Below are positions 1-64,000 of a DNA stretch of 64,000 bases, piece after piece. Each line of letters starts with the position of its first letter. Position 1 is the stretch's first letter. Origin of the DNA: an uncultured Clostridia bacterium (lineage in GTDB: Bacteria; Bacillota; Clostridia; Christensenellales; Borkfalkiaceae); the NCBI GenBank assembly GCA_944336975.1, contig CALVLH010000001.1, positions 1 through 64,000 of the forward strand. The letters are read 5' to 3'. Under the pieces are notes generated by a model. That model was not told the DNA's origin. It searched no databases and was given only the letters and a program-made list of their open reading frames with translations. Made by a program: the position numbers and the translations under genes.

Positions 1-16
1 GAAAAGGAGTCATAAC

Positions 17-550
17 ATGGAATTTCGCGGAACGACAATCTGCGCCGTCAAAAAGGACGGCGTGACGGCGATCGCGGGCGACGGTCAGGTCACCATGGGC
101 GAATCGGTCGTGTTCAAGAACACGGCGATCAAGGTGCGCCGCATTTACGGCGGCAAGGTCATCCTCGGCTTTGCGGGTTCGGTCACGGACGCGTTTTCCC
201 TTTCCGAACGGTTCGAGGGGATGCTGAACAAATTTGCGGGCAACCTCATGCGCTCCGCCGTGGAACTCGCGGATCTTTGGCGCAGCGATAAGGTGGGCAG
301 GAAGCTGGACGCGATGATGATCACCGCCGACAAGGACACCCTGCTCATCCTTTCGGGCACGGGCGAAGTGATCGAGCCGGACGAGGGCATCTGCGCCATC
401 GGCAGCGGCGGCAATTATGCGCTCGCGGCGGCGCGCGCGCTCGCGCAGAATACCGATTTCGGCGCGGAGGAGATCGCGCGCAAGGCATTGAAGATCGCGA
501 GCGAGATCTGCGTCTACACCAACGATCACATCATCTGCGAGACGGTATAA
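17..550 (+). CDS. hslV: HslV, peptidase subunit of the HslUV protease
   Basis: Proteolytic core subunit (Ntn-hydrolase fold) of the cytoplasmic ATP-dependent HslUV protease. The 177-aa length and the AGDGQVT, GFAGSV and [14 protein letters not shown] blocks match the family. As in other Firmicutes, a few residues (MEFRG) precede the Thr-Thr pair. Thr6 aligns with the catalytic N-terminal Thr, so processing of a 5-residue leader is expected (inference). A Shine-Dalgarno AAAGGAG lies just inside the window edge, so the gene is complete, but any upstream operon member or promoter is out of view. hslU follows after 11 nt. All nine Arg codons I counted are CGN or AGG, none AGA. Confidence 0.97.
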
Positions 551-561
551 GGAGGCAGACC

Positions 562-1872
<1,311 letters not shown>

Positions 1873-1890
1873 CGGGCAAAAGGAGGGAGC

Positions 1891-3153
1891 ATGATTCAGA
1901 TTCCCAAGGGGACGAAGGACGTCCTTCCGTCCCAGGTGCACAAGTGGCAGTTCGTGGAAAAGACGGCGCGGGAGACGGCGGAACTGTTCGCCTTCCGCGA
2001 GATCCGCACGCCCGTGTTCGAGCATACCGAATTGTTTGCCCGCGGCGTGGGGGATACCACCGACATCGTCACGAAGGAGATGTATACCTTTCTCGACAAG
2101 GGCAACCGTTCCGTTACGTTAAAGCCGGAAGGGACGGCGGGCGTCGCCCGTTCGTTCATCGAAAACGGCATGGCGGGCGGCGTGCTTCCCGCAAAGATGT
2201 ACTATCTCATCCCCGCGTTCCGCTATGAACGCCCGCAGGCGGGCAGGCTGCGCGAGTTCCACCAGTTCGGCGTGGAGCTGTACGGGGCGGCGGATCCCGC
2301 GGCGGACGCGGAGACCATCACGCTCGCCGATCTTTTTCTGAAAAAGCTCGGCTTAAAGCAGGTGCGCCTGGAACTCAATTCCATCGGCTGCAAACACTGC
2401 CGCGCAAAATACAACGAGGCGCTCAAAGAATATTTCCGCCCGCATCTCGCCGAGATGTGCCCCGACTGCAACGCGCGGTTCGAAAAGAACCCCATGCGCA
2501 TCATCGACTGCAAGGAAGAGGGATGCCGCAGATTCACGGCGGGCGCGCCGCGGATGCTCGACTATCTCTGCGACGACTGCAAGGCGCATTTCGAAGAGGT
2601 GAAAGCGCTCCTCGCCCGCGCGGGGGTCGCGTATGAGATCAATCCCTCCATCGTGCGCGGTCTGGACTATTATTCGCGCACCGTGTTCGAGTTCGTCACG
2701 AGCGCGGCGGGCGCGCAGGGCACCGTCTGCGGCGGCGGCAGATACGATTCCCTCATCGAGCAGATGGGAGAAAAACCCGTCCCCGCCGTCGGCTTTGCCG
2801 CAGGCATGGAGCGCCTGCTCATGGTAATGGAAGCGGAAGGGGCACCCATGCCCGAACCTTCGGGCACGGTATGCTATCTCGCGGGCATGGACGGGGCAAG
2901 CCGCGCGAAGGCGTTCGAACTTGCGACCATGCTCCGCGCGAAGGGGATCGCGTGCGAATGCGATCTCATGGGGCGTTCGGTCAAGGCACAGTTCAAATAT
3001 GCAGACAAGTCGGGCGCGAAGTTCGTCGCCGTCATCGGCGGGAGCGAGCTGGAAGAAGGGGCGGTCAGCCTCAAAAACATGGCGACGTCCTCGTCCGAAA
3101 AGGTCGCGTTTGCGGATCTTGCGGATTATCTTTCGTCAAACGGCGCAAACTGA
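1891..3153 (+). CDS. hisS: Histidyl-tRNA synthetase
   Basis: Charges tRNA-His in the cytoplasm. A 420-aa class II synthetase: motif 2 around F110-R111 (RYERPQAGR), the HisRS-specific block RGLDYYSRTVFE at 256-267, motif 3 GFAAGMERLL near 305, and a C-terminal anticodon-binding alpha/beta domain. Eight Cys residues lie between 167 and 230 (C167, C170, C190, C193, C207, C212, C227, C230), a Cys-rich segment common in Firmicutes HisRS that may bind metal. SD AAAGGAGGG precedes the ATG. The usual Firmicutes partner aspS is not here; hisS sits between hslU and trxA, all on one strand with short gaps, so co-transcription is likely. Confidence 0.97.
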   Translation: MIQIPKGTKDVLPSQVHKWQFVEKTARETAELFAFREIRTPVFEHTELFARGVGDTTDIVTKEMYTFLDKGNRSVTLKPEGTAGVARSFIENGMAGGVLPAKMYYLIPAFRYERPQAGRLREFHQFGVELYGAADPAADAETITLADLFLKKLGLKQVRLELNSIGCKHCRAKYNEALKEYFRPHLAEMCPDCNARFEKNPMRIIDCKEEGCRRFTAGAPRMLDYLCDDCKAHFEEVKALLARAGVAYEINPSIVRGLDYYSRTVFEFVTSAAGAQGTVCGGGRYDSLIEQMGEKPVPAVGFAAGMERLLMVMEAEGAPMPEPSGTVCYLAGMDGASRAKAFELATMLRAKGIACECDLMGRSVKAQFKYADKSGAKFVAVIGGSELEEGAVSLKNMATSSSEKVAFADLADYLSSNGAN

Positions 3154-3174
3154 ATACAGAGGAAGGAGAAAACA

Positions 3175-3498
3175 ATGTCGAAGAACGTAAAGGAAATTTC
3201 GGGAGAAGAACTCAAAGAACTCGTCGCGGCGGGCGAAACGGTCGTCTGCGATTTCTGGGCGACTTGGTGCGGTCCCTGCCGTATGCTCGCGCCCGTGCTG
3301 GACGCGGTGGCGGCGCAGTACGCGGACCGCGCTCGGTTCGTCAAAGTGGACGTGGACGAAAACGGCGAGATCGCGCAGGAGCTGGGCGTCATGTCCATCC
3401 CCGACGTCATCGTATTCGCGGACGGGAAGGTCAAGGCGAATCACCTCGGCTTTGCACCCGAGGCGACGCTCAGGGCGTTCCTGGACGAAAACATCTGA
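3175..3498 (+). CDS. trxA: Thioredoxin
   Basis: Small cytoplasmic dithiol-disulfide oxidoreductase, 107 aa, the usual length. The active site WCGPC occupies residues 31-35 within FWATWCGPC, and the cis-Pro loop reads MSIPD. SD AGGAAGGAG lies 5-8 nt before the ATG. It is the last gene of the hslV-hslU-hisS-trxA run and is followed directly by an intrinsic terminator. No thioredoxin reductase gene is in this window. Confidence 0.96.
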   Translation: MSKNVKEISGEELKELVAAGETVVCDFWATWCGPCRMLAPVLDAVAAQYADRARFVKVDVDENGEIAQELGVMSIPDVIVFADGKVKANHLGFAPEATLRAFLDENI

Positions 3499-3532
3499 AC
3501 GATCGCCGCAAGGCGACCGATCAAAAAAGAGG

Positions 3533-3560
3533 AAAAAGATCGGCGTGAGCCGATCTTTTT
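3533..3560 (+). terminator. Intrinsic terminator after trxA
   Basis: An A/T-rich to G/C stem (AAAAGATCGG paired with CCGATCTTTT around a CGTGAG loop) ends in a T run. It closes the hslVU-hisS-trxA operon before the glyA promoter. Confidence 0.85.
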
Positions 3561-3608
3561 GCATGATATGCGCATATTCTGAAATTTTCGCGCATAACCG
3601 ATATTTTC

Positions 3609-3637
3609 TTGCATTTTTTTGCGCGACGTGTTATAAT
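3609..3637 (+). promoter_or_regulatory. Sigma-A type promoter of glyA
   Basis: -35 TTGCAT at 3609-3614, 17-bp spacer, -10 TATAAT at 3632-3637. The predicted start is about 20 nt before the glyA ATG, which leaves room for the GAGGG-type ribosome binding site. Confidence 0.85.
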
Positions 3638-3663
3638 CAAGAGAAAAAAACGAGGGTGAAAAC

Positions 3664-4914
3664 ATGATCGATCTTTCCTGCATCCAAAAAGCCGATCCCG
3701 AACTTTACGAGGCGATGGCGAACGAGCTGTCCCGTCAGCGCGGCAATCTCGAACTCATCGCGAGCGAGAACATCGTATCTCCCGCCGTCATGGCGGCGAT
3801 GGGGAGCCACCTGACCAATAAATACGCGGAAGGGTATCCCGGAAAGCGCTACTACGGCGGCTGCTGCTATGTGGACGTCGCGGAAGACCTCGCGCGCGAG
3901 CGCATGAAGCAGCTCTTCGGGTGCGAGCACTGCAACGTTCAGCCGCACAGCGGCGCGCAGGCGAACTTCGCGGTGTATTTCGCGATGCTGCAGCCCGGCG
4001 ATACCATCATGGGCATGAACCTTTCCCACGGCGGACACCTCACGCACGGCTCGCCCGTCAACATCTCGGGCAAGTATTTCAACATCGTGCCTTACGGCGT
4101 TTCCGAACAGACGGAGACGATCGACTACGACGAGATGGAGAAGATCGCCCTCGAATGCAAGCCCAAGCTCATCGTTTCGGGCGCGAGCGCGTATCCGAGG
4201 ATCATCGATTTCAAACGCATCCGCGAGATCTGCGACAAGGTCGGCGCGCTCATGATGGTGGACATCGCGCACATCGCGGGGCTGGTCGCGGCGGGCGAAC
4301 ATCCTTCTCCCGTGCCGTATGCGGATTTCGTGACGACCACCACGCACAAGACGCTGCGCGGTCCCCGCGGCGGCGCGATCATGTGCAAAGAACAGTACGC
4401 GAAGGCGATCGACAAGGCGATCTTCCCCGGTACGCAGGGCGGGCCACTGATGCACGTCATCGCGGCGAAGGCGGTCGCGTTTAAGGAAGCGCTTTCTCCC
4501 GAGTTCAGGGCATATCAGCATCAGGTCGTCCTCAACGCGGCGGCGATGGCGAAGCGGTTCACGGAGAACGGCGTGCGCCTCGTTTCGGGCGGCACGGACA
4601 ACCACCTCATGCTCGTCGATCTGCGCAAGGAGAACATCACGGGCAAGGAGCTGGAAGCGCTCCTCGACGAAGCGCACATCACGGTGAACAAGAACACCAT
4701 TCCCTTCGAGACGACCTCTCCGTTCATCACGAGCGGCGTGCGCATCGGGACGCCCGCGATCACCTCGCGCGGCATGGGGGAAAAGGAAGCGGCGGAGATC
4801 GCCGACCTCATCACCCGCATGATCCGCGAAAAAGACGCGGCGAAAGCGGAAGTGGCGGCGCGCGTACAGGAAATGTGCGAAAAATTCCCCATTTATGCGA
4901 ACGACGTGCTGTAA
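3664..4914 (+). CDS. glyA: Serine hydroxymethyltransferase
   Basis: PLP enzyme interconverting serine plus tetrahydrofolate with glycine plus methylene-tetrahydrofolate, the main one-carbon source. The 416-aa length fits the bacterial family. The PLP lysine is K229 in TTTTHKT (224-230), followed by the glycine loop RGPRGG. LIASEN and the [11 protein letters not shown] block are intact. The gene has its own promoter and is flanked by a terminator upstream and the ribU riboswitch promoter downstream, so it is probably monocistronic. Confidence 0.97.
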
Positions 4915-4919
4915 AACGC

Positions 4920-4948
4920 TTGCATAACAGAAAAAGACGTTGTATAAT
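4920..4948 (+). promoter_or_regulatory. Promoter of the FMN-riboswitch/ribU transcript
   Basis: TTGCAT at 4920-4925, 17-bp spacer, TATAAT at 4943-4948, starting 5 nt after the glyA stop. Transcription from about 4955 would include the full FMN aptamer. Confidence 0.85.
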
Positions 4949-4964
4949 ATCATCAATCGAATAT

Positions 4965-5073
4965 TCTTTGGGGCGGAGTGAAATTCTCCACCGGCAGTAA
5001 AGTCTGCGAAGAGCGAAAGCTCCCGAACGGGTGCAATTCCCGTACCGACGGTATAGTCCGGATGGAAAAAGAG
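4965..5073 (+). promoter_or_regulatory. FMN riboswitch (RFN element)
   Basis: The aptamer shows the hallmark RFN blocks in order: GGGGCGGAGTGAAATTC, CCACCGGCAGTAAAG, GAGCGAAAGCTC, CCCGAACGGGTGCAATTCCCGTACCGACGG (written here in pieces: the CCGAACGGGTG and CCGACGG segments) and AGTCCGGATGG. FMN binding is expected to favour the intrinsic terminator just downstream and so switch ribU off when flavin is plentiful. Sequence identity to the RFN consensus is visible by eye; the switching mechanism is inferred from the adjacent terminator. Confidence 0.95.
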
Positions 5074-5089
5074 TGAAAAGTCGCATTTT

Positions 5090-5125
5090 CGCGCGCCCTG
5101 TCTTGTTGCAGGGCGCGTTTTTTAT
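5090..5125 (+). terminator. Riboswitch expression-platform terminator
   Basis: Stem GCGCGCCCTG paired with CAGGGCGCG followed by six T residues, placed between the FMN aptamer and ribU. It is a typical transcription-attenuation platform. Confidence 0.88.
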
Positions 5126-5173
5126 GCCGAAGAATACCCGATCAGAAAATTTTTATCAAAGGAGTTTTTCGGT

Positions 5174-5938
5174 ATGGAAAAACAATCATCGGGCGCCGCG
5201 AGCGCCGAGGCAAAGCTCTGCGTGAACGCCGAAGAGGCGGAAAACGCAAAGACGGAAGCGGAACAGGCGACAACGGCCGCGGAAACTGCGCCCGTCGCCG
5301 AAGAGGACAAAAAGGCGGCGCGCAAGAAAAAAGCGATCTTCACGGGGAAATACATCGCAAAAGTCGCGCTTTTCTCCGCGCTGGCGGGGATCCTGTACAT
5401 CATCCCCGGCATCCCGCTCGGGATCTTCGCGTCGTGGCTGGAACTGCGTTTCTTCGACATTCCCACGATCATCGGCACGTTCGCGCTCGGACCTATTGCG
5501 GGTACCATCATCGTCGCCGTGCGTATCGTATTGAAGATCATCACCGTGGGCACGACGACGGGATACGTCGGCGAGCTGGGCGATCTGCTCTGCGGACTTG
5601 CGTTGGTCTTGCCCGTCGGGCTTATCTACCGCAAGAAAAAATCCTTCAAATGGGCGATCATCTCCCTGATCGTCGGCACGGTCGCGACCGTCATCGTCGC
5701 CGTCATCACCAACCGCTATATGCTCATCCCGTTCTATGCGAATCTGTCCTATATTGGCGGCATGGAAGGACTGGTCGGAATGCTCTCCTCGCTCTACAGC
5801 GGGATCACGGTGGATAACTTCTATGCGTACTACCTGGGACTTTCCGTCGTGCCCTTCAACCTGCTCCGCTGTGCGATCGCGATCGGCGTTACCTTGCCCA
5901 TTTATAAGCGGATCTCCAATTTGTTAAAGAGAATGTAA
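5174..5938 (+). CDS. ribU: Riboflavin ECF transporter substrate-binding (S) component RibU
   Basis: Membrane S-component that captures riboflavin and works with a shared EcfA/EcfT energising module (not in this window). The 254-aa protein has a soluble Ala/Glu/Lys-rich N-terminus of about 55 residues and then about six hydrophobic segments (from near residue 58 to the end), with the RibU-like GILYIIPGIPLGIF and TTTGYVGELGDLLCG stretches. The FMN riboswitch directly upstream supports the substrate assignment. SD AAAGGAG precedes the ATG. The charged N-terminal extension is longer than in the textbook RibU proteins and its role is unknown. Confidence 0.93.
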   Translation: MEKQSSGAASAEAKLCVNAEEAENAKTEAEQATTAAETAPVAEEDKKAARKKKAIFTGKYIAKVALFSALAGILYIIPGIPLGIFASWLELRFFDIPTIIGTFALGPIAGTIIVAVRIVLKIITVGTTTGYVGELGDLLCGLALVLPVGLIYRKKKSFKWAIISLIVGTVATVIVAVITNRYMLIPFYANLSYIGGMEGLVGMLSSLYSGITVDNFYAYYLGLSVVPFNLLRCAIAIGVTLPIYKRISNLLKRM

Positions 5939-5946
5939 AAGGATTG

Positions 5947-5975
5947 TTGATTTTTTCAGCCGTATGCGGTATAAT
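5947..5975 (+). promoter_or_regulatory. Promoter of tsaE, predicted to give leaderless mRNA
   Basis: TTGATT at 5947-5952, 17-bp spacer, TATAAT at 5970-5975. Only 8 nt separate the -10 box from the tsaE ATG at 5984, and no Shine-Dalgarno is present, so the transcript should begin at or within a base or two of the start codon. Confidence 0.8.
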
Positions 5976-5983
5976 ATCCGCGT

Positions 5984-6385
5984 ATGGCTGAATTTTTTTC
6001 ACATTCGGAAGAAGAGACGATCGAGTTCGCAAAGAAATACGCCGCCACGCTCGTCCCCGGAGACGTCGTGCTCCTTGAAGGGGAGATGGGTGCGGGCAAG
6101 ACGGCGTTCGCCAAGGGCGTCGCAAAGGGGCTGGGCATCTCGGAGGAGGTCACGAGCCCCACTTACGCGTACATGAACAGTTATTCGGATAAGCTCTATC
6201 ATTACGACTGCTACCGCATCCGATCGGAGATGCAGGCGGAAAATTTAGGGCTTGCCGATTATTTCGACGCGGGCGGGATCTGTCTCGTCGAGTGGAGCGA
6301 GAACATCGCGGGGCTTATCCCCCCGTATGCAAAAAAAGTCGTCCTGGAAAAGATCGGAGAGGACGAAAGGAAGATACTCTATTGA
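5984..6385 (+). CDS. tsaE: TsaE, ATPase for tRNA t6A37 synthesis
   Basis: P-loop ATPase of the complex that makes threonylcarbamoyladenosine at position 37 of ANN-decoding tRNAs. The 133-aa length and Walker A GEMGAGKT (33-40) followed by SPTYAYMNSY and YHYDCYR are family signatures. The start is set by homology (SHSEEETIEFAKKYA is the usual N-terminal region) and by the promoter: the -10 box ends 8 nt upstream and no SD exists. Its stop codon overlaps the TTG start of tsaB, giving the common tsaE-tsaB-rimI order; tsaD is not in this window. Confidence 0.95.
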   Translation: MAEFFSHSEEETIEFAKKYAATLVPGDVVLLEGEMGAGKTAFAKGVAKGLGISEEVTSPTYAYMNSYSDKLYHYDCYRIRSEMQAENLGLADYFDAGGICLVEWSENIAGLIPPYAKKVVLEKIGEDERKILY

Positions 6386-6993
6386 AATTTCTGGCAATCG
6401 ATACCAGCGGAAAACACCTTACGGTGATCGCTTATCACGACAAAGCATATACGACGGCTCTGCCCGACTGTGCGCTCGAACATTCGGTGCGGCTGATGGA
6501 CGAATTGGACGCGGCGCTCTCCCGCGCGGGAATGAGCGCGGCGGATTGCGACTTTTTCGCCGTCGTCACCGGCCCCGGCTCGTTTACGGGCATCCGCATC
6601 GGCATCGCCACGGTCAAAGGGCTTTGCCTCGCGTTGGAAAAACCCGCGCTTTCCGTCACGTCTTTCGACTGTATCGCATACGATAAAGCGGAGTTTCCTC
6701 TTTTGTGCCTCGTGGACGCGGGTCACGGCTATGTGTATGCCTGCGGATACGGGAAAGGGGGAGAGACCGCCCTTGAACCGCGCTATCTTTCGGGCGCGGA
6801 AGCGGAGAAGACCGCGCGCGAAGGGGGATATGCGCTCGCCGCGTCCGAGGGCGTGTGCGCGGACTGCCCGCGCGCCGACGTCGCGAACGGGCTTCTGAAC
6901 GCCGTCCTGCGCAAAGCGGGCGAGGCGCGTCCCGCGCAGGAGCTGACCGCGCTGTATGTGCGCAAATCCTCGGCGGAGGAAAACAGGACATGA
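6382..6993 (+). CDS. tsaB: TsaB, t6A synthesis scaffold protein
   Basis: Inactive ASKHA-fold partner of TsaD in t6A biosynthesis. The conserved start KFLAIDTSG and the GPGSFTGIRIGIATVKGL block identify it. I place the start at TTG 6382, which overlaps the tsaE stop (TTGA), because the family begins exactly there and GAAAGGAAG lies about 10 nt upstream. An ATG further upstream would add about 30 unrelated residues. The result is a 203-aa protein, slightly short for the family. Its TGA overlaps the rimI ATG (ATGA), so the three genes are translationally coupled. Confidence 0.93.
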   Translation: MKFLAIDTSGKHLTVIAYHDKAYTTALPDCALEHSVRLMDELDAALSRAGMSAADCDFFAVVTGPGSFTGIRIGIATVKGLCLALEKPALSVTSFDCIAYDKAEFPLLCLVDAGHGYVYACGYGKGGETALEPRYLSGAEAEKTAREGGYALAASEGVCADCPRADVANGLLNAVLRKAGEARPAQELTALYVRKSSAEENRT

Positions 6994-7427
6994 AGATACG
7001 TCCCTGGACTTTTGAAGATCTGACCACGATCGCGGCGATGGAAAAGGACTGCTTCCCGCAGGCGCCGTGGAGCGTGCAGATGCTCGCGGATTCCTTCCTT
7101 TCGGGGCGTTTCGTCGGCGTGCTCACCGAGGAAGAGGGCGTGATCACCGCATACGGCGGGATGTCCGTGCTTCTCGACGAGGCGGAGATCGAACTCATCG
7201 CGACGGCGGAAGAGTACCGTCGCTGCGGCCGCGGTCAGAAGATCCTGTCCGCGTTGCTGGACGAAGCGAAAAAGCGCGGCGTGGAGAAGGTGTTTCTGGA
7301 AGTGCGCGTCTCCAACGCGCCCGCGCAGAGGTTGTATCTCAGAAACGGATTTATCGGGCAGTATGCGCGCTCGCGCTACTATCCCGACGGCGAAGACGCG
7401 ATCGTCATGAAAAAGACGATCGGCTGA
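6990..7427 (+). CDS. rimI: RimI-type N-alpha-acetyltransferase (GNAT)
   Basis: GNAT-fold acetyltransferase of the RimI family, which acetylates the N-terminus of ribosomal protein S18 in model bacteria. The 145-aa protein has the acetyl-CoA loop RRCGRGQKIL and the EVRVSNAPAQRLYLRNGF block typical of RimI. The start ATG at 6990 overlaps the tsaB stop by 4 nt; a longer in-frame reading starting at 6855 would overlap tsaB by 46 codons and is rejected. The tsaE-tsaB-rimI order is conserved across many bacteria. Confidence 0.93.
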   Translation: MKIRPWTFEDLTTIAAMEKDCFPQAPWSVQMLADSFLSGRFVGVLTEEEGVITAYGGMSVLLDEAEIELIATAEEYRRCGRGQKILSALLDEAKKRGVEKVFLEVRVSNAPAQRLYLRNGFIGQYARSRYYPDGEDAIVMKKTIG

Positions 7428-7463
7428 CGGCGTTCCCGCAGGGGAACGGCGCAAGGAGGGCGT

Positions 7464-8165
7464 TTGCAGGGGATCGGCGTATGGCAGGCGGGACAGGGCA
7501 AAGATCTTTTGTTTCTGCACGGATACCTCGCCGCCAAGGAAAGTTTTTACCCTCAGATGAGTTATTTTTCCCGATTTTACCGCGTGACCGCGCTGGATTT
7601 TCCCGGATTTGGGGAGAGCGGCCCGCTCACGCAGCCCTTTTCGGTGGGCGATTATGCCGACTGGACGGAGCGCTTCCTCAAAGAGGAGAACATCGTCTTT
7701 CCCCATGTGATCGCGCATTCCTTCGGGGGCAGAGTCGCCGTCAAATGCGCTTCCCGCGGGGATATTTTCGACAAAATGGTATTGTGCGGTTGCGCGGGGA
7801 TCGTCCCGAAACGCGGCGCGCGCTACCGCATGCGCGTGAGCGCGTACAGGCTGGTCAGGAAGTTCGCTCCCCGCTATGCGGATACGCATTTCGGGAGCGC
7901 GGAATACCGTACGCTCCCGCCCGTCATGCGGGAAAGCTATAAAAAGATCGTGAACGAAGATCTGCGCGAGGACGCGGAAAAGATCTCCCGTCCCGTGCTG
8001 TTCGTCAACGGCGACAAAGACGATCAGACGCCGCTTTCTTCGATCGCGGTGTATCTGTCCCGCATCCGCGGGAGCAGACTGTTCGTCATGCAGGGGTGCG
8101 GGCATTTCGCGCACCTGGAAAATCCGTCCGAATTCAATTTGGCGGTGGAGGAGTTTTTACAATGA
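7464..8165 (+). CDS. Alpha/beta-hydrolase fold protein
   Basis: A 233-aa single-domain alpha/beta hydrolase with probable nucleophile S86 in AHSFGG, an acid in VNGDKDD and the catalytic His in GCGHFAH. The oxyanion region FLHGYLA is at about residues 17-23. Substrate cannot be told from sequence; the fold is shared by esterases, peptidases and lyases. It starts with TTG at 7464, supported by AAGGAGGG 4-11 nt upstream. The stop overlaps the ATG of the Mur ligase (ATGA), so the two are coupled and the hydrolase may act on envelope material (inference only). Confidence 0.85.
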   Translation: MQGIGVWQAGQGKDLLFLHGYLAAKESFYPQMSYFSRFYRVTALDFPGFGESGPLTQPFSVGDYADWTERFLKEENIVFPHVIAHSFGGRVAVKCASRGDIFDKMVLCGCAGIVPKRGARYRMRVSAYRLVRKFAPRYADTHFGSAEYRTLPPVMRESYKKIVNEDLREDAEKISRPVLFVNGDKDDQTPLSSIAVYLSRIRGSRLFVMQGCGHFAHLENPSEFNLAVEEFLQ

Positions 8166-9757
8166 TCTTTGAAGCATCTACCATCTTCTGTCTTGTAGCG
8201 GGAGCGCTTGTCGCCGCCGTGCTGTTTTTTCTGTGCTCCTACCGCACGGCGGGAGTTCTGCAACAGGAAAACTACAAGGGGAGCGCCTATCTCAAATGGT
8301 ATTACGCCAAGGGGAACATGCAGAACCGCAGGATGGGGTTGCTCTCGATCTCCCTGCTTTTGGGGATCGCCGTGTTCAACCTCTGTTTCTCCTTCCTCTC
8401 CGCAAAAGGCGCGAACGCCGTCGCGGTCCTTCCCTTTGCGGGACTCTGTCTTCTCTATGTCTATGCCGACAAGAAATACGCGCTGAAAGTGCCGCTCAGG
8501 CATACGCGCCGTGCCGTGCGGCTCGGCGTGTGCTACTTTCTGGTGCTCGTTCTCTTCTGCACGGGGCTGGGGTTCGGCATGACGGCGACGGATTACGCGG
8601 TCGGAAAGGGTTGGATGACGCTTTTGCGCTATGTTCCGTTCGGGCTCGTGCCGCTCTTCTTCCCGCTGCTTCTGGCGGCGGCGAACGCCATTGCAAAGAT
8701 CTATGAAACGCCCGTCAACCGCCGTTTCATCCGCAAGGCAAAGGGTGCGCTCGCCGAGAGCGGCTGTATTAGGATCGGCGTGACGGGCAGTTTCGGCAAG
8801 ACGAGCGTCAAGAATTTTGCGGCGGCGATCCTGTCCGTGCGCTATCGCGTGCGCGTGACGCCCGCTTCCTTCAATACGCCCATCGGGATCGCGCTCGACG
8901 TCAACCGCGAGGGGTTGGACTGCGACGTCTATCTCGCGGAAATGGGCGCGAGAAAGCGGGGGGACATCTCCGAGCTTTGCGACATGGTATGCCCCGATTA
9001 CGGCATCGTGACGGGGGTATGCCCGCAGCATCTGGAAACGTTCGGTTCCTTGGAAGCGATCGCGGAGGAGAAGGGCGTGCTCGCCCGCCGCGCAAAAAAA
9101 GGGTGCGTGCTGGGCGCGAGCGCACAGGGGCATATTCCCGAAGGCGCACTCTGCGAGGGAAAAGATTTCGCGGCGGAGGAGATCGTCTGCACGGCAGACG
9201 GGACGGATTTCGTTCTTCGGCTCCCCGAAGGGAAGATCCCCGTTCATACGCAGCTTTTGGGCAGACATGCGGCGCAGGACATCGCGCTTGCGGCGGCGCT
9301 CGCATCCCTGCTCGGCATGAGCGCGGAGGAGATCGGAGAAGGGATCGGAAAGATCGTTCCCGTGCCGCACCGCCTGCAAAAGATATGCGCGAACGGGCGG
9401 TTCATCCTGGACGATTCCTATAACTCCAACGTGGAGGGCGCGGCAAACGCGGTGGAAACGTTGCGGCTGTTCGGCGGGAAGAAGTTTGTCGTCACGCCCG
9501 GGCTGGTGGAGCTCGGGATGCTCGAAGAGGCGGAAAACGAAAAACTTGGCGCGGCCCTCGTCGGGCTGGACGAGATCATTCTCGTCGGCGAAACGCTCGT
9601 GCTCGCCGTCCGCACGGGATATCTCGCGGCGGGCGGAGACGCGGAAAGGATCCGCGTGGTGCCTACCCTTCAAAAGGCGCAGGACATCCTCGCCGAAGAA
9701 CTTTCGGAAGGGGATTGCGTGCTCTTTCTCAACGATCTGCCCGACAAATACCTCTGA
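8162..9757 (+). CDS. Membrane-anchored Mur ligase (MurF-like)
   Basis: ATP-dependent Mur ligase related to MurF, which adds D-Ala-D-Ala to UDP-MurNAc-tripeptide. The 531-aa protein starts with about 180 residues that form four or five hydrophobic segments (about 7-25, 57-80, 85-101, 119-140, 156-179) where MurF normally has its small UDP-sugar-binding domain. The ATPase core follows: P-loop GVTGSFGKT at 206-214, then PASFNTPIGIAL, EMGARKRGDI and the C-terminal ILDDSYNSN block. ddl, which makes D-Ala-D-Ala, comes next, supporting the peptidoglycan role. MurF-like ligases with N-terminal membrane regions occur in other Clostridia. Whether this is the sole MurF cannot be judged here. Start ATG at 8162 overlaps the hydrolase stop. 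Confidence 0.85.
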   Translation: MIFEASTIFCLVAGALVAAVLFFLCSYRTAGVLQQENYKGSAYLKWYYAKGNMQNRRMGLLSISLLLGIAVFNLCFSFLSAKGANAVAVLPFAGLCLLYVYADKKYALKVPLRHTRRAVRLGVCYFLVLVLFCTGLGFGMTATDYAVGKGWMTLLRYVPFGLVPLFFPLLLAAANAIAKIYETPVNRRFIRKAKGALAESGCIRIGVTGSFGKTSVKNFAAAILSVRYRVRVTPASFNTPIGIALDVNREGLDCDVYLAEMGARKRGDISELCDMVCPDYGIVTGVCPQHLETFGSLEAIAEEKGVLARRAKKGCVLGASAQGHIPEGALCEGKDFAAEEIVCTADGTDFVLRLPEGKIPVHTQLLGRHAAQDIALAAALASLLGMSAEEIGEGIGKIVPVPHRLQKICANGRFILDDSYNSNVEGAANAVETLRLFGGKKFVVTPGLVELGMLEEAENEKLGAALVGLDEIILVGETLVLAVRTGYLAAGGDAERIRVVPTLQKAQDILAEELSEGDCVLFLNDLPDKYL

Positions 9758-9852
9758 ACGCGGATGTGCGCATATCTTCGCCATGCGTACATATAAATAT
9801 AATATTGCAGAGAAACACCAAAGCGGAAAAATTCTTGCGGAGGTGTTTTTTT

Positions 9853-10971
9853 ATGCGGAAAGTGGCGGTCTTTTTCGGAGGCGCGTCGTGCGAGCACGAC
9901 GTCTCCGTCATCACGGGGATGCTCGCCGTCAACCTGTTGCGCGGTGCGGGCGAAGAGGTGTTCCCCGTCTATCTGGGCAGGGAAGGAGGGATGTTCACGT
10001 CCCCCCTGATGACGGACGTGGCGGCGTTCCGTTCGCCGTCGCGTTTTACGCCCGTCGTGTTCGGGCAAGGGGCGATCTGTTTGGCAAAGGGGCGCAAAAA
10101 ACCGCTCTTTTTGCCCGACGTCGCGCTCAACTGCTGTCACGGCGGTGCGGGCGAAGACGGAACGCTTTCGGCGCTCCTCGACTGGTACGGCATCCGGAGC
10201 GCATCGCCCGGAACGCCTGTCTCTGCTTTGTTCATGAACAAAAAACTTTCCGCGCTCGCCGCCCGCGGCGCGGGACTGCCTGTCGCGCGGTCCTTTGCCG
10301 TGCGCGAAGAGGAGTGGAGTGCGGAAAAGGAGGCCGTCCTCCTCCGCGCCCGCGAGCTGGGGTATCCCGTCGTCGTCAAGCCCTGCCGTCTGGGTTCGAG
10401 CATCGGCATTTCCGTCGCGCAGGAGGAGGAGGCGCTGGAAAGAGCGCTCGCAAAGGCGTTCCGCTACGACGGGGAGGCGCTCGTCGAGGAGTATTTTGCG
10501 GACAAACGCGACATCAACTGCGCCGCGTACCGCGTAGGAGGGGAGATACGCGTCTCCCTTTGCGAGGAGGCGTTTTCTTCGGGCGAGATCCTCTCCTTCG
10601 GGGAAAAATACGGCGGGGGAGAGCGACGCAACGCCAAACTTCCTGCCGATCTTCCCGAGGACACGGCTGAGGACATTCGCGCGATGACCGCGCGGCTTTA
10701 CGACGCATTCGACTGCCGCGGGATCGTCCGCGCCGATTTCATCCTCTCGGGCGGCAAGGCGTATTTCAACGAGCTGAACACCGTTCCCGGTTCGCTCGCC
10801 TGCTATCTGTTCGGCGAGAGGCTGTCGGAGGCAAAAAAGCTGTTGTTGTCGCTCGTGAAGGAGGGCGCGGAGCAAAAGCGAGAAAAAAAGGCGACACCGC
10901 CCACGCATTTGTTGGATTCGGACATTTTCTCGGGCGCAAAAAGTTGCAAAGAGCGCAGAAATTTAGTATAA
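9853..10971 (+). CDS. ddl: D-alanine--D-alanine ligase
   Basis: ATP-grasp enzyme joining two D-Ala residues for peptidoglycan. The N-terminal [14 protein letters not shown] motif, the [16 protein letters not shown]-binding strand, VRADFILS and the C-terminal [10 protein letters not shown] metal/substrate loop are intact. The first ATG of the open frame (9715) is rejected: homology and the SD GCGGAGGTG place the start at 9853, giving 372 aa. A TATAAT lies at 9798-9803 but its -35 is poor. The last codons overlap the icd promoter. A polar tail of about 35 residues follows the catalytic end. Confidence 0.93.
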
Positions 10972-10972
10972 T
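10944..10972 (+). promoter_or_regulatory. Promoter of icd inside the ddl 3' end
   Basis: TTGCAA at 10944-10949, 17-bp spacer, TATAAT at 10967-10972. The -10 box contains the ddl stop codon. It gives icd its own transcript with a short leader containing AAAGGAG. Confidence 0.82.
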
Positions 10973-11002
10973 CATAGAGAAAAAAGCCTGAAAGGAGATA
11001 CA

Positions 11003-12211
11003 ATGGAAAAAATCCGCATGACGACCCCCCTCGTGGAAATGGACGGGGATGAAATGACGCGTATTCTCTGGGGCTGGATCAAGGAGATCCTCATCGAGCC
11101 CTATGTCGAACTGAAAACGGAATATTACGATCTGGGACTGCCCAATCGCGACGCGACGGAGGACCGAGTGACCGCAGAGAGCGCGGAGGCGACAAAAAAA
11201 TACGGCGTCGCCGTCAAGTGCGCGACCATCACGCCCAACGCGCAGCGCATGACCGAATACAATCTGCATCAGATGTGGAAGAGCCCCAACGGCACCATCC
11301 GCCGCATTCTCGACGGCACGGTGTTCCGCGCTCCCATCCTCTGCAAGGGCATCCGCCCGTATATTCCCGGATGGAAGAAGCCCATCGTCCTTGCCCGTCA
11401 CGCATACGGCGACATCTACAACGCCGTGGACGAGCGCGTCGAAGAGGGTTCCAAGACCTATCTCGTCGTGACCGACAAAGACGGCAAGGAAGTCTCCCGC
11501 CGTCTCATCCACGACTTTAAGGGGAGCGCGGGGATCGTGCAGGGGATGCACAACCGCGACGATTCCATCCGTTCCTTCGCGCATTCCTGCTTCCGCTATG
11601 CGCTCGAAGAGAACATCTCCATGTATTTTGCGACCAAGGACACCATATCCAAGGTGTACGACAGGCGCTTCAAGGACATCTTCGCGGAGGTTTACGAGTC
11701 CGATTACCGCGCCGCGTTCGAAGCAAAGGGGCTGGAGTATCTCTACACCCTCATCGACGACGCAGTCGCGCGCGTGGTGCGTTCGGAGGGGGGCATCCTC
11801 TGGGCGTGCAAGAATTACGACGGCGACGTGATGAGCGACATGGTGGCGACCGCTTACGGCTCGCTGGGCATGATGACGTCCGTGCTCGTCTCCCCCGACG
11901 GAAAGTACGAATACGAGGCGGCGCACGGCACCGTGACGCGCCATTACTACAAATATCTCAAGGGCGAAACGACGTCTACCAACTCCGTCGCGACCATCTT
12001 CGCCTGGACGGGCGCACTGCGCAAGCGGGGCGAGCTGGACGGAAATACCGATCTCGTCGCCTTTGCCGACCGCCTGGAAGGGGCGACCGTCCGCACCATC
12101 GAGGAAGGAGAGATGACGGGCGATCTCGTTTCCCTCTTCTCGTCGGAAGGCGTGACGGCGAAGAAGCTGGATTCGCGCGCGTTCCTGCAGGCGATCGCTA
12201 AGAGGATGTAA
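11003..12211 (+). CDS. icd: NADP-dependent isocitrate dehydrogenase (eukaryote-like homodimeric type)
   Basis: Oxidatively decarboxylates isocitrate to 2-oxoglutarate. The 402-aa protein belongs to the type II homodimeric family rather than the E. coli type: [19 protein letters not shown] (substrate-binding Ser/Asn/Thr/Arg) and AHGTVTRHY, whose Arg-His pair is typical of NADP specificity. No other TCA-cycle gene is nearby, so in an anaerobe it most likely supplies 2-oxoglutarate for glutamate synthesis (inference). It is monocistronic, flanked by its own promoter and a strong hairpin. Confidence 0.95.
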
Positions 12212-12223
12212 AAGGAAGAGACT

Positions 12224-12255
12224 GCGCCCGCCGCGGCTTTTGCCGCGGCGGGCGC
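12224..12255 (+). terminator. Strong hairpin after icd
   Basis: A 13-bp perfect G/C stem (GCGCCCGCCGCGG and its complement around a CTTTTT-type loop) 12 nt after the icd stop. The T run expected after an intrinsic terminator is missing (TCATGCAT follows), so it may act as an mRNA-stabilising hairpin or an imperfect terminator. Confidence 0.55.
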
Positions 12256-12293
12256 TCATGCATAAGAGTACGGTACGGGAGAAAAACGCGAAA

Positions 12294-13223
12294 ATGCTGG
12301 ATGCAAAGATCAGGCGGTATCTGGACAATACCTGTAAATCGCTCGGCGGCAAGCGGGTGCTGGTGCTGGGCGCGACGGGGAGCATCGGGGGCGCGGCGGC
12401 GCTGGAATTGCTCTATTGCGGCTGTTCGCTCGTCTGCGCCTATCGGAGCGAGAGAAAACGGCACGAACTGGAAGGGCGCGTCGCGGCGTTTTGCGGAGAG
12501 GAGAAACTCTCTTCCGACGTGCGATACGCCCGCGTCGACTTGTCCGATTTCGCCTGTGTCCGCGCCTTTGCGGAAGAATTTCCGTCGCGATACGGGCAGG
12601 TGGACTGCGTGCTCAACTGCGCGGGCGTATATCATCTGCCTTCCGAAAAAAACGCAGACGGGCAGGACATTCATGTCGCAACGAATGTCCTGAGCGCGGT
12701 CATCCTCTGCGATCTGTTTTCCAAAAACGGCGCGGTGAAGGAAAAATGGCTGAACACGGGCAGCATCAGTTGCCTGTTTTCCGATCGGAACGCGGGGAAC
12801 GTCATCGGCAGGAAAGAGAAGAACAAGACGCGCCTTTACGCGGCGACCAAACGCCTGCTCGCGGAATATACCTGCGAGAGCGGGCGCTCGGCGGGATTCC
12901 GCACCGCGCTGGCGCATCCCGGGATCTCGGCGACGTCGCTGTTTGCGGAAGAAAAGGGCGGCTTTTCCCGCTCCTTCCAAAAATGGATCTTTCCGCTGAT
13001 GAAGCGCGTGTTCCCTTCCCCCGAACAGGCGGCGCTCAGCCTGCTGTATGCGCTTTCGCACGATTCGGCGGAAGGCTGCTGGACGGGCCCTTCTATCTTC
13101 GGGATCTGGGGGAAACCCAAGACGACGCGTCTTTCCGCGGGCGTGACGAAGGGCGCGAAAGAGGACGTGGAGAAATTGCGCGCCGCCGTTTCCGATTATC
13201 TGCGTGAAGAAAAGGACGGCTGA
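12294..13223 (+). CDS. Short-chain dehydrogenase/reductase (SDR)
   Basis: NAD(P)-dependent oxidoreductase of the SDR superfamily, 309 aa from the chosen start. The Rossmann loop is GATGSIGG near residues 24-31. The catalytic set is Ser in NTGSIS and the YxxxK motif in YAATK. The shape (long C-terminus after the catalytic lysine) resembles retinol-dehydrogenase/WWOX-like SDRs, but no substrate can be assigned. Start choice: ATG 12294 has GGGAG about 12 nt upstream; the alternative ATG 12258 sits directly against the icd hairpin without an SD. Confidence 0.82.
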   Translation: MLDAKIRRYLDNTCKSLGGKRVLVLGATGSIGGAAALELLYCGCSLVCAYRSERKRHELEGRVAAFCGEEKLSSDVRYARVDLSDFACVRAFAEEFPSRYGQVDCVLNCAGVYHLPSEKNADGQDIHVATNVLSAVILCDLFSKNGAVKEKWLNTGSISCLFSDRNAGNVIGRKEKNKTRLYAATKRLLAEYTCESGRSAGFRTALAHPGISATSLFAEEKGGFSRSFQKWIFPLMKRVFPSPEQAALSLLYALSHDSAEGCWTGPSIFGIWGKPKTTRLSAGVTKGAKEDVEKLRAAVSDYLREEKDG

Positions 13224-13235
13224 GCAAAGAGCGCG

Positions 13236-13268
13236 AAAAAAGGCTTCCCGATGGGGAAGCCTTTTTTC
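13236..13268 (+). terminator. Bidirectional intrinsic terminator
   Basis: AAAAAAGGCTTCCC and GGGAAGCCTTTTTT form a stem with A and T tracts on opposite sides, so it can end both the SDR transcript and the convergent zinc-peptidase transcript. Confidence 0.88.
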
Positions 13269-13318
13269 GTGAGAAGCGTTGCGCACGGAGCGCGCCGTTT
13301 TTTCCGCGTTCCGAGCCG

Positions 13319-14023
13319 TCAGTCGTGCCGCAGGAAGGAAAGGAAAAAGAGCGCGAACCGCAGGAAATAGAAGAGGGAAATGAGCAGGGACGCGACATAG
13401 GTGAGCGCCGCCGCCGAAAGCACTTTGGAAGCGCCGGGGACTTCTTCCGCGGTCAGGATGCCGTCTTCGAGGAGCATCTTTTTCGCGCGTTTGCTCGCGT
13501 TGAGCTCCACGGGGAGCGTAACGAGCGCGAACAGGGTGGAAAGTCCGAACAGAGCGATCCCCGCATAGACGCACCATGCGCCGTAGGGGACGCTGATGAG
13601 AAAAACATCGAGCAGGATGCCGATGAGGACGAGCGGGATGGAGAGCGCCGATCCGATGTTGGTCAGAGGGACGAGCATCGTGCGCACTTTATAGGGGAAA
13701 TACCCCTCTTTTTTTTGCATGACGTGACCGACCTCGTGCGCGGCGACCGCGACGGCGGCGACGGACGCGCTGCCGAAGGTACTCATCGAGAGGTTGACCT
13801 GTTTTTTGGTGGGGTGATAGTGGTCGGTCAGTTTTCCGTTCACCCGCTCGACGCGGATGTCGTACACGCCGCGGTTGCGCATCAGGCGGACTGCCGTGTC
13901 GTAACCCGTCATGCACGCACGGTTGGGAACGCGGTCGAACGCGGTATATGCGGAATTGACCTTAGCGCTTGCCCATCCCGCAAAGATCAGCAAGGGGATG
14001 AGGAGCAATAGAGACAAATACAT
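13319..14023 (-). CDS. YugP-type membrane zinc metallopeptidase
   Basis: Integral membrane protein of the neutral zinc metallopeptidase 2 family (B. subtilis YugP type), 234 aa. The metal motif HEVGH sits after a first membrane segment (residues about 2-20) and the stretch GKLTDHYHP, and further hydrophobic segments cover about 120-185 and 205-232. The active site is expected on the cytoplasmic side, but substrates are unknown for the family. It has its own promoter and converges on the SDR gene over a shared terminator. Confidence 0.88.
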   Translation of the reverse strand: MYLSLLLLIPLLIFAGWASAKVNSAYTAFDRVPNRACMTGYDTAVRLMRNRGVYDIRVERVNGKLTDHYHPTKKQVNLSMSTFGSASVAAVAVAAHEVGHVMQKKEGYFPYKVRTMLVPLTNIGSALSIPLVLIGILLDVFLISVPYGAWCVYAGIALFGLSTLFALVTLPVELNASKRAKKMLLEDGILTAEEVPGASKVLSAAALTYVASLLISLFYFLRFALFFLSFLRHD

Positions 14024-14040
14024 ACCGATACCTCTCTATT

Positions 14041-14068
14041 ATTGTACCACGCCGTGGGCGTTTTACAA
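14041..14068 (-). promoter_or_regulatory. Promoter of the YugP-type peptidase (minus strand)
   Basis: On the minus strand: TTGTAA (14063-14068), 16-bp spacer, TACAAT (14041-14046), followed by AGAGAGGT as ribosome binding site before the ATG at 14023. Confidence 0.7.
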
Positions 14069-14145
14069 CACATTTCCGCATTTTTTCACAAAAACGCCCG
14101 CGATTGTCCGCGCGGAGCGTCTACATGAGGGAAGCAGGCGCATTG

Positions 14146-14985
14146 TCAGGGTGTTCGCGTCCGCTTTTTGTATTCGCTTGCCGTAAAGGAGAAGTATTTG
14201 CGGTATTCCGCGGAAAAATGCTCCACGCACGAATAGCCCACCTCTTCGGAGACCTGCGTCACGGACATCCCGCGTTGCAGCAGCACGTTGGCGGCGGACA
14301 TCCGCGCTTGCGTTTTCTTTTGCGAAAAAGTCGCGCCGTATCGCTCTTTGAGCACGCGCTGCGTCTGGCGCGGGCTCAGCCCGATGCGGCGGGAAAGCGA
14401 TTGCAGCGTGATCTCGCGGTATCCGTACAAAAACGCCTCTTCGATGCGCAGATACAGCTCGGAAGGGGAAGGCGGTTCTTCCCGCTCGGAAGGGGCGGCG
14501 CCCGCCTCTTCCATGCGCACGAACAGGCTGAGCAGGCGCATGATCGCGCCCGCCGCCGCGCTTCGGTATCCCGGGAGCCGCCGCGTCAGTTCCTCGGCGA
14601 TCGTCTCTGCGAGCGCGAGAAATTCCGCGTCCGCCTTTCCGAAAAAGAAGGGGCGGGACAAAAAGCGTTTTGCCGCCGCGCTTTCCCCGCGCAAGCGCTC
14701 CGCGGTCGCGTACAGGCACAGTTCGCGCACGGGAGCGTGGGGGAGCGCGCTCTGCTCGTGTTCCGCGCTTCCCGCGGTGAGATAGACGTTCCCCGCCGAG
14801 AGGGCGTATTCCGCCTGCTCCGTGCGCACGCGCCCCTCGCCCGAGAACACGACGTGCAGTTCGAAGCTGTCCGACGAATGGCGGTGCATGGGAATCGCCG
14901 CGCTGATGTATTCGTCCGATACGCGTACGGGACGGATGGTAAGTCCTTCCCATACAAAGGACTCGTTCTGAAACTCATAGATCAT
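14146..14985 (-). CDS. AraC-family transcriptional regulator
   Basis: A 279-aa regulator: an N-terminal cupin-like sensing domain (the PMHRHSSDSFELHVVFSGEG region near residues 33-52) and a C-terminal pair of helix-turn-helix motifs (about 185-275; LSRRIGLSPRQTQRVLKERYG, given here in part, and VSEEVGYSCVEHF). It is divergent from the GH29 fucosidase and probably activates it in response to a sugar (inference). I chose ATG 14985 over the upstream TTG 15012 because the promoter -10 box ends 6 nt before this ATG, so transcripts cannot include the TTG. No SD is present. Confidence 0.88.
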   Translation of the reverse strand: MIYEFQNESFVWEGLTIRPVRVSDEYISAAIPMHRHSSDSFELHVVFSGEGRVRTEQAEYALSAGNVYLTAGSAEHEQSALPHAPVRELCLYATAERLRGESAAAKRFLSRPFFFGKADAEFLALAETIAEELTRRLPGYRSAAAGAIMRLLSLFVRMEEAGAAPSEREEPPSPSELYLRIEEAFLYGYREITLQSLSRRIGLSPRQTQRVLKERYGATFSQKKTQARMSAANVLLQRGMSVTQVSEEVGYSCVEHFSAEYRKYFSFTASEYKKRTRTP

Positions 14986-14991
14986 ACCGCC

Positions 14992-15020
14992 ATTGTACTC
15001 CGCCTGCGCCAAAATGTCAA
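14992..15020 (-). promoter_or_regulatory. Promoter of the AraC gene, predicted leaderless
   Basis: Minus strand TTGACA (15015-15020), 17-bp spacer, TACAAT (14992-14997), then GGCGGT and the ATG at 14985. The 6-nt gap between -10 and start codon predicts a leaderless mRNA. Confidence 0.82.
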
Positions 15021-15058
15021 GAGTTACGATAATGCGACATTTTTATGAAAAGATGTCA
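15014..15058. promoter_or_regulatory. Candidate AraC-regulator operator in the divergent gap
   Basis: Three ATGTC/GACAT half-sites occur: ATGTCA 15014-15019, GACAT 15036-15040 and ATGTCA 15053-15058. The last two form an inverted repeat, and the first overlaps the regulator's own -35 box. The position, between the divergent AraC gene and the weak GH29 promoter, suits activation plus autoregulation. Purely a pattern-based inference. Confidence 0.4.
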
Positions 15059-15091
15059 TAAATTTGTCTAACGCGCGGGCGGCGGACGTGC

Positions 15092-15097
15092 TATAAT
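15092..15097 (+). promoter_or_regulatory. -10 box of the GH29 promoter
   Basis: A perfect TATAAT with no recognisable -35 at 16-18 bp (the sequence there is G/C rich). This is the usual look of an activator-dependent promoter and fits control by the divergent AraC protein. Confidence 0.6.
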
Positions 15098-15124
15098 CAA
15101 TGCGTTCAAAAAAAGGAGGAACGT

Positions 15125-16618
15125 ATGAACGTCAGCGAATATCTGAAAAAGGTAGACGAAGTCAACGAATCGGGACCTTACCGTCCCGAGTGGGAATCTC
15201 TGTGCGGGCACGAGACGCCCGCATGGTTCAGAAAGGCAAAATTCGGGATCTTCATCCATTGGGGCGTGTTCAGCGTTCCCGAGGCGTTTTCCGAGTGGTA
15301 TCCGCGCCACATGTACCGCGCGGATTCGCCCGAACACGAGCATTTCCGAAAGACGTATGGGGATTTTTCCCGCATGGGGTATAAAGATCTCATCCCGCTC
15401 TTCACCGCTGAGAAATTCGACGCGGAGGCATGGATGAAGCTGTTTAAGGAAGCGGGGGCAAAATACGTCGTCCCCGTTGCCGAACACCACGACGGATTTC
15501 AGATGTATAAGAGCGAGCTCTCGCGTTGGAACGTCGCAGAGATGGGGCCTAAGCGCGATACGCTCTCGGAACTGCGCGCGGCGGCGGAAAAATACGGGCT
15601 TGTCTTCTGTGCGTCTTCTCACCGCGCCGAGCATTATTGGTTCATGAACGGCGGAAGGGAATACGAGAGCGACGTGAACGATCCCGCCTACGACGATTTT
15701 TACGGGCCTGCCGTGCTCACGCCCGAACTCAAAGCATGGGTACCCGACGATCTGTACAGCGTGACCATCGATTCTCCGCGCATGAAGGAGCATTGCGAGA
15801 ACTGGCTGGCGAGGACGTGCGAGCTGGTGGACAGATACCGCCCGAAGGTCGTCTATTTCGACTGGTGGATCAACAACGGTGCGTTCCGTCCCTATCTCAA
15901 AAAATTTGCGGCATATTATTATAACCGCGCCGAGGAGTGGGGCGAAGAGGTCACGATCAACTACAAACACAGCGCATTCGTGCCCGACGCGGCGACGTTC
16001 GACGTCGAACGCGGACAGCTCAGAGAGATCAATCCGCGCCCGTGGCAGACGGATACGGCGATCGCCTGCAATTCATGGAGCTACACGGCGGACAACGAGT
16101 TCAAGGACGGGAGAGAGATCGTCTGCGATCTTGTCGACATCGTGAGCAAGAACGGGTGCCTTCTGCTCAACGTCGGGCCGCGCGCGAACGGCGAGATCTG
16201 CGAAGAGGAGGCGAAGGTGCTCCGCACGATCGGGGCATGGCTGAAAGTCAACGGCGAGGGCATTTACGATACCGTGTGCTGGAAGGTGTACGGAGAAGGC
16301 CCCACGCAGATCCCCGAAGGACAGTTCAGCGACACGTCGCGCGAGCCGTTCACGTCCGCGGACATCCGCTATACCTATCGCCGCGGGATCCTGTACGCCT
16401 TTGTCATGTCCGCGAAAGAGGGCTTGGAAGAGGTCGCGCTCACGGCGCTGCGCGGCGGCGATTTCCCCGCGGAATCGGTCTGCCCTGTCCGCGCGGAGAT
16501 CCTGGGCATGGAGGACGTGCCCGTGACGTTCGCACAGGAAAGGGACGCCCTGCGCCTTCGTTTCGGGAAAAAGGTCGCTTCCGATACGCCCGTCTGCGTC
16601 CGTCTGACGTTGCGCTGA
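15125..16618 (+). CDS. GH29 alpha-L-fucosidase
   Basis: Retaining exo-glycosidase releasing alpha-linked L-fucose, as found on mucin and milk glycans. The 497-aa protein starts with the typical WFRKAKFGIFIHWG block (about residues 34-47) and has EHHDGF and the nucleophile D246 in VVYFDWW. C-terminal to about 345 lies a beta-sandwich. No signal peptide is visible, so it acts in the cytoplasm on imported oligosaccharides (inference). SD AAAGGAGG precedes the ATG. It is divergent from the AraC regulator and is followed after 1 nt by a YgjV-like membrane protein. Confidence 0.93.
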   Translation: MNVSEYLKKVDEVNESGPYRPEWESLCGHETPAWFRKAKFGIFIHWGVFSVPEAFSEWYPRHMYRADSPEHEHFRKTYGDFSRMGYKDLIPLFTAEKFDAEAWMKLFKEAGAKYVVPVAEHHDGFQMYKSELSRWNVAEMGPKRDTLSELRAAAEKYGLVFCASSHRAEHYWFMNGGREYESDVNDPAYDDFYGPAVLTPELKAWVPDDLYSVTIDSPRMKEHCENWLARTCELVDRYRPKVVYFDWWINNGAFRPYLKKFAAYYYNRAEEWGEEVTINYKHSAFVPDAATFDVERGQLREINPRPWQTDTAIACNSWSYTADNEFKDGREIVCDLVDIVSKNGCLLLNVGPRANGEICEEEAKVLRTIGAWLKVNGEGIYDTVCWKVYGEGPTQIPEGQFSDTSREPFTSADIRYTYRRGILYAFVMSAKEGLEEVALTALRGGDFPAESVCPVRAEILGMEDVPVTFAQERDALRLRFGKKVASDTPVCVRLTLR

Positions 16619-16619
16619 G

Positions 16620-17228
16620 ATGTACCTCCAACTGTTCGGCCTTACGGTCAATCTTCCCGCGCAGATCGTCGGGCTGATCGGGCTCGCCGTCATCGCCGTT
16701 TCCTATCAGTTCAGAAAGGTGAAATACCTCGTCTGGTCGACCATCGCGATGGCGCTCTTCCTCGCCGAATCGTGCATCTTATCCGCCGATTCGGACACGG
16801 TCACGGGGATCGTCATCAACGCGACGGCGATCGCGAGGAACCTCGCCATGATCGCCTGGGCGGTGAAAAAGAAGGCGGAGCTTCCGCCCTGGCTCGCGGC
16901 GGCGTTTCTCGCGCCCATGTGGGCGGTCTGCGCCTTTTACTTCGGGGCATGGTATACCTATCTGCCGCCCGTGTTGCAGACGGTGTATACCTTCTGCGCG
17001 GTGAGCAGGAATGATTTCGTGTTCAGATCGGGCGCGCTCGTCCTGGAAAGCGGGAACTTCTTCTATAACGCGAGCGTGGGGGCTTATATCGGCGTGGTAC
17101 GTCAGATCGTGCTGGTGACGAGCGTCGTCGTGAGCATCGTGACGGCGGCGCGCGCGGGAAAGCGGGAGAAAGCGCAGGCGGCCGCGCTTCCCGACGGGGC
17201 GGCGGAAGCGGCGGATAAAAAAATGTGA
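16620..17228 (+). CDS. YgjV-family inner membrane protein
   Basis: Polytopic membrane protein of 202 aa resembling the Imp-YgjV family (IVGLIGLAVIAVSYQFR near residues 16-32 is the family-like opening). About six hydrophobic helices are followed by a polar Ala/Lys-rich tail. Function is unknown for the family. The ATG lies 1 nt after the GH29 stop, without a clear SD, so it depends on translational coupling with the fucosidase. That linkage hints at a role in sugar uptake or sensing, which is inference only. Confidence 0.75.
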   Translation: MYLQLFGLTVNLPAQIVGLIGLAVIAVSYQFRKVKYLVWSTIAMALFLAESCILSADSDTVTGIVINATAIARNLAMIAWAVKKKAELPPWLAAAFLAPMWAVCAFYFGAWYTYLPPVLQTVYTFCAVSRNDFVFRSGALVLESGNFFYNASVGAYIGVVRQIVLVTSVVVSIVTAARAGKREKAQAAALPDGAAEAADKKM

Positions 17229-17258
17229 ATACTTTATCGCGGCGGGGGGAAAAGCGGC

Positions 17259-17287
17259 TTGCTTTTTGCCCCCGCTTTTGCTATACT
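17259..17287 (+). promoter_or_regulatory. Promoter of obg, predicted leaderless
   Basis: TTGCTT at 17259-17264, 17-bp spacer, TATACT at 17282-17287. Only 6 nt (TGAACC) lie between the -10 box and the obg ATG; no SD exists. Confidence 0.8.
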
Positions 17288-17293
17288 TGAACC

Positions 17294-18574
17294 ATGGATA
17301 CCAAAGTGTTTACCGATAAAGTCAAGATCACCCTCAAAGCCGGGAACGGCGGCGACGGGATGAACTCCTTCAAAGCGTATAAGGGCAAGCCCGCGTGCGG
17401 ACCGGACGGCGGCGACGGCGGCGACGGCGGAAGCATCTATTTCGTCGGCGACAAGGACATGAACGACCTGCTCTCCTTCCGTTTCACCTCCAAATACGAG
17501 GCGGGAAACGGCGAGCGGGGCGGCACTAATCGCTGTACGGGCAAGAACGGCGCGGACGTGGAGATCAAAGTCCCGCGCGGCACCATCATCCGCGACGCGG
17601 AGAGCGGCAAGATCGTCTGCGACGTGTTCGAAGACGGCGAGCGGGTGCTCGTGCTCAAAGGGGGCAGGGGCGGAAAGGGCAACGTCCGCTTCACGACGGC
17701 GCGCCGCCATGCGCCCAATTTCGCGCAGAAGGGCGAACAGACGAAAATGCACGCCGTCATCCTCGAAATGAAGGTCATCGCGGATGTGGGGCTGGTCGGC
17801 TTTCCCAACGTGGGCAAGTCCACCCTGCTCTCGCGCATTTCCGCGGCGAAGCCCAAGATCGCGAACTATCACTTCACCACGCTATCGCCCAATCTCGGCG
17901 TGGCGCGGTATTATGAAAAATCCTTCGTCGTCGCGGACATCCCCGGACTCATCGAGGGCGCGGCGCAGGGTGCGGGGCTGGGGCACGATTTCCTCCGCCA
18001 CATCGAACGCACGCGGATGCTCTGCCATATCGTGGACATCTCGGGCGCGGAAGGGCGCGATCCCGTCGAGGATTTCATCAAGATCAACGGTGAGCTGAAA
18101 GAGTATTCGGAGACGCTCGCTTCCCTGCCGCAGATCGTCGTGTGCAATAAGTGCGACGTGTTCGGCGCGGAGGAGAATCTCGTCCGTTTCCGAAAGCAGT
18201 TCGGGGAGGAATATGCGATCTATCCCATAACGGCGATCAGCGGCGAGGGAACGGACGTGTTGCTGCGCGCGATCTCGGACATCCTCGATACCTTGCCTCC
18301 CGTGCAGCCCGTGCCGCCCGACGAGGACTTCGAGTTCGCGTCCGACGATTATACGCAGTTCGAGATCTTCCGCGACGAGGACGGCGCGTTCGTCATCGTC
18401 GGCGGGCTCGTGGAGCTGCTCTGCCGCAACGTCGTGCTCAACAATCCCGATTCCATGATGTATTTCCAGCGCATTCTGCGCGAACGCGGCGTCATCAAGG
18501 CGTTGCAGGAGCAGGGTTGCAAGGAAGGGGATACCGTCATCGTCGGCGACGTCGAGTTCGATTTCGTGCTGTAA
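17294..18574 (+). CDS. obg: Obg/CgtA GTPase
   Basis: Essential ribosome-associated GTPase (50S maturation and stress signalling). The 426-aa protein has the glycine-rich Obg fold (about 1-158), the G domain with GFPNVGKST (169-177), DIPGLIEGA and NKCD, and a C-terminal OCT domain (about 345-426) present in Firmicutes/Actinobacteria versions. The start is set by the family N-terminus (VKITLKAGNGGDG) and by the promoter immediately upstream. The absence of an SD means initiation on a leaderless message. Confidence 0.96.
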   Translation: MDTKVFTDKVKITLKAGNGGDGMNSFKAYKGKPACGPDGGDGGDGGSIYFVGDKDMNDLLSFRFTSKYEAGNGERGGTNRCTGKNGADVEIKVPRGTIIRDAESGKIVCDVFEDGERVLVLKGGRGGKGNVRFTTARRHAPNFAQKGEQTKMHAVILEMKVIADVGLVGFPNVGKSTLLSRISAAKPKIANYHFTTLSPNLGVARYYEKSFVVADIPGLIEGAAQGAGLGHDFLRHIERTRMLCHIVDISGAEGRDPVEDFIKINGELKEYSETLASLPQIVVCNKCDVFGAEENLVRFRKQFGEEYAIYPITAISGEGTDVLLRAISDILDTLPPVQPVPPDEDFEFASDDYTQFEIFRDEDGAFVIVGGLVELLCRNVVLNNPDSMMYFQRILRERGVIKALQEQGCKEGDTVIVGDVEFDFVL

Positions 18575-18605
18575 GCGGCGGCGCGTTTCCGATCGGGAGA
18601 AAAAA

Positions 18606-20102
18606 ATGGAAAGAGCAGTCAGAGCGTTTTTTTACGATTATAAATATTATCTGTTTCCCGAGACCTGCCCGACGCTCGCCGACGTAAAGGCGAGCAGGGT
18701 ACTCACCGCGAAGCGGCTGAAAGAGGAGCGGTGCATGGCTCCCGCCTTCATCTTCGAAAGCATTGAGGAAGAGACGGTGACGATCGAGGATCCCGACCGC
18801 GTGTTTCCCGCCGAGGTCGATCTTTATTCGGCGGAAGAATACGACGCGATCCTCGGCCGTCACGTCCGCAGGGTGTGCCCGGGCTGTGTGCGGTATACGG
18901 AGGACGGCACGTCTTCGCTGAAAGGGCATCACCGCGAGATGTCGCTGGACGGCGTCTGTTACGAGCGCGTGCAGGAAAACGATCTGTGGAGCTTTTCCGA
19001 ATGCGCCGATTATTTCTGGTACGTCGTTTCGCAGAAACTCGGCGCGCTCGCCTCGTATATCGACAAAGGCGACCGCAAGGGGCTCAACAAGGCACTCAAT
19101 GCGGAACTCACCAACTTCATGCCCGGACTTGACTTTTACGGCGCGATCGTGGACGGGAAATATACGGTCTGTATCCACTCCTGTCCCAATCAGTCGGCGG
19201 TGTTTACCTATCTGTGCGGCGCGCTCGCGGAAACGGCGAACGCGGAGAGCAGTCCTCTGCATCTGGCGGGATGGCAGGTGCTTCCCTATCTGCCCGAAGG
19301 GGTGTTTGCGGACGGCGGGAGAAAGCTGCCCGCCATGACGGTCGTCTCTTCGCACAACCCTAACTGCTGTCAGATCAGGGTGCTTCATCCCAAAGGCGAC
19401 AGACTGTCCGAGCGGAAAAAGGACGCGCTCGTCGCCCGCGCATGGGAATATCTTTGCCGCACGTTCGGCGAGCGGACGGCGATGGCGGCGGCGGACGACA
19501 TCTCCGTCGCGCAGGGAAAAGAGGGAATGCCCGTCTCCGAGATCGGGCGTCTTCTCCGCGAAAAGGCGGCGGCGATCGCTTCGGACGGCGTTGCGGCGTT
19601 TCCCGCGATGTTCGACTATGCGGTCGACGCGGAAGCGGCAGGCGAGATGTTTCCCTATAAGGACAAGTCGACGGACGGGATCACGGGTTGCCCCGAACTT
19701 TCCTTCCTTTCGCCCGAATCGCTGCGCGCGGGCGCCGCGTGGTGGGAGATGTTCGTCGGGTACGCGTATCTTTACGTCCCGCGTCCCATGTTCGGCGCGG
19801 AAAACGCGTTTGCGGCGCTCGGCTGGTACTTCGGCAATTCCGCGCTTATCCCCGAGCCGCTGCGCGATCCCGAAGAGAGGCGGATCTCCGTCGCGAACGT
19901 CGGCGTGATCAACTGCGGCGACGAGGGTTTTATTCAGGAATTCATGGTTTTCGACGAAAAGCGGTTGTTTCGCATGCTGCGCATCCTCGCGCCCGTGCTG
20001 AAAGAATACCGCGCGAAACTCGTCGTGGTCAAGGCGGAGGGCGTGATGTCGTACGAATGCGGTTACGACTTCGTACCCGTCGGAGGATACATAGAAACTT
20101 AA
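18606..20102 (+). CDS. Unrecognised 498-aa protein
   Basis: I do not recognise this family. The protein is soluble-looking, has no signal peptide or membrane segment, and is rich in Cys and aromatic residues. Notable are RRVCPGC followed by a GHHRE stretch (residues about 89-112), CIHSC near 194-198 and an adjacent Cys pair in PNCC near 257, which could bind metal but do not form a known finger. The C-terminal third has YVPRPMFGAENAF and VINCGDEGF. It begins 31 nt after obg with GGGAG before the ATG and is followed by yhbY, so it is probably co-transcribed with two ribosome-assembly genes. Codon use resembles the neighbours, so it is not an obvious import. Confidence 0.8.
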   Translation: MERAVRAFFYDYKYYLFPETCPTLADVKASRVLTAKRLKEERCMAPAFIFESIEEETVTIEDPDRVFPAEVDLYSAEEYDAILGRHVRRVCPGCVRYTEDGTSSLKGHHREMSLDGVCYERVQENDLWSFSECADYFWYVVSQKLGALASYIDKGDRKGLNKALNAELTNFMPGLDFYGAIVDGKYTVCIHSCPNQSAVFTYLCGALAETANAESSPLHLAGWQVLPYLPEGVFADGGRKLPAMTVVSSHNPNCCQIRVLHPKGDRLSERKKDALVARAWEYLCRTFGERTAMAAADDISVAQGKEGMPVSEIGRLLREKAAAIASDGVAAFPAMFDYAVDAEAAGEMFPYKDKSTDGITGCPELSFLSPESLRAGAAWWEMFVGYAYLYVPRPMFGAENAFAALGWYFGNSALIPEPLRDPEERRISVANVGVINCGDEGFIQEFMVFDEKRLFRMLRILAPVLKEYRAKLVVVKAEGVMSYECGYDFVPVGGYIET

Positions 20103-20155
20103 AAGAGAAGGAATTTCAATAAAGGAAAGGCGCCTTCGGGCGCGGAGGATAAATT

Positions 20156-20446
20156 ATGACAAGCAAACAGAGAAGCAAACTCAAATCGCTCGCGGCGAAT
20201 ATCCAGCCGGTCACGCAGATCGGCAAGGGCGGCATCACGGACAATCTCTTAAAGAGCCTGTCCGAAGCGCTGGAAGCGCGCGAGCTCATCAAGGTCAGCG
20301 TGCTGGAAACGGCGGACGAGGACGCGGAAAACGTCGCCGCGAACGTTGCGGAACTTCTGGACGCGGAAGTGGTGGCGGTCATCGGCAGAAAGGCGATCTT
20401 TTATCGCCGCTCCTCGCGCGATCCTTTCGTACATCTCGAAGTCTGA
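20156..20446 (+). CDS. yhbY: YhbY-type CRM-domain RNA-binding protein
   Basis: Small (96 aa) KH-like CRM-domain protein that binds pre-50S particles. The family motif is IGKGGIT (residues about 21-27), with the RELIKVSVLE strand and the RKAIFYRR tail that carries conserved basic residues. SD GGAGG lies 7-12 nt before the ATG. Its place after obg is consistent with a shared role in 50S assembly. Confidence 0.9.
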   Translation: MTSKQRSKLKSLAANIQPVTQIGKGGITDNLLKSLSEALEARELIKVSVLETADEDAENVAANVAELLDAEVVAVIGRKAIFYRRSSRDPFVHLEV

Positions 20447-20487
20447 CGGAAAATCCAAAAAAATCCGCGGAAAATGTCCGCAGTCCC

Positions 20488-20516
20488 TTGAAATTTACGA
20501 GGGAATGTGTTAAAAT
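20488..20516 (+). promoter_or_regulatory. Promoter of the NifU-like/GGGtGRT operon
   Basis: TTGAAA at 20488-20493, 17-bp spacer, TAAAAT at 20511-20516. The leader of about 45 nt ends in GGAGGAG before the ATG at 20569. Confidence 0.8.
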
Positions 20517-20568
20517 GAATGCGTATGGTTCCGAATAAGGAATATCAAACGTTTATGGAGGAGATAAG

Positions 20569-21270
20569 ATGCAATATTCACATGAAGTAGAACAGATGGT
20601 GTGCGTTGCAAAGGGTCCCAAGCATGATCCCTCTCCCATTCCCGAAGAGGGGAAGTGGGTATGCGCGAAGCAGATCACGGACATCAACGGCCTCACGCAC
20701 GGCGTCGGCTGGTGCGCTCCCGAGCAGGGCGCCTGCAAGCTCACGCTCAACGTCAAGGGCGGCGTCATCCAGGAAGCGCTCGTCGAGACGATCGGTTGCT
20801 CGGGCATGACGCATTCCGCGGCGATGGCGGCGGAGATCCTGCCTCATAAGACCATCCTCGAAGCGCTCAACACCGACCTCGTCTGCGACGCGATCAACAC
20901 CGCGATGAGAGAGCTGTTCCTGCAGATCGTCTACGGGCGTACGCAGTCCGCGTTCTCCGACGACGGGCTTCCCATCGGCGCGGGACTCGAAGACCTCGGC
21001 AAGGGACTTCGTTCCCAGGTCGGTACGATGTACGGCACGGCTTTGAAGGGCGTGAGATACCTCGAAATGGCGGAAGGCTACGTCACCCGCATCGCGCTGG
21101 ACAAGGACAGCCAGGTCATCGGATATGAATTCGTCTCCCTCGGCAAGATGACCGACTTCATCAAGAAGGGCATGGAACCCAACGATGCGTGGAAGAAGGC
21201 GATGGGGCACTACGGCAGATTCACGGAAGAACAGGGCGCGGTGAAATACATCGACCCTCGCAAGGAATAA
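20569..21270 (+). CDS. NifU/IscU-like iron-sulfur scaffold-related protein
   Basis: A 233-aa protein whose first half resembles the IscU/NifU N-terminal scaffold: GACKLTLNVKGG and the TIGCSGMTHSA block align with two of the three cluster-ligand regions, giving C56 and C77. The third ligand near the IscU C-terminus has no counterpart; the remaining Cys are C12, C32, C49 and C106. The last 110 residues are a separate extension without Cys. It is encoded 12 nt before a GGGtGRT-family protein, with which it forms a conserved but uncharacterised gene pair in anaerobes (from memory of annotation). Arg codons lean to AGA like the ribosomal genes, suggesting strong expression. Confidence 0.8.
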   Translation: MQYSHEVEQMVCVAKGPKHDPSPIPEEGKWVCAKQITDINGLTHGVGWCAPEQGACKLTLNVKGGVIQEALVETIGCSGMTHSAAMAAEILPHKTILEALNTDLVCDAINTAMRELFLQIVYGRTQSAFSDDGLPIGAGLEDLGKGLRSQVGTMYGTALKGVRYLEMAEGYVTRIALDKDSQVIGYEFVSLGKMTDFIKKGMEPNDAWKKAMGHYGRFTEEQGAVKYIDPRKE

Positions 21271-21282
21271 GGAGGTAGCGGT

Positions 21283-22284
21283 ATGTCTTTGTTTGAAGGT
21301 TATGAAAGAAGAGTAGATAAGATCAACGCCGTTCTCAAAGAGTACGGGATCTCCTCCATCGAAGAGTGTAAAGATATTACGCTCGCAAAGGGCGTCGATT
21401 GCGATAAGATCGTGCGCGGCACGCAGCCCATCTGCTTCGAGAACGCGGTCTGGGCATATACGGTAGGCGCGGCGATCGCGATCAAGAAGGGCTGCAAGAA
21501 GGCGGCTGACGCGGCGGCGGCGATCGGGATCGGTCTGCAGGCGTTCTGCATTCCCGGTTCGGTCGCGGAAAACAGAAAGGTCGGTCTCGGTCACGGCAAT
21601 CTCGGCGAGATGCTGCTTTCCGAATCCACCGACTGCTTCTGCTTCCTCGCGGGTCACGAATCCTTCGCGGCGGCGGAAGGCGCGATCTCCATCGCGATGA
21701 ACGCGAACAAGGTCAGAAAGAAGCCCCTCCGCGTCATCCTCAACGGTCTCGGAAAGGATGCGGCGATGATCATTTCCCGCATCAACGGGTTCACCTACTG
21801 CGAAACGGTGTTCGATCCCTATACCGAAACGGTCACCGTCACCGAAGAGATCGCTTATTCGGACGGCCCCCGCGCGAAGGTCAAGTGCTACGGCGCGGAC
21901 AACGTTCCCGAAGGCGTCGCGATCATGAAGCTCGAAAAGGTCGGCGTTTCCATCACGGGCAACTCCACCAACCCCACGAGATTCCAGCACCCCGTTGCGG
22001 GCACCTATAAAAAGTGGTGCGTCGAGAACGGCGTCAAGTATTTCTCGGTCGCTTCCGGCGGCGGTACGGGCAGAACGCTTCACCCCGACAACATGGCGGC
22101 AGGTCCCGCTTCCTATGGCATGACGGATACGATGGGACGTATGCACTCGGACGCGCAGTTCGCAGGTTCTTCCTCCGTTCCCGCGCACGTCGAGATGATG
22201 GGGCTCATCGGCATGGGCAACAACCCCATGGTCGGCGCAACGGTCGCGGTCGCGGTCGCGGTGCAGGAAGGCATGAGCAAATAA
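21283..22284 (+). CDS. GGGtGRT family protein of unknown function
   Basis: A 333-aa protein named after its signature GGGTGRT at residues 259-265, followed by LHPDNMAAG. Other features: a Gly/Ala-rich hydrophobic stretch (about 57-90), numerous Cys (C29, C40, C51, C71, C89, C118, C120 and later ones), GHGNLGEM, GHESFAAAEGAISIAMNA and a C-terminal MMGLIGMGNNPMVGA run. No enzymatic fold can be assigned with confidence; the repeated Gly-rich turns suggest nucleotide or cofactor binding (inference). It is co-transcribed with the NifU-like protein, has SD AAGGAGG, and 6 of its 11 Arg codons are AGA. A terminator ends the two-gene operon. Confidence 0.82.
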   Translation: MSLFEGYERRVDKINAVLKEYGISSIEECKDITLAKGVDCDKIVRGTQPICFENAVWAYTVGAAIAIKKGCKKAADAAAAIGIGLQAFCIPGSVAENRKVGLGHGNLGEMLLSESTDCFCFLAGHESFAAAEGAISIAMNANKVRKKPLRVILNGLGKDAAMIISRINGFTYCETVFDPYTETVTVTEEIAYSDGPRAKVKCYGADNVPEGVAIMKLEKVGVSITGNSTNPTRFQHPVAGTYKKWCVENGVKYFSVASGGGTGRTLHPDNMAAGPASYGMTDTMGRMHSDAQFAGSSSVPAHVEMMGLIGMGNNPMVGATVAVAVAVQEGMSK

Positions 22285-22296
22285 CTTAAAACGATC

Positions 22297-22329
22297 AAAA
22301 CGCCCTGCGGCAATGCCGCAGGGCGTTTT
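22297..22329 (+). terminator. Terminator of the NifU-like/GGGtGRT operon
   Basis: A long stem AAAACGCCCTGCGGC with its complement around AAT, ending in TTTT. The 5' A run would allow some function in the other direction too, for the convergent YoaK gene. The following 22330-22438 holds a 9-G run and nothing else that I can assign. Confidence 0.88.
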
Positions 22330-22438
22330 GTGTCTTTTCGGGATAAGCGCTTCTGGAAAAATCGGACCTTTCCGTCTGCCATGGAGAACGAAGGTTTCAT
22401 GCTGTCGGAGTCGCGGGGGGGGGATCGCTTCGGGGAAA

Positions 22439-23203
22439 TCAGGCTTTTTCGTTTCCCGACGGGAGGGGTGGTTCTTCCTGCGTATCGGAACGTTCGGCTT
22501 CCGCCGTCAGCTTGCGGCGCAGCCGTTCTCCGAGCATGACCGCCGCAAAGACGAGCAGGAGGACGGCGCAGGGGAAAAAGGACGCGTAACCGTCAAAGGC
22601 GACGGTGGCGAAATAACCTCCGAACACGCCCGCGAGAAATCCGCCGATCACGAAGAGGTATTTCAGGGAAGAAAACAGCGCGCCCTTTTCCTTTTTGGAG
22701 AAGGCGCGGAACGCCTGCTCGGTGGAGGAGCGCAGATTGCCCGTGCAGAACGCGGTCGCAAAGGGGAGCCCTTCCATCTTGCGGAAATTATCGAACTGAA
22801 TGGCGGCGACAAAGGATACGAAAGCGTTCACGAGCATATCGGGAACGGAATGCGGAAGAAATCCCACGACAAAGAGCACGGCGATCTCGGCGATGAGGAT
22901 GATGCCGTGTCCCTGAAAATCGCTGTCATGTTTTTTTCCGATGTGAAGAAAGAGTTCGCTCGCATACACGCCGACGATGAACAGCAGGATGGGCACGAGA
23001 TAGCGGAGCGCGGAGAGCCCGTCGCCGCGCGCAAATCCGAGCGCGAGCAGGACGAGATTCCCCGTCTGCGCATTGGCGAACACGCCGCCGCGGGAGACGT
23101 AGGTATATGCGTCGAGGAACCCTCCCACGAAGCACAGGCAGAAGCCGATCTCCAGCCACTGATACACGGGGAAGCGGATGAGTTTTTCTTTGAGCGGTTT
23201 CAT
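22439..23203 (-). CDS. YoaK/DUF1275 family membrane protein
   Basis: Polytopic membrane protein of 254 aa in the DUF1275 (YoaK) family: GFCLCFVGGFLDAYTYVSRGGVFANAQTG spans the first conserved region (given here for position, residues about 18-46), with TGNLVLLALG and a later PFATAFCTGNLRS block. About six hydrophobic helices; function unknown. The ATG at 23203 is preferred over an upstream in-frame ATG at 23263, since the promoter -10 box ends 7 nt upstream of it. No SD is present. Confidence 0.85.
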   Translation of the reverse strand: MKPLKEKLIRFPVYQWLEIGFCLCFVGGFLDAYTYVSRGGVFANAQTGNLVLLALGFARGDGLSALRYLVPILLFIVGVYASELFLHIGKKHDSDFQGHGIILIAEIAVLFVVGFLPHSVPDMLVNAFVSFVAAIQFDNFRKMEGLPFATAFCTGNLRSSTEQAFRAFSKKEKGALFSSLKYLFVIGGFLAGVFGGYFATVAFDGYASFFPCAVLLLVFAAVMLGERLRRKLTAEAERSDTQEEPPLPSGNEKA

Positions 23204-23210
23204 GCCGTAT

Positions 23211-23239
23211 ATTGTAATACCGCGCCGCGCGAAAGTCAA
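23211..23239 (-). promoter_or_regulatory. Promoter of the YoaK-type gene, predicted leaderless
   Basis: Minus strand TTGACT (23234-23239), 17-bp spacer, TACAAT (23211-23216), then 7 nt to the ATG at 23203. Confidence 0.8.
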
Positions 23240-23424
23240 CTCAAAACCGCGCATGGCAAGCATCGTCCGAATTTTTTCCTTACTTCATTATATATAAGAG
23301 CAAAGGCGAGGAGAAAGAAAAATGTTCCGCGACCGATTAAAACGGGAGAAAATGGGGAATGATCGCCGTATGCGGCGCAGAAAAAAATTATGCGTAAATC
23401 TGCAAAAAAAGTTGCTCCAAATCC

Positions 23425-23453
23425 TTGACAAACTCTTGACTTTCTGTTATTAT
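23425..23453 (+). promoter_or_regulatory. Promoter of the S10-spc ribosomal operon
   Basis: Consensus TTGACA at 23425-23430, 17-bp spacer, TATTAT at 23448-23453. Predicted transcription start is near 23460, which leaves an untranslated leader of about 235 nt before rpsJ. Confidence 0.85.
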
Positions 23454-23459
23454 TTTTAG

Positions 23460-23695
23460 GCTGTGTCATTATGGCGTATAGGGTTGAGACGGGAAGTTAC
23501 TGAAAAATCGAGGCAGGAAAGCCCCTCGGCAGATAATTTCCGTTGACAAATGTAGAGGCGAGACTTCTGCGACTAACCGAGGCTTTTGCATAAAAACACC
23601 GCAAAAAACGAGTGTTTTTTTGATGAGAAAGGCTCGATACGCACGGAAATGTTGACACAAGTAAAACACAGTTAGTATAAAAAAGGAGTAAGAAC
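23460..23695 (+). promoter_or_regulatory. Long 5' leader of the S10 operon, possible attenuator
   Basis: The segment CCTCGG (23524-23529) can pair either with the upstream CGAGG (23509-23513) or with the downstream CCGAGG (23577-23582). After these comes an A/T-rich stem AAAAACAC/GTGTTTTT (23592-23619) that ends in T residues. Mutually exclusive pairings followed by a terminator-like stem suggest feedback control of ribosomal protein synthesis, but no known leader family is recognised. Confidence 0.4.
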
Positions 23696-23995
23696 ATGGC
23701 AGGTCAGAAAATCAGAATCAAGTTGGCGGCATACGATCACGAACTCGTCGATCAGGCTGCGAGCCGTATCGTCGAGACGATGCAGAAGGGCGGAGCGAAG
23801 ATCTCCGGTCCCATTCCGCTTCCCACCGAACGCGAGATCGTCACGATCCTTCGTTGCCCGCACAAGTATAAGGATTCCCGCGAACAGTTCGAACTGAGAA
23901 CGTACAAGAGAATCATCGACATCTATTCGCCCAACGCGAAGCTGCTGGATTCCATCCACCTTCCCGCAGGCGTAGACATCAAAGTAAAACTGTAA
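23696..23995 (+). CDS. rpsJ: 30S ribosomal protein S10
   Basis: First gene of the ribosomal superoperon, 99 aa, full length for the family, with [16 protein letters not shown] and GPIPLPTE. S10 sits in the 30S head and doubles as NusE in transcription antitermination. SD AAGGAG lies 7 nt before the ATG. A long untranslated leader precedes it; a gap of 59 nt separates it from rplC. Confidence 0.98.
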
Positions 23996-24054
23996 TTCGA
24001 TAATACTTTCGAAGAAGGTATTGAGAAAATATTTTTAAGGAGTGAACTTTATCA

Positions 24055-24690
24055 ATGAATAAAGCAATCATCGGTCGCAAAGTAGGCATGACGCAGATCT
24101 TTGCGGAAGACGGAAAGGTGATCCCCGTAACGGTAGTGGAAGCGGGACCTTGCCCCGTCGTGCAGGTAAAGACGGTCGAAACGGACGGGTACAGCGCATT
24201 GAAGCTCGGCTTCATCGAGACGAGCGAGAAGAAGCTGAACAAACCCGAACTCGGACAGTTCACGAAGGCGAAAGTGAAGCCCCACAAAGTGCTCAAAGAA
24301 GTGCGCATCGACGCAGTCGAGGCATATAAAGTGGGCGACGAAGTGAAGGCGGACATCTTCGCGGCGGGCGACCGCGTCGACGTGGCGGGCGTCACGAAGG
24401 GTCACGGCTACACGGGCGTCATCAAGAGATGGAATCAGCACCGTCTCAAAGAATCCCACGGCGTAGGCCCTGTGCACAGAGAGCCCGGTTCCATGGGCGC
24501 GAACAGCTCTCCTTCGAGAGTGTTCAAGCAGAAGCACCTCGCCGGTCAGTACGGCGTCGAGAACGTGACCATTCAGAACCTCGAAGTGGTGAGAGTGGAC
24601 GTCGCGCGCAACGCAATCCTCATCAAGGGCGCGATCCCCGGCGTAAAGGGGAGCGTCGTCACGATCTGCGACAGCGTGAAGAGCAAATAA
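24055..24690 (+). CDS. rplC: 50S ribosomal protein L3
   Basis: Early-assembly 23S rRNA-binding protein, 211 aa. The N-terminal [11 protein letters not shown] and the extended loop [18 protein letters not shown], which reaches toward the peptidyl transferase centre, are intact. The modified Gln region (KHLAGQYG) is present. SD AAGGAG lies about 14 nt upstream, somewhat far. rplD follows after 11 nt. Confidence 0.98.
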
Positions 24691-24701
24691 GGAGAACGGA
24701 C

Positions 24702-25325
24702 ATGGCCAACATCAAAGTATATAATATGAAAGGCGAAGAAGTCGGAACGATGGACCTTTCCGACGCGGTGTTCGGAGCGGAATACAACGAACCCCTGATC
24801 CATCAGGCGGTCGTCACCTATCTTGCGAACGGACGTCAGGGCACGAAATCCACGCTGACGAGAACGGAAGTCCGCGGGGGCGGCGCAAAGCCCTGGAGAC
24901 AGAAGGGGACGGGCCGTGCGCGTCAGGGCTCCATCCGTGCGCCTCAGTGGACGAAGGGCGGCGTCGTGTTCGCACCCAAGTCCCGCGATTTCTCCAAGAA
25001 GATGAACGTTACGGCAAAGAGAGGGGCTCTCATCTCCGCGCTTTCCAAGAAAGTTGCGGACGGCGAGTTGATCGTCGTGGACGAGCTGAGCGTATCCGCA
25101 CCCAAGACCAAGGAGATGGCGGCGTTCCAGAAAGCGCTCAAACTCGACAAGAAGACGGTGGTCGTCATGGACGAACAGAACGAAGACGTCATCGTCGCGG
25201 CGCGCAACCTGGAAAAGCTCTCCACGATCTCCGTCAACGAAATCAACACCTATGAGATCGTCGCGAACGCGGTCGTCGTTCTCACGAAGGGTTCCGTGAA
25301 AAAACTCGAGGAGGTTTACGCGTAA
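24702..25325 (+). CDS. rplD: 50S ribosomal protein L4
   Basis: Exit-tunnel protein of 207 aa; in enterobacteria it also represses its own operon. The tunnel loop with EVRGGGAKPWRQKGTGRARQG (positions about 46-66) is intact. The start is ATG 24702 behind GGAG; an upstream in-frame extension runs through rplC and is rejected. The stop overlaps the rplW ATG by one base. Confidence 0.98.
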   Translation: MANIKVYNMKGEEVGTMDLSDAVFGAEYNEPLIHQAVVTYLANGRQGTKSTLTRTEVRGGGAKPWRQKGTGRARQGSIRAPQWTKGGVVFAPKSRDFSKKMNVTAKRGALISALSKKVADGELIVVDELSVSAPKTKEMAAFQKALKLDKKTVVVMDEQNEDVIVAARNLEKLSTISVNEINTYEIVANAVVVLTKGSVKKLEEVYA

Positions 25326-25615
25326 TGAGACCCGAAGACATCATCTTAAAGCCCGTCCTCACCGAGAAGGGATACGACGGGATCGAAGCAAAGAGATACA
25401 CGTTCGTCGTCGCGAAAGACGCGAACAAGACGCAGATCAAGATCGCGGCGGAGCAGATGTTCGGCGTAAAGGTCGAAAGCGTTCACACGGTCAACTGCAA
25501 AGGTAAATTCAAGAGAATGGGCAGAAGCGAAGGCTATACGCCCGCTTACAAGAAGGCGATCGTCCTTCTCAAAGAGGACAGCAAACCCATCGAGCACTTC
25601 AAGGCGCTGTCGTAA
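25325..25615 (+). CDS. rplW: 50S ribosomal protein L23
   Basis: 96-aa protein at the tunnel exit, docking site for SRP and trigger factor. The typical start DIILKPVLTEKG and the KGKFKRMGRSEGYTPAYKKAIV block are present. Translation is coupled to rplD through the overlapping TAATG. Confidence 0.98.
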   Translation: MRPEDIILKPVLTEKGYDGIEAKRYTFVVAKDANKTQIKIAAEQMFGVKVESVHTVNCKGKFKRMGRSEGYTPAYKKAIVLLKEDSKPIEHFKALS

Positions 25616-25633
25616 TCATCGGAGGATAAGAAA

Positions 25634-26461
25634 ATGGCTGTTAAGAGATATAAACCCACTTCCCCCGCGCGCCGTTTCATGACGGTTCATGCCTACGAAG
25701 AGCTGTCGGGCGATAAACCCGAGCGCGCTCTTTTGGAGGATCAGCGCAAGTCGGGCGGCCGCAACAACGCCGGCAAGATCACGGTCAGACACATCGGCGG
25801 CGGCAACAAGAGAAAATACCGCATCATCGACTTCAAGAGAAACAAAGACGGCATCGCGGCGACGGTCAAGAGCATTCAGTACGATCCCAACCGCAGCGCG
25901 AACATCGCGCTCCTCGTCTATGCGGACGGCGAAAAGAGATATATCCTCGCTCCCGTCGGACTCAACGTCGGCGATCAGGTGACGAGCGGCGCAGGTTCCG
26001 ACATCAAGGTCGGCAACGCGCTCCGCCTCGCGGACATCCCCGTCGGTACGATGGTCCACAACATCGAGATGAAACCGGGCAGAGGCGGCCAGGTCGCAAG
26101 AAGCGCGGGCATCGCGGCTCAGATCATGGCGAAAGAGGGCGCGTACGCGACCGTCAAGATGCCTTCCGGCGAAATGAGACTCATCCCGCTCGAATGCAAG
26201 GCGACGATCGGACAGGTCGGCAACCTCGAACACGAGATTATCCGCATCGGTAAGGCGGGCAAGACGAGACACCTCGGCATCAAACCCACCGTCCGCGGCT
26301 CGGTCATGAACCCGAACGATCACCCTCACGGCGGCGGCGAAGGCAAATCGCCCGTCGGTCATGCGGGTCCCGAAACTCCTTGGGGCAAGCCTGCGCTCGG
26401 TTATAAGACGAGAAAGAAGAAGAATCCTACGAGCAGATTCATCTTGAAGAGAATTAATTGA
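25634..26461 (+). CDS. rplB: 50S ribosomal protein L2
   Basis: 275-aa protein needed for subunit joining and peptidyl transfer. The C-terminal [17 protein letters not shown] block contains the conserved His close to the catalytic centre. SD GGAGG sits 8 nt before the ATG. Arg is mostly AGA or CGC. Confidence 0.98.
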
Positions 26462-26475
26462 CGGAGGGAATATAA

Positions 26476-26754
26476 ATGTCCAGAAGTATCAAGAAAGGAC
26501 CTTACGTTGAAGCGAAGCTGATTGCCAGAATCGAAGAGATGAACAAGGTCAACGAGAAGAAAGTGTTAAAGACCTGGTCGAGAGCTTCGACGATCTTCCC
26601 TCAGATGGTAGGGCACACGATTGCCGTTTATGACGGCAGAAAGCACGTTCCCGTGTATATCACCGAAGACATGGTCGGCTGCAAACTCGGCGAGTTCGCG
26701 CCCACCAGAACGTTCAAAGGGCACACGGCGAAGACGACGACGCCCGGGAAATAA
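26476..26754 (+). CDS. rpsS: 30S ribosomal protein S19
   Basis: 92-aa head protein contacting tRNA at the A/P sites with S13. [12 protein letters not shown] and the [29 protein letters not shown] region (family core) are complete. SD GGAGGG precedes the ATG; rplV follows after 11 nt. Confidence 0.98.
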
Positions 26755-26765
26755 GGAGGATAATC

Positions 26766-27167
26766 ATGGCCGGTAATATGAAAAAGAAGACCGCGAGAGT
26801 GGAGGAAAAGAGAGAAAAACGTCCTTACGCGGTCGCGAAGTACATCAGAATTTCCCCGTATAAAGTCAGAACGGTGCTTGCGCTCATCAGAGGCAAGAGC
26901 GTGACCGAAGCGAAGGCGATCCTCGAGAACTGCACCAACGGCGGCGCGGCTCCCACGAAAAAAGTGCTCATGAGCGCGGTCGCAAACGCGGAACACAATA
27001 TGGGTATGGACAGAGCGGACCTCATCGTCGCGGAGTGCTATGCCAACGGCGGTACGATGCTCAAGAGAATGCAGCCCGTTTCCAAGGGAAGAGGGCACGC
27101 GATCCTCAAGAGAACGAGCCACATCACGGTCATCCTCGATGTGAAGAAAGCGGAAGGAGAATTATAA
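26766..27167 (+). CDS. rplV: 50S ribosomal protein L22
   Basis: Exit-tunnel protein, 133 aa, about 20 residues longer than the common form because of a basic N-terminal tail ([16 protein letters not shown]). The core [17 protein letters not shown] and the beta-hairpin with [17 protein letters not shown] are normal. The stop overlaps the rpsC ATG by one base. Confidence 0.97.
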
Positions 27168-27829
27168 TGGGACAGAAAGTGAATCCTCACGGTTTGAGAG
27201 TAGGCGTTATCAAAGGCTGGGATACCCAGTGGTATGCCGATAAGAAAGAGTTTTCCGCATTCCTCAAAGAAGATCACACCATCCGCACCTTCCTCAAAAA
27301 GAAGTACTATGCGGCTGCGGTCTCCAAGATCCTCATCGAGAGAGCTGCGGGCAAGATCGTCGTCACGATCTACACGGGCAGACCCGGCGTGCTGATCGGA
27401 AAAGCGGGCGCCGAGATCGAAGTCATCAAGAAAGACCTCGCGAAGCTGACGAACGGCAAGCAGGTCATCATCAACGTCACGGAAGTGAGAAAACCCGACG
27501 CGGACGCGCAGCTCGTTGCGGAAAGCGTTGCGGCGCAGCTGGAAAAGAGAATGTCTTTCCGCCGCGCGATGAAGCAGGCGATCGGCAAGGCAATGCGTTC
27601 GGGCGTCAAGGGCGTCAAGATGATGGTCGGCGGACGTCTGGACGGCGCGGAAATTTCCAGAAGCGAACATTATCACGAAGGATCCATCCCTCTTCAGACG
27701 CTTCGCGCAGACATCGACTACGGATTTGCGGAAGCGCACACGACGTTCGGTATGCTCGGCGTCAAGTGCTGGATCTATAAAGGCGAAGTCCTGAAATCCG
27801 CGAAAAAGGCGGAAGGAGGAGAGCAGTAA
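27167..27829 (+). CDS. rpsC: 30S ribosomal protein S3
   Basis: 220-aa mRNA-entry protein with the KH domain loop [15 protein letters not shown] (residues about 65-79) and the C-terminal [15 protein letters not shown] block. ATG 27167 overlaps the rplV stop; the upstream in-frame extension through rplV is not real. rplP starts at the next base after its stop. Confidence 0.98.
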
Positions 27830-28261
27830 ATGTTAATCCCGAAGAGAGTTAAAAGAAGAAGACAGCACCGCGGCAGAATGACCGGTTCCGCGCAGAAGGG
27901 CAATACGATCGCTTACGGCGAATATGGCCTGGTCGCGGAAGAGTGCGCATGGATCAAATCCAATCAGATCGAGGCAGCCCGTATCGCGATGACGCGTTTC
28001 ATCAAGCGCGGCGGTCAGGTCTGGATCGACATCTTCCCCCACAAGCCGATCACGAAGAAGCCCGCTGAAACGAGAATGGGTTCCGGTAAAGGTTCGGTCG
28101 AGTACTGGGTCGCGGTCGTAAAACCCGGCAGAGTGCTCTTTGAGATGGCGGGAGTGAGCGAGGACGTGGCGCGCGAAGCGATGCGTCTTGCGGCTCATAA
28201 GCTTCCCATCAAGTGCAAATTCGTCAAGAAAGAAAATATCACAGAAGGCGGTGAAGGCTAA
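27830..28261 (+). CDS. rplP: 50S ribosomal protein L16
   Basis: 143-aa protein lining the A-site cleft. [17 protein letters not shown] and the [18 protein letters not shown] loop are typical. Directly abuts rpsC and overlaps the rpmC start (TAATG). Confidence 0.98.
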
Positions 28262-28455
28262 TGAAAGCGAAAGATCTTCACAATATGACCGATGCTGAAC
28301 TCAGCACCAAACTTGCCGAGCTGAAAAGCGAGCTTTTCAACCTGCGTTTCCGTCACGCGTCCGGACAGCTGGAAAACCCTATGTCCATTAACACCTGCAA
28401 GAAGGATATCGCAAGAGTCAACACGGAGATCCGTGCGCGCGAGCTGAAGGCGTAA
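28261..28455 (+). CDS. rpmC: 50S ribosomal protein L29
   Basis: 64-aa two-helix protein next to L23 at the exit tunnel. ELKSELFNLRFRHASGQLENP is the family core. ATG overlaps the rplP stop; SD GGCGGTG is inside rplP. Confidence 0.98.
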   Translation: MKAKDLHNMTDAELSTKLAELKSELFNLRFRHASGQLENPMSINTCKKDIARVNTEIRARELKA

Positions 28456-28467
28456 GGAGGAGCAGAC

Positions 28468-28722
28468 ATGGAAAGAAATCTCAGAAAGGAAAGAGTGGGC
28501 ATCGTCGTTTCCGACAAGATGGACAAAACGGTCGTCGTGGCGGTCACGGACAAGAGCATCCACCCCGTCTATAAGAAGACGATCACGAAAACCAAGCGTT
28601 TCAAGGCTCACGACGAAGAAAATTCGTGCGGCGTAGGTGATACGGTAAGAATTATTGAGACGAGAAAGCTCAGTAAAGACAAGAATTGGAGAGTCGCCGA
28701 GATCATCGAGAAGGCCAAGTAA
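28468..28722 (+). CDS. rpsQ: 30S ribosomal protein S17
   Basis: 84-aa OB-fold primary rRNA binder. [16 protein letters not shown] and the [19 protein letters not shown] region are complete. SD AAGGAGGAG precedes the ATG. Confidence 0.98.
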
Positions 28723-28743
28723 TTTATAAGGAGAATAAGACTT

Positions 28744-29112
28744 ATGATACAACCTCAGACAAGGCTGAAAGCGGCAGATAATTCGGGTGCGAAAGAGCTT
28801 ATGTGTATCAGAGTCCTGGGCGGATCCTTCCGCAGGACGGGAAACATCGGCGACGTGATCATCGCTTCCGTCAAGACGGCTACCCCCGGCGGCGCCGTCA
28901 AGAAGGGAGACGTCGTGAAGGCAGTCATCGTGAGAAGTGCCAAAGGTATCCGCAGAGCGGACGGCACCTACATCCGTTTCGACGACAACGCTGCAGTCAT
29001 CATCGATAACCAGAAACAACCCAAGGGAACCCGTATTTTCGGGCCCATCGCGAGAGAGCTGAGAGAGAAGGATTACATGAGAATCATCTCCCTCGCTCCG
29101 GAAGTACTGTAA
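28744..29112 (+). CDS. rplN: 50S ribosomal protein L14
   Basis: 122-aa intersubunit-bridge protein and docking site of the silencing factor Rsf[28 protein letters not shown] opening (positions 1-27) and the C-terminal [19 protein letters not shown] are standard. Confidence 0.98.
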
Positions 29113-29124
29113 GGAGGAGCCGAA

Positions 29125-29583
29125 ATGAAAGTCAAAGTAAACGATACCGTGCTCGTCATTACGGGTAAATACAAGGGCAAGCAGGGCAAGGTCCTCGCGA
29201 CCTCTCCCAAGAACGGGACGGTCACGGTCGAGGGCGTGAACATCCAGCACAAGCACGAGAAGGCGAGAAAGGCAAACGAGACGAGCAAGATCGTTACGGT
29301 CGAAGGGCCCGTCGACGTTTCCAACGTCGAAGTCGTGTGCGATAAATGCGGCAAAGCGACCAGAGTCGGTCATGCCGTGATCGACGGCAAAAAAGTCAGA
29401 GTCTGCAAGAAGTGCGGCGCGGTCCTCGATAAGGCGTATGTCAAGAAGTCCAAGGCAGCGGCTGCCGAGGAAGCAAAGGCAGAAGCTCCCAAGAAGAGAA
29501 CGAGAAAGCGCAGCGCGAAAGCGGCAGAGCCGGCCGCAGAAGCATCCGTTGAGAGCACGTCCGCTGTTACGGGCGAAGAATAA
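29125..29583 (+). CDS. rplX: 50S ribosomal protein L24 with C-terminal extension
   Basis: Assembly-initiator protein with a KOW motif at the N-terminus (VITGKYKGKQGKVLA). It has a CDKCGK...CKKCG double Cys pair that may bind zinc. At 152 aa it exceeds the usual length of about 105 by a low-complexity Lys/Ala/Glu-rich tail starting near residue 108 that looks disordered. SD AAGGAGGAG precedes the ATG. Confidence 0.97.
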   Translation: MKVKVNDTVLVITGKYKGKQGKVLATSPKNGTVTVEGVNIQHKHEKARKANETSKIVTVEGPVDVSNVEVVCDKCGKATRVGHAVIDGKKVRVCKKCGAVLDKAYVKKSKAAAAEEAKAEAPKKRTRKRSAKAAEPAAEASVESTSAVTGEE

Positions 29584-29610
29584 GGCCAACGGAAAAGGAG
29601 AGCTTTTATC

Positions 29611-30168
29611 ATGGCAGAAAAGAAGTATACGAGCAGAGTGAGGGAGCAGTACGAAACGGAAGTCGTTCCCTACCTCATGAAGAAGTTCGGTTACAAGACC
29701 GTGATGCAGTGCCCCAAGCTGGTGAAGATCGTCATCAACACCGGTCTCGGCGACATCAAGGATAACCAGAAATCCATCCAGATCACGGAAAACGAGATCA
29801 AGCAGATCACGGGACAGAAGCCCGTCCTGTGCAAAGCGACCAAGTCCGTCGCAAACTTCAAAGTCAGAGAGGGGATGCCCATCGGGATCAAAGTGACCCT
29901 CCGCGACAAGAAGATGTATGACTTTTATGACAAATTCATCTCGATTGCACTTCCCAGAGTGCGCGACTTCCGCGGCGTGTCCGACAAGTCGTTCGACGGG
30001 AGAGGCAATTATTCGCTCGGCTTGAAGGAACAGCTGATCTTCCCCGAGATCACCTACGACCAGGTGGAAAAGATCAGAGGTATGGACGTTTGCTTCGTCA
30101 CGACGGCGCAGACGGACGAAGAAGCGAGAGAGCTGCTGAGGGCGATGGGTATGCCCTTCAAGAAGTAA
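29611..30168 (+). CDS. rplE: 50S ribosomal protein L5
   Basis: 185-aa protein of the 5S rRNA complex in the central protuberance. [14 protein letters not shown]-like strand, [23 protein letters not shown] and the P-site loop with RDFRGVS are intact. SD AAAAGGAGAG lies somewhat far from the ATG. Confidence 0.98.
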
Positions 30169-30180
30169 GGAGAAGATGAC

Positions 30181-30366
30181 ATGGCAAAAAAGTCTATGAT
30201 TAACAAACAGCAAAAGACGCCCAAGTTTTCCACGAGAGCATACACCCGTTGCTCCATTTGCGGAAGACCTCACGCAGTGTTGAGAAAGTACGGCATCTGC
30301 CGTATCTGCTTCAGAAACCTTGCGTACAAGGGGCAGATCCCCGGCGTGAAGAAGTCGAGCTGGTAA
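30181..30366 (+). CDS. rpsN: 30S ribosomal protein S14, zinc-binding type
   Basis: 61-aa short (type Z) S14 with the zinc ligands C24, C27, C40 and C43. Organisms with this form often keep a second zinc-free S14 elsewhere for zinc starvation; none is in this window. SD AAGGAG precedes the ATG. Confidence 0.98.
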
Positions 30367-30379
30367 GGAGGTAGAAGAA

Positions 30380-30772
30380 ATGACAGATCCTATCGCAGAT
30401 ATGCTCACAAGAATCAGAAACGCTCTCGTTACCAGAAAGGAGACGGTCGAGATCCCTTCTTCCAACATGAAGAAGGCGATCGCAGACATCATGCTCAGCG
30501 AAGGTTATGTGAAGGACGTTAAGACGGTGGACGACGGCTACAACGGCAAGCTCGTTCTCACCCTCAAATACACGGAGAACAATCAGTCGGTCATCAGCGG
30601 GTTGAAGAGAGTATCCAAACCCGGTCTGAGAACGTACCGCGGCGCGGCGGAAATGCCCAAAGTGCTCGGCGGCTTCGGGATCGCGATCGTCTCCACCAAC
30701 AAAGGAATTATGACGGATAAGCAGGCGAAGGCGGCGAATGTCGGCGGCGAAGTGCTCTGCTATATCTGGTAA
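30380..30772 (+). CDS. rpsH: 30S ribosomal protein S8
   Basis: 130-aa primary 16S binder and, in E. coli, spc-operon repressor. [14 protein letters not shown] opens the protein and the C-terminal [26 protein letters not shown] is standard (last 26 residues). SD AAGGAGG precedes the ATG. Confidence 0.98.
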
Positions 30773-30782
30773 GGAGGCAACT

Positions 30783-31331
30783 ATGTCGAGAATCGGTAAA
30801 ATGCCTGTCGTAATTCCCGCAGGCGTAACGGTAGAATACAAGGATTCCGTTCTTACGGTCAAGGGCGCGAAAGGCTCCCTGTCCCAGCAGATCACGGGCG
30901 CGATCGACGTCAAAGTCGAGGGCAACCACGTCGTGGTCGAAGCGCTCAACGCGGAACAGGAGACGAACGCGCGTCACGGTCTTTACAGAGCGCTGATCGC
31001 GAGCATGGTCAAGGGCGTATCCGAAGGATACACCAAGGGGCTCGAGGTTCGCGGCGTCGGCTGGAAGGTCGCGAAGCAGGGCAACAAACTTGTTCTGAAC
31101 GTCGGGTTCTCTCATCCCGTCGAGTTCGCCGAACCCGCAGGGATCAAGCTCGAATGCCCCACGCAGACGGAGATCACCGTCAGCGGCATCGATAAGGTCC
31201 TCGTCGGTCAGGTCGCGGCGGATCTGAGAGCGATCAGACTTCCCGAACCTTATCACGGATACGGCATTCGCTACAAGGGCGAGAACGTAGAGCATAAGGA
31301 AGGCAAGACGTCCGGTAAGGGCAAGAAGTAA
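30783..31331 (+). CDS. rplF: 50S ribosomal protein L6
   Basis: 182-aa protein near the factor-binding site. MSRIGKMPVVIPAGV sets the start at 30783 behind AAGGAGG; an upstream in-frame ATG within rpsH is rejected. The repeat domain ends with the usual EPYHGYGIRYKGE block and a Lys-rich tail. Confidence 0.98.
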   Translation: MSRIGKMPVVIPAGVTVEYKDSVLTVKGAKGSLSQQITGAIDVKVEGNHVVVEALNAEQETNARHGLYRALIASMVKGVSEGYTKGLEVRGVGWKVAKQGNKLVLNVGFSHPVEFAEPAGIKLECPTQTEITVSGIDKVLVGQVAADLRAIRLPEPYHGYGIRYKGENVEHKEGKTSGKGKK

Positions 31332-31344
31332 AGGAGCGTAAGAC

Positions 31345-31713
31345 ATGATTTCCAAAATTGATAAAAATTCCGTCAGACAGCGCCGTCATGCCCGCGTCAG
31401 AAAGCACATTTCCGGCACGGCCGAGACGCCTCGTCTGAACGTTTACAGAAGTTTGAATCACATTTATGTTCAGATCATCGACGACACCAAGGGCGTAACG
31501 CTCGCGTCCGCATCCACCATGGAGAAGGCGATCAAGGAAAAGATCGCGGATATGACCAAGACGGAAGCGGCGAAGGTTGTCGGCGGCGCAGTCGCCGAGC
31601 GCGCGAAGGAAAAAGGGATCGAGACCGTCGTGTTCGACAGGGGCGGTTATCTCTATACGGGACGCGTGAAGGCGGTCGCGGACGGCGCTCGTGAAGCCGG
31701 GCTGAAATTCTGA
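31345..31713 (+). CDS. rplR: 50S ribosomal protein L18
   Basis: 122-aa 5S rRNA-binding protein. [21 protein letters not shown] and the C-terminal [27 protein letters not shown] are complete. It precedes rpsE by 15 nt. Confidence 0.98.
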
Positions 31714-31728
31714 TAGGAGAAGATGACA

Positions 31729-32247
31729 ATGGCAAGAGAAAACAGACCTGCAAGAAAGCAGGAAGAAAATGACGGACTTGTTAAAAAGCTGATCGAGATC
31801 AACCGCGTTTCCAAAACGGTTAAGGGCGGCAGAAATATGCGCTTCGCAGCTTTGGTTGTCGTCGGCGACGGAAACGGAAAAGTAGGTTACGGCACGGGAA
31901 AGGCTAAGGAAGTTCCCGAAGCGATCGAAAAGGCGACGCAGCAGGCGAAGAAGAACATGATCAATGTTCCCATCGTCGAGACCAGCATCCCTCACGAAGT
32001 GCTCGGCAAGTTCGGCAAGGGCGCGGTGCTGATGATGCCCGCCGCTTACGGTACCGGCGTTATCGCGGGCGGTCCCGTCCGTGCGGTCATGGAGGCTGCG
32101 GGAATCAAGAACATCAGAACCAAGTCCCACGGCACCCAGAACGCAGGCAATTGCGTGAAGGCTACCATCGCAGGGCTTGCAGAGCTCAAGACCGCAGAGC
32201 AGATCGCGGCGCTTCGCGGCAAGACTGTCGAAGAAGTGATCGGTTAA
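31729..32247 (+). CDS. rpsE: 30S ribosomal protein S5
   Basis: 172-aa decoding-fidelity protein with the [27 protein letters not shown] double-stranded RNA-binding core (residues about 27-53). Two nearby ATGs exist, 31723 and 31729. I prefer 31729 because AGGAG lies 9 nt upstream, versus 3 nt for the first. Confidence 0.97.
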
Positions 32248-32257
32248 GGAGGAGGCT

Positions 32258-32431
32258 ATGGTTAAGGTAACACTCGTAAAGAGCACGATCGGCGAAGTGG
32301 AGTCCGTCAAGGCTACCGTCGCGGCGCTCGGTTTGAAAAAGATCCGTTCCTCCAAGACGTTCGAGGATACTCCCGCGCTTCAGGGACAGATCAAGAAGGT
32401 TTCCCACCTCGTCAAAGTGGAAAACGTATAA
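32258..32431 (+). CDS. rpmD: 50S ribosomal protein L30
   Basis: 57-aa protein beginning VKVTLVKSTIG and ending GQIKKVSHLVKVENV, the standard short bacterial L30. The start follows AAGGAGGAGG after rpsE by 10 nt. It is shorter than a typical ORF-calling cut-off but unmistakable by position and sequence. Confidence 0.97.
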   Translation: MVKVTLVKSTIGEVESVKATVAALGLKKIRSSKTFEDTPALQGQIKKVSHLVKVENV

Positions 32432-32441
32432 GGAGATCGTT

Positions 32442-32891
32442 ATGAGAATTGATACGATTTCTCCCGCAGAGGGAGCAAGAACTTCCGCGAAGAGACTTGG
32501 CCGCGGCATCGGATCGGGGCTGGGCAAGACGAGCGGTAAGGGACATAAAGGTCAGTGGGCGCGTTCGGGCGGCGGCGTTAGACCGGGCTTCGAAGGCGGT
32601 CAGATGCCTCTGGCAAGAAGGATCCCCAAGAGAGGGTTCAACAATCACTTCAGAAAGGAATACGTCGTCGTGAACGTGGGCGATCTGGCGGATGTTCCCG
32701 CAGGAACGGTCGTCGATTATGCGTTCGTCGTATCCAACGGCCTTGCGAAAGAAGTGAAGAACAACTGCGGACTGAAAGTGCTCGGCAACGGCGAGATCGG
32801 CGTTGCGATCACCGTGAAGGCTGCAAAATATTCCGCTACCGCAAAGGCTGCGATCGAGCAGGCAGGCGGTACCGCCGAAGTGATCGGCTGA
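32442..32891 (+). CDS. rplO: 50S ribosomal protein L15
   Basis: 149-aa late-assembly protein. The Gly/Arg-rich N-terminus (RLGRGIGSGLGKTSGKGHKGQ) and the GFEGGQMPLARRIPKRGF region are typical. A hairpin and a 115-nt gap separate it from secY. Confidence 0.98.
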   Translation: MRIDTISPAEGARTSAKRLGRGIGSGLGKTSGKGHKGQWARSGGGVRPGFEGGQMPLARRIPKRGFNNHFRKEYVVVNVGDLADVPAGTVVDYAFVVSNGLAKEVKNNCGLKVLGNGEIGVAITVKAAKYSATAKAAIEQAGGTAEVIG

Positions 32892-32904
32892 GAAAAAAGG
32901 AGGG

Positions 32905-32944
32905 GCGGTACCCGGATTTCCGGATACCGCTGCCGAAATTTTTT
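32905..32944 (+). terminator. Hairpin between rplO and secY, possible attenuator
   Basis: GCGGTA-C-CCGGA/TCCGG-A-TACCGC forms a stable stem at 32905-32930, followed 8 nt later by a six-T run (32939-32944). It could partly reduce transcription from ribosomal genes into secY-adk-map, or stabilise the upstream RNA. Confidence 0.45.
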
Positions 32945-33006
32945 CATTTCCGCCGTAAGGCGAGATGCAGTCGGTCTTCCTCGGTCATACCAAGCAGGAG
33001 ACTAAT

Positions 33007-34296
33007 ATGTTTGAAACGTTGAAAAATGCGTTCAAGAATAAGGACATCCGGAAGAAGATCCTCTTCACGTTGCTCATCCTCCTTATTTTCCGCGCGGGAT
33101 GCTACATCCCTGTCCCGGGACTGACGAGAGATCTGTTCGGCGACGCGATCGAGGGCAACAGCTTCCTTGCGCTGATGAGCGACATCACGGGCGGTTCGCT
33201 CGCGAGCGGCACGCTCTTTGCGCTCGGTATCGGTCCTTACATCAACGCGTCCATTATCATGCAGCTTCTCACCATCGGTATCCCGGTGTTCGAAGCCTGG
33301 TCCAAACAGGGCGAAGAGGGCAAGAAGAAGATCGCGATGATCACGAGGATCCTCACCATCATCCTTGCTCTGATCCAGTCCATCGGTATCATCGTCAACT
33401 TTGCAAATACGAGCGGCGCGGTCAAGTACGATCTGTTCTTCGGTTCCGCTGTCGTCGCGGGCATCTACATGACCATCGTCTACACGGCGGGCGCGATGCT
33501 CGTCATGTGGCTGGGCGAGCGCATCACCGAGCACGGCATCGGAAACGGTATGTCCATGATCATCTTCATCGGCATCCTTTCCACGGCGGGGGATTCCATC
33601 CTGGCGAAATTCGCCGAGGCGTTCTCCGATCCCACCGTTCTCCTCGAGATCGCGTTCTTCGTCATCCTGGTCATCGTCGTGTTCTTCCTCATCGTCTTCG
33701 TCGACCTTGCGGAGCGCAGGATCCCCGTGCAGTATGCAAAGCAGGTGAGAGGGACCAAGATGTACGGCGGACAGTCCTCCGTCATTCCCATGAAGATTTC
33801 GGGAAGCGGCGTCATGCCTCTGATCTTCGCGTTTGCGCTGATCTCTTTCCCGTCGATGATCATGAGCCTCGTGCCCTCATGGGCTGACGCGGCGGAATGG
33901 TGGAATACGGTGTTCTCCTCCGGTACATGGTGGTATGTCATCGTTCTCTGCCTGTTCATCTTCATCTTCTCGTTCTTCTATGCGTCCATCCAGTTCAACC
34001 CGGAAGACGTATCCAAGAGCATCCAGCAGAACGGCGGATTTATCCAGGGCATCCGTCCCGGAAAGCCGACCGCGCTATATCTGAAGAAGATTTCCAAGAG
34101 AATCACATGGCTCGGCGCGATCTACCTCACGCTGATCGCGTTCATTCCTTCCTTTGTGTTCAGCTGGGCTTCTTACGACCTCGTCAACGTATTCTCCACG
34201 ACGGGTATTCTCATCGTCGTGTCGGTGGCGTTGGAGCTCGACAAGCAGCTGCAATCGCAGATCATGATGAAGAACTATAAGGGCTTCCTCAAATAA
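33007..34296 (+). CDS. secY: SecY, protein translocation channel subunit
   Basis: Core of the Sec translocon in the cytoplasmic membrane, 429 aa with ten hydrophobic helices. ALGIGPYINASIIMQLL and the cytoplasmic loop RRIPVQYAKQVRG are family signatures. ATG 33007 with AGGAG 6-10 nt upstream is the start; an extension to 32965 lacks homology. Followed by adk after 21 nt. secE and secG are not in this window. Confidence 0.97.
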   Translation: MFETLKNAFKNKDIRKKILFTLLILLIFRAGCYIPVPGLTRDLFGDAIEGNSFLALMSDITGGSLASGTLFALGIGPYINASIIMQLLTIGIPVFEAWSKQGEEGKKKIAMITRILTIILALIQSIGIIVNFANTSGAVKYDLFFGSAVVAGIYMTIVYTAGAMLVMWLGERITEHGIGNGMSMIIFIGILSTAGDSILAKFAEAFSDPTVLLEIAFFVILVIVVFFLIVFVDLAERRIPVQYAKQVRGTKMYGGQSSVIPMKISGSGVMPLIFAFALISFPSMIMSLVPSWADAAEWWNTVFSSGTWWYVIVLCLFIFIFSFFYASIQFNPEDVSKSIQQNGGFIQGIRPGKPTALYLKKISKRITWLGAIYLTLIAFIPSFVFSWASYDLVNVFSTTGILIVVSVALELDKQLQSQIMMKNYKGFLK

Positions 34297-34317
34297 TAAC
34301 GAAAAGGGGTATCATCG

Positions 34318-34953
34318 ATGAATCTTATTTTACTCGGCGCCCCCGGCGCAGGCAAAGGCACGCAGGCAACCAAGATCTCCGAGCGTTACGGACTTCTTCA
34401 TATCTCCACGGGAGACATCTTCCGCGCGAACATCAAGAACGGAACGGAGATCGGACTTCTCGCGAAGTCCTACATCGATAAAGGCGAGCTGGTCCCCGAC
34501 GAGGTGACCTGCGCGATCGTCAAGGACAGACTGACCTGGGACGACTGCAAGAACGGCTGCCTTCTCGACGGATTCCCCCGCAACTTGTTCCAGGCGGAAG
34601 AGCTCGACAAGTTCGCAAAGATCGACGCGGTCGTGAACATCAACATCGACTTCGCGCTGCTCATGGACAGACTGTGCGGCAGAAGAGTGTGCAAGAACTG
34701 CGGCGAGAGCTATCACGTCAGCACCCTCAACGGCGCGACGACGTGCGCGCGCTGCGGCGGCGAGTTGTATCAGAGAAAGGACGACAATCCCGAAACGGTG
34801 AAGAGCCGTCTGGACGTATACAACGCGCAGACCGCGCCCCTCATCGATTACTACACGAAGAAGGGCATCATCCTCAACTTCACGGGGACGGAAGCTCCCG
34901 CGGAAGTGCTCTTCGAGCAGGTCAAAGCGGTGCTCGACAAGCTGATCCACTGA
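34318..34953 (+). CDS. adk: Adenylate kinase with zinc lid
   Basis: Interconverts ATP plus AMP and two ADP. The 211-aa long-form enzyme has P-loop GAPGAGKGTQ (7-16), DGFPRN and a lid with C125, C128, C143 and C146, the structural zinc site common in Gram-positives. The stop is 1 nt before the map ATG. Confidence 0.97.
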   Translation: MNLILLGAPGAGKGTQATKISERYGLLHISTGDIFRANIKNGTEIGLLAKSYIDKGELVPDEVTCAIVKDRLTWDDCKNGCLLDGFPRNLFQAEELDKFAKIDAVVNINIDFALLMDRLCGRRVCKNCGESYHVSTLNGATTCARCGGELYQRKDDNPETVKSRLDVYNAQTAPLIDYYTKKGIILNFTGTEAPAEVLFEQVKAVLDKLIH

Positions 34954-34954
34954 T

Positions 34955-35698
34955 ATGATAACCGTCAAAAGCGAGGATGAAATCGACCTGATGCGCGAAC
35001 CCAACGCGATCGTACGCGATTGCCTCAAATTCGTGGGGGAGCGCATCCGGGCCGGCATGACCACCAAAGAGGTGGATACGATGGTCTACGATTTCGTCAA
35101 GGCGAGCGGCGCGGAACCCTCCTGCCTCGGCTATTACGGCTATCCCGCATCCGCGTGCGTCTCCGTCAACGAGGAGGTCGTGCACGGGATCCCGGGGGAC
35201 AGGGTGCTCCGCGACGGCGACATCGTAAGCGTGGATCTGTGCGCTTATAAGAACGGTTTCCACGGCGACGGCGCGAGGACGTTCTGCATCGGAGAGGTCT
35301 CCGAGGACAAGAAAAAACTCGTGCGCGTCACGGAGGAATGTTTTTTCAAGGCGATCGAAGGTCTGAAAGCGGGCACGCCCCTTTACGACATCGGTTATAA
35401 AGTACAACAGCATGCGGAGGGAAACGGATTTTCCGTCATCCGCTCGTATACCGGTCACGGCATCGGCAGGGAAATGCACGAAGATCCCTCCGTCCCCAAT
35501 TTCGGTCGGAAGGGAACGGGCGTGCGGCTCCGTTCGAACACGGTGCTGTGCATCGAGCCGATGATCGCGATGGGAGGCTATCGCGTGAGAGTGCTGGACG
35601 ACGACTGGACGGCGGTCACGCTGGACGGCAAGTGCGCAGCGCACTACGAAAACACGGTCGTCATTCGTCCCGACGGCGTCGAGATCCTGACGCTGTGA
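34955..35698 (+). CDS. map: Methionine aminopeptidase type I
   Basis: Removes N-terminal Met from new proteins. The 247-aa enzyme has the metal ligands in SVDLCAY (Asp), FHGDGARTF (Asp), [11 protein letters not shown] (His), CIEPMI (Glu) and the C-terminal YENTVVI (Glu). No SEC-C zinc extension is present. ATG sits 1 nt after the adk stop, so translation is coupled. Confidence 0.97.
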
Positions 35699-35735
35699 GA
35701 AGAGAAAAAACAGAAAAATTCGGAGGAAATCATTC

Positions 35736-35957
35736 GTGTCCAAAGACGACGTTATTGAAGCGGAAGGCAAAGTGATCGAGGCGCTTCCCAACGCGACCTT
35801 CAAGGTGCGTTTATCCAACGGTCACGTGATCACGGCGTATATTTCCGGAAAGCTGAGAATGAACTATATCCGCATCATCGAAGGGGATACGGTCAAGCTG
35901 GAAATGAGCCCGTACGATTTGACCAAGGGCAGGATCACCTGGCGCAGCAAATCCTGA
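35736..35957 (+). CDS. infA: Translation initiation factor IF-1
   Basis: 73-aa OB-fold factor that blocks the A site during initiation. [21 protein letters not shown] and the C-terminal [10 protein letters not shown] are standard. The start is GTG at 35736 with CGGAGG upstream. The RNA-binding KOW-type protein often found between map and infA is absent. Confidence 0.97.
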
Positions 35958-36009
35958 CGCCTGCCGTTGCGGTACGCGCAACAAGTAAATTTGCAAGGAG
36001 ATAAACAAA

Positions 36010-36126
36010 ATGAAAGTCAGACCTTCTGTAAAGCCTATGTGCGATAAGTGCAAAGTCATCAAAAGAAACGGAAAAGTGATGGTAATTTGTTCCAAAAACA
36101 AGAGCCACAAGCAGAGACAGGGCTAA
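36010..36126 (+). CDS. rpmJ: 50S ribosomal protein L36
   Basis: 38-aa zinc-ribbon protein ([16 protein letters not shown]... with C11, C14, C27 and a His near 33), one residue longer than most L36 between the third Cys and the His. SD CAAGGAG precedes the ATG. It is too short for most ORF tables. It ends the first half of the superoperon; a strong promoter starts 8 nt later. Confidence 0.95.
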
Positions 36127-36133
36127 AATATAG

Positions 36134-36162
36134 TTGACACGTCCGAAAAGATGTGTTATAAT
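36134..36162 (+). promoter_or_regulatory. Perfect-consensus promoter of the alpha operon
   Basis: TTGACA at 36134-36139, 17-bp spacer, TATAAT at 36157-36162: a full match at both boxes. It drives rpsM-rpsK-rpsD-rpoA-rplQ with a leader of about 200 nt. Confidence 0.9.
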
Positions 36163-36207
36163 AAACAATGCGGTTTTCGAAAGAAAGCCGGTTTATAGTG
36201 CAAAAAG

Positions 36208-36244
36208 GCTGAATTTTCCGCACGAACAGGTGCGGAAAATCGGC
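36208..36244 (+). promoter_or_regulatory. Leader hairpin of the alpha operon
   Basis: GCTGA then ATTTTCCGCAC pairs with GTGCGGAAAA(T) then TCGGC around a short GAACAG loop, giving a stem of about 16 bp with one G-U pair. There is no T run, so it is not a terminator. In other bacteria S4 represses this operon via its leader; this fold is a candidate for an equivalent element (inference). Confidence 0.45.
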
Positions 36245-36372
36245 TTGCTTTGCGCTTGAAACGGAAAACAAACGTTCTTCGCGAGGATATTTTCCACTGT
36301 CCGGGCGGAGCGGCGTATCACATAGAATTAAGAAAAAATATTTACCTGAAAAACAAACGGAGGTTTTGAGCA

Positions 36373-36741
36373 ATGGCACGTATTGCCGGTGTAGATTTAC
36401 CCAGAGAGAAGAGAGTAGAAATCGGACTCACTTACATCTACGGGATCGGTCTTTCCACGTCCAAGAAGATCCTCGCTGCGACGGGCATCAATCCCGACAC
36501 GAGAGTCAAGGATCTGGACGAGAACGACGTATCCAAACTCAGAGAATATATCGATCACAACGTCACGGTGGAAGGCGAACTTCGTTCCGCCGTCAGCCTG
36601 AACATCAAGCGTCTGATGGAAATCGGATGCTATCGCGGCGTGCGCCACAGAAAGGGGCTTCCCGTTCGCGGTCAGAGCACCAAGAGAAACGCAAGAACGC
36701 GCAAAGGTCCCGCGCGCACGGTTGCGAACAAGAAGAAGTAA
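36373..36741 (+). CDS. rpsM: 30S ribosomal protein S13
   Basis: 122-aa head protein at the intersubunit bridge. [25 protein letters not shown] opening (residues 2-26) and the Arg/Lys-rich [19 protein letters not shown] tail are standard. SD CGGAGG lies about 7 nt before the ATG. Confidence 0.98.
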
Positions 36742-36754
36742 GGAGAGTTGAATC

Positions 36755-37159
36755 ATGGCAGCAGATAAGACGAAAAAGACGGTTGTTTCGCGTAAGCGCA
36801 GAGAACTGAAAAAAGTCGACAAAGGACAAGTCCACATTCAGTCCTCCTTCAACAATACTTTGGTTACCATCACGGATATGAGCGGCAACGCGATTTCCTG
36901 GTCCAGCGCAGGCGCGCTCGGGTTCAAGGGTTCGAGAAAGGGCACCCCGTTCGCAGCGCAGATGGCGGCGGAAACGGCGGCAAAAGCTGCAAAAGAGCAC
37001 GGGCTCCGTTCCGTCGAAGTGTACGTGAAGGGCCCCGGCGCAGGAAGAGAATCGGCGATCCGCGCGCTTTCCAACTGCGAGCTGGAAATCACGCTCATCT
37101 CCGACGTTTCTCCCATCCCTCACAACGGTTGCAGACCGCCCAAACGCAGAAGAGTATAA
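36755..37159 (+). CDS. rpsK: 30S ribosomal protein S11
   Basis: 134-aa platform protein. [15 protein letters not shown] and the C-terminal [15 protein letters not shown] are typical. Of its 11 Arg codons, 6 are AGA, 3 CGC and 2 CGT, which contrasts with the CGC-dominated housekeeping genes at the window start. Confidence 0.98.
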
Positions 37160-37174
37160 GAGGAGACAAAGAAA

Positions 37175-37798
37175 ATGGCAGTATACAGAGATGCAAAATG
37201 CAAACTTTGCAGAAGAGAAGGCGCTAAGCTGTTCCTGAAAGGGGAAAAGTGCTACATGGAAAAATGCCCCTTCAATAAGCGTCCTACCGCTCCCGGCCAG
37301 CACGGCGCGGCGAGAAAGAAGGTTTCCGAATACGGACTGCAGCTCCGCGAGAAGCAGAAGACCAAGCGCATCTACGGCGTTCAGGAAGGTCAGTTCCGTC
37401 ACTACTATGAGATGGCGGACAGAATGAAGGGGATCACGGGTGAGAATATGCTCTCCCTCCTCGAAAGAAGACTCGACAACGTCGTCTTCAGAATGGGGAT
37501 CGGCGTTTCCAGAACGCAGGCGAGACAGCTCGTTAACCATTCTCACTTCATGGTCAACGGAAGAACGGTCAACGTTCCCTCCTACATCGTGAAGGCGGGC
37601 GACGTGATCGCCGTCAAGGAGAACAGAAGAAACAACAAGTTCTTCGAGCAGATCAAGACGATGAAAGTCGCGAATATGCCCAAGTGGCTTGAATTCGATC
37701 CCGAAAAGCTGGAAGGCAAGATCCTTGCGCTTCCGACGAGAGAGGATATCGACAGCCAGATCGCAGAACACATGATTGTCGAATTGTACTCCAAGTAA
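37175..37798 (+). CDS. rpsD: 30S ribosomal protein S4, zinc form
   Basis: 207-aa primary 16S binder and the likely autoregulator of this operon. The N-terminus retains the Cys set C9, C12, C26 and C31 for zinc. The S4 RNA-binding domain [23 protein letters not shown] is present. SD AGAGGAG precedes the ATG. Confidence 0.98.
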
Positions 37799-37823
37799 TC
37801 TGAATATTTAAGGAGGTAGCATT

Positions 37824-38777
37824 ATGATCGAAATGGATATGCCCAAGATCGAAGTGACGGAAAACGAGGAAAAGAGCTATGCGAAAATCGTCGTTGAGCC
37901 GCTCGAAAAGGGTTTCGGTCTTACGATTGGCAACTGCCTGAGAAGAATTCTACTGTCGGCATTGCCCGGCGCTGCCGCGCAAGGAATCAAGTTCGCGGAC
38001 GGAAGCGTAAAGCACGAGTTTTCCGCTATCCCCGGAGTCAAAGAGGACGTCACCGAGATCATCCTCAACCTCAAATTGCTTGCGATCAAGACAAAGATTA
38101 CCGATAAGGATTACACCAAAACGCTGCGTCTCTACAAAGAAGGCCCCGCGGTGATCACCGCGGCGGACATCGAGCAGGACGCCGAGGTGGAGATCATCAA
38201 TTCCGACCAGTACATCTGCACGGTGGACGCGGGCGGAAAGATCGATATGGAGATCACGATCGGCAGAGGCAGAGGTTATAAGCCTGCCAAAGACAATAAA
38301 CAGCCGATCATCGATTACATTCCCATCGACTCTATCTATACGCCCGTTCAGCGCGTCAACTACAACGTGGAACCCGCCAGAGTCGGTCAGAATATCGATT
38401 ACGACAGATTGACCATCGAAGTGTGGACGGACGGGACGTTCTCGGGCAAAGAGATCGTTTCGCTCGCCGCAAAGATCATGCAGGATCACATCAACCTGTT
38501 CGTCAACCTGTCCGACACGATCAAGGATATGGACATCCTGGTCAAGACGGACGACGACAAACAGCAGCAGATCCTTTCCATGAAGATCGAGGATATGGAC
38601 CTTTCCGTCCGTTCCTACAACTGCTTGAAGAGAGCGAACATTCACACCGTGGAAGACCTCATCAGAAAGAGCGAGGAAGAGATGCTGAAGGTGAGAAACC
38701 TCGGCAGAAAGTCCTTGGACGAAGTCATTCAGAAACTGGAATCGTACGGTCTTTCGCTGGATAAAAAGGAGGATTAA
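37824..38777 (+). CDS. rpoA: RNA polymerase alpha subunit
   Basis: 317-aa assembly scaffold of RNA polymerase. The N-terminal domain has GFGLTIGNCLRRILLSALPG (dimerisation helix); the C-terminal domain (about 250-317) has the DNA-binding helix-hairpin-helix with RNLGRKSLDEV. Ends 2 nt before rplQ. Confidence 0.98.
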   Translation: MIEMDMPKIEVTENEEKSYAKIVVEPLEKGFGLTIGNCLRRILLSALPGAAAQGIKFADGSVKHEFSAIPGVKEDVTEIILNLKLLAIKTKITDKDYTKTLRLYKEGPAVITAADIEQDAEVEIINSDQYICTVDAGGKIDMEITIGRGRGYKPAKDNKQPIIDYIPIDSIYTPVQRVNYNVEPARVGQNIDYDRLTIEVWTDGTFSGKEIVSLAAKIMQDHINLFVNLSDTIKDMDILVKTDDDKQQQILSMKIEDMDLSVRSYNCLKRANIHTVEDLIRKSEEEMLKVRNLGRKSLDEVIQKLESYGLSLDKKED

Positions 38778-38779
38778 TT

Positions 38780-39286
38780 ATGCCGGGTAAATTGGGTAGA
38801 ACAACCGAACAGAGAATGGCAATTTTGAGAAATCAGGCTTCCCAGCTCCTTTGGTACGGCAAGATCGAGACGACGGCGGCTCGCGCGAAGGAACTCAGAT
38901 CTTACGTCGAGAAGCTGATCACGAAGGCGATCAAGACGTACGACGACGTCATCGAATTTGAAGTGACGGTCAAGGACAAGAAGGGCAAGGAGGTCAAGAC
39001 CACGAGCGTCAAAGACGGTCCCAAGAAACTTGCGGCTCGTCGTGCGATCATGGCGAAGACGTACGACCTTCAGGAAGTCAGAGCATACAACGAGCAGAAG
39101 AGCGACTTCAAAAAGCGCGTCGGCAGAGTGCAGCATCCCCTGATGGAGAAGCTGTTCAACGAGATCGCGCCCAAGTACGCTCAGCGCGCGGAAGAGCTCG
39201 GCCAGGGCGGCGGATACACGAGAATTTATCTTCTCGGCGAGCGCCGCGGCGACGCTTCCGAAAAGGCGATCATCGAATTGGTCTGA
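38780..39286 (+). CDS. rplQ: 50S ribosomal protein L17, long form
   Basis: 168 aa rather than about 120: after the normal start MPGKLGRTTEQRMAILRNQ and helix ETTAARAKELRSYVEKLIT there is an insert of about 33 residues (VTVKDKKGKEV in its middle) and a smaller one near 110-120, before the standard GGGYTRIYLLGERRGDASEKAIIELV end. The inserts are highly charged. Last gene of the operon, with a terminator 24 nt later. Confidence 0.96.
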   Translation: MPGKLGRTTEQRMAILRNQASQLLWYGKIETTAARAKELRSYVEKLITKAIKTYDDVIEFEVTVKDKKGKEVKTTSVKDGPKKLAARRAIMAKTYDLQEVRAYNEQKSDFKKRVGRVQHPLMEKLFNEIAPKYAQRAEELGQGGGYTRIYLLGERRGDASEKAIIELV

Positions 39287-39310
39287 TCGGGAAATAACGC
39301 AATCACCAGA

Positions 39311-39340
39311 AAGGAAACGCAACGGCGTTTCCTTTTTTTA
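39311..39340 (+). terminator. Terminator of the alpha operon
   Basis: AAGGAAACGC paired with GCGTTTCCTT around AACG, followed by a T run. It ends the 15.6-kb ribosomal block. Confidence 0.92.
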
Positions 39341-39649
39341 TACTAACTTCGCAGAGAATGCATACGAAAAGCCGCCTACTAATCTTGTCAGCCGAAAAAG
39401 AAATAAGCGGCACAGCGAATGTCGTCCGCGTTGATTGCGCGGGCTTATTTTTCTATACAGGGTATGGAATTTTCATGGCGCCGCTCTGTCCTTTTTGCGT
39501 AGTGCGATGTCTTTTTCATTATCAATCGTATAATGAGCGGGGCGCTTTCTTTCCATGACAATTTCATGCTAAACTATCGCAAGATTTCTCATAGTATGCC
39601 CGCGGGAAATCGCCGACAATGAAGGCAGATATGATCAAAGGAGGGTGCT
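39341..39649 (+). other. Intergenic region with an unassigned fold
   Basis: No convincing gene. A nested structure lies at 39401-39450: outer AAATAAGC/GCTTATTT with an inner hairpin CCGCG/CGCGG (39426-39442), followed by T residues, which looks like a second terminator or a small structured RNA. TATAAT at 39529-39534 has no good -35. The SD AAAGGAGG for the lipoprotein gene is at the end. Confidence 0.4.
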
Positions 39650-40783
39650 ATGAAAAAGAAAATTGCGGTGTTGATCGCCGCGCTCGCGCTCTGTCTGTTT
39701 GCGCTTGCGGGCTGTTCGGAAGGCATGGTGTATTCCACCATGCGCATTTATGACGACCTTTCGGGGGCAAAGACGGTCGTGATCCGCGTATTCGGCGACC
39801 AGGAGCCGCTCGAAGGGCGCGATTATACGGCGGGGAACAATACGTCGTTCATGCTCACGCAGGGCGATGCGCTGGAAGACAAGTTGCAGGAATTCTGCGC
39901 GCTGGACGAGGTGCGCATCAACGTCTCCATGGGCAAAACGAATAAGGATTCCACCTATATCACCATGATCTTCGATTTTAAAAGCATCGAGGACTACAAT
40001 GCGAAGGCAAAGATCATCGCGGGGAAATATGCCGACGAATGGACGGACGCGACGCTTACCGAGACGGGCGATCGGGTCACCGTCCGCGAGGCGGCGTCCA
40101 ATCTCCCGCTCCTGTATCTGGATATGCTGGAACAGTATTTCAACGATTTCGACTGCTATCCCATCTACGAATACGGTCCCGACACGCAGAGCCAGACGAT
40201 CCCCAACGGCATTCAGTTCGCGGGGGACGATCTGTATTCCTTCACCTGGTGGATCGTGCCGACCGCGACGAAGATCGTCGTAGGCAGCGAGCAATCGGAA
40301 GGCGTGTATTTCGATCCCGCGGAGGATTACGAATACCGCGAAGACCTCTCGGACGATTTCACGGAAGTGACGGGAACGCCCGACGCGCGCCCCGTGATCG
40401 CTTCCATTGCGGTCAAAGAGGGCATTGCGACCGAATACGAGACGGGCGCGAAGTTTGCGGGCGGCAAGATCGTGATCACCTATTCGGACGGGACGACGGA
40501 AGAGACCTCCATCCGCACCGACATGATGAGCGGATTCGATACCGCCACGACGGGGGAAAAGACGGTCACCGTCTCTTACGAAGGGTTTGAGACGACCTTC
40601 AAAGTCACCGTTTCCGAAAAAGAAATGCCCGCGCCCGACGACGATGAGGATGAGGACAAAACGGACGGCGACGTGCCCGATACGCACGGGCTTCCGACCT
40701 GGGCGATCCTGCTCATCGGCTTCGGCGGCGTGGTCGTGGTCGGCGGCGTCACGGCGATCATTATGTGGAGAAAAAAGAGATGA
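39650..40783 (+). CDS. Predicted lipoprotein with bacterial Ig-like domain and C-terminal membrane anchor
   Basis: A 377-aa exported protein. The signal peptide ends in lipobox LAGC (Cys at about residue 22). The body has a globular part without known fold (about 25-230) and a Big_3-like Ig domain (about 250-325; KIVITYSDGTTEE and VTVSYEGFETTFKVTV). An Asp/Glu-rich linker leads to a C-terminal hydrophobic helix (about 350-372) and a KKR tail. Having both an N-terminal lipid and a C-terminal membrane helix would tether it at both ends. Its stop overlaps the start of a GH13 lipoprotein (ATGA), so the two proteins are made together and may form a surface starch-handling unit (inference). Confidence 0.8.
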   Translation: MKKKIAVLIAALALCLFALAGCSEGMVYSTMRIYDDLSGAKTVVIRVFGDQEPLEGRDYTAGNNTSFMLTQGDALEDKLQEFCALDEVRINVSMGKTNKDSTYITMIFDFKSIEDYNAKAKIIAGKYADEWTDATLTETGDRVTVREAASNLPLLYLDMLEQYFNDFDCYPIYEYGPDTQSQTIPNGIQFAGDDLYSFTWWIVPTATKIVVGSEQSEGVYFDPAEDYEYREDLSDDFTEVTGTPDARPVIASIAVKEGIATEYETGAKFAGGKIVITYSDGTTEETSIRTDMMSGFDTATTGEKTVTVSYEGFETTFKVTVSEKEMPAPDDDEDEDKTDGDVPDTHGLPTWAILLIGFGGVVVVGGVTAIIMWRKKR

Positions 40784-42483
40784 AAAAGAGAATTGCAAGC
40801 CTGATGCTTTCCGCGGCGCTCGCGCTCGCCTGCGCCGTGCCGCTCGCGGCGTGCGGGGATCCTGCGCCGCAGGACGTGACGCTCACGGTCGACCGCTCGG
40901 TGACGTATGAGATGGACAAGCCCTATCAGGGCGTGTGGTACACCATGTTCATCTACTCCTTTGCCGATTCCGACGGCGACGGGATCGGGGACATTCAGGG
41001 GCTTATTCAGAAGCTGGATTATCTCAACGACGGCGATCCGAACACGGACGACGATCTCGGCATCACGGGGATGTGGCTTCTGCCTATCATGCCCGCTTCC
41101 ACCTTCCATAAATACGACATCGAGGACTATTATTCCATCGACCCGCAATACGGCACGATGGAGGACTTCGAAGAGCTGATCGAGGAGTGCGACAAGCGCG
41201 GGATCTCCGTCATCATCGATCTCGTGCTCAACTGCACCTCCAACAAGCACCCGTGGTTTCTGGACGCGCTGAACAATCCCGACAGCCCGTACCGCGAATA
41301 CTACCGTTTTTACGACGATCTGGAAAACAAGGAGGATTACGATCTCGACGCGGCGGTGCTCAACTATGACAGCTGGTATCGCTACGACAGCGAGGGGAAC
41401 TCCTACGACGTGTACAGCGATATGCCCGACACGCAGATCGCGGCGAGCCTGTACGGCGGCTATATGCCCGACCTCAACTACGACAATCAGTCCACCCGCG
41501 ACGAGGTGAAGAAGATCGCCAAATTCTGGCTGGACAAGGGCTGCGCGGGCTTCCGTCTCGACTCGGCGCCGCATATCTATTCGTATGCGGAAGTCGCGAC
41601 GACGGACGAAAAGAGTTTCGATGAGTACAATTATGAATTCTGGTCGGATTTTTACGACTATTGCCGTTCGATCAATCCCGACGCCTATCTCGTCGGCGAG
41701 GTGCTGACGGGCGATCCCGACTATCGCGCGGAGTATATGCGTTCCATCCGTTCCGATTTCGATTTCGGGCTGATCTATGCCATCCGCGACGAGCTGAAAT
41801 CGCCGTCGAGCAAGAATCAGCTTGGCAATAAGCTCGCCTCCGATTATGAGAAATACCGCGCGGCGACGGGCGGGGACTACATCAACGCGCCCTTCCAGAC
41901 GGACGCGGACGTCAACCGCATGGCGGGCGTGTTCGACAACGATCCGAGAAAGATCAAGCTCGCGCAGATGTTCTCTCTCACCCTGGAAGGACTTCCCTTT
42001 ATGTACTACGGCGACGAGCTGGGAATGCTCGGCAACAAGAACAGCGGGGAGATCTTCAAACTCTCCTTCCCTTGGGCGGAAGGGGATCCGTTGCAGACGA
42101 CCAAGCTCAATTACTGGAACATTTACGGAAAAAAGGAAGACCTGAGCGACTACACGCAGCCGTTCGACGAACAGATGACCGACCCGAATTCCGTCTTATC
42201 CGCGATTCGCACGCTCATCCACATCCGCTGCGAAAACGAAGCGTTGTTCAAGGGAAAATTCGAAGCGTATACGGCGGCGAAGGATATTATCTCCTACAAG
42301 ATGATCTCCGAGCATCAGGAAGCGGTCATCCTGCACAATATGTACGATGCCGAGGTCAGCTTCGAGTTCGATCTGAACGGATATACCTTGTTGTATGTGA
42401 CCTATCACGACAGCCTTTCCATGGAGGAGGGGGAGATCGCCCTCGATCCCTATGAAAGCGTGATCCTGGTCAGAAATACATAA
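40780..42483 (+). CDS. GH13 alpha-amylase family lipoprotein
   Basis: Surface-anchored alpha-glucan hydrolase, 567 aa. Lipobox LAAC follows a short signal peptide (start ATG 40780, overlapping the previous stop). GH13 regions: IIDLVLNCTSNKHPWF, GFRLDSAPH with nucleophile D261, VGEVLTGD with acid/base E307 and the transition-state stabiliser D388. The usual HD pair before this last Asp reads ND, so the conserved His is replaced by Asn387; some GH13 subfamilies tolerate this. The beta-sandwich C-terminus ends with LDPYESVILVRN. Exact substrate cannot be told. Confidence 0.9.
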   Translation: MKKRIASLMLSAALALACAVPLAACGDPAPQDVTLTVDRSVTYEMDKPYQGVWYTMFIYSFADSDGDGIGDIQGLIQKLDYLNDGDPNTDDDLGITGMWLLPIMPASTFHKYDIEDYYSIDPQYGTMEDFEELIEECDKRGISVIIDLVLNCTSNKHPWFLDALNNPDSPYREYYRFYDDLENKEDYDLDAAVLNYDSWYRYDSEGNSYDVYSDMPDTQIAASLYGGYMPDLNYDNQSTRDEVKKIAKFWLDKGCAGFRLDSAPHIYSYAEVATTDEKSFDEYNYEFWSDFYDYCRSINPDAYLVGEVLTGDPDYRAEYMRSIRSDFDFGLIYAIRDELKSPSSKNQLGNKLASDYEKYRAATGGDYINAPFQTDADVNRMAGVFDNDPRKIKLAQMFSLTLEGLPFMYYGDELGMLGNKNSGEIFKLSFPWAEGDPLQTTKLNYWNIYGKKEDLSDYTQPFDEQMTDPNSVLSAIRTLIHIRCENEALFKGKFEAYTAAKDIISYKMISEHQEAVILHNMYDAEVSFEFDLNGYTLLYVTYHDSLSMEEGEIALDPYESVILVRNT

Positions 42484-42491
42484 TTCCTCCG

Positions 42492-42518
42492 AACGGGGCC
42501 GCGAAAGCGGTCCCGTTT
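42492..42518 (+). terminator. Hairpin after the GH13 gene
   Basis: AACGGGGCCGC and GCGGTCCCGTT form an 11-bp stem (one G-U pair) on a GAAA tetraloop, followed only by TGA-A, so a weak intrinsic terminator. Confidence 0.65.
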
Positions 42519-42577
42519 GAACGGATCGGGAAAATCGCGCCGATATAAATTCGCGTAAAACAAAATTTCCCGAGGTG

Positions 42578-42606
42578 TTGCATTCGGGCGGTCAAAGTGG
42601 TATAAT
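42578..42606 (+). promoter_or_regulatory. Promoter of the M18 aminopeptidase
   Basis: TTGCAT at 42578-42583, 17-bp spacer, TATAAT at 42601-42606, about 28 nt before the ATG with AAGGAG in between. Confidence 0.83.
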
Positions 42607-42634
42607 AAAATAAATTGCATCAAGGAGTGTACAG

Positions 42635-44032
42635 ATGAGCAAGCAAAGCGAAGGACAAAAGAAAGAAGAAGCGCTTTCCTATCGGCGCAGAAATTATTTT
42701 GAAACGGCGGGCGCGGAAGAGCGCGAAAAGATGTTCGAGTATGCGGAAGGATATAAAGCGTTCCTCGACGCGGGCAAGACGGAGCGCGAGGCGTGCGACG
42801 CCGCAGTCAGACTCGCACAGGAAAAGGGATTCAAGCCCTATCGGATGGGCGATCCCCTGAAAAAGGGCGATAAGAGATATTTTGTCAACCGCGGCAAGAG
42901 CGTGGTCGTGTTCCGCGTGGGAACGCGCGATCTCGAAGAGGACGGCATCCGCCTGATCGCGTCCCACATCGACGCGCCGCGCGTGGACATCAAGCAGAAC
43001 CCGCTGTATGAAGACGGCAATATGTGCTTTCTGAAAACACACTATTACGGCGGCATCAAGAAATATCAGTGGACGGCGATCCCGCTGTCTCTGCACGGCG
43101 CAGTCATCCTTGCGGACGGCAGAAAGGTGGAGATCCGCGTGGGCGACGAGCCTTCCGATCCCGTATTCTACATCAATGACCTTCTTCCTCATCTCGGCAG
43201 AGATCAGATGTCTCAGACGGGCGACAAGATCGTCGAGGGCGAACAGCTCAACGTGCTCGTGGGCGGGCTTCCCTATGCGGACGAAGAGGTCAAAGATAAG
43301 GTAAAACTCACCGTTCTTTCCATTCTCAACGAGAAATACGGCATGACGGAAGAGGATTTCATCAGCGCGGAACTTTCGGCGGTACCCGCCTTCCCCGCGC
43401 GCGATGTCGGGTTCGACCGTGCGCTTATCGGCGCATACGGTCACGACGACAGGGTGTGTGCATATCCCGCGCTCACCGCGGTCCTTGACAACGAGACCGA
43501 ACACACGGTGCTCGCGGCGCTCGTCGACAAAGAGGAGATCGGCAGCGAGGGCACGACGGGCATGAAGTGTCAGGTCTATGAAGATCTCATCGAAGAGATC
43601 TCGCTTGCGTTCGGCGCGTCCGTGCGCAAGGTGCGCGCGGCGTCCAAGTGCCTTTCTTCGGACGTGACCGCCTGCTTCGATCCCAACTTCGCCAACGTTT
43701 ACGACAAGAGAAACGCGGCGATGCTCTCCTGCGGCACCTGCATGAACAAGTTCACGGGCGCGCGCGGTAAGAGCGGCTCCAACGACGCGTCGGCGGAGTT
43801 TGTGGGCGAGGTGCGCAGGATGTTCGCGCAAGAGGGCGTCGTCTGGCAGACCGCAGAACTCGGCAAAGTGGACGCGGGCGGCGGCGGGACGGTCGCGATG
43901 TTCATCTCCAAGCTGAATATCGATACGGTCGATCTCGGCGTTCCCGTCATCTCCATGCACGCGCCTTACGAGCTCATCTCCAAGGCGGACCTTTACAGCA
44001 CCTATCTCGCGTTCCGCGCATTTATGAAGTAA
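42635..44032 (+). CDS. M18 family zinc aminopeptidase
   Basis: Cytoplasmic metallo-aminopeptidase of the aspartyl aminopeptidase/ApeB-Ape1 family, 465 aa. Metal and catalytic residues lie in SHIDAPR (His, Asp), VDKEEIGSEGTTGMKC (Glu pair) and the terminal VISMHAPYELIS (His). An expanded Lys-rich N-terminus is normal for this subgroup. The final 53 codons are duplicated at 44693-44851. It has its own promoter and no terminator before the next small gene. Confidence 0.93.
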   Translation: MSKQSEGQKKEEALSYRRRNYFETAGAEEREKMFEYAEGYKAFLDAGKTEREACDAAVRLAQEKGFKPYRMGDPLKKGDKRYFVNRGKSVVVFRVGTRDLEEDGIRLIASHIDAPRVDIKQNPLYEDGNMCFLKTHYYGGIKKYQWTAIPLSLHGAVILADGRKVEIRVGDEPSDPVFYINDLLPHLGRDQMSQTGDKIVEGEQLNVLVGGLPYADEEVKDKVKLTVLSILNEKYGMTEEDFISAELSAVPAFPARDVGFDRALIGAYGHDDRVCAYPALTAVLDNETEHTVLAALVDKEEIGSEGTTGMKCQVYEDLIEEISLAFGASVRKVRAASKCLSSDVTACFDPNFANVYDKRNAAMLSCGTCMNKFTGARGKSGSNDASAEFVGEVRRMFAQEGVVWQTAELGKVDAGGGGTVAMFISKLNIDTVDLGVPVISMHAPYELISKADLYSTYLAFRAFMK

Positions 44033-44097
44033 AAGTTCAGGACCTGACGTCCGGCGGAGCCGGACGAAAAATTATTTTTGATTCGGAGGAAAAAAGG

Positions 44098-44550
44098 ATG
44101 AACGTGGAAGCCCGCATCGAGAAATTTGTGAATATGCCGAGAGCGCAGCTAGAGGGAGAGGCGAGAAAGTGTTTTATCAAATATGCCAACGCGGTACACC
44201 GGAAGGCGCTCAGGAGCGGCTGGAGTCAGGAAAAATACAACAGCGCGATTGTGCTGCTTCCCTCGCTGATCGCCGTTGCGGACGGACATTACTATGCAAT
44301 GGAGAACTCATTCTGGGAAGGTATTTTCGCCACAGGAGAAATGGTCAGTCTCCTGAGACAGGAGGCAAACTATATCCTCAACGGAGACGGAGAACTCAGC
44401 CGTATCATTCAGACGCAGGTTCTGTTCGATTATCTGACGCCGGGCGAATTGGAAGCTGCCTGTGAATTTTCCGTCTGCTATCTGCTGTGTTTCGGTTCGA
44501 TCACGCCCAAAGCCCGCAGGCTTCTCGATAATCTGTTTTCGAATGTGTAA
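44098..44550 (+). CDS. Small hypothetical protein, 150 aa
   Basis: Not recognised. Mostly helical, soluble, with Cys at 24, 119, 124 and 128 by rough count and ending TPKARRLLDNLFSN. The SD TCGGAGG and clean spacing support translation. It lies between the intact M18 gene and the decayed M18 tail and is closed by a terminator, so it may have been introduced by the rearrangement that broke the second M18 copy (inference). Its codon use is less CGC/GCG-heavy than the neighbours. Confidence 0.65.
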   Translation: MNVEARIEKFVNMPRAQLEGEARKCFIKYANAVHRKALRSGWSQEKYNSAIVLLPSLIAVADGHYYAMENSFWEGIFATGEMVSLLRQEANYILNGDGELSRIIQTQVLFDYLTPGELEAACEFSVCYLLCFGSITPKARRLLDNLFSNV

Positions 44551-44627
44551 GTGCGATCGGCGATGAATGCGGGTTTCCTGCGCGTCCGTCCGTTTGAGCG
44601 GTTTTTGTGACGTCGGATCCGATGATG

Positions 44628-44663
44628 AAAAACGCCCCGCCGTTTTAGACGGCGGGGCGTTTT
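44628..44663 (+). terminator. Terminator after the 150-aa gene
   Basis: AAAACGCCCCGCCGT and its complement around TTTAG with flanking A and T runs, able to work on both strands. Confidence 0.88.
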
Positions 44664-44692
44664 CTGTAAGATGACGTTCAGATGTTCTGAAG

Positions 44693-44851
44693 GACGCGGG
44701 CGGCGGGACGGTTGCGATGTTCATCTCCAAACTCAACATCGACACGGTCGGTCTCGGCGTTCCCGTCATCTCCATGCATGCGCCTTACGAGCTCGTCTCC
44801 CAAGCGGACCTTTACAGCGCCTATCTCGCGTTCCGCGCGTTCATGAAGTAA
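44693..44851 (+). pseudogene. Decayed C-terminal remnant of a second M18 aminopeptidase
   Basis: These 53 codons (GGTVAMFISKLNIDTV...AYLAFRAFMK, then TAA) match the last codons of the M18 gene at 43871-44032 with one Gly codon deleted and roughly nine-tenths base identity by eye. About half of the differences are silent, and the coded changes are mild (D to G, I to V, T to A), as if the copy evolved as a working paralogue before losing its first 400 residues. It has no start region of its own and begins right after a terminator. Confidence 0.85.
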
Positions 44852-44889
44852 GGCGAAAAATCGGAGATAAGATAAATTGCAAACAAAAA

Positions 44890-44930
44890 CGCCCGCAGGC
44901 ATAGCCTGCGGGCGCGATCATACAAAAAAA
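44890..44930 (-). terminator. Terminators of the SRP RNA (minus strand)
   Basis: On the minus strand a seven-T run (44924-44930) directly follows the RNA, and then a strong hairpin CGCCCGCAGGC/GCCTGCGGGCG (44890-44914) with a T-rich tail. Confidence 0.8.
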
Positions 44931-45195
44931 CTGTGAGGGCTTTTTTTGTTGCGGCGCACCGAAGCGGAAACGCGACAGGTGACTCCGACAAAGCTACCTT
45001 ATGGCACACGCACCGATCTGTTTAGTGCTGCTGTATCCCTACCCTGACACGGTTCGCAGGGATGCGTTGCATAAGACCTTGTTATCAACATTCCTTACCG
45101 CGTGCGGCCTTCCATACGTCGCACCGAGAAAAGCGTTCGGCTCTGCTATAGCGGATTGCAGATACAGGGCACCGCTAACTCCCCGCCTATCACAG
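44931..45195 (-). ncRNA. ffs: Signal recognition particle RNA (6S/scRNA-type, long bacterial form)
   Basis: Read on the minus strand. The Alu domain is recognisable by TAGCGGTGCCCTGTA and CAATCCGCTATAGCAG. The universal Ffh-binding hairpin follows as AACCGTGTCAGG, then the asymmetric loop GGGATACAGCAGCACTAA, then GCGTGTGCCATAAGGTAGC. The first six bases CTGTGA pair with the last six TCACAG, fixing a length of 265 nt, the size of Firmicutes SRP RNA. It delivers membrane and secreted proteins co-translationally with Ffh. It has its own promoter and terminator. One mild oddity: the usual GTCCGGAAGGAAG of the apical loop reads GGTAGGGATACAG. Confidence 0.93.
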
Positions 45196-45202
45196 CAGAA
45201 AC

Positions 45203-45231
45203 AGTTTACAACAAATACGGATTTTTTGCAA
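45203..45231 (-). promoter_or_regulatory. Promoter of the SRP RNA gene (minus strand)
   Basis: Minus strand TTGCAA (45226-45231), 17-bp spacer, TAAACT (45203-45208). A start about 7 nt further on agrees with the 5' end deduced from RNA end pairing (45195). Confidence 0.75.
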
Positions 45232-45319
45232 GCGTTTTCTCCCCGCGGAGCCAATCTTTTCTCATTCGTGGGTAAATACGTCCGAATGCGGAGAAAAACG
45301 ACAATTTTCGTATCGCGCC

Positions 45320-45348
45320 TTGTTTTTGCGGGAAAAGCGTGATACAAT
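45320..45348 (+). promoter_or_regulatory. Promoter of the GH3 gene
   Basis: TTGTTT at 45320-45325, 17-bp spacer, TACAAT at 45343-45348; AAAGGAGAG precedes the ATG at 45386. Confidence 0.78.
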
Positions 45349-45385
45349 AGTTTCGGCTCCGCGGCGCGGAGAAAGGAGAGAAGAG

Positions 45386-47416
45386 ATGCAACTGAAAAAA
45401 TATCGCAAAATGGCGAAGCAACTCGTCGCAAAAATGAGCGCGGAAGAGGCGGCGGGACAACTTTCTTATGAGGCGGCGGAGATCGCGCGGCTGGGCGTTC
45501 CCGCGTGGAACTGGTGGAACGAGGCTCTGCACGGAGTCGCGCGGGCGGGCACGGCGACGGTGTTCCCGCAGGCGATCGCGCTGGCGGCGGCGTTCGATCC
45601 CGCGCTCGCGCGGAAGGTGGGGGACGTCGTTTCCACCGAGGGCAGGGCAAAATATAACCGATTTATCGCGGAAGGCGACCGCGGGATCTATAAAGGACTG
45701 ACCTATTGGGCGCCCAACATCAACATCTTCCGCGATCCGCGTTGGGGCAGAGGGCAGGAGACATACGGCGAAGATCCCTATCTGACCGCACAGACGGGCG
45801 TCGCATACGTGAAGGGGTTGCAGGGGCGCGGGAAGCATTTCAAAGCGGTCGCCTGCGCCAAGCATTTCGCCGTGCACAGCGGTCCCGAAGCCACCCGCCA
45901 CGAGTTCGACGCGAAGGCGACGGCGAAGGATATGGAAGAGACCTATCTTTACGCCTTCGAAAAACTGGTGAAAGCGGGCGTAGGCGGCGTGATGGGGGCG
46001 TATAACCGCCTGAACGGGGAACCGTGCTGTGCACATCCCTTTTTGCAGAAGAAACTCGCGGAGTGGGGCTTCGAGGGGTATTTCACCTCCGATTGCTGGG
46101 CGATAGCCGATTTTCATCAGCATCATAAAGTTACTTCCTCCGAGACGGAGAGCGCGGCGCTCGCGCTCAAAAACGGCTGCGACATCAACTGCGGGTGCGT
46201 CTATCGCAGTCTGCTCGCCGCCCTTGCGGAAGGGAAGGTGACGGAAGCGGACATCCGCAGGAGCTGCGTCCGCGCGATGACGATCCGCTTTGCGCTCGGA
46301 ATGGGGCAAAAGACGCAATACGACGGCATTCCGTATTCGGAAGTGGAAAGCCCCGCACACCTGCGGCTTGCCCGCCTTGCGGCGGAAAAATCCGCCGTAC
46401 TGTTGAAGAACGACGGCATTCTCCCGCTGGATAAGAAAAAGATCAAGACGATCGCGGTCATCGGCCCGACGGCGGCGAGCGAGCAGGTCCTTTACGGCAA
46501 TTACTGCGGCACGGGCTCCGCCTGCGTGACGTTGCTCGAAGGCATCCGCGCCGCGTGTCCCTCCGCTCGCGTGGTATACGCGATGGGGAGCCATATATTC
46601 CGCGATCAGACGGAACCCGTCGCCGCGAAGGACGACAAACTCTCCGAAGCGGCGATCGCCGCGCAAGAAGCGGACGTCGTTGTCCTCTGTGTGGGGTTGG
46701 ACGCTTTGCTCGAAGGCGAGGAGGGAGACGCGCCCAACTTCGGCATCGCGGGGGATAAACTCGACCTCAACCTCCCGCCCTGTCAGATGCGGCTCGTCGA
46801 GCGCGTGCTCTCTGTCGGGAAACCGACGGTCGTGGTGCAGACGTCGGGAAGCAGCATCGTGACGGGCGCGGAAGAGCGCGCCGACGCGATCTTGCAGGCG
46901 TGGTATCCCGGGGAACAGGGAGGCGCGGCGATCGCGGACATCCTGTTCGGCAAGGTGAATCCGAGCGGAAAGCTGCCCGTCACCTTTTACCGTTCCTGCG
47001 ACGATTTGCCCGCCTTTACCGATTATTCGATGAAGAACCGCACTTATGCCTATTATGAGGGACAGCCTCTTTATCCTTTCGGCTACGGACTGAGTTATAC
47101 TTCGTTTTCTCTTTCCGACGCGGCGAGAGAGAACGACGTCCTGTGGGTGACGGTGAAAAATGCGGGGGATCGGAAGGGCGAAACGGTATTGCAGGTATAT
47201 CGCAAGATCGCGCATCCCGACGCCGAGCGCAACGAGCGCCTGGTCGGATTTCTTCGCGTCGCGCTCGGAAGCGGCGAGGAAAAGCGCGTTTGCGTGCCGC
47301 TTTCGCCCGATCTCGCGCGGCTCGTGGACGAAGAGGGGAGGGCGTATTCTTACGAAGGCGAGATCCTCCTTGCCGTCCGCGACGGGTCCGGCGCGGAAAC
47401 GGCGGTTTCGCGATGA
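45386..47416 (+). CDS. GH3 beta-glycosidase (xylosidase/glucosidase-like)
   Basis: Cytoplasmic retaining beta-glycosidase, 676 aa with no signal peptide. GH3 N-terminal barrel with WNWWNEALHGVARAG (a signature of beta-xylosidase-type GH3), DPRWGRGQETYGEDP, KHFAVHSGPE and nucleophile D236 in TSDCW. The C-terminal alpha/beta domain and a fibronectin III-like end domain (about 600-676) follow. Start ATG 45386 is preferred over an upstream in-frame ATG at 45320 that lies in the promoter. Substrate may be xylo- or gluco-oligosaccharides; not decidable. Confidence 0.9.
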   Translation: MQLKKYRKMAKQLVAKMSAEEAAGQLSYEAAEIARLGVPAWNWWNEALHGVARAGTATVFPQAIALAAAFDPALARKVGDVVSTEGRAKYNRFIAEGDRGIYKGLTYWAPNINIFRDPRWGRGQETYGEDPYLTAQTGVAYVKGLQGRGKHFKAVACAKHFAVHSGPEATRHEFDAKATAKDMEETYLYAFEKLVKAGVGGVMGAYNRLNGEPCCAHPFLQKKLAEWGFEGYFTSDCWAIADFHQHHKVTSSETESAALALKNGCDINCGCVYRSLLAALAEGKVTEADIRRSCVRAMTIRFALGMGQKTQYDGIPYSEVESPAHLRLARLAAEKSAVLLKNDGILPLDKKKIKTIAVIGPTAASEQVLYGNYCGTGSACVTLLEGIRAACPSARVVYAMGSHIFRDQTEPVAAKDDKLSEAAIAAQEADVVVLCVGLDALLEGEEGDAPNFGIAGDKLDLNLPPCQMRLVERVLSVGKPTVVVQTSGSSIVTGAEERADAILQAWYPGEQGGAAIADILFGKVNPSGKLPVTFYRSCDDLPAFTDYSMKNRTYAYYEGQPLYPFGYGLSYTSFSLSDAARENDVLWVTVKNAGDRKGETVLQVYRKIAHPDAERNERLVGFLRVALGSGEEKRVCVPLSPDLARLVDEEGRAYSYEGEILLAVRDGSGAETAVSR

Positions 47417-47422
47417 AAGTTT

Positions 47423-47487
47423 GCCGTCCGCGGTGGCGCGGACGGCAAGCGCTCCGCGCTCCCCAAAGGACGGCGGAGCGCTTTTTT
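47423..47487 (+). terminator. Tandem hairpins and terminator after the GH3 gene
   Basis: GCCGTCCGCG/CGCGGACGGC at 47423-47447 is followed at once by AAGCGCTCCGC/GCGGAGCGCTT ending in a six-T run. The second is a proper intrinsic terminator. Confidence 0.85.
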
Positions 47488-47560
47488 GCGCCCGACGAAG
47501 CGGGAGGGCGGCGGTTTTATTTCAGAAATAATTGAAATGCGACAAATTTCGCCCGAACGC

Positions 47561-47589
47561 TTGTCAATCCTCGATTCCCGTGATAAAAT
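47561..47589 (+). promoter_or_regulatory. Promoter of the ABC exporter operon
   Basis: TTGTCA at 47561-47566, 17-bp spacer, TAAAAT at 47584-47589; AAGGAGG precedes the ATG at 47617. Confidence 0.8.
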
Positions 47590-47616
47590 GGCGGCAGTAT
47601 CGCAAGGAGGCTGCTG

Positions 47617-49434
47617 ATGAGCGTCTTTCGCTTCGGACTCGGCTATTGGAAAAAATACATCCCGCTCTCTCTTCTCAGCAAAGTATGCAGTCTGATCGCG
47701 CTCTTGTGCGATCTCGCCCTGCCGCTTCTGAGCGCGGGATTCATCGACTATGTCATCGCCTACGATCCCGCCGCGCCCGCGGACGAAGGGATCTTTTCCT
47801 TTCTCTATTCGGGGGCGTACGGCGCGCCGGGAAGCTGGGAGCTGTTCGGCGCGATCGCGATCGCCTTCTGCGTCATCCTTTTCACCCGTCTTGTCTTTCT
47901 CTACATCAAGAACATCACCTTTCAGTGGTGCGGACTGCGCATGGAATGTACCCTGCGCGAAGAGACCTACCGCAAACTCATGGAGCTGGACGGGGAGACC
48001 ATATCCCGTTATAACATGGGCGAACTGCTCACCACGATGAACAGGGATACCATCACGTTCAAGGAACTGTATTCGCGCATCCTCATGAACCTGTTCGATT
48101 CGGTGTGCGTGATGGCCTTTTCCGTCGTCATCCTCGCTTCCTTCGACTACCGCCTGCTGTTTATCCCGCTCGCGGTCACGCCGCTGTTCGTGTTTTCGCT
48201 CGTCCGCTATCTGAGCCAGGCGCGTAAGCTTTTCCGCGAGATCAGAGAGGGGTATTCGCAGATCAACCTCGCCGTGCAGGAGAACATCAACGCCGTGCGC
48301 ATCGTGCGCTCGTTCGCGGGCGAGGATGCGGAAATGCAGAAATTCGACCGGTGCAACGACCGCGTGCGCGAGCTGAGCGACCGACAGGTCAGGCTGTCCG
48401 CAAAGTATAACAGCATTTTTACCGCCTTTCAGCAGATCGGCTATGTAGGCACCGTCGTCGTGGCGGCGGCGCTCGTGCTGAGCGGGAACATCATGCTCGG
48501 CGCACTGACGGCGGCGACGACGTACGTCACCAAGATCATTTCCCACATCACGCAGATCAGCAACTCCTGTTTCATGATGCAGAATCAGCTCGTTTCGGGG
48601 GCGCGACTCAGGCATTTCCTTACCGAGCGGAGCGCCGTGCCCGAACATCCCTCGGCGTTCGTCTTTTCTCCGCAACCCGATTATCGCCTGCGCGACGTCA
48701 ATCTGACGCTGGGCGAGAAACAGGTATTGAAGCACATCGACCTCGACATCCCTTACGGCAAAAAGATCGGCATCATGGGCGGCACGGGGAGCGGAAAGTC
48801 CGCGCTCCTCAAATGTCTGACCCGCATTTTCGACGTCTCGGGCGAACTGACGCTGGACGGCGAGGACATCAAGAAATATCCGCTGGAAGCCGTCCGCGCC
48901 GAATGCGCTTACGTCTTTCAGGACGTCTTTCTCTTTTCCAACACGGTGGACGCGAACATCGCGTTCGCGCGCCCAGACTGCGCGGAAGAGGAGGTGCTCC
49001 GCGCTGCGGAAACGGCGCAGGCGGCGCGCTTTGTGGAGAAGTTGGAAGACGGGTATCAGACGATCGTCGGCGAACGCGGGCTGGGTCTTTCGGGCGGGCA
49101 GAAACAGCGGGTATCCATCGCTCGCGCGCTCGTCAAAGGGGCGCCCGTGCTCGTTCTCGACGACGCGTCCTCCGCGCTGGATATGGCGACGGAACGTCGG
49201 GTGCTCGCTTCGCTGAAAGCGCAGTGTCCCGGGCATACGCTTCTCATCGCCACCCATCGCGTGTCTTCGGTCATGGACTGCGACGAGATCATTTATCTGC
49301 GCGACGGCGAGATTGTGGAGCGCGGCACGGCGCAGGAACTCATCGAAAAGGACGGGGCGTTCGCGGCGATCTACCGTCTTCAGACGAGCGACGGGCAGTT
49401 GGACGATTCCTCTTACGGAAAGGAGGAACTTTGA
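47617..49434 (+). CDS. ABC exporter half-transporter, degenerate-site subunit
   Basis: 605-aa type I ABC exporter: six membrane helices (about 15-310), then an ATPase with Walker A GGTGSGKS, signature LSGGQKQR and Walker B VLVLDDASSALD. The catalytic Glu after Walker B is Asp, the mark of the degenerate half of a heterodimeric exporter; the second gene has the canonical Glu. Such pairs export drugs, lipids or peptides; the cargo is unknown. Its stop overlaps the next gene's ATG by one base (TGATG). Confidence 0.9.
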   Translation: MSVFRFGLGYWKKYIPLSLLSKVCSLIALLCDLALPLLSAGFIDYVIAYDPAAPADEGIFSFLYSGAYGAPGSWELFGAIAIAFCVILFTRLVFLYIKNITFQWCGLRMECTLREETYRKLMELDGETISRYNMGELLTTMNRDTITFKELYSRILMNLFDSVCVMAFSVVILASFDYRLLFIPLAVTPLFVFSLVRYLSQARKLFREIREGYSQINLAVQENINAVRIVRSFAGEDAEMQKFDRCNDRVRELSDRQVRLSAKYNSIFTAFQQIGYVGTVVVAAALVLSGNIMLGALTAATTYVTKIISHITQISNSCFMMQNQLVSGARLRHFLTERSAVPEHPSAFVFSPQPDYRLRDVNLTLGEKQVLKHIDLDIPYGKKIGIMGGTGSGKSALLKCLTRIFDVSGELTLDGEDIKKYPLEAVRAECAYVFQDVFLFSNTVDANIAFARPDCAEEEVLRAAETAQAARFVEKLEDGYQTIVGERGLGLSGGQKQRVSIARALVKGAPVLVLDDASSALDMATERRVLASLKAQCPGHTLLIATHRVSSVMDCDEIIYLRDGEIVERGTAQELIEKDGAFAAIYRLQTSDGQLDDSSYGKEEL

Positions 49435-51209
49435 TGAAGCGCAATACTTATTTCATGGACGAAGTCGTGCTCGCGGATAAGGTGGACGTCAAATACCTCA
49501 GGCGGGTGCTGTCTCATCTGAGTTCGCGCAGGAAACTGTTTTTTACGGCGCTCGTCCTGTTGGCGGTCTCTTCCGTCTGCGCGCTGCTCCCGCCCGTCAT
49601 CATCCGCGCGGTCGTCAACGACGTCATTCCCGCTTCTCAGGGGCAGACGCGCCTGTTCGTGCTGTATATGTCCGCGCTCGCCGTGCTCGGCGTGCTCACT
49701 TCCGTTTTGCCCTATTTCCATAAGCTCATCATGGGCAGGATGGGGAACGCGATCGTCGCGGAATTGCGCAGGGAGATCTTTTTGCATTTGCAGGAACTGC
49801 CCTTCGATTATTACGATACCCGTCCCGCGGGGAAGATCTCCATCCGCGTGACCGATTATATCAACGAGCTCGCCGATTTCTTCACCGAATACCTGCTCAA
49901 CTTCATCGTGGATATTTTGAAGATCCTCGTCGGCACGCTCTTCATGCTCGCCATGAGCCCGCTCCTGACGGCGGTCGTCTATGCGGCGATCGTGCCCATG
50001 ACGGGCGCGGTGTTCCTCATCAAGCGCGCCATCCGCCGCCTGTTCCGCTATCACAGGGCGAAGAACTCCAACCGCAACGCCTTCATCGTCGAATCCATCA
50101 TGGGCGAAAAGGTCATCAAGAACTATAACCGTTCGGCATACAACGCGCAGATCTACCGCGATTTGCAGGAAGACAGCGCAAAGACCTGGATGCGCATCGT
50201 GCGCCGCAACGAGCTGAACGCGCCCGTCACGACCATTTTCTGGAATCTCGGCACGCTGGCGATCTATGCGGTGGCGCTCTTCCTCATCGGCGGGGGAGAT
50301 ACGGCGATGGCTGGCACCGTGATCGCGTTCATGCTGTACATGAGCCTTTGCTCGGAGCCGTTCTTGCAGATCTCGGCGATCCTGCAACAGCTCGCGCAGG
50401 TCTCCGCCAATCTCGAACGGGTGTACGAGACGATCGACGCGCCCGTGGGCATCGGCGACAAAAAAGACGCGATCGTCCTTTCCGACGTGAAGGGAAGGGT
50501 GGATTTCAACGACGTCACCTTCTGCTACGACGAGGGCGTGAACGTGCTCGAGCATTTCGATCTGCATGTAAAGGAGGGAGAGAAGATCGCGCTGGTCGGT
50601 CCGACGGGCGCGGGAAAGACGACGGTCATCAACCTCATCACCCGCTTTTACGACGTGAAGGAGGGGAGCGTCTGCGTGGACGGACACGACGTGCGCGACG
50701 TCACCCGTCATTCTCTCCGCAAGGAGATCGGCGTGCTCATGCAGGAGCCCTTCCTCTTTAAAGGCACCGTTCTCGATAACATCCGTTACGGCACGCCTGA
50801 GGCGACGGACGAGGAGTGCATCGCGGCGGCGGAACGCATTTATGCCGACCGCGTGGCGAAGCGCCTGCCAGACGGGTATCGCACCTGTCTCGAAGAGCGC
50901 GGCGAAGGGCTTTCCGCAGGAGAGAAACAACTCATCTCCTTTGCGCGCATCGTGCTGAAAAATCCGCGCATCGTCATCCTGGACGAGGCGACGAGCTCCA
51001 TCGATTCGGAGACGGAACTGCTCATTCAGGACGCGCTGGATACCGTCCTGCGCGGCAAGACTTCTTTTATCGTGGCGCACCGCCTTTCCACCATCCGCAA
51101 AGCCGACCGCATCTTGTTCATCGCGGACAAGGGGATTGCCGAAGAGGGCTCTCACGAGCAGCTCATGGAGAAAAAAGGCAGATATTATCGCCTGAATATG
51201 AGAAAGTGA
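49434..51209 (+). CDS. ABC exporter half-transporter, catalytic-site subunit
   Basis: 591-aa partner: membrane domain (about 35-325), Walker A GPTGAGKTT, signature LSAGEKQL (atypical, LSAGE for LSGGQ) and Walker B IVILDEATSSID with the catalytic Glu. The atypical signature pairs with the degenerate nucleotide site, while the standard LSGGQ of the first subunit pairs with this subunit's intact site. Start ATG 49434; the much longer in-frame reading upstream runs through the first gene and is not real. SD AAAGGAGG lies inside the first gene. Confidence 0.9.
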   Translation: MKRNTYFMDEVVLADKVDVKYLRRVLSHLSSRRKLFFTALVLLAVSSVCALLPPVIIRAVVNDVIPASQGQTRLFVLYMSALAVLGVLTSVLPYFHKLIMGRMGNAIVAELRREIFLHLQELPFDYYDTRPAGKISIRVTDYINELADFFTEYLLNFIVDILKILVGTLFMLAMSPLLTAVVYAAIVPMTGAVFLIKRAIRRLFRYHRAKNSNRNAFIVESIMGEKVIKNYNRSAYNAQIYRDLQEDSAKTWMRIVRRNELNAPVTTIFWNLGTLAIYAVALFLIGGGDTAMAGTVIAFMLYMSLCSEPFLQISAILQQLAQVSANLERVYETIDAPVGIGDKKDAIVLSDVKGRVDFNDVTFCYDEGVNVLEHFDLHVKEGEKIALVGPTGAGKTTVINLITRFYDVKEGSVCVDGHDVRDVTRHSLRKEIGVLMQEPFLFKGTVLDNIRYGTPEATDEECIAAAERIYADRVAKRLPDGYRTCLEERGEGLSAGEKQLISFARIVLKNPRIVILDEATSSIDSETELLIQDALDTVLRGKTSFIVAHRLSTIRKADRILFIADKGIAEEGSHEQLMEKKGRYYRLNMRK

Positions 51210-51210
51210 T

Positions 51211-51239
51211 TTGACTTTTCCCGAAAATGGGAATACAAT
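51211..51239 (+). promoter_or_regulatory. Promoter of the Mrp/NBP35 ATPase
   Basis: TTGACT at 51211-51216, 17-bp spacer, TACAAT at 51234-51239, starting 1 nt after the ABC gene stop. Confidence 0.82.
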
Positions 51240-51316
51240 AGTGTACGGCAGAATTTTTCCGCACCGAACGCGCGGAACGCGCCGTTTTCAAACCGGAAAG
51301 ACGAAGGAGAGAGATC

Positions 51317-52165
51317 ATGTCCGAATGCACGCACGATTGTTCCACTTGCAGCAGCAACTGCTCGTCCCGCGACAAAAAGTCGTTTATCAAACCGCTCCAT
51401 AAGGACGCGCACGTCAGAAAAGTCGTCGCTGTCGTCAGCGGCAAGGGCGGCGTGGGGAAATCCCTCACCACCGCGCTGTTGGCGGTACGCGCTCAGGCGC
51501 GGGGATACCGCACCGCGATCCTCGACGCGGACATCACGGGGCCTTCCGTTCCGAAGATGTTCGGCGTGAACGAGCGCGCGCGGGGCGCGGAAGGGGAGAT
51601 CTATCCCGTCTATGCCCGCGGCGGCTTGCAGATGATGTCGATGAATTTGCTCCTCGAACACGAGGATGATCCCGTGCTGTGGCGCGGTATGCTCATCGCG
51701 GGCGCGGCGGTGCAGTTTTGGACGGACGTCGTGTGGGATGACGTCGACATCATGTTCATCGATATGCCCCCGGGAACGGGCGACGTGCCGCTGAGCGTAT
51801 TCCAGAGCATTCCTTTAAGCGGGATCGTCGTCGTGACCACGCCGCAGGATCTCGTCGAAATGATCGTCGGGAAGGCGGTCGCCATGGCGAAGATGATGGA
51901 CGTCCCCATCCTCGGCATGGTGGAAAACATGAGCTATCTCGTCTGCCCCGATTGCGGCAAAAAGATCAGCCTGTTCGGAGAGGGAAGGGCGGAGGAGCTG
52001 TGCAAAAAGTACTCCATCCCCACGCTCGCAAAGATGCCTCTGGACGCGTCCGTGGCGCAGCTCGCGGACAAAGGGGAGATCGCCGCGGCAGATACCGACG
52101 CGCTCGCGGAAGTGTTTCTCGCGGTGGAAAACGCGCGCGAGATCAAGGACTATATGACGGAATAA
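51317..52165 (+). CDS. Mrp/NBP35-type iron-sulfur carrier ATPase
   Basis: 282-aa P-loop protein that carries [4Fe-4S] clusters to apo-enzymes. Deviant Walker A GKGGVGKS (42-49), MPPGTGDVPL and the CPxC cluster-binding pair C210/C213 are present. The N-terminus has an extra Cys group (C4, C8, C11, C15), as in NBP35-like forms. It lacks the DUF59 domain of some Mrp proteins. SD AAGGAGAG precedes the ATG. It could act with the NifU-like scaffold at 20.6 kb, though they are not linked. Confidence 0.92.
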   Translation: MSECTHDCSTCSSNCSSRDKKSFIKPLHKDAHVRKVVAVVSGKGGVGKSLTTALLAVRAQARGYRTAILDADITGPSVPKMFGVNERARGAEGEIYPVYARGGLQMMSMNLLLEHEDDPVLWRGMLIAGAAVQFWTDVVWDDVDIMFIDMPPGTGDVPLSVFQSIPLSGIVVVTTPQDLVEMIVGKAVAMAKMMDVPILGMVENMSYLVCPDCGKKISLFGEGRAEELCKKYSIPTLAKMPLDASVAQLADKGEIAAADTDALAEVFLAVENAREIKDYMTE

Positions 52166-52178
52166 CGTCAAAAGGCAT

Positions 52179-52215
52179 AAAAAAAGGACGGAAGAGGTGC
52201 TTCCGTCCTTTTTTT
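52179..52215 (+). terminator. Bidirectional terminator between the Mrp and DUF1508 genes
   Basis: AAAAAAAGGACGGAAG with its complement and a T run; the A tract on the other side lets it serve the convergent minus-strand gene. Confidence 0.88.
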
Positions 52216-52227
52216 ATCTTCTTAATT

Positions 52228-53007
52228 TTACTCGTTGTCTTCGGAGACGATCTCGACCGACGCCGTCGCCGCGAAACGTTTTGTGGATTCGATCGCGTTT
52301 TCGCATCTCGCGCGCGTCTTGTAATCTTCGCCGAACGCGAGCAACTGTCCGCTTCCGTTGAGGAGCTGGAAGATGAAGTCGCCCGTTTTGGTCTGAATGA
52401 TCTTGAAGTTGCCTTTTTCGATGTTGTTCTTATACGTCTTGATGCCGCTCTTCGCGCCCGAAAGAGTGGTGTATTCGCCGCTGCCCAGCATTTTTTCGCC
52501 GTTGGATGCGCGCAGATCGAAGGCGTATTTCCCGTTTGCCGTCGCCTTGATCACCCATTTGCCGCCGTACGTCTTGGAAGCGGTTTCCTTTGCGGCTTTT
52601 GCGGGTTCCGCCTTTGCGGGCGCGGGTTCTGCCGCAGGCGCTTCCGCCTTCGCGGGTTCGGGTTCCGCCGTGGGTTCTTCCGCCTTTGCGGGCGCGGGCT
52701 CTTCCGCGGGTTCTTCCGCCTTTGCGGGCGCGGGCTCTTCCGCGGGTTCTTCCGCCTTTGCGGGCGCGGGCTCTTCCGCAGGCTCTTCCGCCTTTACAGG
52801 CGCGGGCTCTTCCGCGGGCTCTTCCGCCTTTGCGGATTCGGGTTCCGCCGCGGGTTCCGCCGCCTGTTCTGCCGCTTTCGCCGCTTTTTTCTTCTTTACG
52901 CCGATGACGATCATGGCGATCACGGTCACGACGATGAGGGCGAGGATGACAATGATGACAATGGTCAGCGGCATATTCTCTTTGAGATACTCCAAGATCT
53001 TATCCAT
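52228..53007 (-). CDS. Membrane-anchored tandem DUF1508 (YegP-like) protein with Glu-Pro-Ala-Lys repeats
   Basis: 259 aa: one membrane helix (about 12-37), KKKK stop-transfer, then a linker of five to six 12-residue repeats (AKAEEPAEEPAP and variants, about 59-133), and two DUF1508 domains (about 149-197 with NGKYAFDLRASNGE, and 201-247). DUF1508 proteins are small beta proteins of unknown role. The rigid Pro-rich spacer should hold the pair away from the membrane. Orientation is not certain; the positive stop-transfer suggests the domains face the cytoplasm. SD AAAGGAG precedes the ATG. Confidence 0.85.
   Translation of the reverse strand: MDKILEYLKENMPLTIVIIVILALIVVTVIAMIVIGVKKKKAAKAAEQAAEPAAEPESAKAEEPAEEPAPVKAEEPAEEPAPAKAEEPAEEPAPAKAEEPAEEPAPAKAEEPTAEPEPAKAEAPAAEPAPAKAEPAKAAKETASKTYGGKWVIKATANGKYAFDLRASNGEKMLGSGEYTTLSGAKSGIKTYKNNIEKGNFKIIQTKTGDFIFQLLNGSGQLLAFGEDYKTRARCENAIESTKRFAATASVEIVSEDNE
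52640..52832 (-). repeat. 36-bp in-frame tandem repeat
   Basis: About five copies of a 36-bp unit coding for AKAEEPAEEPAP; the central three are almost identical at DNA level, so recent copy-number change by slippage is likely. Confidence 0.8.
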
Positions 53008-53040
53008 ACAAGTAAAACTCCTTTCTCCTATTTTTTCTAT

Positions 53041-53069
53041 ATTTTAACACGAAAAAGGGCGTCTGTCAA
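53041..53069 (-). promoter_or_regulatory. Promoter of the DUF1508 gene (minus strand)
   Basis: Minus strand TTGACA (53064-53069), 17-bp spacer, TAAAAT (53041-53046). Its -35 lies only 4 bp from the -35 of the divergent FAD-protein promoter. Confidence 0.8.
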
Positions 53070-53073
53070 TCGG

Positions 53074-53102
53074 TTGACAAATAATTTACCATAGGGTATG
53101 AT
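53074..53102 (+). promoter_or_regulatory. Promoter of the FAD oxidoreductase, predicted leaderless
   Basis: TTGACA at 53074-53079, 17-bp spacer, TATGAT at 53097-53102, then AGTGAT and the ATG at 53109. No SD; leaderless mRNA predicted. Confidence 0.82.
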
Positions 53103-53108
53103 AGTGAT

Positions 53109-54236
53109 ATGAAGAAAATCGGCATTATCGGAGGCGGCGCGGCGGGGCTCGCGTGCGCCGTCTTTCTCGCAAGAAAAAAACAATTTTCCGCGGTCTTATT
53201 CGAGCGTTCACCGCGCGTGGGAAGGAAGCTCTCCGCAACGGGAAACGGACAGGGAAACGTGACCAACACGGACATGGGTGCGTCTCATTTCTTTTCCGAC
53301 GATAACGGGAAGGTGGGGCGCATCCTTGCGCGGTTCGGCGCGGACGATACCGTGCGATTTCTCGAAAGTATGGGCGGGATATTTCTGCCCGATGTGCGCG
53401 GCAGGGTATATCCCGCGAGTCGGCAGGCCTCTGCCGTGACCGACCTGTTCCGCGGCGAAGCGGTACGGGCGGGCGCGGACATCCGCACCGACGTCATGGT
53501 GCGTTCCCTTTTCTTTCGCGGCGGGGCGTTCGAGGTGTGCGGGGAGCGGTTCGATGCCGTAGTGCTCTGCACGGGGGGCATGGCTGCGCCGAACTTCGGT
53601 TCGGACGGTAACGGCTATGCGCTCGCTCGCGCTTTCGGGCATACCGTGACCGAGTGCCGCCCCGCACTCGTGCAGCTCAGGTGCGATCGGGACGGCGTGC
53701 GCGGACTCAAAGGCATCCGCACGGACGCACTCGCGCGCCTTTTGCGCGGCGGGCGGGAAGTGTGCGCGTTCCGCGGCGACGTGCTGTTCACCGATACGGG
53801 CGTGTCGGGGGACGCGGTGTTCCGCCTCTCTTCGTTTGCAGAGACGGGGGACAGGCTCGAGATCGACCTTCTGCCCGACGTGTCGGAAGAGCGTCTGCGC
53901 CTGGCGTTCGGGCGGCGGGAGGAACCCTATCTGTGCGTTTTGCCCAACGGGTTGGGTAGGATGATCGAAAAACGCGCGGGCGGCGACCGTTCGCGCATGG
54001 CGCAACTCGTCAAGCGCTTTCCGCTCCATGTGGAAGGGACGGCGGGGTTTGCCGCCGCGCAGGTCACAAAAGGAGGGATCCCCTTGCGGGAAACGGACGA
54101 ATATCTCATGAGCGACCGCTGCGCGGGGCTGTATTTTGCGGGCGAGATCTTGAACGCGGACGGCGAATGCGGCGGATATAATCTGCAATGGGCGTTTGCG
54201 TCCGCCTATACCGTTTCGGAGGGCTTAAAGCGATGA
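53109..54236 (+). CDS. HI0933/BaiN-like FAD-dependent oxidoreductase
   Basis: 375-aa flavoprotein of the HI0933-like family (aminoacetone oxidase/BaiN relatives). FAD-binding GGGAAGLACA at 9-18, GRKLSATGNGQGNVTN and the C-terminal GLYFAGEILNADGECGGYNLQWAFASG-like block are characteristic. The physiological substrate is unknown; some relatives reduce bile-acid intermediates. It is about 30 residues shorter than most members. Its stop overlaps the start of a second FAD protein (ATGA), so the two flavoproteins are coupled. Confidence 0.87.
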   Translation: MKKIGIIGGGAAGLACAVFLARKKQFSAVLFERSPRVGRKLSATGNGQGNVTNTDMGASHFFSDDNGKVGRILARFGADDTVRFLESMGGIFLPDVRGRVYPASRQASAVTDLFRGEAVRAGADIRTDVMVRSLFFRGGAFEVCGERFDAVVLCTGGMAAPNFGSDGNGYALARAFGHTVTECRPALVQLRCDRDGVRGLKGIRTDALARLLRGGREVCAFRGDVLFTDTGVSGDAVFRLSSFAETGDRLEIDLLPDVSEERLRLAFGRREEPYLCVLPNGLGRMIEKRAGGDRSRMAQLVKRFPLHVEGTAGFAAAQVTKGGIPLRETDEYLMSDRCAGLYFAGEILNADGECGGYNLQWAFASAYTVSEGLKR

Positions 54237-55759
54237 AACTCACGCTCAACAATCTTACGCTGAAAACGTGGGAAAAGGAGAGCCAGCTCGTCAGGCTGTG
54301 CGAAAAGAAACTCCATGCGCCCTGCCGTTATTTTCGTATCCTCAGAAAATCGCTGGACGCGCGCGATAAGTCCGATCTTCGCTGGGTGTATTCGGTGGAA
54401 TGTTCCGATCGGGAAGAAGCGCGTCCTGTGCGCGTATATCCGCGCGTTGCCCGCGAGAAGGCGCCGCGCGTCGTCATCGCGGGGGCGGGGCCCGCAGGAT
54501 TGTTCTGCGCCGTGCGGCTCATTCGTCACGGCGTCGCCCCGCTTTTGATCGAGCGCGGCAAACCTGTCGAGGAGCGCGTGAAAGACGTGGAGACCTTCTT
54601 CCGCACGGGCGTGCTCGATCCCGACAGCAACGTGCAGTTCGGTGAAGGCGGCGCGGGTACGTTTTCGGACGGGAAGCTCAACACGCAGACCAATCACCCG
54701 CTCAACCGCGAGGTGTTGGAGACGTTCGTCGAGTTCGGCGCTCCGCCCGAAACGGAATATCTCAACAAGCCGCACATCGGCAGCGACAATCTGCGCCGCG
54801 TGGTCGCCGAATTGCGCGCCTATCTCCTCAACAACGGCGGGCAGATCCGCTACGGTTGCGCGCTCACGGGCGTCCGCACCGAGGAGGGCAGGCTGAAAGC
54901 GGTGATCGTGAACGGCGGGGAGGAGATCGCCGCCGACGAACTCGTCCTTGCGATCGGACACAGCGCGAGGGATACCTTCGAAACGCTCTGCGGGCTGGGC
55001 GTTCCCATGGAGCAGAAAGAGTTTGCGGTGGGCGTGCGCGTCGAGCATCTGCAATCGGCGATCGGGCGGGCACAGTACGGCTCGGGCTATGCCGCGCTCC
55101 CGCCTGCCGATTATAAGCTGGTCTCCCATGCGAGCGAACGCGCGGCGTTCACCTTCTGTATGTGCCCCGGCGGCGTGGTCATCCCCGCCGCGTCCGAAGC
55201 GGGCGGGGTAGTCACCAACGGCATGAGCGATTACGCGCGGGACAAGCGCAACGCCAATTCCGCGCTCGTCGTGCAGGTGAAAAAAGAGGACTTCGGGAAC
55301 GAGCATCCGCTGGCGGGCATCGCGTTTCAGCGGAAGCTCGAGCGCGCGGCGTTTACAGCCGCGGGCGGGGAGTACAAAGCGCCCGTACAGCTCGTCGGGG
55401 ATTTTCTTTCCGACAAGGAGAGTTATTATTTCGGCGAGGTACAGCCCTCGTATGCGCGCGGCTCGGCATTCGTGCCCATGAAGGCGATCTTTCCGAAGGC
55501 GATCTCCGACGCGCTCGCCGCGGCGATCCCCGATATGGACCGCCGCCTTGCGGGGTTTGCCTCCTACGACGCCGTGCTGACGGGCGTGGAATCGCGGACG
55601 AGCTCGCCGTTGCGCATTTTGCGCGGAGAAGACCTGCAATCCCCGTTCGCGGAGGGGATCTATCCCTGCGGGGAGGGTTGCGGATACGCGGGCGGCATCA
55701 CGTCGGCGGCGGCGGACGGACTGCGCGTGGCGCAGGCGATCGCGGAGAAATATCTCTGA
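54233..55759 (+). CDS. Uncharacterised FAD-dependent dehydrogenase (COG2509 type)
   Basis: 508-aa flavoprotein. A ferredoxin-like small N-terminal domain (about 1-80) precedes the dinucleotide fold GAGPAGLFCAVRL (about 84-96), FGEGGAGTFSDGKLNT and the closing PCGEGCGYAGGITSAAADG. This matches the family of large FAD-dependent dehydrogenases common in anaerobes, whose role is unknown. The start ATG 54233 overlaps the previous stop; no separate promoter. Confidence 0.88.
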   Translation: MKLTLNNLTLKTWEKESQLVRLCEKKLHAPCRYFRILRKSLDARDKSDLRWVYSVECSDREEARPVRVYPRVAREKAPRVVIAGAGPAGLFCAVRLIRHGVAPLLIERGKPVEERVKDVETFFRTGVLDPDSNVQFGEGGAGTFSDGKLNTQTNHPLNREVLETFVEFGAPPETEYLNKPHIGSDNLRRVVAELRAYLLNNGGQIRYGCALTGVRTEEGRLKAVIVNGGEEIAADELVLAIGHSARDTFETLCGLGVPMEQKEFAVGVRVEHLQSAIGRAQYGSGYAALPPADYKLVSHASERAAFTFCMCPGGVVIPAASEAGGVVTNGMSDYARDKRNANSALVVQVKKEDFGNEHPLAGIAFQRKLERAAFTAAGGEYKAPVQLVGDFLSDKESYYFGEVQPSYARGSAFVPMKAIFPKAISDALAAAIPDMDRRLAGFASYDAVLTGVESRTSSPLRILRGEDLQSPFAEGIYPCGEGCGYAGGITSAAADGLRVAQAIAEKYL

Positions 55760-55975
55760 CCGCTCCTCTGTCGCCGAAAATTCTTTCATCTTCCACGGTG
55801 TTTTCATCAAACCAACACTTTGAGGGATTATGATAAAGGCACAAAAGGACGAGGGAGACCTCATCCCGCAAGCGCGGAACGCGCAGGCGACGGCATTCGA
55901 CCACACTCAAAACTTTTTTCATATTCTCTCACTAAGCGAGGTCCCTTCCGTATTCGGGAGGGGCTTTGCTTTTGC
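55760..55975 (+). ncRNA. Candidate structured RNA of unknown class
   Basis: Gap between genes. GAGGGATTATGA (55822-55833) pairs with TCATATTCTCTC (55919-55930) in 11 of 12 positions, enclosing about 85 nt that contain smaller stems (GAGG/CCTC near 55850 and GCGC/GCGC near 55872). A 10-bp hairpin GTCCCTTCCG/CGGGAGGGGC (55941-55964) followed by a T-rich tract resembles an intrinsic terminator on the plus strand. No clear promoter lies upstream, so it might be a 3' UTR, an independent RNA, or the reverse-strand counterpart. I cannot match it to a known family. Confidence 0.35.
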
Positions 55976-56022
55976 CGAAAAAACGCATTGCCGCTTTTTG
56001 CGGAAAAATTTTCCCGTAACTG

Positions 56023-56051
56023 TTGCAAAGTAAACTGCTTTATGTTAAAAT
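56023..56051 (+). promoter_or_regulatory. Promoter of the GH43 lipoprotein gene
   Basis: TTGCAA at 56023-56028, 17-bp spacer, TAAAAT at 56046-56051; AAGGAG precedes the ATG at 56095. Confidence 0.8.
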
Positions 56052-56094
56052 AAAAGAAAGGATCGCAGATCAGATCCGAACAAGGAGTGGAAAA

Positions 56095-58212
56095 ATGAGA
56101 AAAACGCAAAAGATCATTGCGCTTGCGCTCGGTTCCGTGATGTCTCTCGCCATGTTCGCGGGTTGCCGCGGCGATGAGGGGGATCCCTATGTCGCGAGCG
56201 CGCTTTCGGCGCGTATCTGTTACGATAACCTCAACGCGGGTTATGTGGAAGAAGAGGATACGCAGTATACCCTCGAACTGAAAAAAGAGGTAAGCGACAT
56301 CGTCGTCACCGCGAAAGACGCGGACGGCAAAGACGTGAGCGATCCCTCTTCCGTCGCGGTATTCGACGAAGCGACAGGCGTTCTCACCGCAAAGGGGACG
56401 GGTACGGTCACGCTGTCTTTGCAGGACGACAGCGGCAAGGAGCTTTCTTCCGTCAAGGTGGAAGTGGCGCCCGCTTACACGGTCGATCCCGAAAATCAGT
56501 ATAACCTCTCGTCGAGCGAAGACTACGGCACGCAGTCGAGCAACTATGCGGGCTGGTGTCACGATCCTTCGCTTATCGAAGTGGAAGAGGACGGGCAGTC
56601 GGTCTATTACATCTTCTCTACGGGCTGGGATCAGGGCAACGAGATCCGTCGCTCCACGGACATGATCCATTGGGAATATGTCGGAAAGACCTTTTCCGCG
56701 GAGACGGAAAAATACATGCTTCTCAACGAGGGCGTGGGAGATTGGCTGAGCAACTACGGCGCGATCAATTACTCGTACCTCGGACAGACGGCGCAGCCCG
56801 GCGCGATCACCGTTACGACGCGTCCCTCGTGGTGGGCACCCGACATCGTCCCCGCGGCGGACGGCGGCTATTGGCTTTACACCTGCGTGGTGGACGGCGG
56901 CGCGGACGCGGCGAGCGGCGGTTCCGGCGTTCCCGTCGAATCGGACGCGGGCTATTCGGGCAAGTTCACCCGCGCGTGTACCCTTCTGTGCCATTCGGAT
57001 ACGCTGGAAGCGGAATCGTTCGAATATGTGGGCGTGCTCATGCAGTCTAGCATCCCGTTCAGCGGCGCGGCGGAAGACGTCAACGCGATCGATCCGCAGA
57101 TCATCTACACCGAAGACGGAAAGATGTACATGGCATACGGTTCTTTCGGCACGGGCGATTATATGCTCGAACTCGATCCCAAGACGGGGCTGAGAAAGGA
57201 CGGCAAGAACAAATGGTACTCGCACGACGAGATCCGCAAGTGGGTATCCGAAGTCACGCACCTGTACAGTTCTTATCAGGACGAGGACGGATTGCAGGTG
57301 GGTTGGACGCACGAGTATTACGGCAAAAACATCTCGTATAACGACATGGAAGCGCCCGTCATCGCGCGCCACGACAACGTCACGGTCTCCGATGAAAACG
57401 GCATCCGCAAGGACGCGAACGGGAAGGAGATGACGGGACTCACCTATTATTATTCCATGCACTCTTATGACGCGCTCGCGGCGACCTATTCCATGTGGGG
57501 CGGCAGGAGCACGTCGGTCACGGGGGCGTATCTTTCCACGAACGGCAGCAGAGTCGCGAACAACGGCATCGGAAAGAATACCACCACGGGCAACAAATAT
57601 ATGGGCGCGTTCGCCTGGGCAGATAAGGTGAGCACCTGCATCGACATCATCGCGCCGGGGCACAACGACCTGTTCACGATGTCCAACGGCACCAACATCG
57701 CCGCGTATATCGTGCGCACGAGCTCGTTTGCGGGCGGCAACGTCGTGTTCCTCACGCAGACGCATCAGTATTATCTCAACAGCGTGGGCGATCTGGTCAT
57801 CAACCCCAACCGTTACGGCGGCGAAGTAGACCGCTCCGTTTCCAAAGAGGAACTGCTCCATTTCACGCAGGACAATACCTTCAAAATGGTGATCATGTAT
57901 AACGGCGCTTCGGCGACCGCGACCAACAATACGTCCATGTACGTCAAACTCATGGAAGACGGGACGATCAAGGACGAGAACGGCATACAGCTCGGGACTT
58001 GGTTGATGTACGGAGACGGATATGTCAAATTCCAGTTCACGAATACGTCCGCGCACGTCGAGATCTCCCGCAGCAAAGAGACGGTATTCTACGGCGTCGT
58101 CCGCCCCGCATGGCTGGACGATCAGAACAAGTCCGGATTTACCATCACCTGCATGGGACAGACGAACGGCATGGCGATGTTCATGAACAACGTTTCCACC
58201 ATCGAAACATAA
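56095..58212 (+). CDS. GH43 glycoside hydrolase lipoprotein (arabinanase/xylosidase-like)
   Basis: 705-aa surface lipoprotein; signal peptide with lipobox FAGC (Cys near residue 23). A Big_2-like Ig domain (about 55-125) precedes a five-bladed propeller with the three GH43 acidic residues: D157 in WCHDPSL, D333 in AIDPQII and E419 in MEAPVIARH. A C-terminal beta domain follows. Likely acts on arabinan- or xylan-type polysaccharides outside the cell. The start at ATG 56095 is set by the signal peptide and SD; the reading from 56023 begins inside the promoter. Confidence 0.88.
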   Translation: MRKTQKIIALALGSVMSLAMFAGCRGDEGDPYVASALSARICYDNLNAGYVEEEDTQYTLELKKEVSDIVVTAKDADGKDVSDPSSVAVFDEATGVLTAKGTGTVTLSLQDDSGKELSSVKVEVAPAYTVDPENQYNLSSSEDYGTQSSNYAGWCHDPSLIEVEEDGQSVYYIFSTGWDQGNEIRRSTDMIHWEYVGKTFSAETEKYMLLNEGVGDWLSNYGAINYSYLGQTAQPGAITVTTRPSWWAPDIVPAADGGYWLYTCVVDGGADAASGGSGVPVESDAGYSGKFTRACTLLCHSDTLEAESFEYVGVLMQSSIPFSGAAEDVNAIDPQIIYTEDGKMYMAYGSFGTGDYMLELDPKTGLRKDGKNKWYSHDEIRKWVSEVTHLYSSYQDEDGLQVGWTHEYYGKNISYNDMEAPVIARHDNVTVSDENGIRKDANGKEMTGLTYYYSMHSYDALAATYSMWGGRSTSVTGAYLSTNGSRVANNGIGKNTTTGNKYMGAFAWADKVSTCIDIIAPGHNDLFTMSNGTNIAAYIVRTSSFAGGNVVFLTQTHQYYLNSVGDLVINPNRYGGEVDRSVSKEELLHFTQDNTFKMVIMYNGASATATNNTSMYVKLMEDGTIKDENGIQLGTWLMYGDGYVKFQFTNTSAHVEISRSKETVFYGVVRPAWLDDQNKSGFTITCMGQTNGMAMFMNNVSTIET

Positions 58213-58219
58213 GGCATTC

Positions 58220-58254
58220 CCGCCCCGCGCGATCCGCACGGGGCGGATTTTTTT
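58220..58254 (+). terminator. Terminator after the GH43 gene
   Basis: CCGCCCCG/CGGGGCGG stem followed by seven T residues. Confidence 0.88.
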
Positions 58255-58297
58255 GCCGTTTTTGCCCGTCGTGCGCGATAAAATTTTGAGCGGCGTC

Positions 58298-58326
58298 TTG
58301 CAATCGTCGCCGTTATCGGTTATAAT
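58298..58326 (+). promoter_or_regulatory. Promoter of fbp
   Basis: TTGCAA at 58298-58303, 17-bp spacer, TATAAT at 58321-58326. Confidence 0.83.
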
Positions 58327-58369
58327 AGAGGAGCGGCGGGCGCAGGAGCGCCGCGACAGGGGGGATCAC

Positions 58370-60322
58370 ATGAACGAAAAAAAATATCTGGAACGGCTTT
58401 CCGTGCAGTTCCCGACGGCGGCGGACGCGGCGACGGAGATCATCAATCTGTCATCCATTCTCAATCTTCCCAAGGGGACGGAGCACTTCATCACCGACAT
58501 CCACGGGGAATACGAGCCGTTCCTCCACATCCTGAAAAACGGTTCGGGTTCTATCCGCAAGAAGATCGAAGAGGAATTCGGTAACTCGCTCTCCATGCGC
58601 GAAAAGAAGGCGCTCGCCACGCTCATCTATTATCCCGAGCAGAAGCTGGCGCAGGTGGAAGCGACGGAGGAAGAGCTGGACGATTGGTATAAGATCACCA
58701 TCTATCGCCTGGTGCGGGTAAATCGCCGCATCGCCTCCAAATACACCCGCTCCAAGGTGCGCAAATCGCTGCCCCGCGATTACGCTTACGTCATCGAAGA
58801 ACTGCTCAACGAAAAGGAGGAGGTGCACGACAAGGAAGCGTATTACAACGGCATCATCTCCGCGATCATCAGCACCAAGCGCGCCAAGCATTTCGTCGTC
58901 GCCTTCTGCAATCTCATCCAGCGGCTTGCCGTGGACAAGATCCACGTCATCGGCGATATTTTTGACCGCGGGCCGGGCGCACACATCATCCTCGACACGT
59001 TGCTCACGTTCGACAACGTCGATTTCCAGTGGGGCAATCACGATATGTGCTGGATGGGCGCGGCGAGCGGCAGTCTCGCCTGCATCGCTTCCGTCGTGCG
59101 CATCAGCGCAAAATACGGCAATTTCAACACGCTGGAAAACGGGTACGGTATCAATCTCCTGCCCCTTGCGAAATTTGCGCTGGATACCTATAAGGGGGAT
59201 CCGTGCGATTGCTTCGTCATCAACGGCTCTCAGAGCTATGAGGCATACGATCCCGACATGGACCGCAAAATCCACAAGGCGATCTCCATCATCCTCTTCA
59301 AGCTGGAAGGACAGCTCATCGCGCGGCATCCCGAATATCAGATGGACGGAAGGCGGCTGCTCGATAAGATCAATCCCGAGCGCAAGACGGTGGAGATCGA
59401 CGGGAAGGAGTATCCGCTCGAAGACTGCAATTTCCCCACGATCGATCCCGCCGATCCCTATGCGCTCAGCCGCGGCGAAGAACTCGTCATGCAGAAACTG
59501 CGTTACGCTTTCGTCAACAGCGAGAAATTGCAACGCCATATCCGCTACCTGCTTTCGCAGGGCAGCATGTATCTCGTGTGCAACGGAAATCTGCTCTACC
59601 ACGGATGCGTTCCGCTCAACGAGGACGGCTCCTTCAAGGAAGTGCGGGTGGGAGACGGCTGTTATTGCGGCAAGGCGCTCTTCGACCGCCTGGAAGAATG
59701 GGTGCGGAAGGGGTATTACCTGCCCGACGGCGCGGAGCGGGAATTCGGACAGGATACCATGTGGTTTTTGTGGGCGAACGAGAATTCTCCGCTGTACGGC
59801 AAAGAGCGCATGACCACGTTCGAACGCTATTTCGTCAGGGATCCCGCCGCGCACAAGGAGGCGAAAAACGCCTATTACAGTCATCTCAACGACAATAAGG
59901 TGATTGCCGCCATCCTCGACGATTTCGGTCTGGACGGCAGATCGTCCACGGCGCACATCATCAACGGGCACATGCCCGTCCACCTCAAAAACGGGGAAAC
60001 GCCCATCAAATGCGGCGGCAGGCTTCTCATGATCGACGGCGGGATGTCCCGTCCGTATCAGAGCGAAACGGGCATCGCGGGATATACGCTCATCAGCAAT
60101 TCTTACGGGATGCGGCTTGTCGCTTATGAACCCTTCCGCTCCACGGAGGAGGCGATCCGCAACGAGAGCGACATCCATTCCATCACGGAAGTGGTGCAGA
60201 ACCTCTCCAACCGTCTCTCCATCCGCGATACGGACGAGGGCAGAAAGATGCAGGAGAGCATCGACGAGCTAAATGCGCTTTTGGAGGCGTACCGGCTCGG
60301 CGACATCCGCGAACGGCGGTAA
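58370..60322 (+). CDS. fbp: Fructose-1,6-bisphosphatase, class III
   Basis: Gluconeogenic phosphatase of the Firmicutes-specific class III (metallophosphoesterase fold), 650 aa, normal length. Metal-binding motifs FITDIHGEYE, GDIFDRGPG and WGNHDMCWMG are intact, with INGHMPV and LMIDGGMSRPYQ downstream. The start at ATG 58370 follows a GGGGGG-rich SD; an upstream in-frame ATG at 58253 lies before the promoter and is rejected. Monocistronic. Confidence 0.96.
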   Translation: MNEKKYLERLSVQFPTAADAATEIINLSSILNLPKGTEHFITDIHGEYEPFLHILKNGSGSIRKKIEEEFGNSLSMREKKALATLIYYPEQKLAQVEATEEELDDWYKITIYRLVRVNRRIASKYTRSKVRKSLPRDYAYVIEELLNEKEEVHDKEAYYNGIISAIISTKRAKHFVVAFCNLIQRLAVDKIHVIGDIFDRGPGAHIILDTLLTFDNVDFQWGNHDMCWMGAASGSLACIASVVRISAKYGNFNTLENGYGINLLPLAKFALDTYKGDPCDCFVINGSQSYEAYDPDMDRKIHKAISIILFKLEGQLIARHPEYQMDGRRLLDKINPERKTVEIDGKEYPLEDCNFPTIDPADPYALSRGEELVMQKLRYAFVNSEKLQRHIRYLLSQGSMYLVCNGNLLYHGCVPLNEDGSFKEVRVGDGCYCGKALFDRLEEWVRKGYYLPDGAEREFGQDTMWFLWANENSPLYGKERMTTFERYFVRDPAAHKEAKNAYYSHLNDNKVIAAILDDFGLDGRSSTAHIINGHMPVHLKNGETPIKCGGRLLMIDGGMSRPYQSETGIAGYTLISNSYGMRLVAYEPFRSTEEAIRNESDIHSITEVVQNLSNRLSIRDTDEGRKMQESIDELNALLEAYRLGDIRERR

Positions 60323-60339
60323 AATAAAAAAGAAAAGCG

Positions 60340-60377
60340 GCGCCCGCACGGTGAGTGCGGGCGTCGATAATTTTTTT
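60340..60377 (+). terminator. Terminator of fbp
   Basis: GCGCCCGCAC/GTGCGGGCGT stem on a GGTGA loop with a seven-T run shortly after. Confidence 0.88.
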
Positions 60378-60463
60378 GTTTGAGTTCAGAATTGTCATCA
60401 AAGCTATCGGTTATCGTCGATGTTCTCAATGTATCGGCAAAGCCGATGATGATAACGGAAGAT

Positions 60464-60492
60464 AAGGCGCGGGACACGATGTCCCGCGCCTT
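60464..60492 (-). terminator. Hairpin at the 3' end of tmcAL (minus strand)
   Basis: 13-bp perfect stem AAGGCGCGGGACA/TGTCCCGCGCCTT on a three-base loop, 19 nt past the tmcAL stop; only a modest T tract follows on the minus strand. Confidence 0.7.
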
Positions 60493-60511
60493 AGGTTCTG
60501 AAAGACGGCTT

Positions 60512-61699
60512 TCATTCGACGAATACCGTCTGATATTCGTTGACGTGTTCCCCCGTGAGGGCGTTGTACAGATCGTTCGCGAGGATGTCCCGTTCAAAAC
60601 AGGCGAGCGTATCTTTGCGCAGCGCCGCGGCGTCGCTTTTGCGCACGAGCAGGGGGAAGGCGCCCTCTTTCAGCGCGGCGAAGATCTCTTCCGAGCGCGA
60701 TTTTCTGACGGCGAGCACCTTGTAGTAGAGGGGGGCTTCCATCGAATCGCGCACTTCTTTTTCGCGGATGCCGAGGAAATTTGCCGCGACGATGCGTTTG
60801 AGGCGGGACAGGGTATATCGTTTGGAGACGATCTTGGCGAGCATCGTTTCATATTCGGGATTGCTTTTCGCCATCGCCTTGAAACGGTTTTCCAATCCCT
60901 CCGTGCAGTCGGTGGTGCGGGCAAGCGTGTCCGCGGAGACGGACGCGAGGGCGCACATCGCCGCCTGTTCATAGGGAAAGGGGCGCCATGCGAGCGCGTC
61001 GCGGGAAACGTCTTTGGGCAGATTGTTTTTGAGCGCCTTTTTGGACTTTCTCGTCTTTTCCTTCATGCAAGCGCGGAGCGCGGTTGCCGAGGAAAAGTTG
61101 TTGAGCACGGAGGAGTCCGCATATCCCCCGCCTTTGCGCGGAAAGGGGAGGGGAAGGATGTCGCTTTTGAGCGAGAGCAGGGCGCGGCAGTATTCCACGC
61201 CGAGGATGTTGTTGGGCGACGTGAGGAGCGCCTCGTCGATCTCCTGATTGAATTGGAGCGCCGTCTGCGTGCGGGCGCGGGCGAAGGATACCCCCCCTTT
61301 GAGGTTTTCTTTGAGCGCGGCTTTGAACTGCTTGTCCTCGGAAAGCGTCGCCTGCGCGGCGGCGAGGAAATCCTCCCTCGTGCCGCTCTCGCAGCCGAAA
61401 GCGAGCGCTTTTACGGACGGCAGGGAAGCGACGATACGGACGGCTCCCTGTGCGAAGATCTCCGCGGGTGCGACGGCGAAGTCGGCGGGCAGTTCGACGA
61501 CGACGTCCGCCCCTCCCGCGATCGCGTGCGCCGCGCGGCGGAATTTGCCGAATACCGCGGCGTCTCCCCGCTGAGTGAAGTTCCCGCTCATCAGGCACAG
61601 GACGGCGTCGCAGCCGCTTTCTTCGCGGATGCGGTCGAGCTGATATTTGTGCCCGTTGTGAAAGGGGTTGTATTCGCAAATCACCGCACAAAATTTCAT
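60512..61699 (-). CDS. tmcAL: TmcAL, tRNA-Met cytidine acetate ligase
   Basis: Makes N4-acetylcytidine at the wobble base of elongator tRNA-Met from acetate and ATP via acetyl-adenylate. The 395-aa protein opens with the nucleotidyltransferase motif EYNPFHNGHKYQL (HxGH) and continues with MSGNFTQRGD, SPNNILGVEY and the family C-terminus. SD TAGGAG precedes the ATG. It is divergent from pta-ackA, which set the cell's acetate and acetyl-phosphate levels. Confidence 0.94.
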   Translation of the reverse strand: MKFCAVICEYNPFHNGHKYQLDRIREESGCDAVLCLMSGNFTQRGDAAVFGKFRRAAHAIAGGADVVVELPADFAVAPAEIFAQGAVRIVASLPSVKALAFGCESGTREDFLAAAQATLSEDKQFKAALKENLKGGVSFARARTQTALQFNQEIDEALLTSPNNILGVEYCRALLSLKSDILPLPFPRKGGGYADSSVLNNFSSATALRACMKEKTRKSKKALKNNLPKDVSRDALAWRPFPYEQAAMCALASVSADTLARTTDCTEGLENRFKAMAKSNPEYETMLAKIVSKRYTLSRLKRIVAANFLGIREKEVRDSMEAPLYYKVLAVRKSRSEEIFAALKEGAFPLLVRKSDAAALRKDTLACFERDILANDLYNALTGEHVNEYQTVFVE

Positions 61700-61716
61700 T
61701 TTTTTCTCCTAATAAC

Positions 61717-61746
61717 TTTACTTTTCGCGGCGGGTATTATATAATA
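61717..61746. promoter_or_regulatory. Symmetric divergent promoter of tmcAL and pta
   Basis: TATTATATAATA (61735-61746) is a perfect 12-bp palindrome containing a TATAAT -10 on both strands. On the plus strand a 4/6 -35 (TTTACT, 61717-61722) lies 17 bp upstream of TATAAT 61740-61745; the minus-strand -35 is poor. The pta leader would be about 220 nt. Confidence 0.5.
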
Positions 61747-61922
61747 GATAAGAGCGCCGCCGAGGGAATTTTTTTCCTTACGGCACTATTATACATCTTT
61801 TTCGGAAAAATGGAAGGGGAAGAGCGAAAATTTCCGCCGCACGGCGCAAAACGGCTCTTTTCGCGCCCATATTTTTACAAAAACGGGAACAACCGGGAGA
61901 AATCCGGCTCTGATATTTCAAA

Positions 61923-61970
61923 AAAGGAGGATTCGGATCGACCGAAGGGGGGAGATCCGAGCAATCGGTC
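61923..61970 (+). promoter_or_regulatory. Structured ribosome-binding region of pta
   Basis: A perfect AAAGGAGG (61923-61930) lies 40 nt from the ATG, too far for direct use. Between them TCGGATC (61933-61939) pairs with GATCCGA (61954-61960), and GACCGA (61940-61945) pairs with TCGGTC (61965-61970). These pairings interleave, so the RNA is either a pseudoknot or two alternative hairpins. Folding would shorten the distance between the SD and the start codon. A weaker GGGGGGAG at 61947-61954 sits in the loop. Confidence 0.45.
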
Positions 61971-62981
61971 ATGAAAGAACAGAAATCCATCGTACAGATC
62001 ATCAAAGAAAAGGCAGCCGCGCTCAACAAGAAGATCGTGCTGTGCGAAGGCGAGGACAAGCGCGTCGTCAAGGCGGCTTCCGACATCGTGAAAGAGGGCG
62101 TCGCGCGCATCGTCCTGCTCGGCAACGAAGCGGAGATCAGAAAGGCAAATCCCGACGTCGATCTCAGCGGCGTGGAGATTGTCGATCCCCTGACTTCCCC
62201 GAAGGCGGAAGAATACGCGCAGCTTCTCTATACGCTGAGAAAGGCGAAGGGGATGACGGAAGAGCAGGCGAGAGAGCAGGCGAAGGACGCGACCTTTTTC
62301 GGCGCGCTCATGCTCAAAGCGGGCGACGTGGACGGACTTGTCTCCGGCGCTTGCCACTCCACGGCGAATACCCTGCGTCCCGGGTTGCAGATCATCAAGA
62401 CGGCGCCCGGCGTTTCCTCCGTATCCAGCTTTAACCTGATGGTCGCGCCCGAAGGAGGCAATCCTTATGTTCCAGACGGCATGCTCGTGTTTGCGGACTG
62501 CGGGCTCAACCCGACTTATACGAGCGAAGGGCTCGCGGACTGCGCGATCGCCACGGCGAAGAGCGCGAAAGAGATCGCGGGGCTGGATCCGAAAGTCGCG
62601 ATGCTTTCCTTCTCGACGAAGGGCAGCGCGAAACACGACAACGTGACGATGGTCGCGCAGGCGGTCGCGATCGCAAAAGAAAAGGCACCCGATCTCAAAC
62701 TGGACGGCGAATTGCAGTTCGACGCGGCGATTGTGCCCTCCGTCGGCGAATTCAAGGCGCCCGGTTCTTCCGTTGCGGGACACGCGAACGTGTTTATTTT
62801 CCCCGACCTTCAGGCGGGCAACATCGGCTATAAGATCGCGGAACGCCTCGGCGGGTTCCAGGCGATCGGTCCCATCTGTCAGGGTTTTGCAAAGCCGCTC
62901 AACGACCTGTCCCGCGGGTGCAAGTCGGACGACATCGTCTGCGCCGTCGCGATCACCGCATTGCAGACGATCAACAAATAA
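61971..62981 (+). CDS. pta: Phosphate acetyltransferase
   Basis: Converts acetyl-CoA plus phosphate to acetyl-phosphate, first step of acetate/ATP production. The 336-aa short form (no N-terminal regulatory domain) has DGLVSGACHSTANTLRPGLQIIKT, SSFNLMV, GLNPTYTSEGLA and the C-terminal GPICQGFAKPLNDLSRGC. ackA follows after 23 nt, the normal pair. Translation probably relies on the structured region just before the ATG. Confidence 0.96.
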   Translation: MKEQKSIVQIIKEKAAALNKKIVLCEGEDKRVVKAASDIVKEGVARIVLLGNEAEIRKANPDVDLSGVEIVDPLTSPKAEEYAQLLYTLRKAKGMTEEQAREQAKDATFFGALMLKAGDVDGLVSGACHSTANTLRPGLQIIKTAPGVSSVSSFNLMVAPEGGNPYVPDGMLVFADCGLNPTYTSEGLADCAIATAKSAKEIAGLDPKVAMLSFSTKGSAKHDNVTMVAQAVAIAKEKAPDLKLDGELQFDAAIVPSVGEFKAPGSSVAGHANVFIFPDLQAGNIGYKIAERLGGFQAIGPICQGFAKPLNDLSRGCKSDDIVCAVAITALQTINK

Positions 62982-63004
62982 GAGAATCAACGGAGAAACA
63001 CGAT

Positions 63005-64000
63005 ATGAAAATTTTAGTCATCAATGCGGGAAGTTCTTCCCTCAAATATCAGCTCATCAACATGGAAACGGAAACGGTTGTCGCCAAGGGTACTTGCGAG
63101 AGGATCGGCATCAAGGGCGGCAGGCTCATGCACAAGGCGAACGGGAAGGAGACGGTCATCGAGCAGGAACTTCCCAACCATACGGAAGCCATTTCGCTCG
63201 TGCTGAAAGAGCTGGTAGACAAGGACGCGGGCGTGATCAAGTCCATGGACGAGATCGACGCGGTCGGACACCGCATCGTCGCTTCGGGCGAGGCGTTCAC
63301 CAAGACGACGCTCATCACCGAAGAGACGCTTGCGACGCTGGAAACGGTTTCCGAGCTCGCGCCTCTGCATAACCCCGCGGCGATCCTCGGCATTAAGGCG
63401 TGCCAGGCGGTCATGCCCGGCAAGAAGATGGCGTTCGTATTCGATACTTCTTTCCACGCGACGATGCCCGATTACGCACACCTGTACGCGATCGATTACG
63501 ATGACTATAAGCAGTATAAGGTGAGAAGATACGGCGCGCACGGCACGTCGCACAAATTTGTTTCGGGCGCGGCGGCGGAATATCTCGGTAAGGACATCAA
63601 GGACCTCAAGATCATCACCTGCCACCTCGGAAACGGTTCTTCCATCTCCGCAGTGGACGGCGGGAAGTGCATCGACACATCCATGGGCTTCACGCCGCTC
63701 GCGGGCGTTCCCATGGGCACGAGAAGCGGCGACATCGACGTCGCGGCGATCGACTTCCTCTGCAAGAAGAAGGGGATGACGATGGACGAGGGGCTGAACT
63801 ATCTCAACAAGAAATGCGGTATGTTGGGCGTTTCCGGCATTTCCTCCGACTTCCGCGATCTGCGTGCGGCGAGCGAAGAGGGGAACTACCGCGCGACGCT
63901 TGCGCTGAATATGTTCACCTATGCTTGCAAGAAATACGTCGGTTCGTATATGGTTGCGCTCGGCGGTCTGGATTGCGTCGTCTTTACGGCGGGCGTCGGC
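63005..64000 (+). CDS. ackA: Acetate kinase (runs off the window)
   Basis: Converts acetyl-phosphate and ADP to acetate and ATP. The first 332 codons are present and open, still in frame at the window edge: KILVINAGSSSLKYQL, VGHRIVASGE, FDTSFHATMPDYAHLYA, RRYGAHGTSHKFV, ITCHLGNGSSISAV and GFTPLAGVPMGTRSGDID. Full-length enzymes have about 395-400 aa, so about 65 residues are missing. SD GGAG precedes the ATG weakly, so coupling with pta is likely. Confidence 0.96.
   Translation, partial: MKILVINAGSSSLKYQLINMETETVVAKGTCERIGIKGGRLMHKANGKETVIEQELPNHTEAISLVLKELVDKDAGVIKSMDEIDAVGHRIVASGEAFTKTTLITEETLATLETVSELAPLHNPAAILGIKACQAVMPGKKMAFVFDTSFHATMPDYAHLYAIDYDDYKQYKVRRYGAHGTSHKFVSGAAAEYLGKDIKDLKIITCHLGNGSSISAVDGGKCIDTSMGFTPLAGVPMGTRSGDIDVAAIDFLCKKKGMTMDEGLNYLNKKCGMLGVSGISSDFRDLRAASEEGNYRATLALNMFTYACKKYVGSYMVALGGLDCVVFTAGVG

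What the first reader, a model, noticed from the sequence alone, without database searches (positions are those of the whole stretch)
20488..22329. NifU-like scaffold paired with a GGGtGRT protein: a conserved two-gene system of unknown function
Seen: a self-contained operon (consensus promoter, two genes 12 nt apart, strong terminator). The first protein keeps only two of the three IscU-type Cys regions (C56, C77) and carries a 110-aa Cys-free extension. The second is a Gly-rich, Cys-rich protein with GGGTGRT at 259-265. Both use AGA for Arg at a rate like the ribosomal genes (6 of 11 in the second gene), unlike most neighbours, so high expression is likely. Known: the pair recurs in anaerobe annotation without an assigned role. 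Inference: it could build or store an unusual metal cluster, or the GGGtGRT protein could be a cluster-dependent enzyme whose dedicated scaffold is the first gene.
Basis: partly seen in the sequence, partly recalled or inferred. Interest (0 to 1): 0.72.

Follow-up and report, generated by a model that had tools for sequence, protein, structure and literature searches.

The report
Candidate iron-dependent replacement for enolase
Two neighbouring genes of unknown function look like a second, unrelated way to carry out one of the last steps of sugar breakdown (the enolase step), which could explain how many gut bacteria live without the usual enzyme.

Summary
In detail: promoter-like site, two genes 12 nt apart, terminator. 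The genes form an obligate pair: in 299 genomes of the phylum the full-length NifU-like gene occurs in exactly the 19 genomes with GGGtGRT, adjacent in all 20 copies.

The evidence leads to glycolysis, not metal storage. The window's genome has no detectable enolase. In its class, 49 of 52 good-quality enolase-less genomes carry the pair; 3 of 278 have neither. All 25 enolase-less pair genomes tested keep phosphoglycerate mutase. In one family the pair fills the enolase slot after gpmI. At 8 loci it lies under fluoride riboswitches. Published data show the pair falling and enolase rising when iron is scarce.

I propose a non-homologous, iron-sulfur, fluoride-resistant enolase. Gene 1 would hold the cluster by three cysteines invariant in 145 of 145 rows; GGGtGRT, with no invariant cysteine, would bind 2-phosphoglycerate. 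The pathway step is strongly supported; cluster and catalysis are inferred; no structure could be predicted. It would answer a question open in print since 2010.

The parts
20488..20516 (+). sigma-70-like promoter site, TG-extended
   Evidence: 10 of 12 positions; 2 such sites found in the region, 1.1 expected
20557..20563 (+). ribosome-binding site GGAGGAG of gene 1
   Evidence: read from the sequence
20569..21270 (+). gene 1: NifU/IscU-like protein with long C-terminal extension, invariant C49, C77, C106; proposed cluster-bearing subunit of an iron-sulfur enolase
21271..21282 (+). 12-nt spacer with the ribosome-binding site of gene 2
21283..22284 (+). gene 2: GGGtGRT protein (PF14057); proposed substrate-binding and catalytic subunit
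22296..22330 (+). intrinsic terminator hairpin, 16 pairs

Best explanation
The pair is a two-subunit enolase (2-phosphoglycerate to phosphoenolpyruvate and water) unrelated to the known Mg2+-dependent enolase. Gene 1, derived from an IscU-type fold, holds an iron-sulfur cluster through C49, C77 and C106, probably [4Fe-4S] with one open iron that takes the C3 hydroxyl of 2-phosphoglycerate. GGGtGRT supplies binding and acid-base residues. The chemistry would resemble that of iron-sulfur hydro-lyases such as bacterial L-serine dehydratase: loss of an alpha proton and a beta hydroxyl. Without the Mg2+ site it would escape fluoride inhibition, so some lineages put it under fluoride riboswitches. 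Because it needs iron, cells that also own classical enolase shift to that enzyme when iron is short. In the window's family the classical enolase is not found. Shown here: obligate pairing, complementary distribution, operon slot, fluoride-riboswitch loci, Cys pattern. From papers: opposite iron regulation. Inferred: catalysis, cluster type, division of labour, behaviour with fluoride and oxygen.
For: (1) Enolase (TIGR01060) absent from the window's genome and from G142, G222, G246 (100% complete) and G207 (96%), all pair carriers; found in all 14 controls. (2) In the class, good-quality genomes: pair+eno- 49, pair+eno+ 93, pair-eno- 3, pair-eno+ 133, Fisher p 2e-13; 23 families with pair+eno-, 8 families holding both pair+eno- and pair-eno+, two clean swaps. 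All 5 genomes of the window's family in the sample are pair+eno-. (3) Phosphoglycerate mutase (PF06415) in 25 of 25 enolase-less pair genomes (6 of 14 controls). (4) gap-pgk-tpi-gpmI-gene1-gene2-pyk in L150 and L151, the same without pyk in L155, L157, L158; gpmI directly upstream in 6 of 6 pair genomes of family f36; eno follows gpmI in L220. (5) Fluoride riboswitch in front of gene 1 or heading its cluster at 8 loci, with CrcB or CLC genes. (6) Opposite iron response of pair and enolase in two phyla. (7) Three invariant Cys in gene 1, none in gene 2. (8) Nothing else recurs in the empty eno slot but three genes that I recognise as secG, rnr, smpB.
Against: No activity, cluster or structure was measured or predicted. 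93 of 142 good pair genomes of the class also have enolase, and so do all six f36 genomes with the operon. Three good genomes of the class, and four of the phylum sample (G042, G083, G110, G205), have neither. Extract of B. proteoclasticus B316 showed only very low enolase activity and the legend calls it absent (PMC2914790, passages); whether B316 has the pair was not tested, and handling in air is not stated. The B. thetaiotaomicron eno entry has P 0.144; the C. pasteurianum values are 2-D gel spots. In chicken caecum phosphoglycerate mutase was low too. The window's own pair has no fluoride riboswitch. Fisher values ignore relatedness.
Confidence: 0.8

Rival explanations
1. The pair makes enolase dispensable indirectly: it serves another step around 3-phosphoglycerate, PEP or serine (a bypass), and its place in the glycolytic operon reflects that step.
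For: The same complementary distribution and operon would follow. Chicken-caecum Bacteroidetes with low phosphoglycerate mutase and enolase expressed serine-branch enzymes strongly (PMC11204068, passages).
Against: Phosphoglycerate mutase, which makes 2-phosphoglycerate, is kept in 25 of 25 enolase-less pair genomes; pyruvate kinase follows the pair in L150 and L151; fluoride riboswitches fit enolase best (PMC11139923, passages).
Confidence: 0.1
2. One reading: gene 1 is a dedicated scaffold that builds or stores a metal cluster, with GGGtGRT as client or store.
For: IscU-like sequence of gene 1; pair falls in low iron; the window's genome has no other NifU_N-type scaffold.
Against: No invariant Cys in GGGtGRT. 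Does not explain enolase loss, the glycolytic slot or fluoride riboswitches. The genome has a SUFBD-type protein for cluster assembly.
Confidence: 0.04
3. A fluoride-detoxification pair (for example a fluoride or organofluorine-handling protein) without a role in glycolysis.
For: Fluoride riboswitches at 8 loci with CrcB or CLC genes.
Against: Most loci scanned, the window included, have no fluoride element near; the own genome's fluoride riboswitch lies on another contig. Does not explain enolase loss or the glycolytic operon.
Confidence: 0.04

Closest known systems
Enolase (phosphopyruvate hydratase, TIGR01060, Mg2+-dependent)
   Same: Proposed reaction; slot after gpmI; membership of fluoride-riboswitch operons (enolase part from PMC11139923, passages); replaces it in 49 of 52 good enolase-less genomes of the class.
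   Different: No sequence similarity found; two subunits; proposed iron-sulfur instead of Mg2+; opposite iron regulation.
IscU/NifU/SufU scaffolds
   Same: Gene 1 residues about 37-112 align with them (best E 5.5e-5 with a profile); C77 matches the second Cys motif.
   Different: C49 lies four residues before the first scaffold Cys in the alignment; no HC motif; about 110 further residues; always paired with GGGtGRT; present beside canonical scaffolds in other genomes.
[4Fe-4S] hydro-lyases (aconitase, fumarase class I, L-serine dehydratase; recalled)
   Same: Three conserved Cys would leave one iron open for substrate; alpha-proton and beta-hydroxyl loss as in L-serine dehydratase.
   Different: No sequence match to any such family; cluster on an IscU-like subunit.
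GGGtGRT family (PF14057)
   Same: Gene 2 is an ordinary member (E 1e-194).
   Different: None; the family has no function in the papers found.

Membership tests
GGGtGRT (PF14057) | score over Pfam's gathering cut-off | tested here: met
   646.3 bits against 27
IscU/NifU/SufU scaffold (PF01592) | score over Pfam's gathering cut-off | tested here: not met
   gene 1 16.6 bits against 22; far below TIGR cut-offs; all 26 relatives match weakly, best E 7.2e-6
IscU/NifU/SufU scaffold (PF01592) | three cluster-ligating Cys of IscU (C37, C63, C106; recalled numbering) | tested here: inconclusive
   C77 aligns with C63; C49 and C106 are invariant but their match to C37 and C106 of IscU needs a structure (alignments)
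Enolase family (TIGR01060) | sequence match to enolase | tested here: not met
   no enolase match for either protein; own genome has no match to TIGR01060
Enolase as a function (EC 4.2.1.11) | conversion of 2-phosphoglycerate to PEP | not testable with these tools
   only indirect support: distribution, operon, regulation
[4Fe-4S] hydro-lyase | three conserved Cys for a site-open cluster | tested here: met
   C49, C77, C106 in 145 of 145 rows; their closeness in space was not tested
[4Fe-4S] hydro-lyase | a bound [4Fe-4S] cluster | not testable with these tools
   needs purified protein
Fluoride-riboswitch regulon | RF01734 in front of the pair or its cluster, in the window | tested here: not met
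   none in the window
Fluoride-riboswitch regulon | RF01734 in front of the pair or its cluster, in relatives | tested here: met
   8 loci (L101, L102, L162, L163, L164, L214, L215, L217) of 109 sources scanned, some cut short

The most novel reading that the evidence does not exclude
A central glycolytic enzyme taken to be a single family has a widespread, non-homologous, oxygen-sensitive iron-sulfur replacement that resists fluoride. It arose by turning an iron-sulfur scaffold fold into the cluster-bearing subunit of a hydro-lyase, and it carries the flux to PEP in many gut anaerobes that have lost classical enolase.
Probability: 0.7. Interest if true: 0.95.

Novelty: categorically new. Interest (0 to 1): 0.93.

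Why it matters
Papers from 2010 to 2024 report bacteria that ferment sugar without an enolase gene and leave open how (PMC2914790, PMC3558957, PMC11026938, PMC11187502, PMC11257099; passages). If right, this fills the gap, gives a function to a poorly characterised protein reported as highly expressed by gut bacteria, ties glycolysis to iron supply and perhaps oxygen in the gut, adds a fluoride-resistant enzyme to the fluoride regulon, and corrects the misleading annotation 'nitrogen-fixing protein NifU'. One anaerobic enzyme assay would test it.

Tried and rejected
Soluble guanylyl cyclase as a relative of GGGtGRT (E 0.0071 with the single sequence, 0.43 with the profile): taken as chance. 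SepZ (E 0.041; 4 of 21 relatives): below cut-off, rejected. A MYND zinc-finger chain (E 0.0035) and ARPC1B among the gene 1 profile hits: taken as chance. Recurring neighbours as a clue: apart from the glycolytic and fluoride contexts the recurrences are small and lineage-bound (at most 9 loci). Another gene in the empty enolase slot: in 25 enolase-less genomes the families seen behind gpmI in more than 3 loci are three that I recognise by eye as secG (6), rnr (5) and smpB (4).

Literature (held library only; no preprints, few subscription papers, so a published answer could exist). GGGtGRT: 9 papers, passages seen in five. BT0173/BT0174: 2 papers. PF14057: 8 papers; from titles these are Plasmodium gene numbers. 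Fluoride riboswitch with NifU: 0. Fluoride-riboswitch gene lists: 130 papers, 25 listed, passages seen in three. Alternative or missing enolase phrases: 6 papers, 4 listed, passages seen in two. Enolase with Butyrivibrio proteoclasticus: 11, passages seen in six. Novel or iron-sulfur enolase phrases: 26, 20 listed, listing only. Enolase with GGGtGRT: 3, passages seen in two, no link made; PMC12014591 not opened. Enolase with NifU and 'missing' from 2023: 3, listing only. Only section 11 of PMC5395762 was read as a section; all other papers were seen as passages.

Rows left out before counts. The 145-row alignment took loci with nearly full genes and holds eight places twice. The R1 scan took 100 sources; short or cut loci such as L006, L022, L024, L041, L049, L074 were left out. 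Rfam itself was run on the window and 25 loci only; R1, built from six riboswitches, covered the rest and could miss divergent ones. Its three hits at E 0.28-0.77 (L150, L104, L162 plus strand) were not counted. The phosphoglycerate-mutase test used 25 of the 60 enolase-less pair genomes of the class, picked for completeness; the genome budget then ended. Three GGGtGRT fragments (G309, G334 C97, G335) and the weaker part-matches were counted as present but not checked for the partner gene.

Full report
What is there. The window holds a compact unit: promoter-like site 20488-20516, gene 1 at 20569-21270, 12 nt, gene 2 at 21283-22284, terminator 22296-22330. Gene 2 is PF14057, GGGtGRT (E 1e-194); gene 1 is a sub-threshold NifU_N relative with an extension of about 110 residues. 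Codon use is like that of ribosomal genes (AGA 6 of 11 and 3 of 7; ribosomal 93 of 161; eight upstream ORFs 16 of 190).

An obligate pair. In 299 genomes of the phylum GGGtGRT occurs in 19 genomes, 20 copies. A profile of gene 1 scores 405 bits or more at 20 places in the same 19 genomes and 34 bits or less elsewhere, mostly in IscU/SufU-sized frames. Pairs are also adjacent in records of Vibrio, Persicobacter, Parabacteroides (a small annotated gene between), Collinsella and Bacteroides. Gene 2 is 61-80% identical to the window's in 20 diverse relatives, yet its occurrence is patchy.

Cysteines. In 145 aligned pairs C49, C77 and C106 of gene 1 are always Cys; all ten Cys of the window's GGGtGRT protein vary, while many His, Asp, Glu, Arg, Lys and Asn are invariant. 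Among solved structures the gene 1 profile finds IscU/NifU/SufU (best E 5.5e-5; two unrelated chains taken as chance) and gene 2 nothing credible. So if a Cys-bound cluster exists, gene 1 carries it.

First lead, fluoride. Rfam finds the fluoride riboswitch in front of gene 1 in Vibrio sp. THAF191d (L101), G186 (L162) and G125 (L164). It stands at the head of a same-strand cluster with the pair in Persicobacter (L102: riboswitch, CLC gene, 466 nt, pair) and G089 (L163: riboswitch, TauE-family permease, pair). L162-L164 carry two CrcB-type genes and a DUF190-type gene just after the pair (Pfam for L162; L163 and L164 cluster with them). A further class search (82 genomes, 11 with GGGtGRT) gave nine fetched loci, of which three have it: L214 and L215 in front of gene 1, and L217 as riboswitch-CrcB-DUF190-MFS-gene1-gene2; L219 has CrcB next door without a detected riboswitch. 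A model of six of these riboswitches run over 100 sources found no other credible one. In a quick tree of 44 pairs the fluoride-linked rows form a clade of six (SH-aLRT 100) plus L101 and L102 elsewhere: 3 changes against 7.5 in shuffles. In the phylum 102 of 299 genomes have a fluoride riboswitch over the cut-off; 3 of 20 pair copies next to one looks far above chance placement, though I did not test this formally. The window's pair has none; its genome has one on another contig, in front of an ORF that looks by eye like a cation/proton antiporter. The review PMC11139923 (passages) names enolase as fluoride-sensitive and often under fluoride riboswitches.

Second lead, the glycolytic operon. 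Neighbour clustering showed GAPDH, PGK and phosphoglycerate mutase before the pair in three genomes. Read closely, L150 and L151 have gap-pgk-tpi-gpmI-gene1-gene2-pyk, and L155, L157 and L158 the same up to gene 2. All 6 pair genomes of that family in the phylum sample have gpmI directly upstream (L150 names confirmed by NCBIfam). In L220, a genome with enolase, eno directly follows gpmI. The pair thus stands where enolase stands. These six genomes still carry eno elsewhere. Enolase lies close to the pair in L226 and L250 and in the fluoride region L214.

The test. Classical enolase (TIGR01060) is found in 14 of 14 control genomes and 282 of 299 genomes of the phylum, but not in the window's genome (93.7% complete), nor in G142, G222, G246 (100%), G207 (96%), G109 (81%) or G125 (83%), all pair carriers. 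Of 267 good genomes there 9 lack enolase: 5 have the pair, 4 do not (p 6e-5). In the window's class (341 genomes) the counts are pair+eno- 60, pair+eno+ 105, pair-eno- 14, pair-eno+ 162; in the 278 of good quality 49, 93, 3, 133 (odds ratio 23, p 2e-13). So 49 of 52 enolase-less good genomes have the pair. Relatedness inflates such p values, but enolase-less pair carriers occur in 23 families, eight families hold both pair+eno- and pair-eno+ genomes, and two show clean swaps (f124: 2 against 6; f8: 2 against 3). In f124 five of the six enolase carriers belong to the same genus as the two pair carriers. All 25 enolase-less pair genomes tested have phosphoglycerate mutase, the maker of 2-phosphoglycerate; in 15 of the 25 it stands with tpi and pgk. 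Little recurs behind it, so no rival candidate sits in the slot.

Regulation in print. In Clostridium pasteurianum GGGtGRT is 7.1-fold (early) and 2.2-fold (late) higher with iron and the NifU protein 1.6- to 3.7-fold, while two enolase spots are 4.1- and 4.8-fold (early) and 4.0- and 1.8-fold (late) higher without iron (PMC5395762, section 11). In Bacteroides thetaiotaomicron the pair falls 11- to 12.8-fold in low iron, and the three-gene entry with eno rises 2.0- to 7.7-fold, P 0.144 (PMC10434189, passages). In chicken caecum Bacteroidetes express GGGtGRT and NifU, while enolase and phosphoglycerate mutase are low or absent (PMC11204068, passages). GGGtGRT is also reported from the rumen for Pseudobutyrivibrio ruminis and Eubacterium ruminantium (PMC7035244, passages).

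The open question. Butyrivibrio proteoclasticus was reported without enolase in 2010, with only very low activity in extract (PMC2914790). Oscillibacter valericigenes was suspected of an alternative enolase-like enzyme (PMC3558957). Many Butyrivibrio (PMC6912079), two Pseudobutyrivibrio (PMC7523725) and several Endomicrobia (PMC11257099) lack it, and reviews of 2023 and 2024 still call it unclear (PMC11026938, PMC11187502). All were seen as passages. I found no paper in the held library that links this to the pair (searches in Tried and rejected).

Mechanism. I read the pair as an iron-sulfur enolase. Loss of the alpha proton and beta hydroxyl from 2-phosphoglycerate resembles the reaction of iron-sulfur L-serine dehydratases (recalled). 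An iron Lewis acid in place of the Mg2+ ions of enolase would explain iron-dependent expression, the fluoride riboswitches, and weak activity in extracts if those met air (handling not stated). The pathway step rests on several independent lines; cluster, catalysis and fluoride insensitivity are inference.

Against it. Most pair carriers in the class also keep enolase; some genomes have neither; the low activity in B316 is unexplained unless the enzyme is oxygen-labile or B316 lacks the pair; the iron data come from two species and are partly weak; the window's own pair shows no fluoride element. None of these contradicts the reading, but only an assay can settle it.

Noticed in passing
G000 whole genome; L118, L167: The window's genome has no NifU_N-type scaffold (12 of 14 controls do) and a single SUFBD-core protein (frame of 313 aa), which suggests a minimal cluster-assembly system.
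   Followed up: partly
G000 contig C2 113165-113237; L210 6166-6238 -: A fluoride riboswitch of the window's genome stands at the start of an ORF that looks like a cation/proton antiporter.
   Followed up: partly
L214 1292-1349, 6325-6382, 8910-8969: Three fluoride riboswitches within 8 kb: before a MutS_V-domain protein, before the pair, and before or within another ORF; an enolase gene lies at 13097-14368.
   Followed up: partly
L217 1804-3012; L163 10252-10962: An MFS transporter and a TauE-family permease lie inside fluoride-riboswitch clusters with the pair; both could be further fluoride-response genes.
   Followed up: no
L166 (G207), about 5735-7430: A second, divergent copy of the pair on a long branch (1.09) in a genome that also has a normal copy and no enolase; its motif reads GGGIGRT.
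   Followed up: partly
G374, G410, G462, G532, G632 against G647, G664 (one genus of small genomes, 0.8-1.2 Mb): Within one genus, five genomes have enolase and no pair, two have the pair and no enolase: a good place to study the swap.
   Followed up: no
window 4960-5077 + and 44940-45195 -: FMN riboswitch and bacterial large SRP RNA, both well above the family cut-offs.
   Followed up: no
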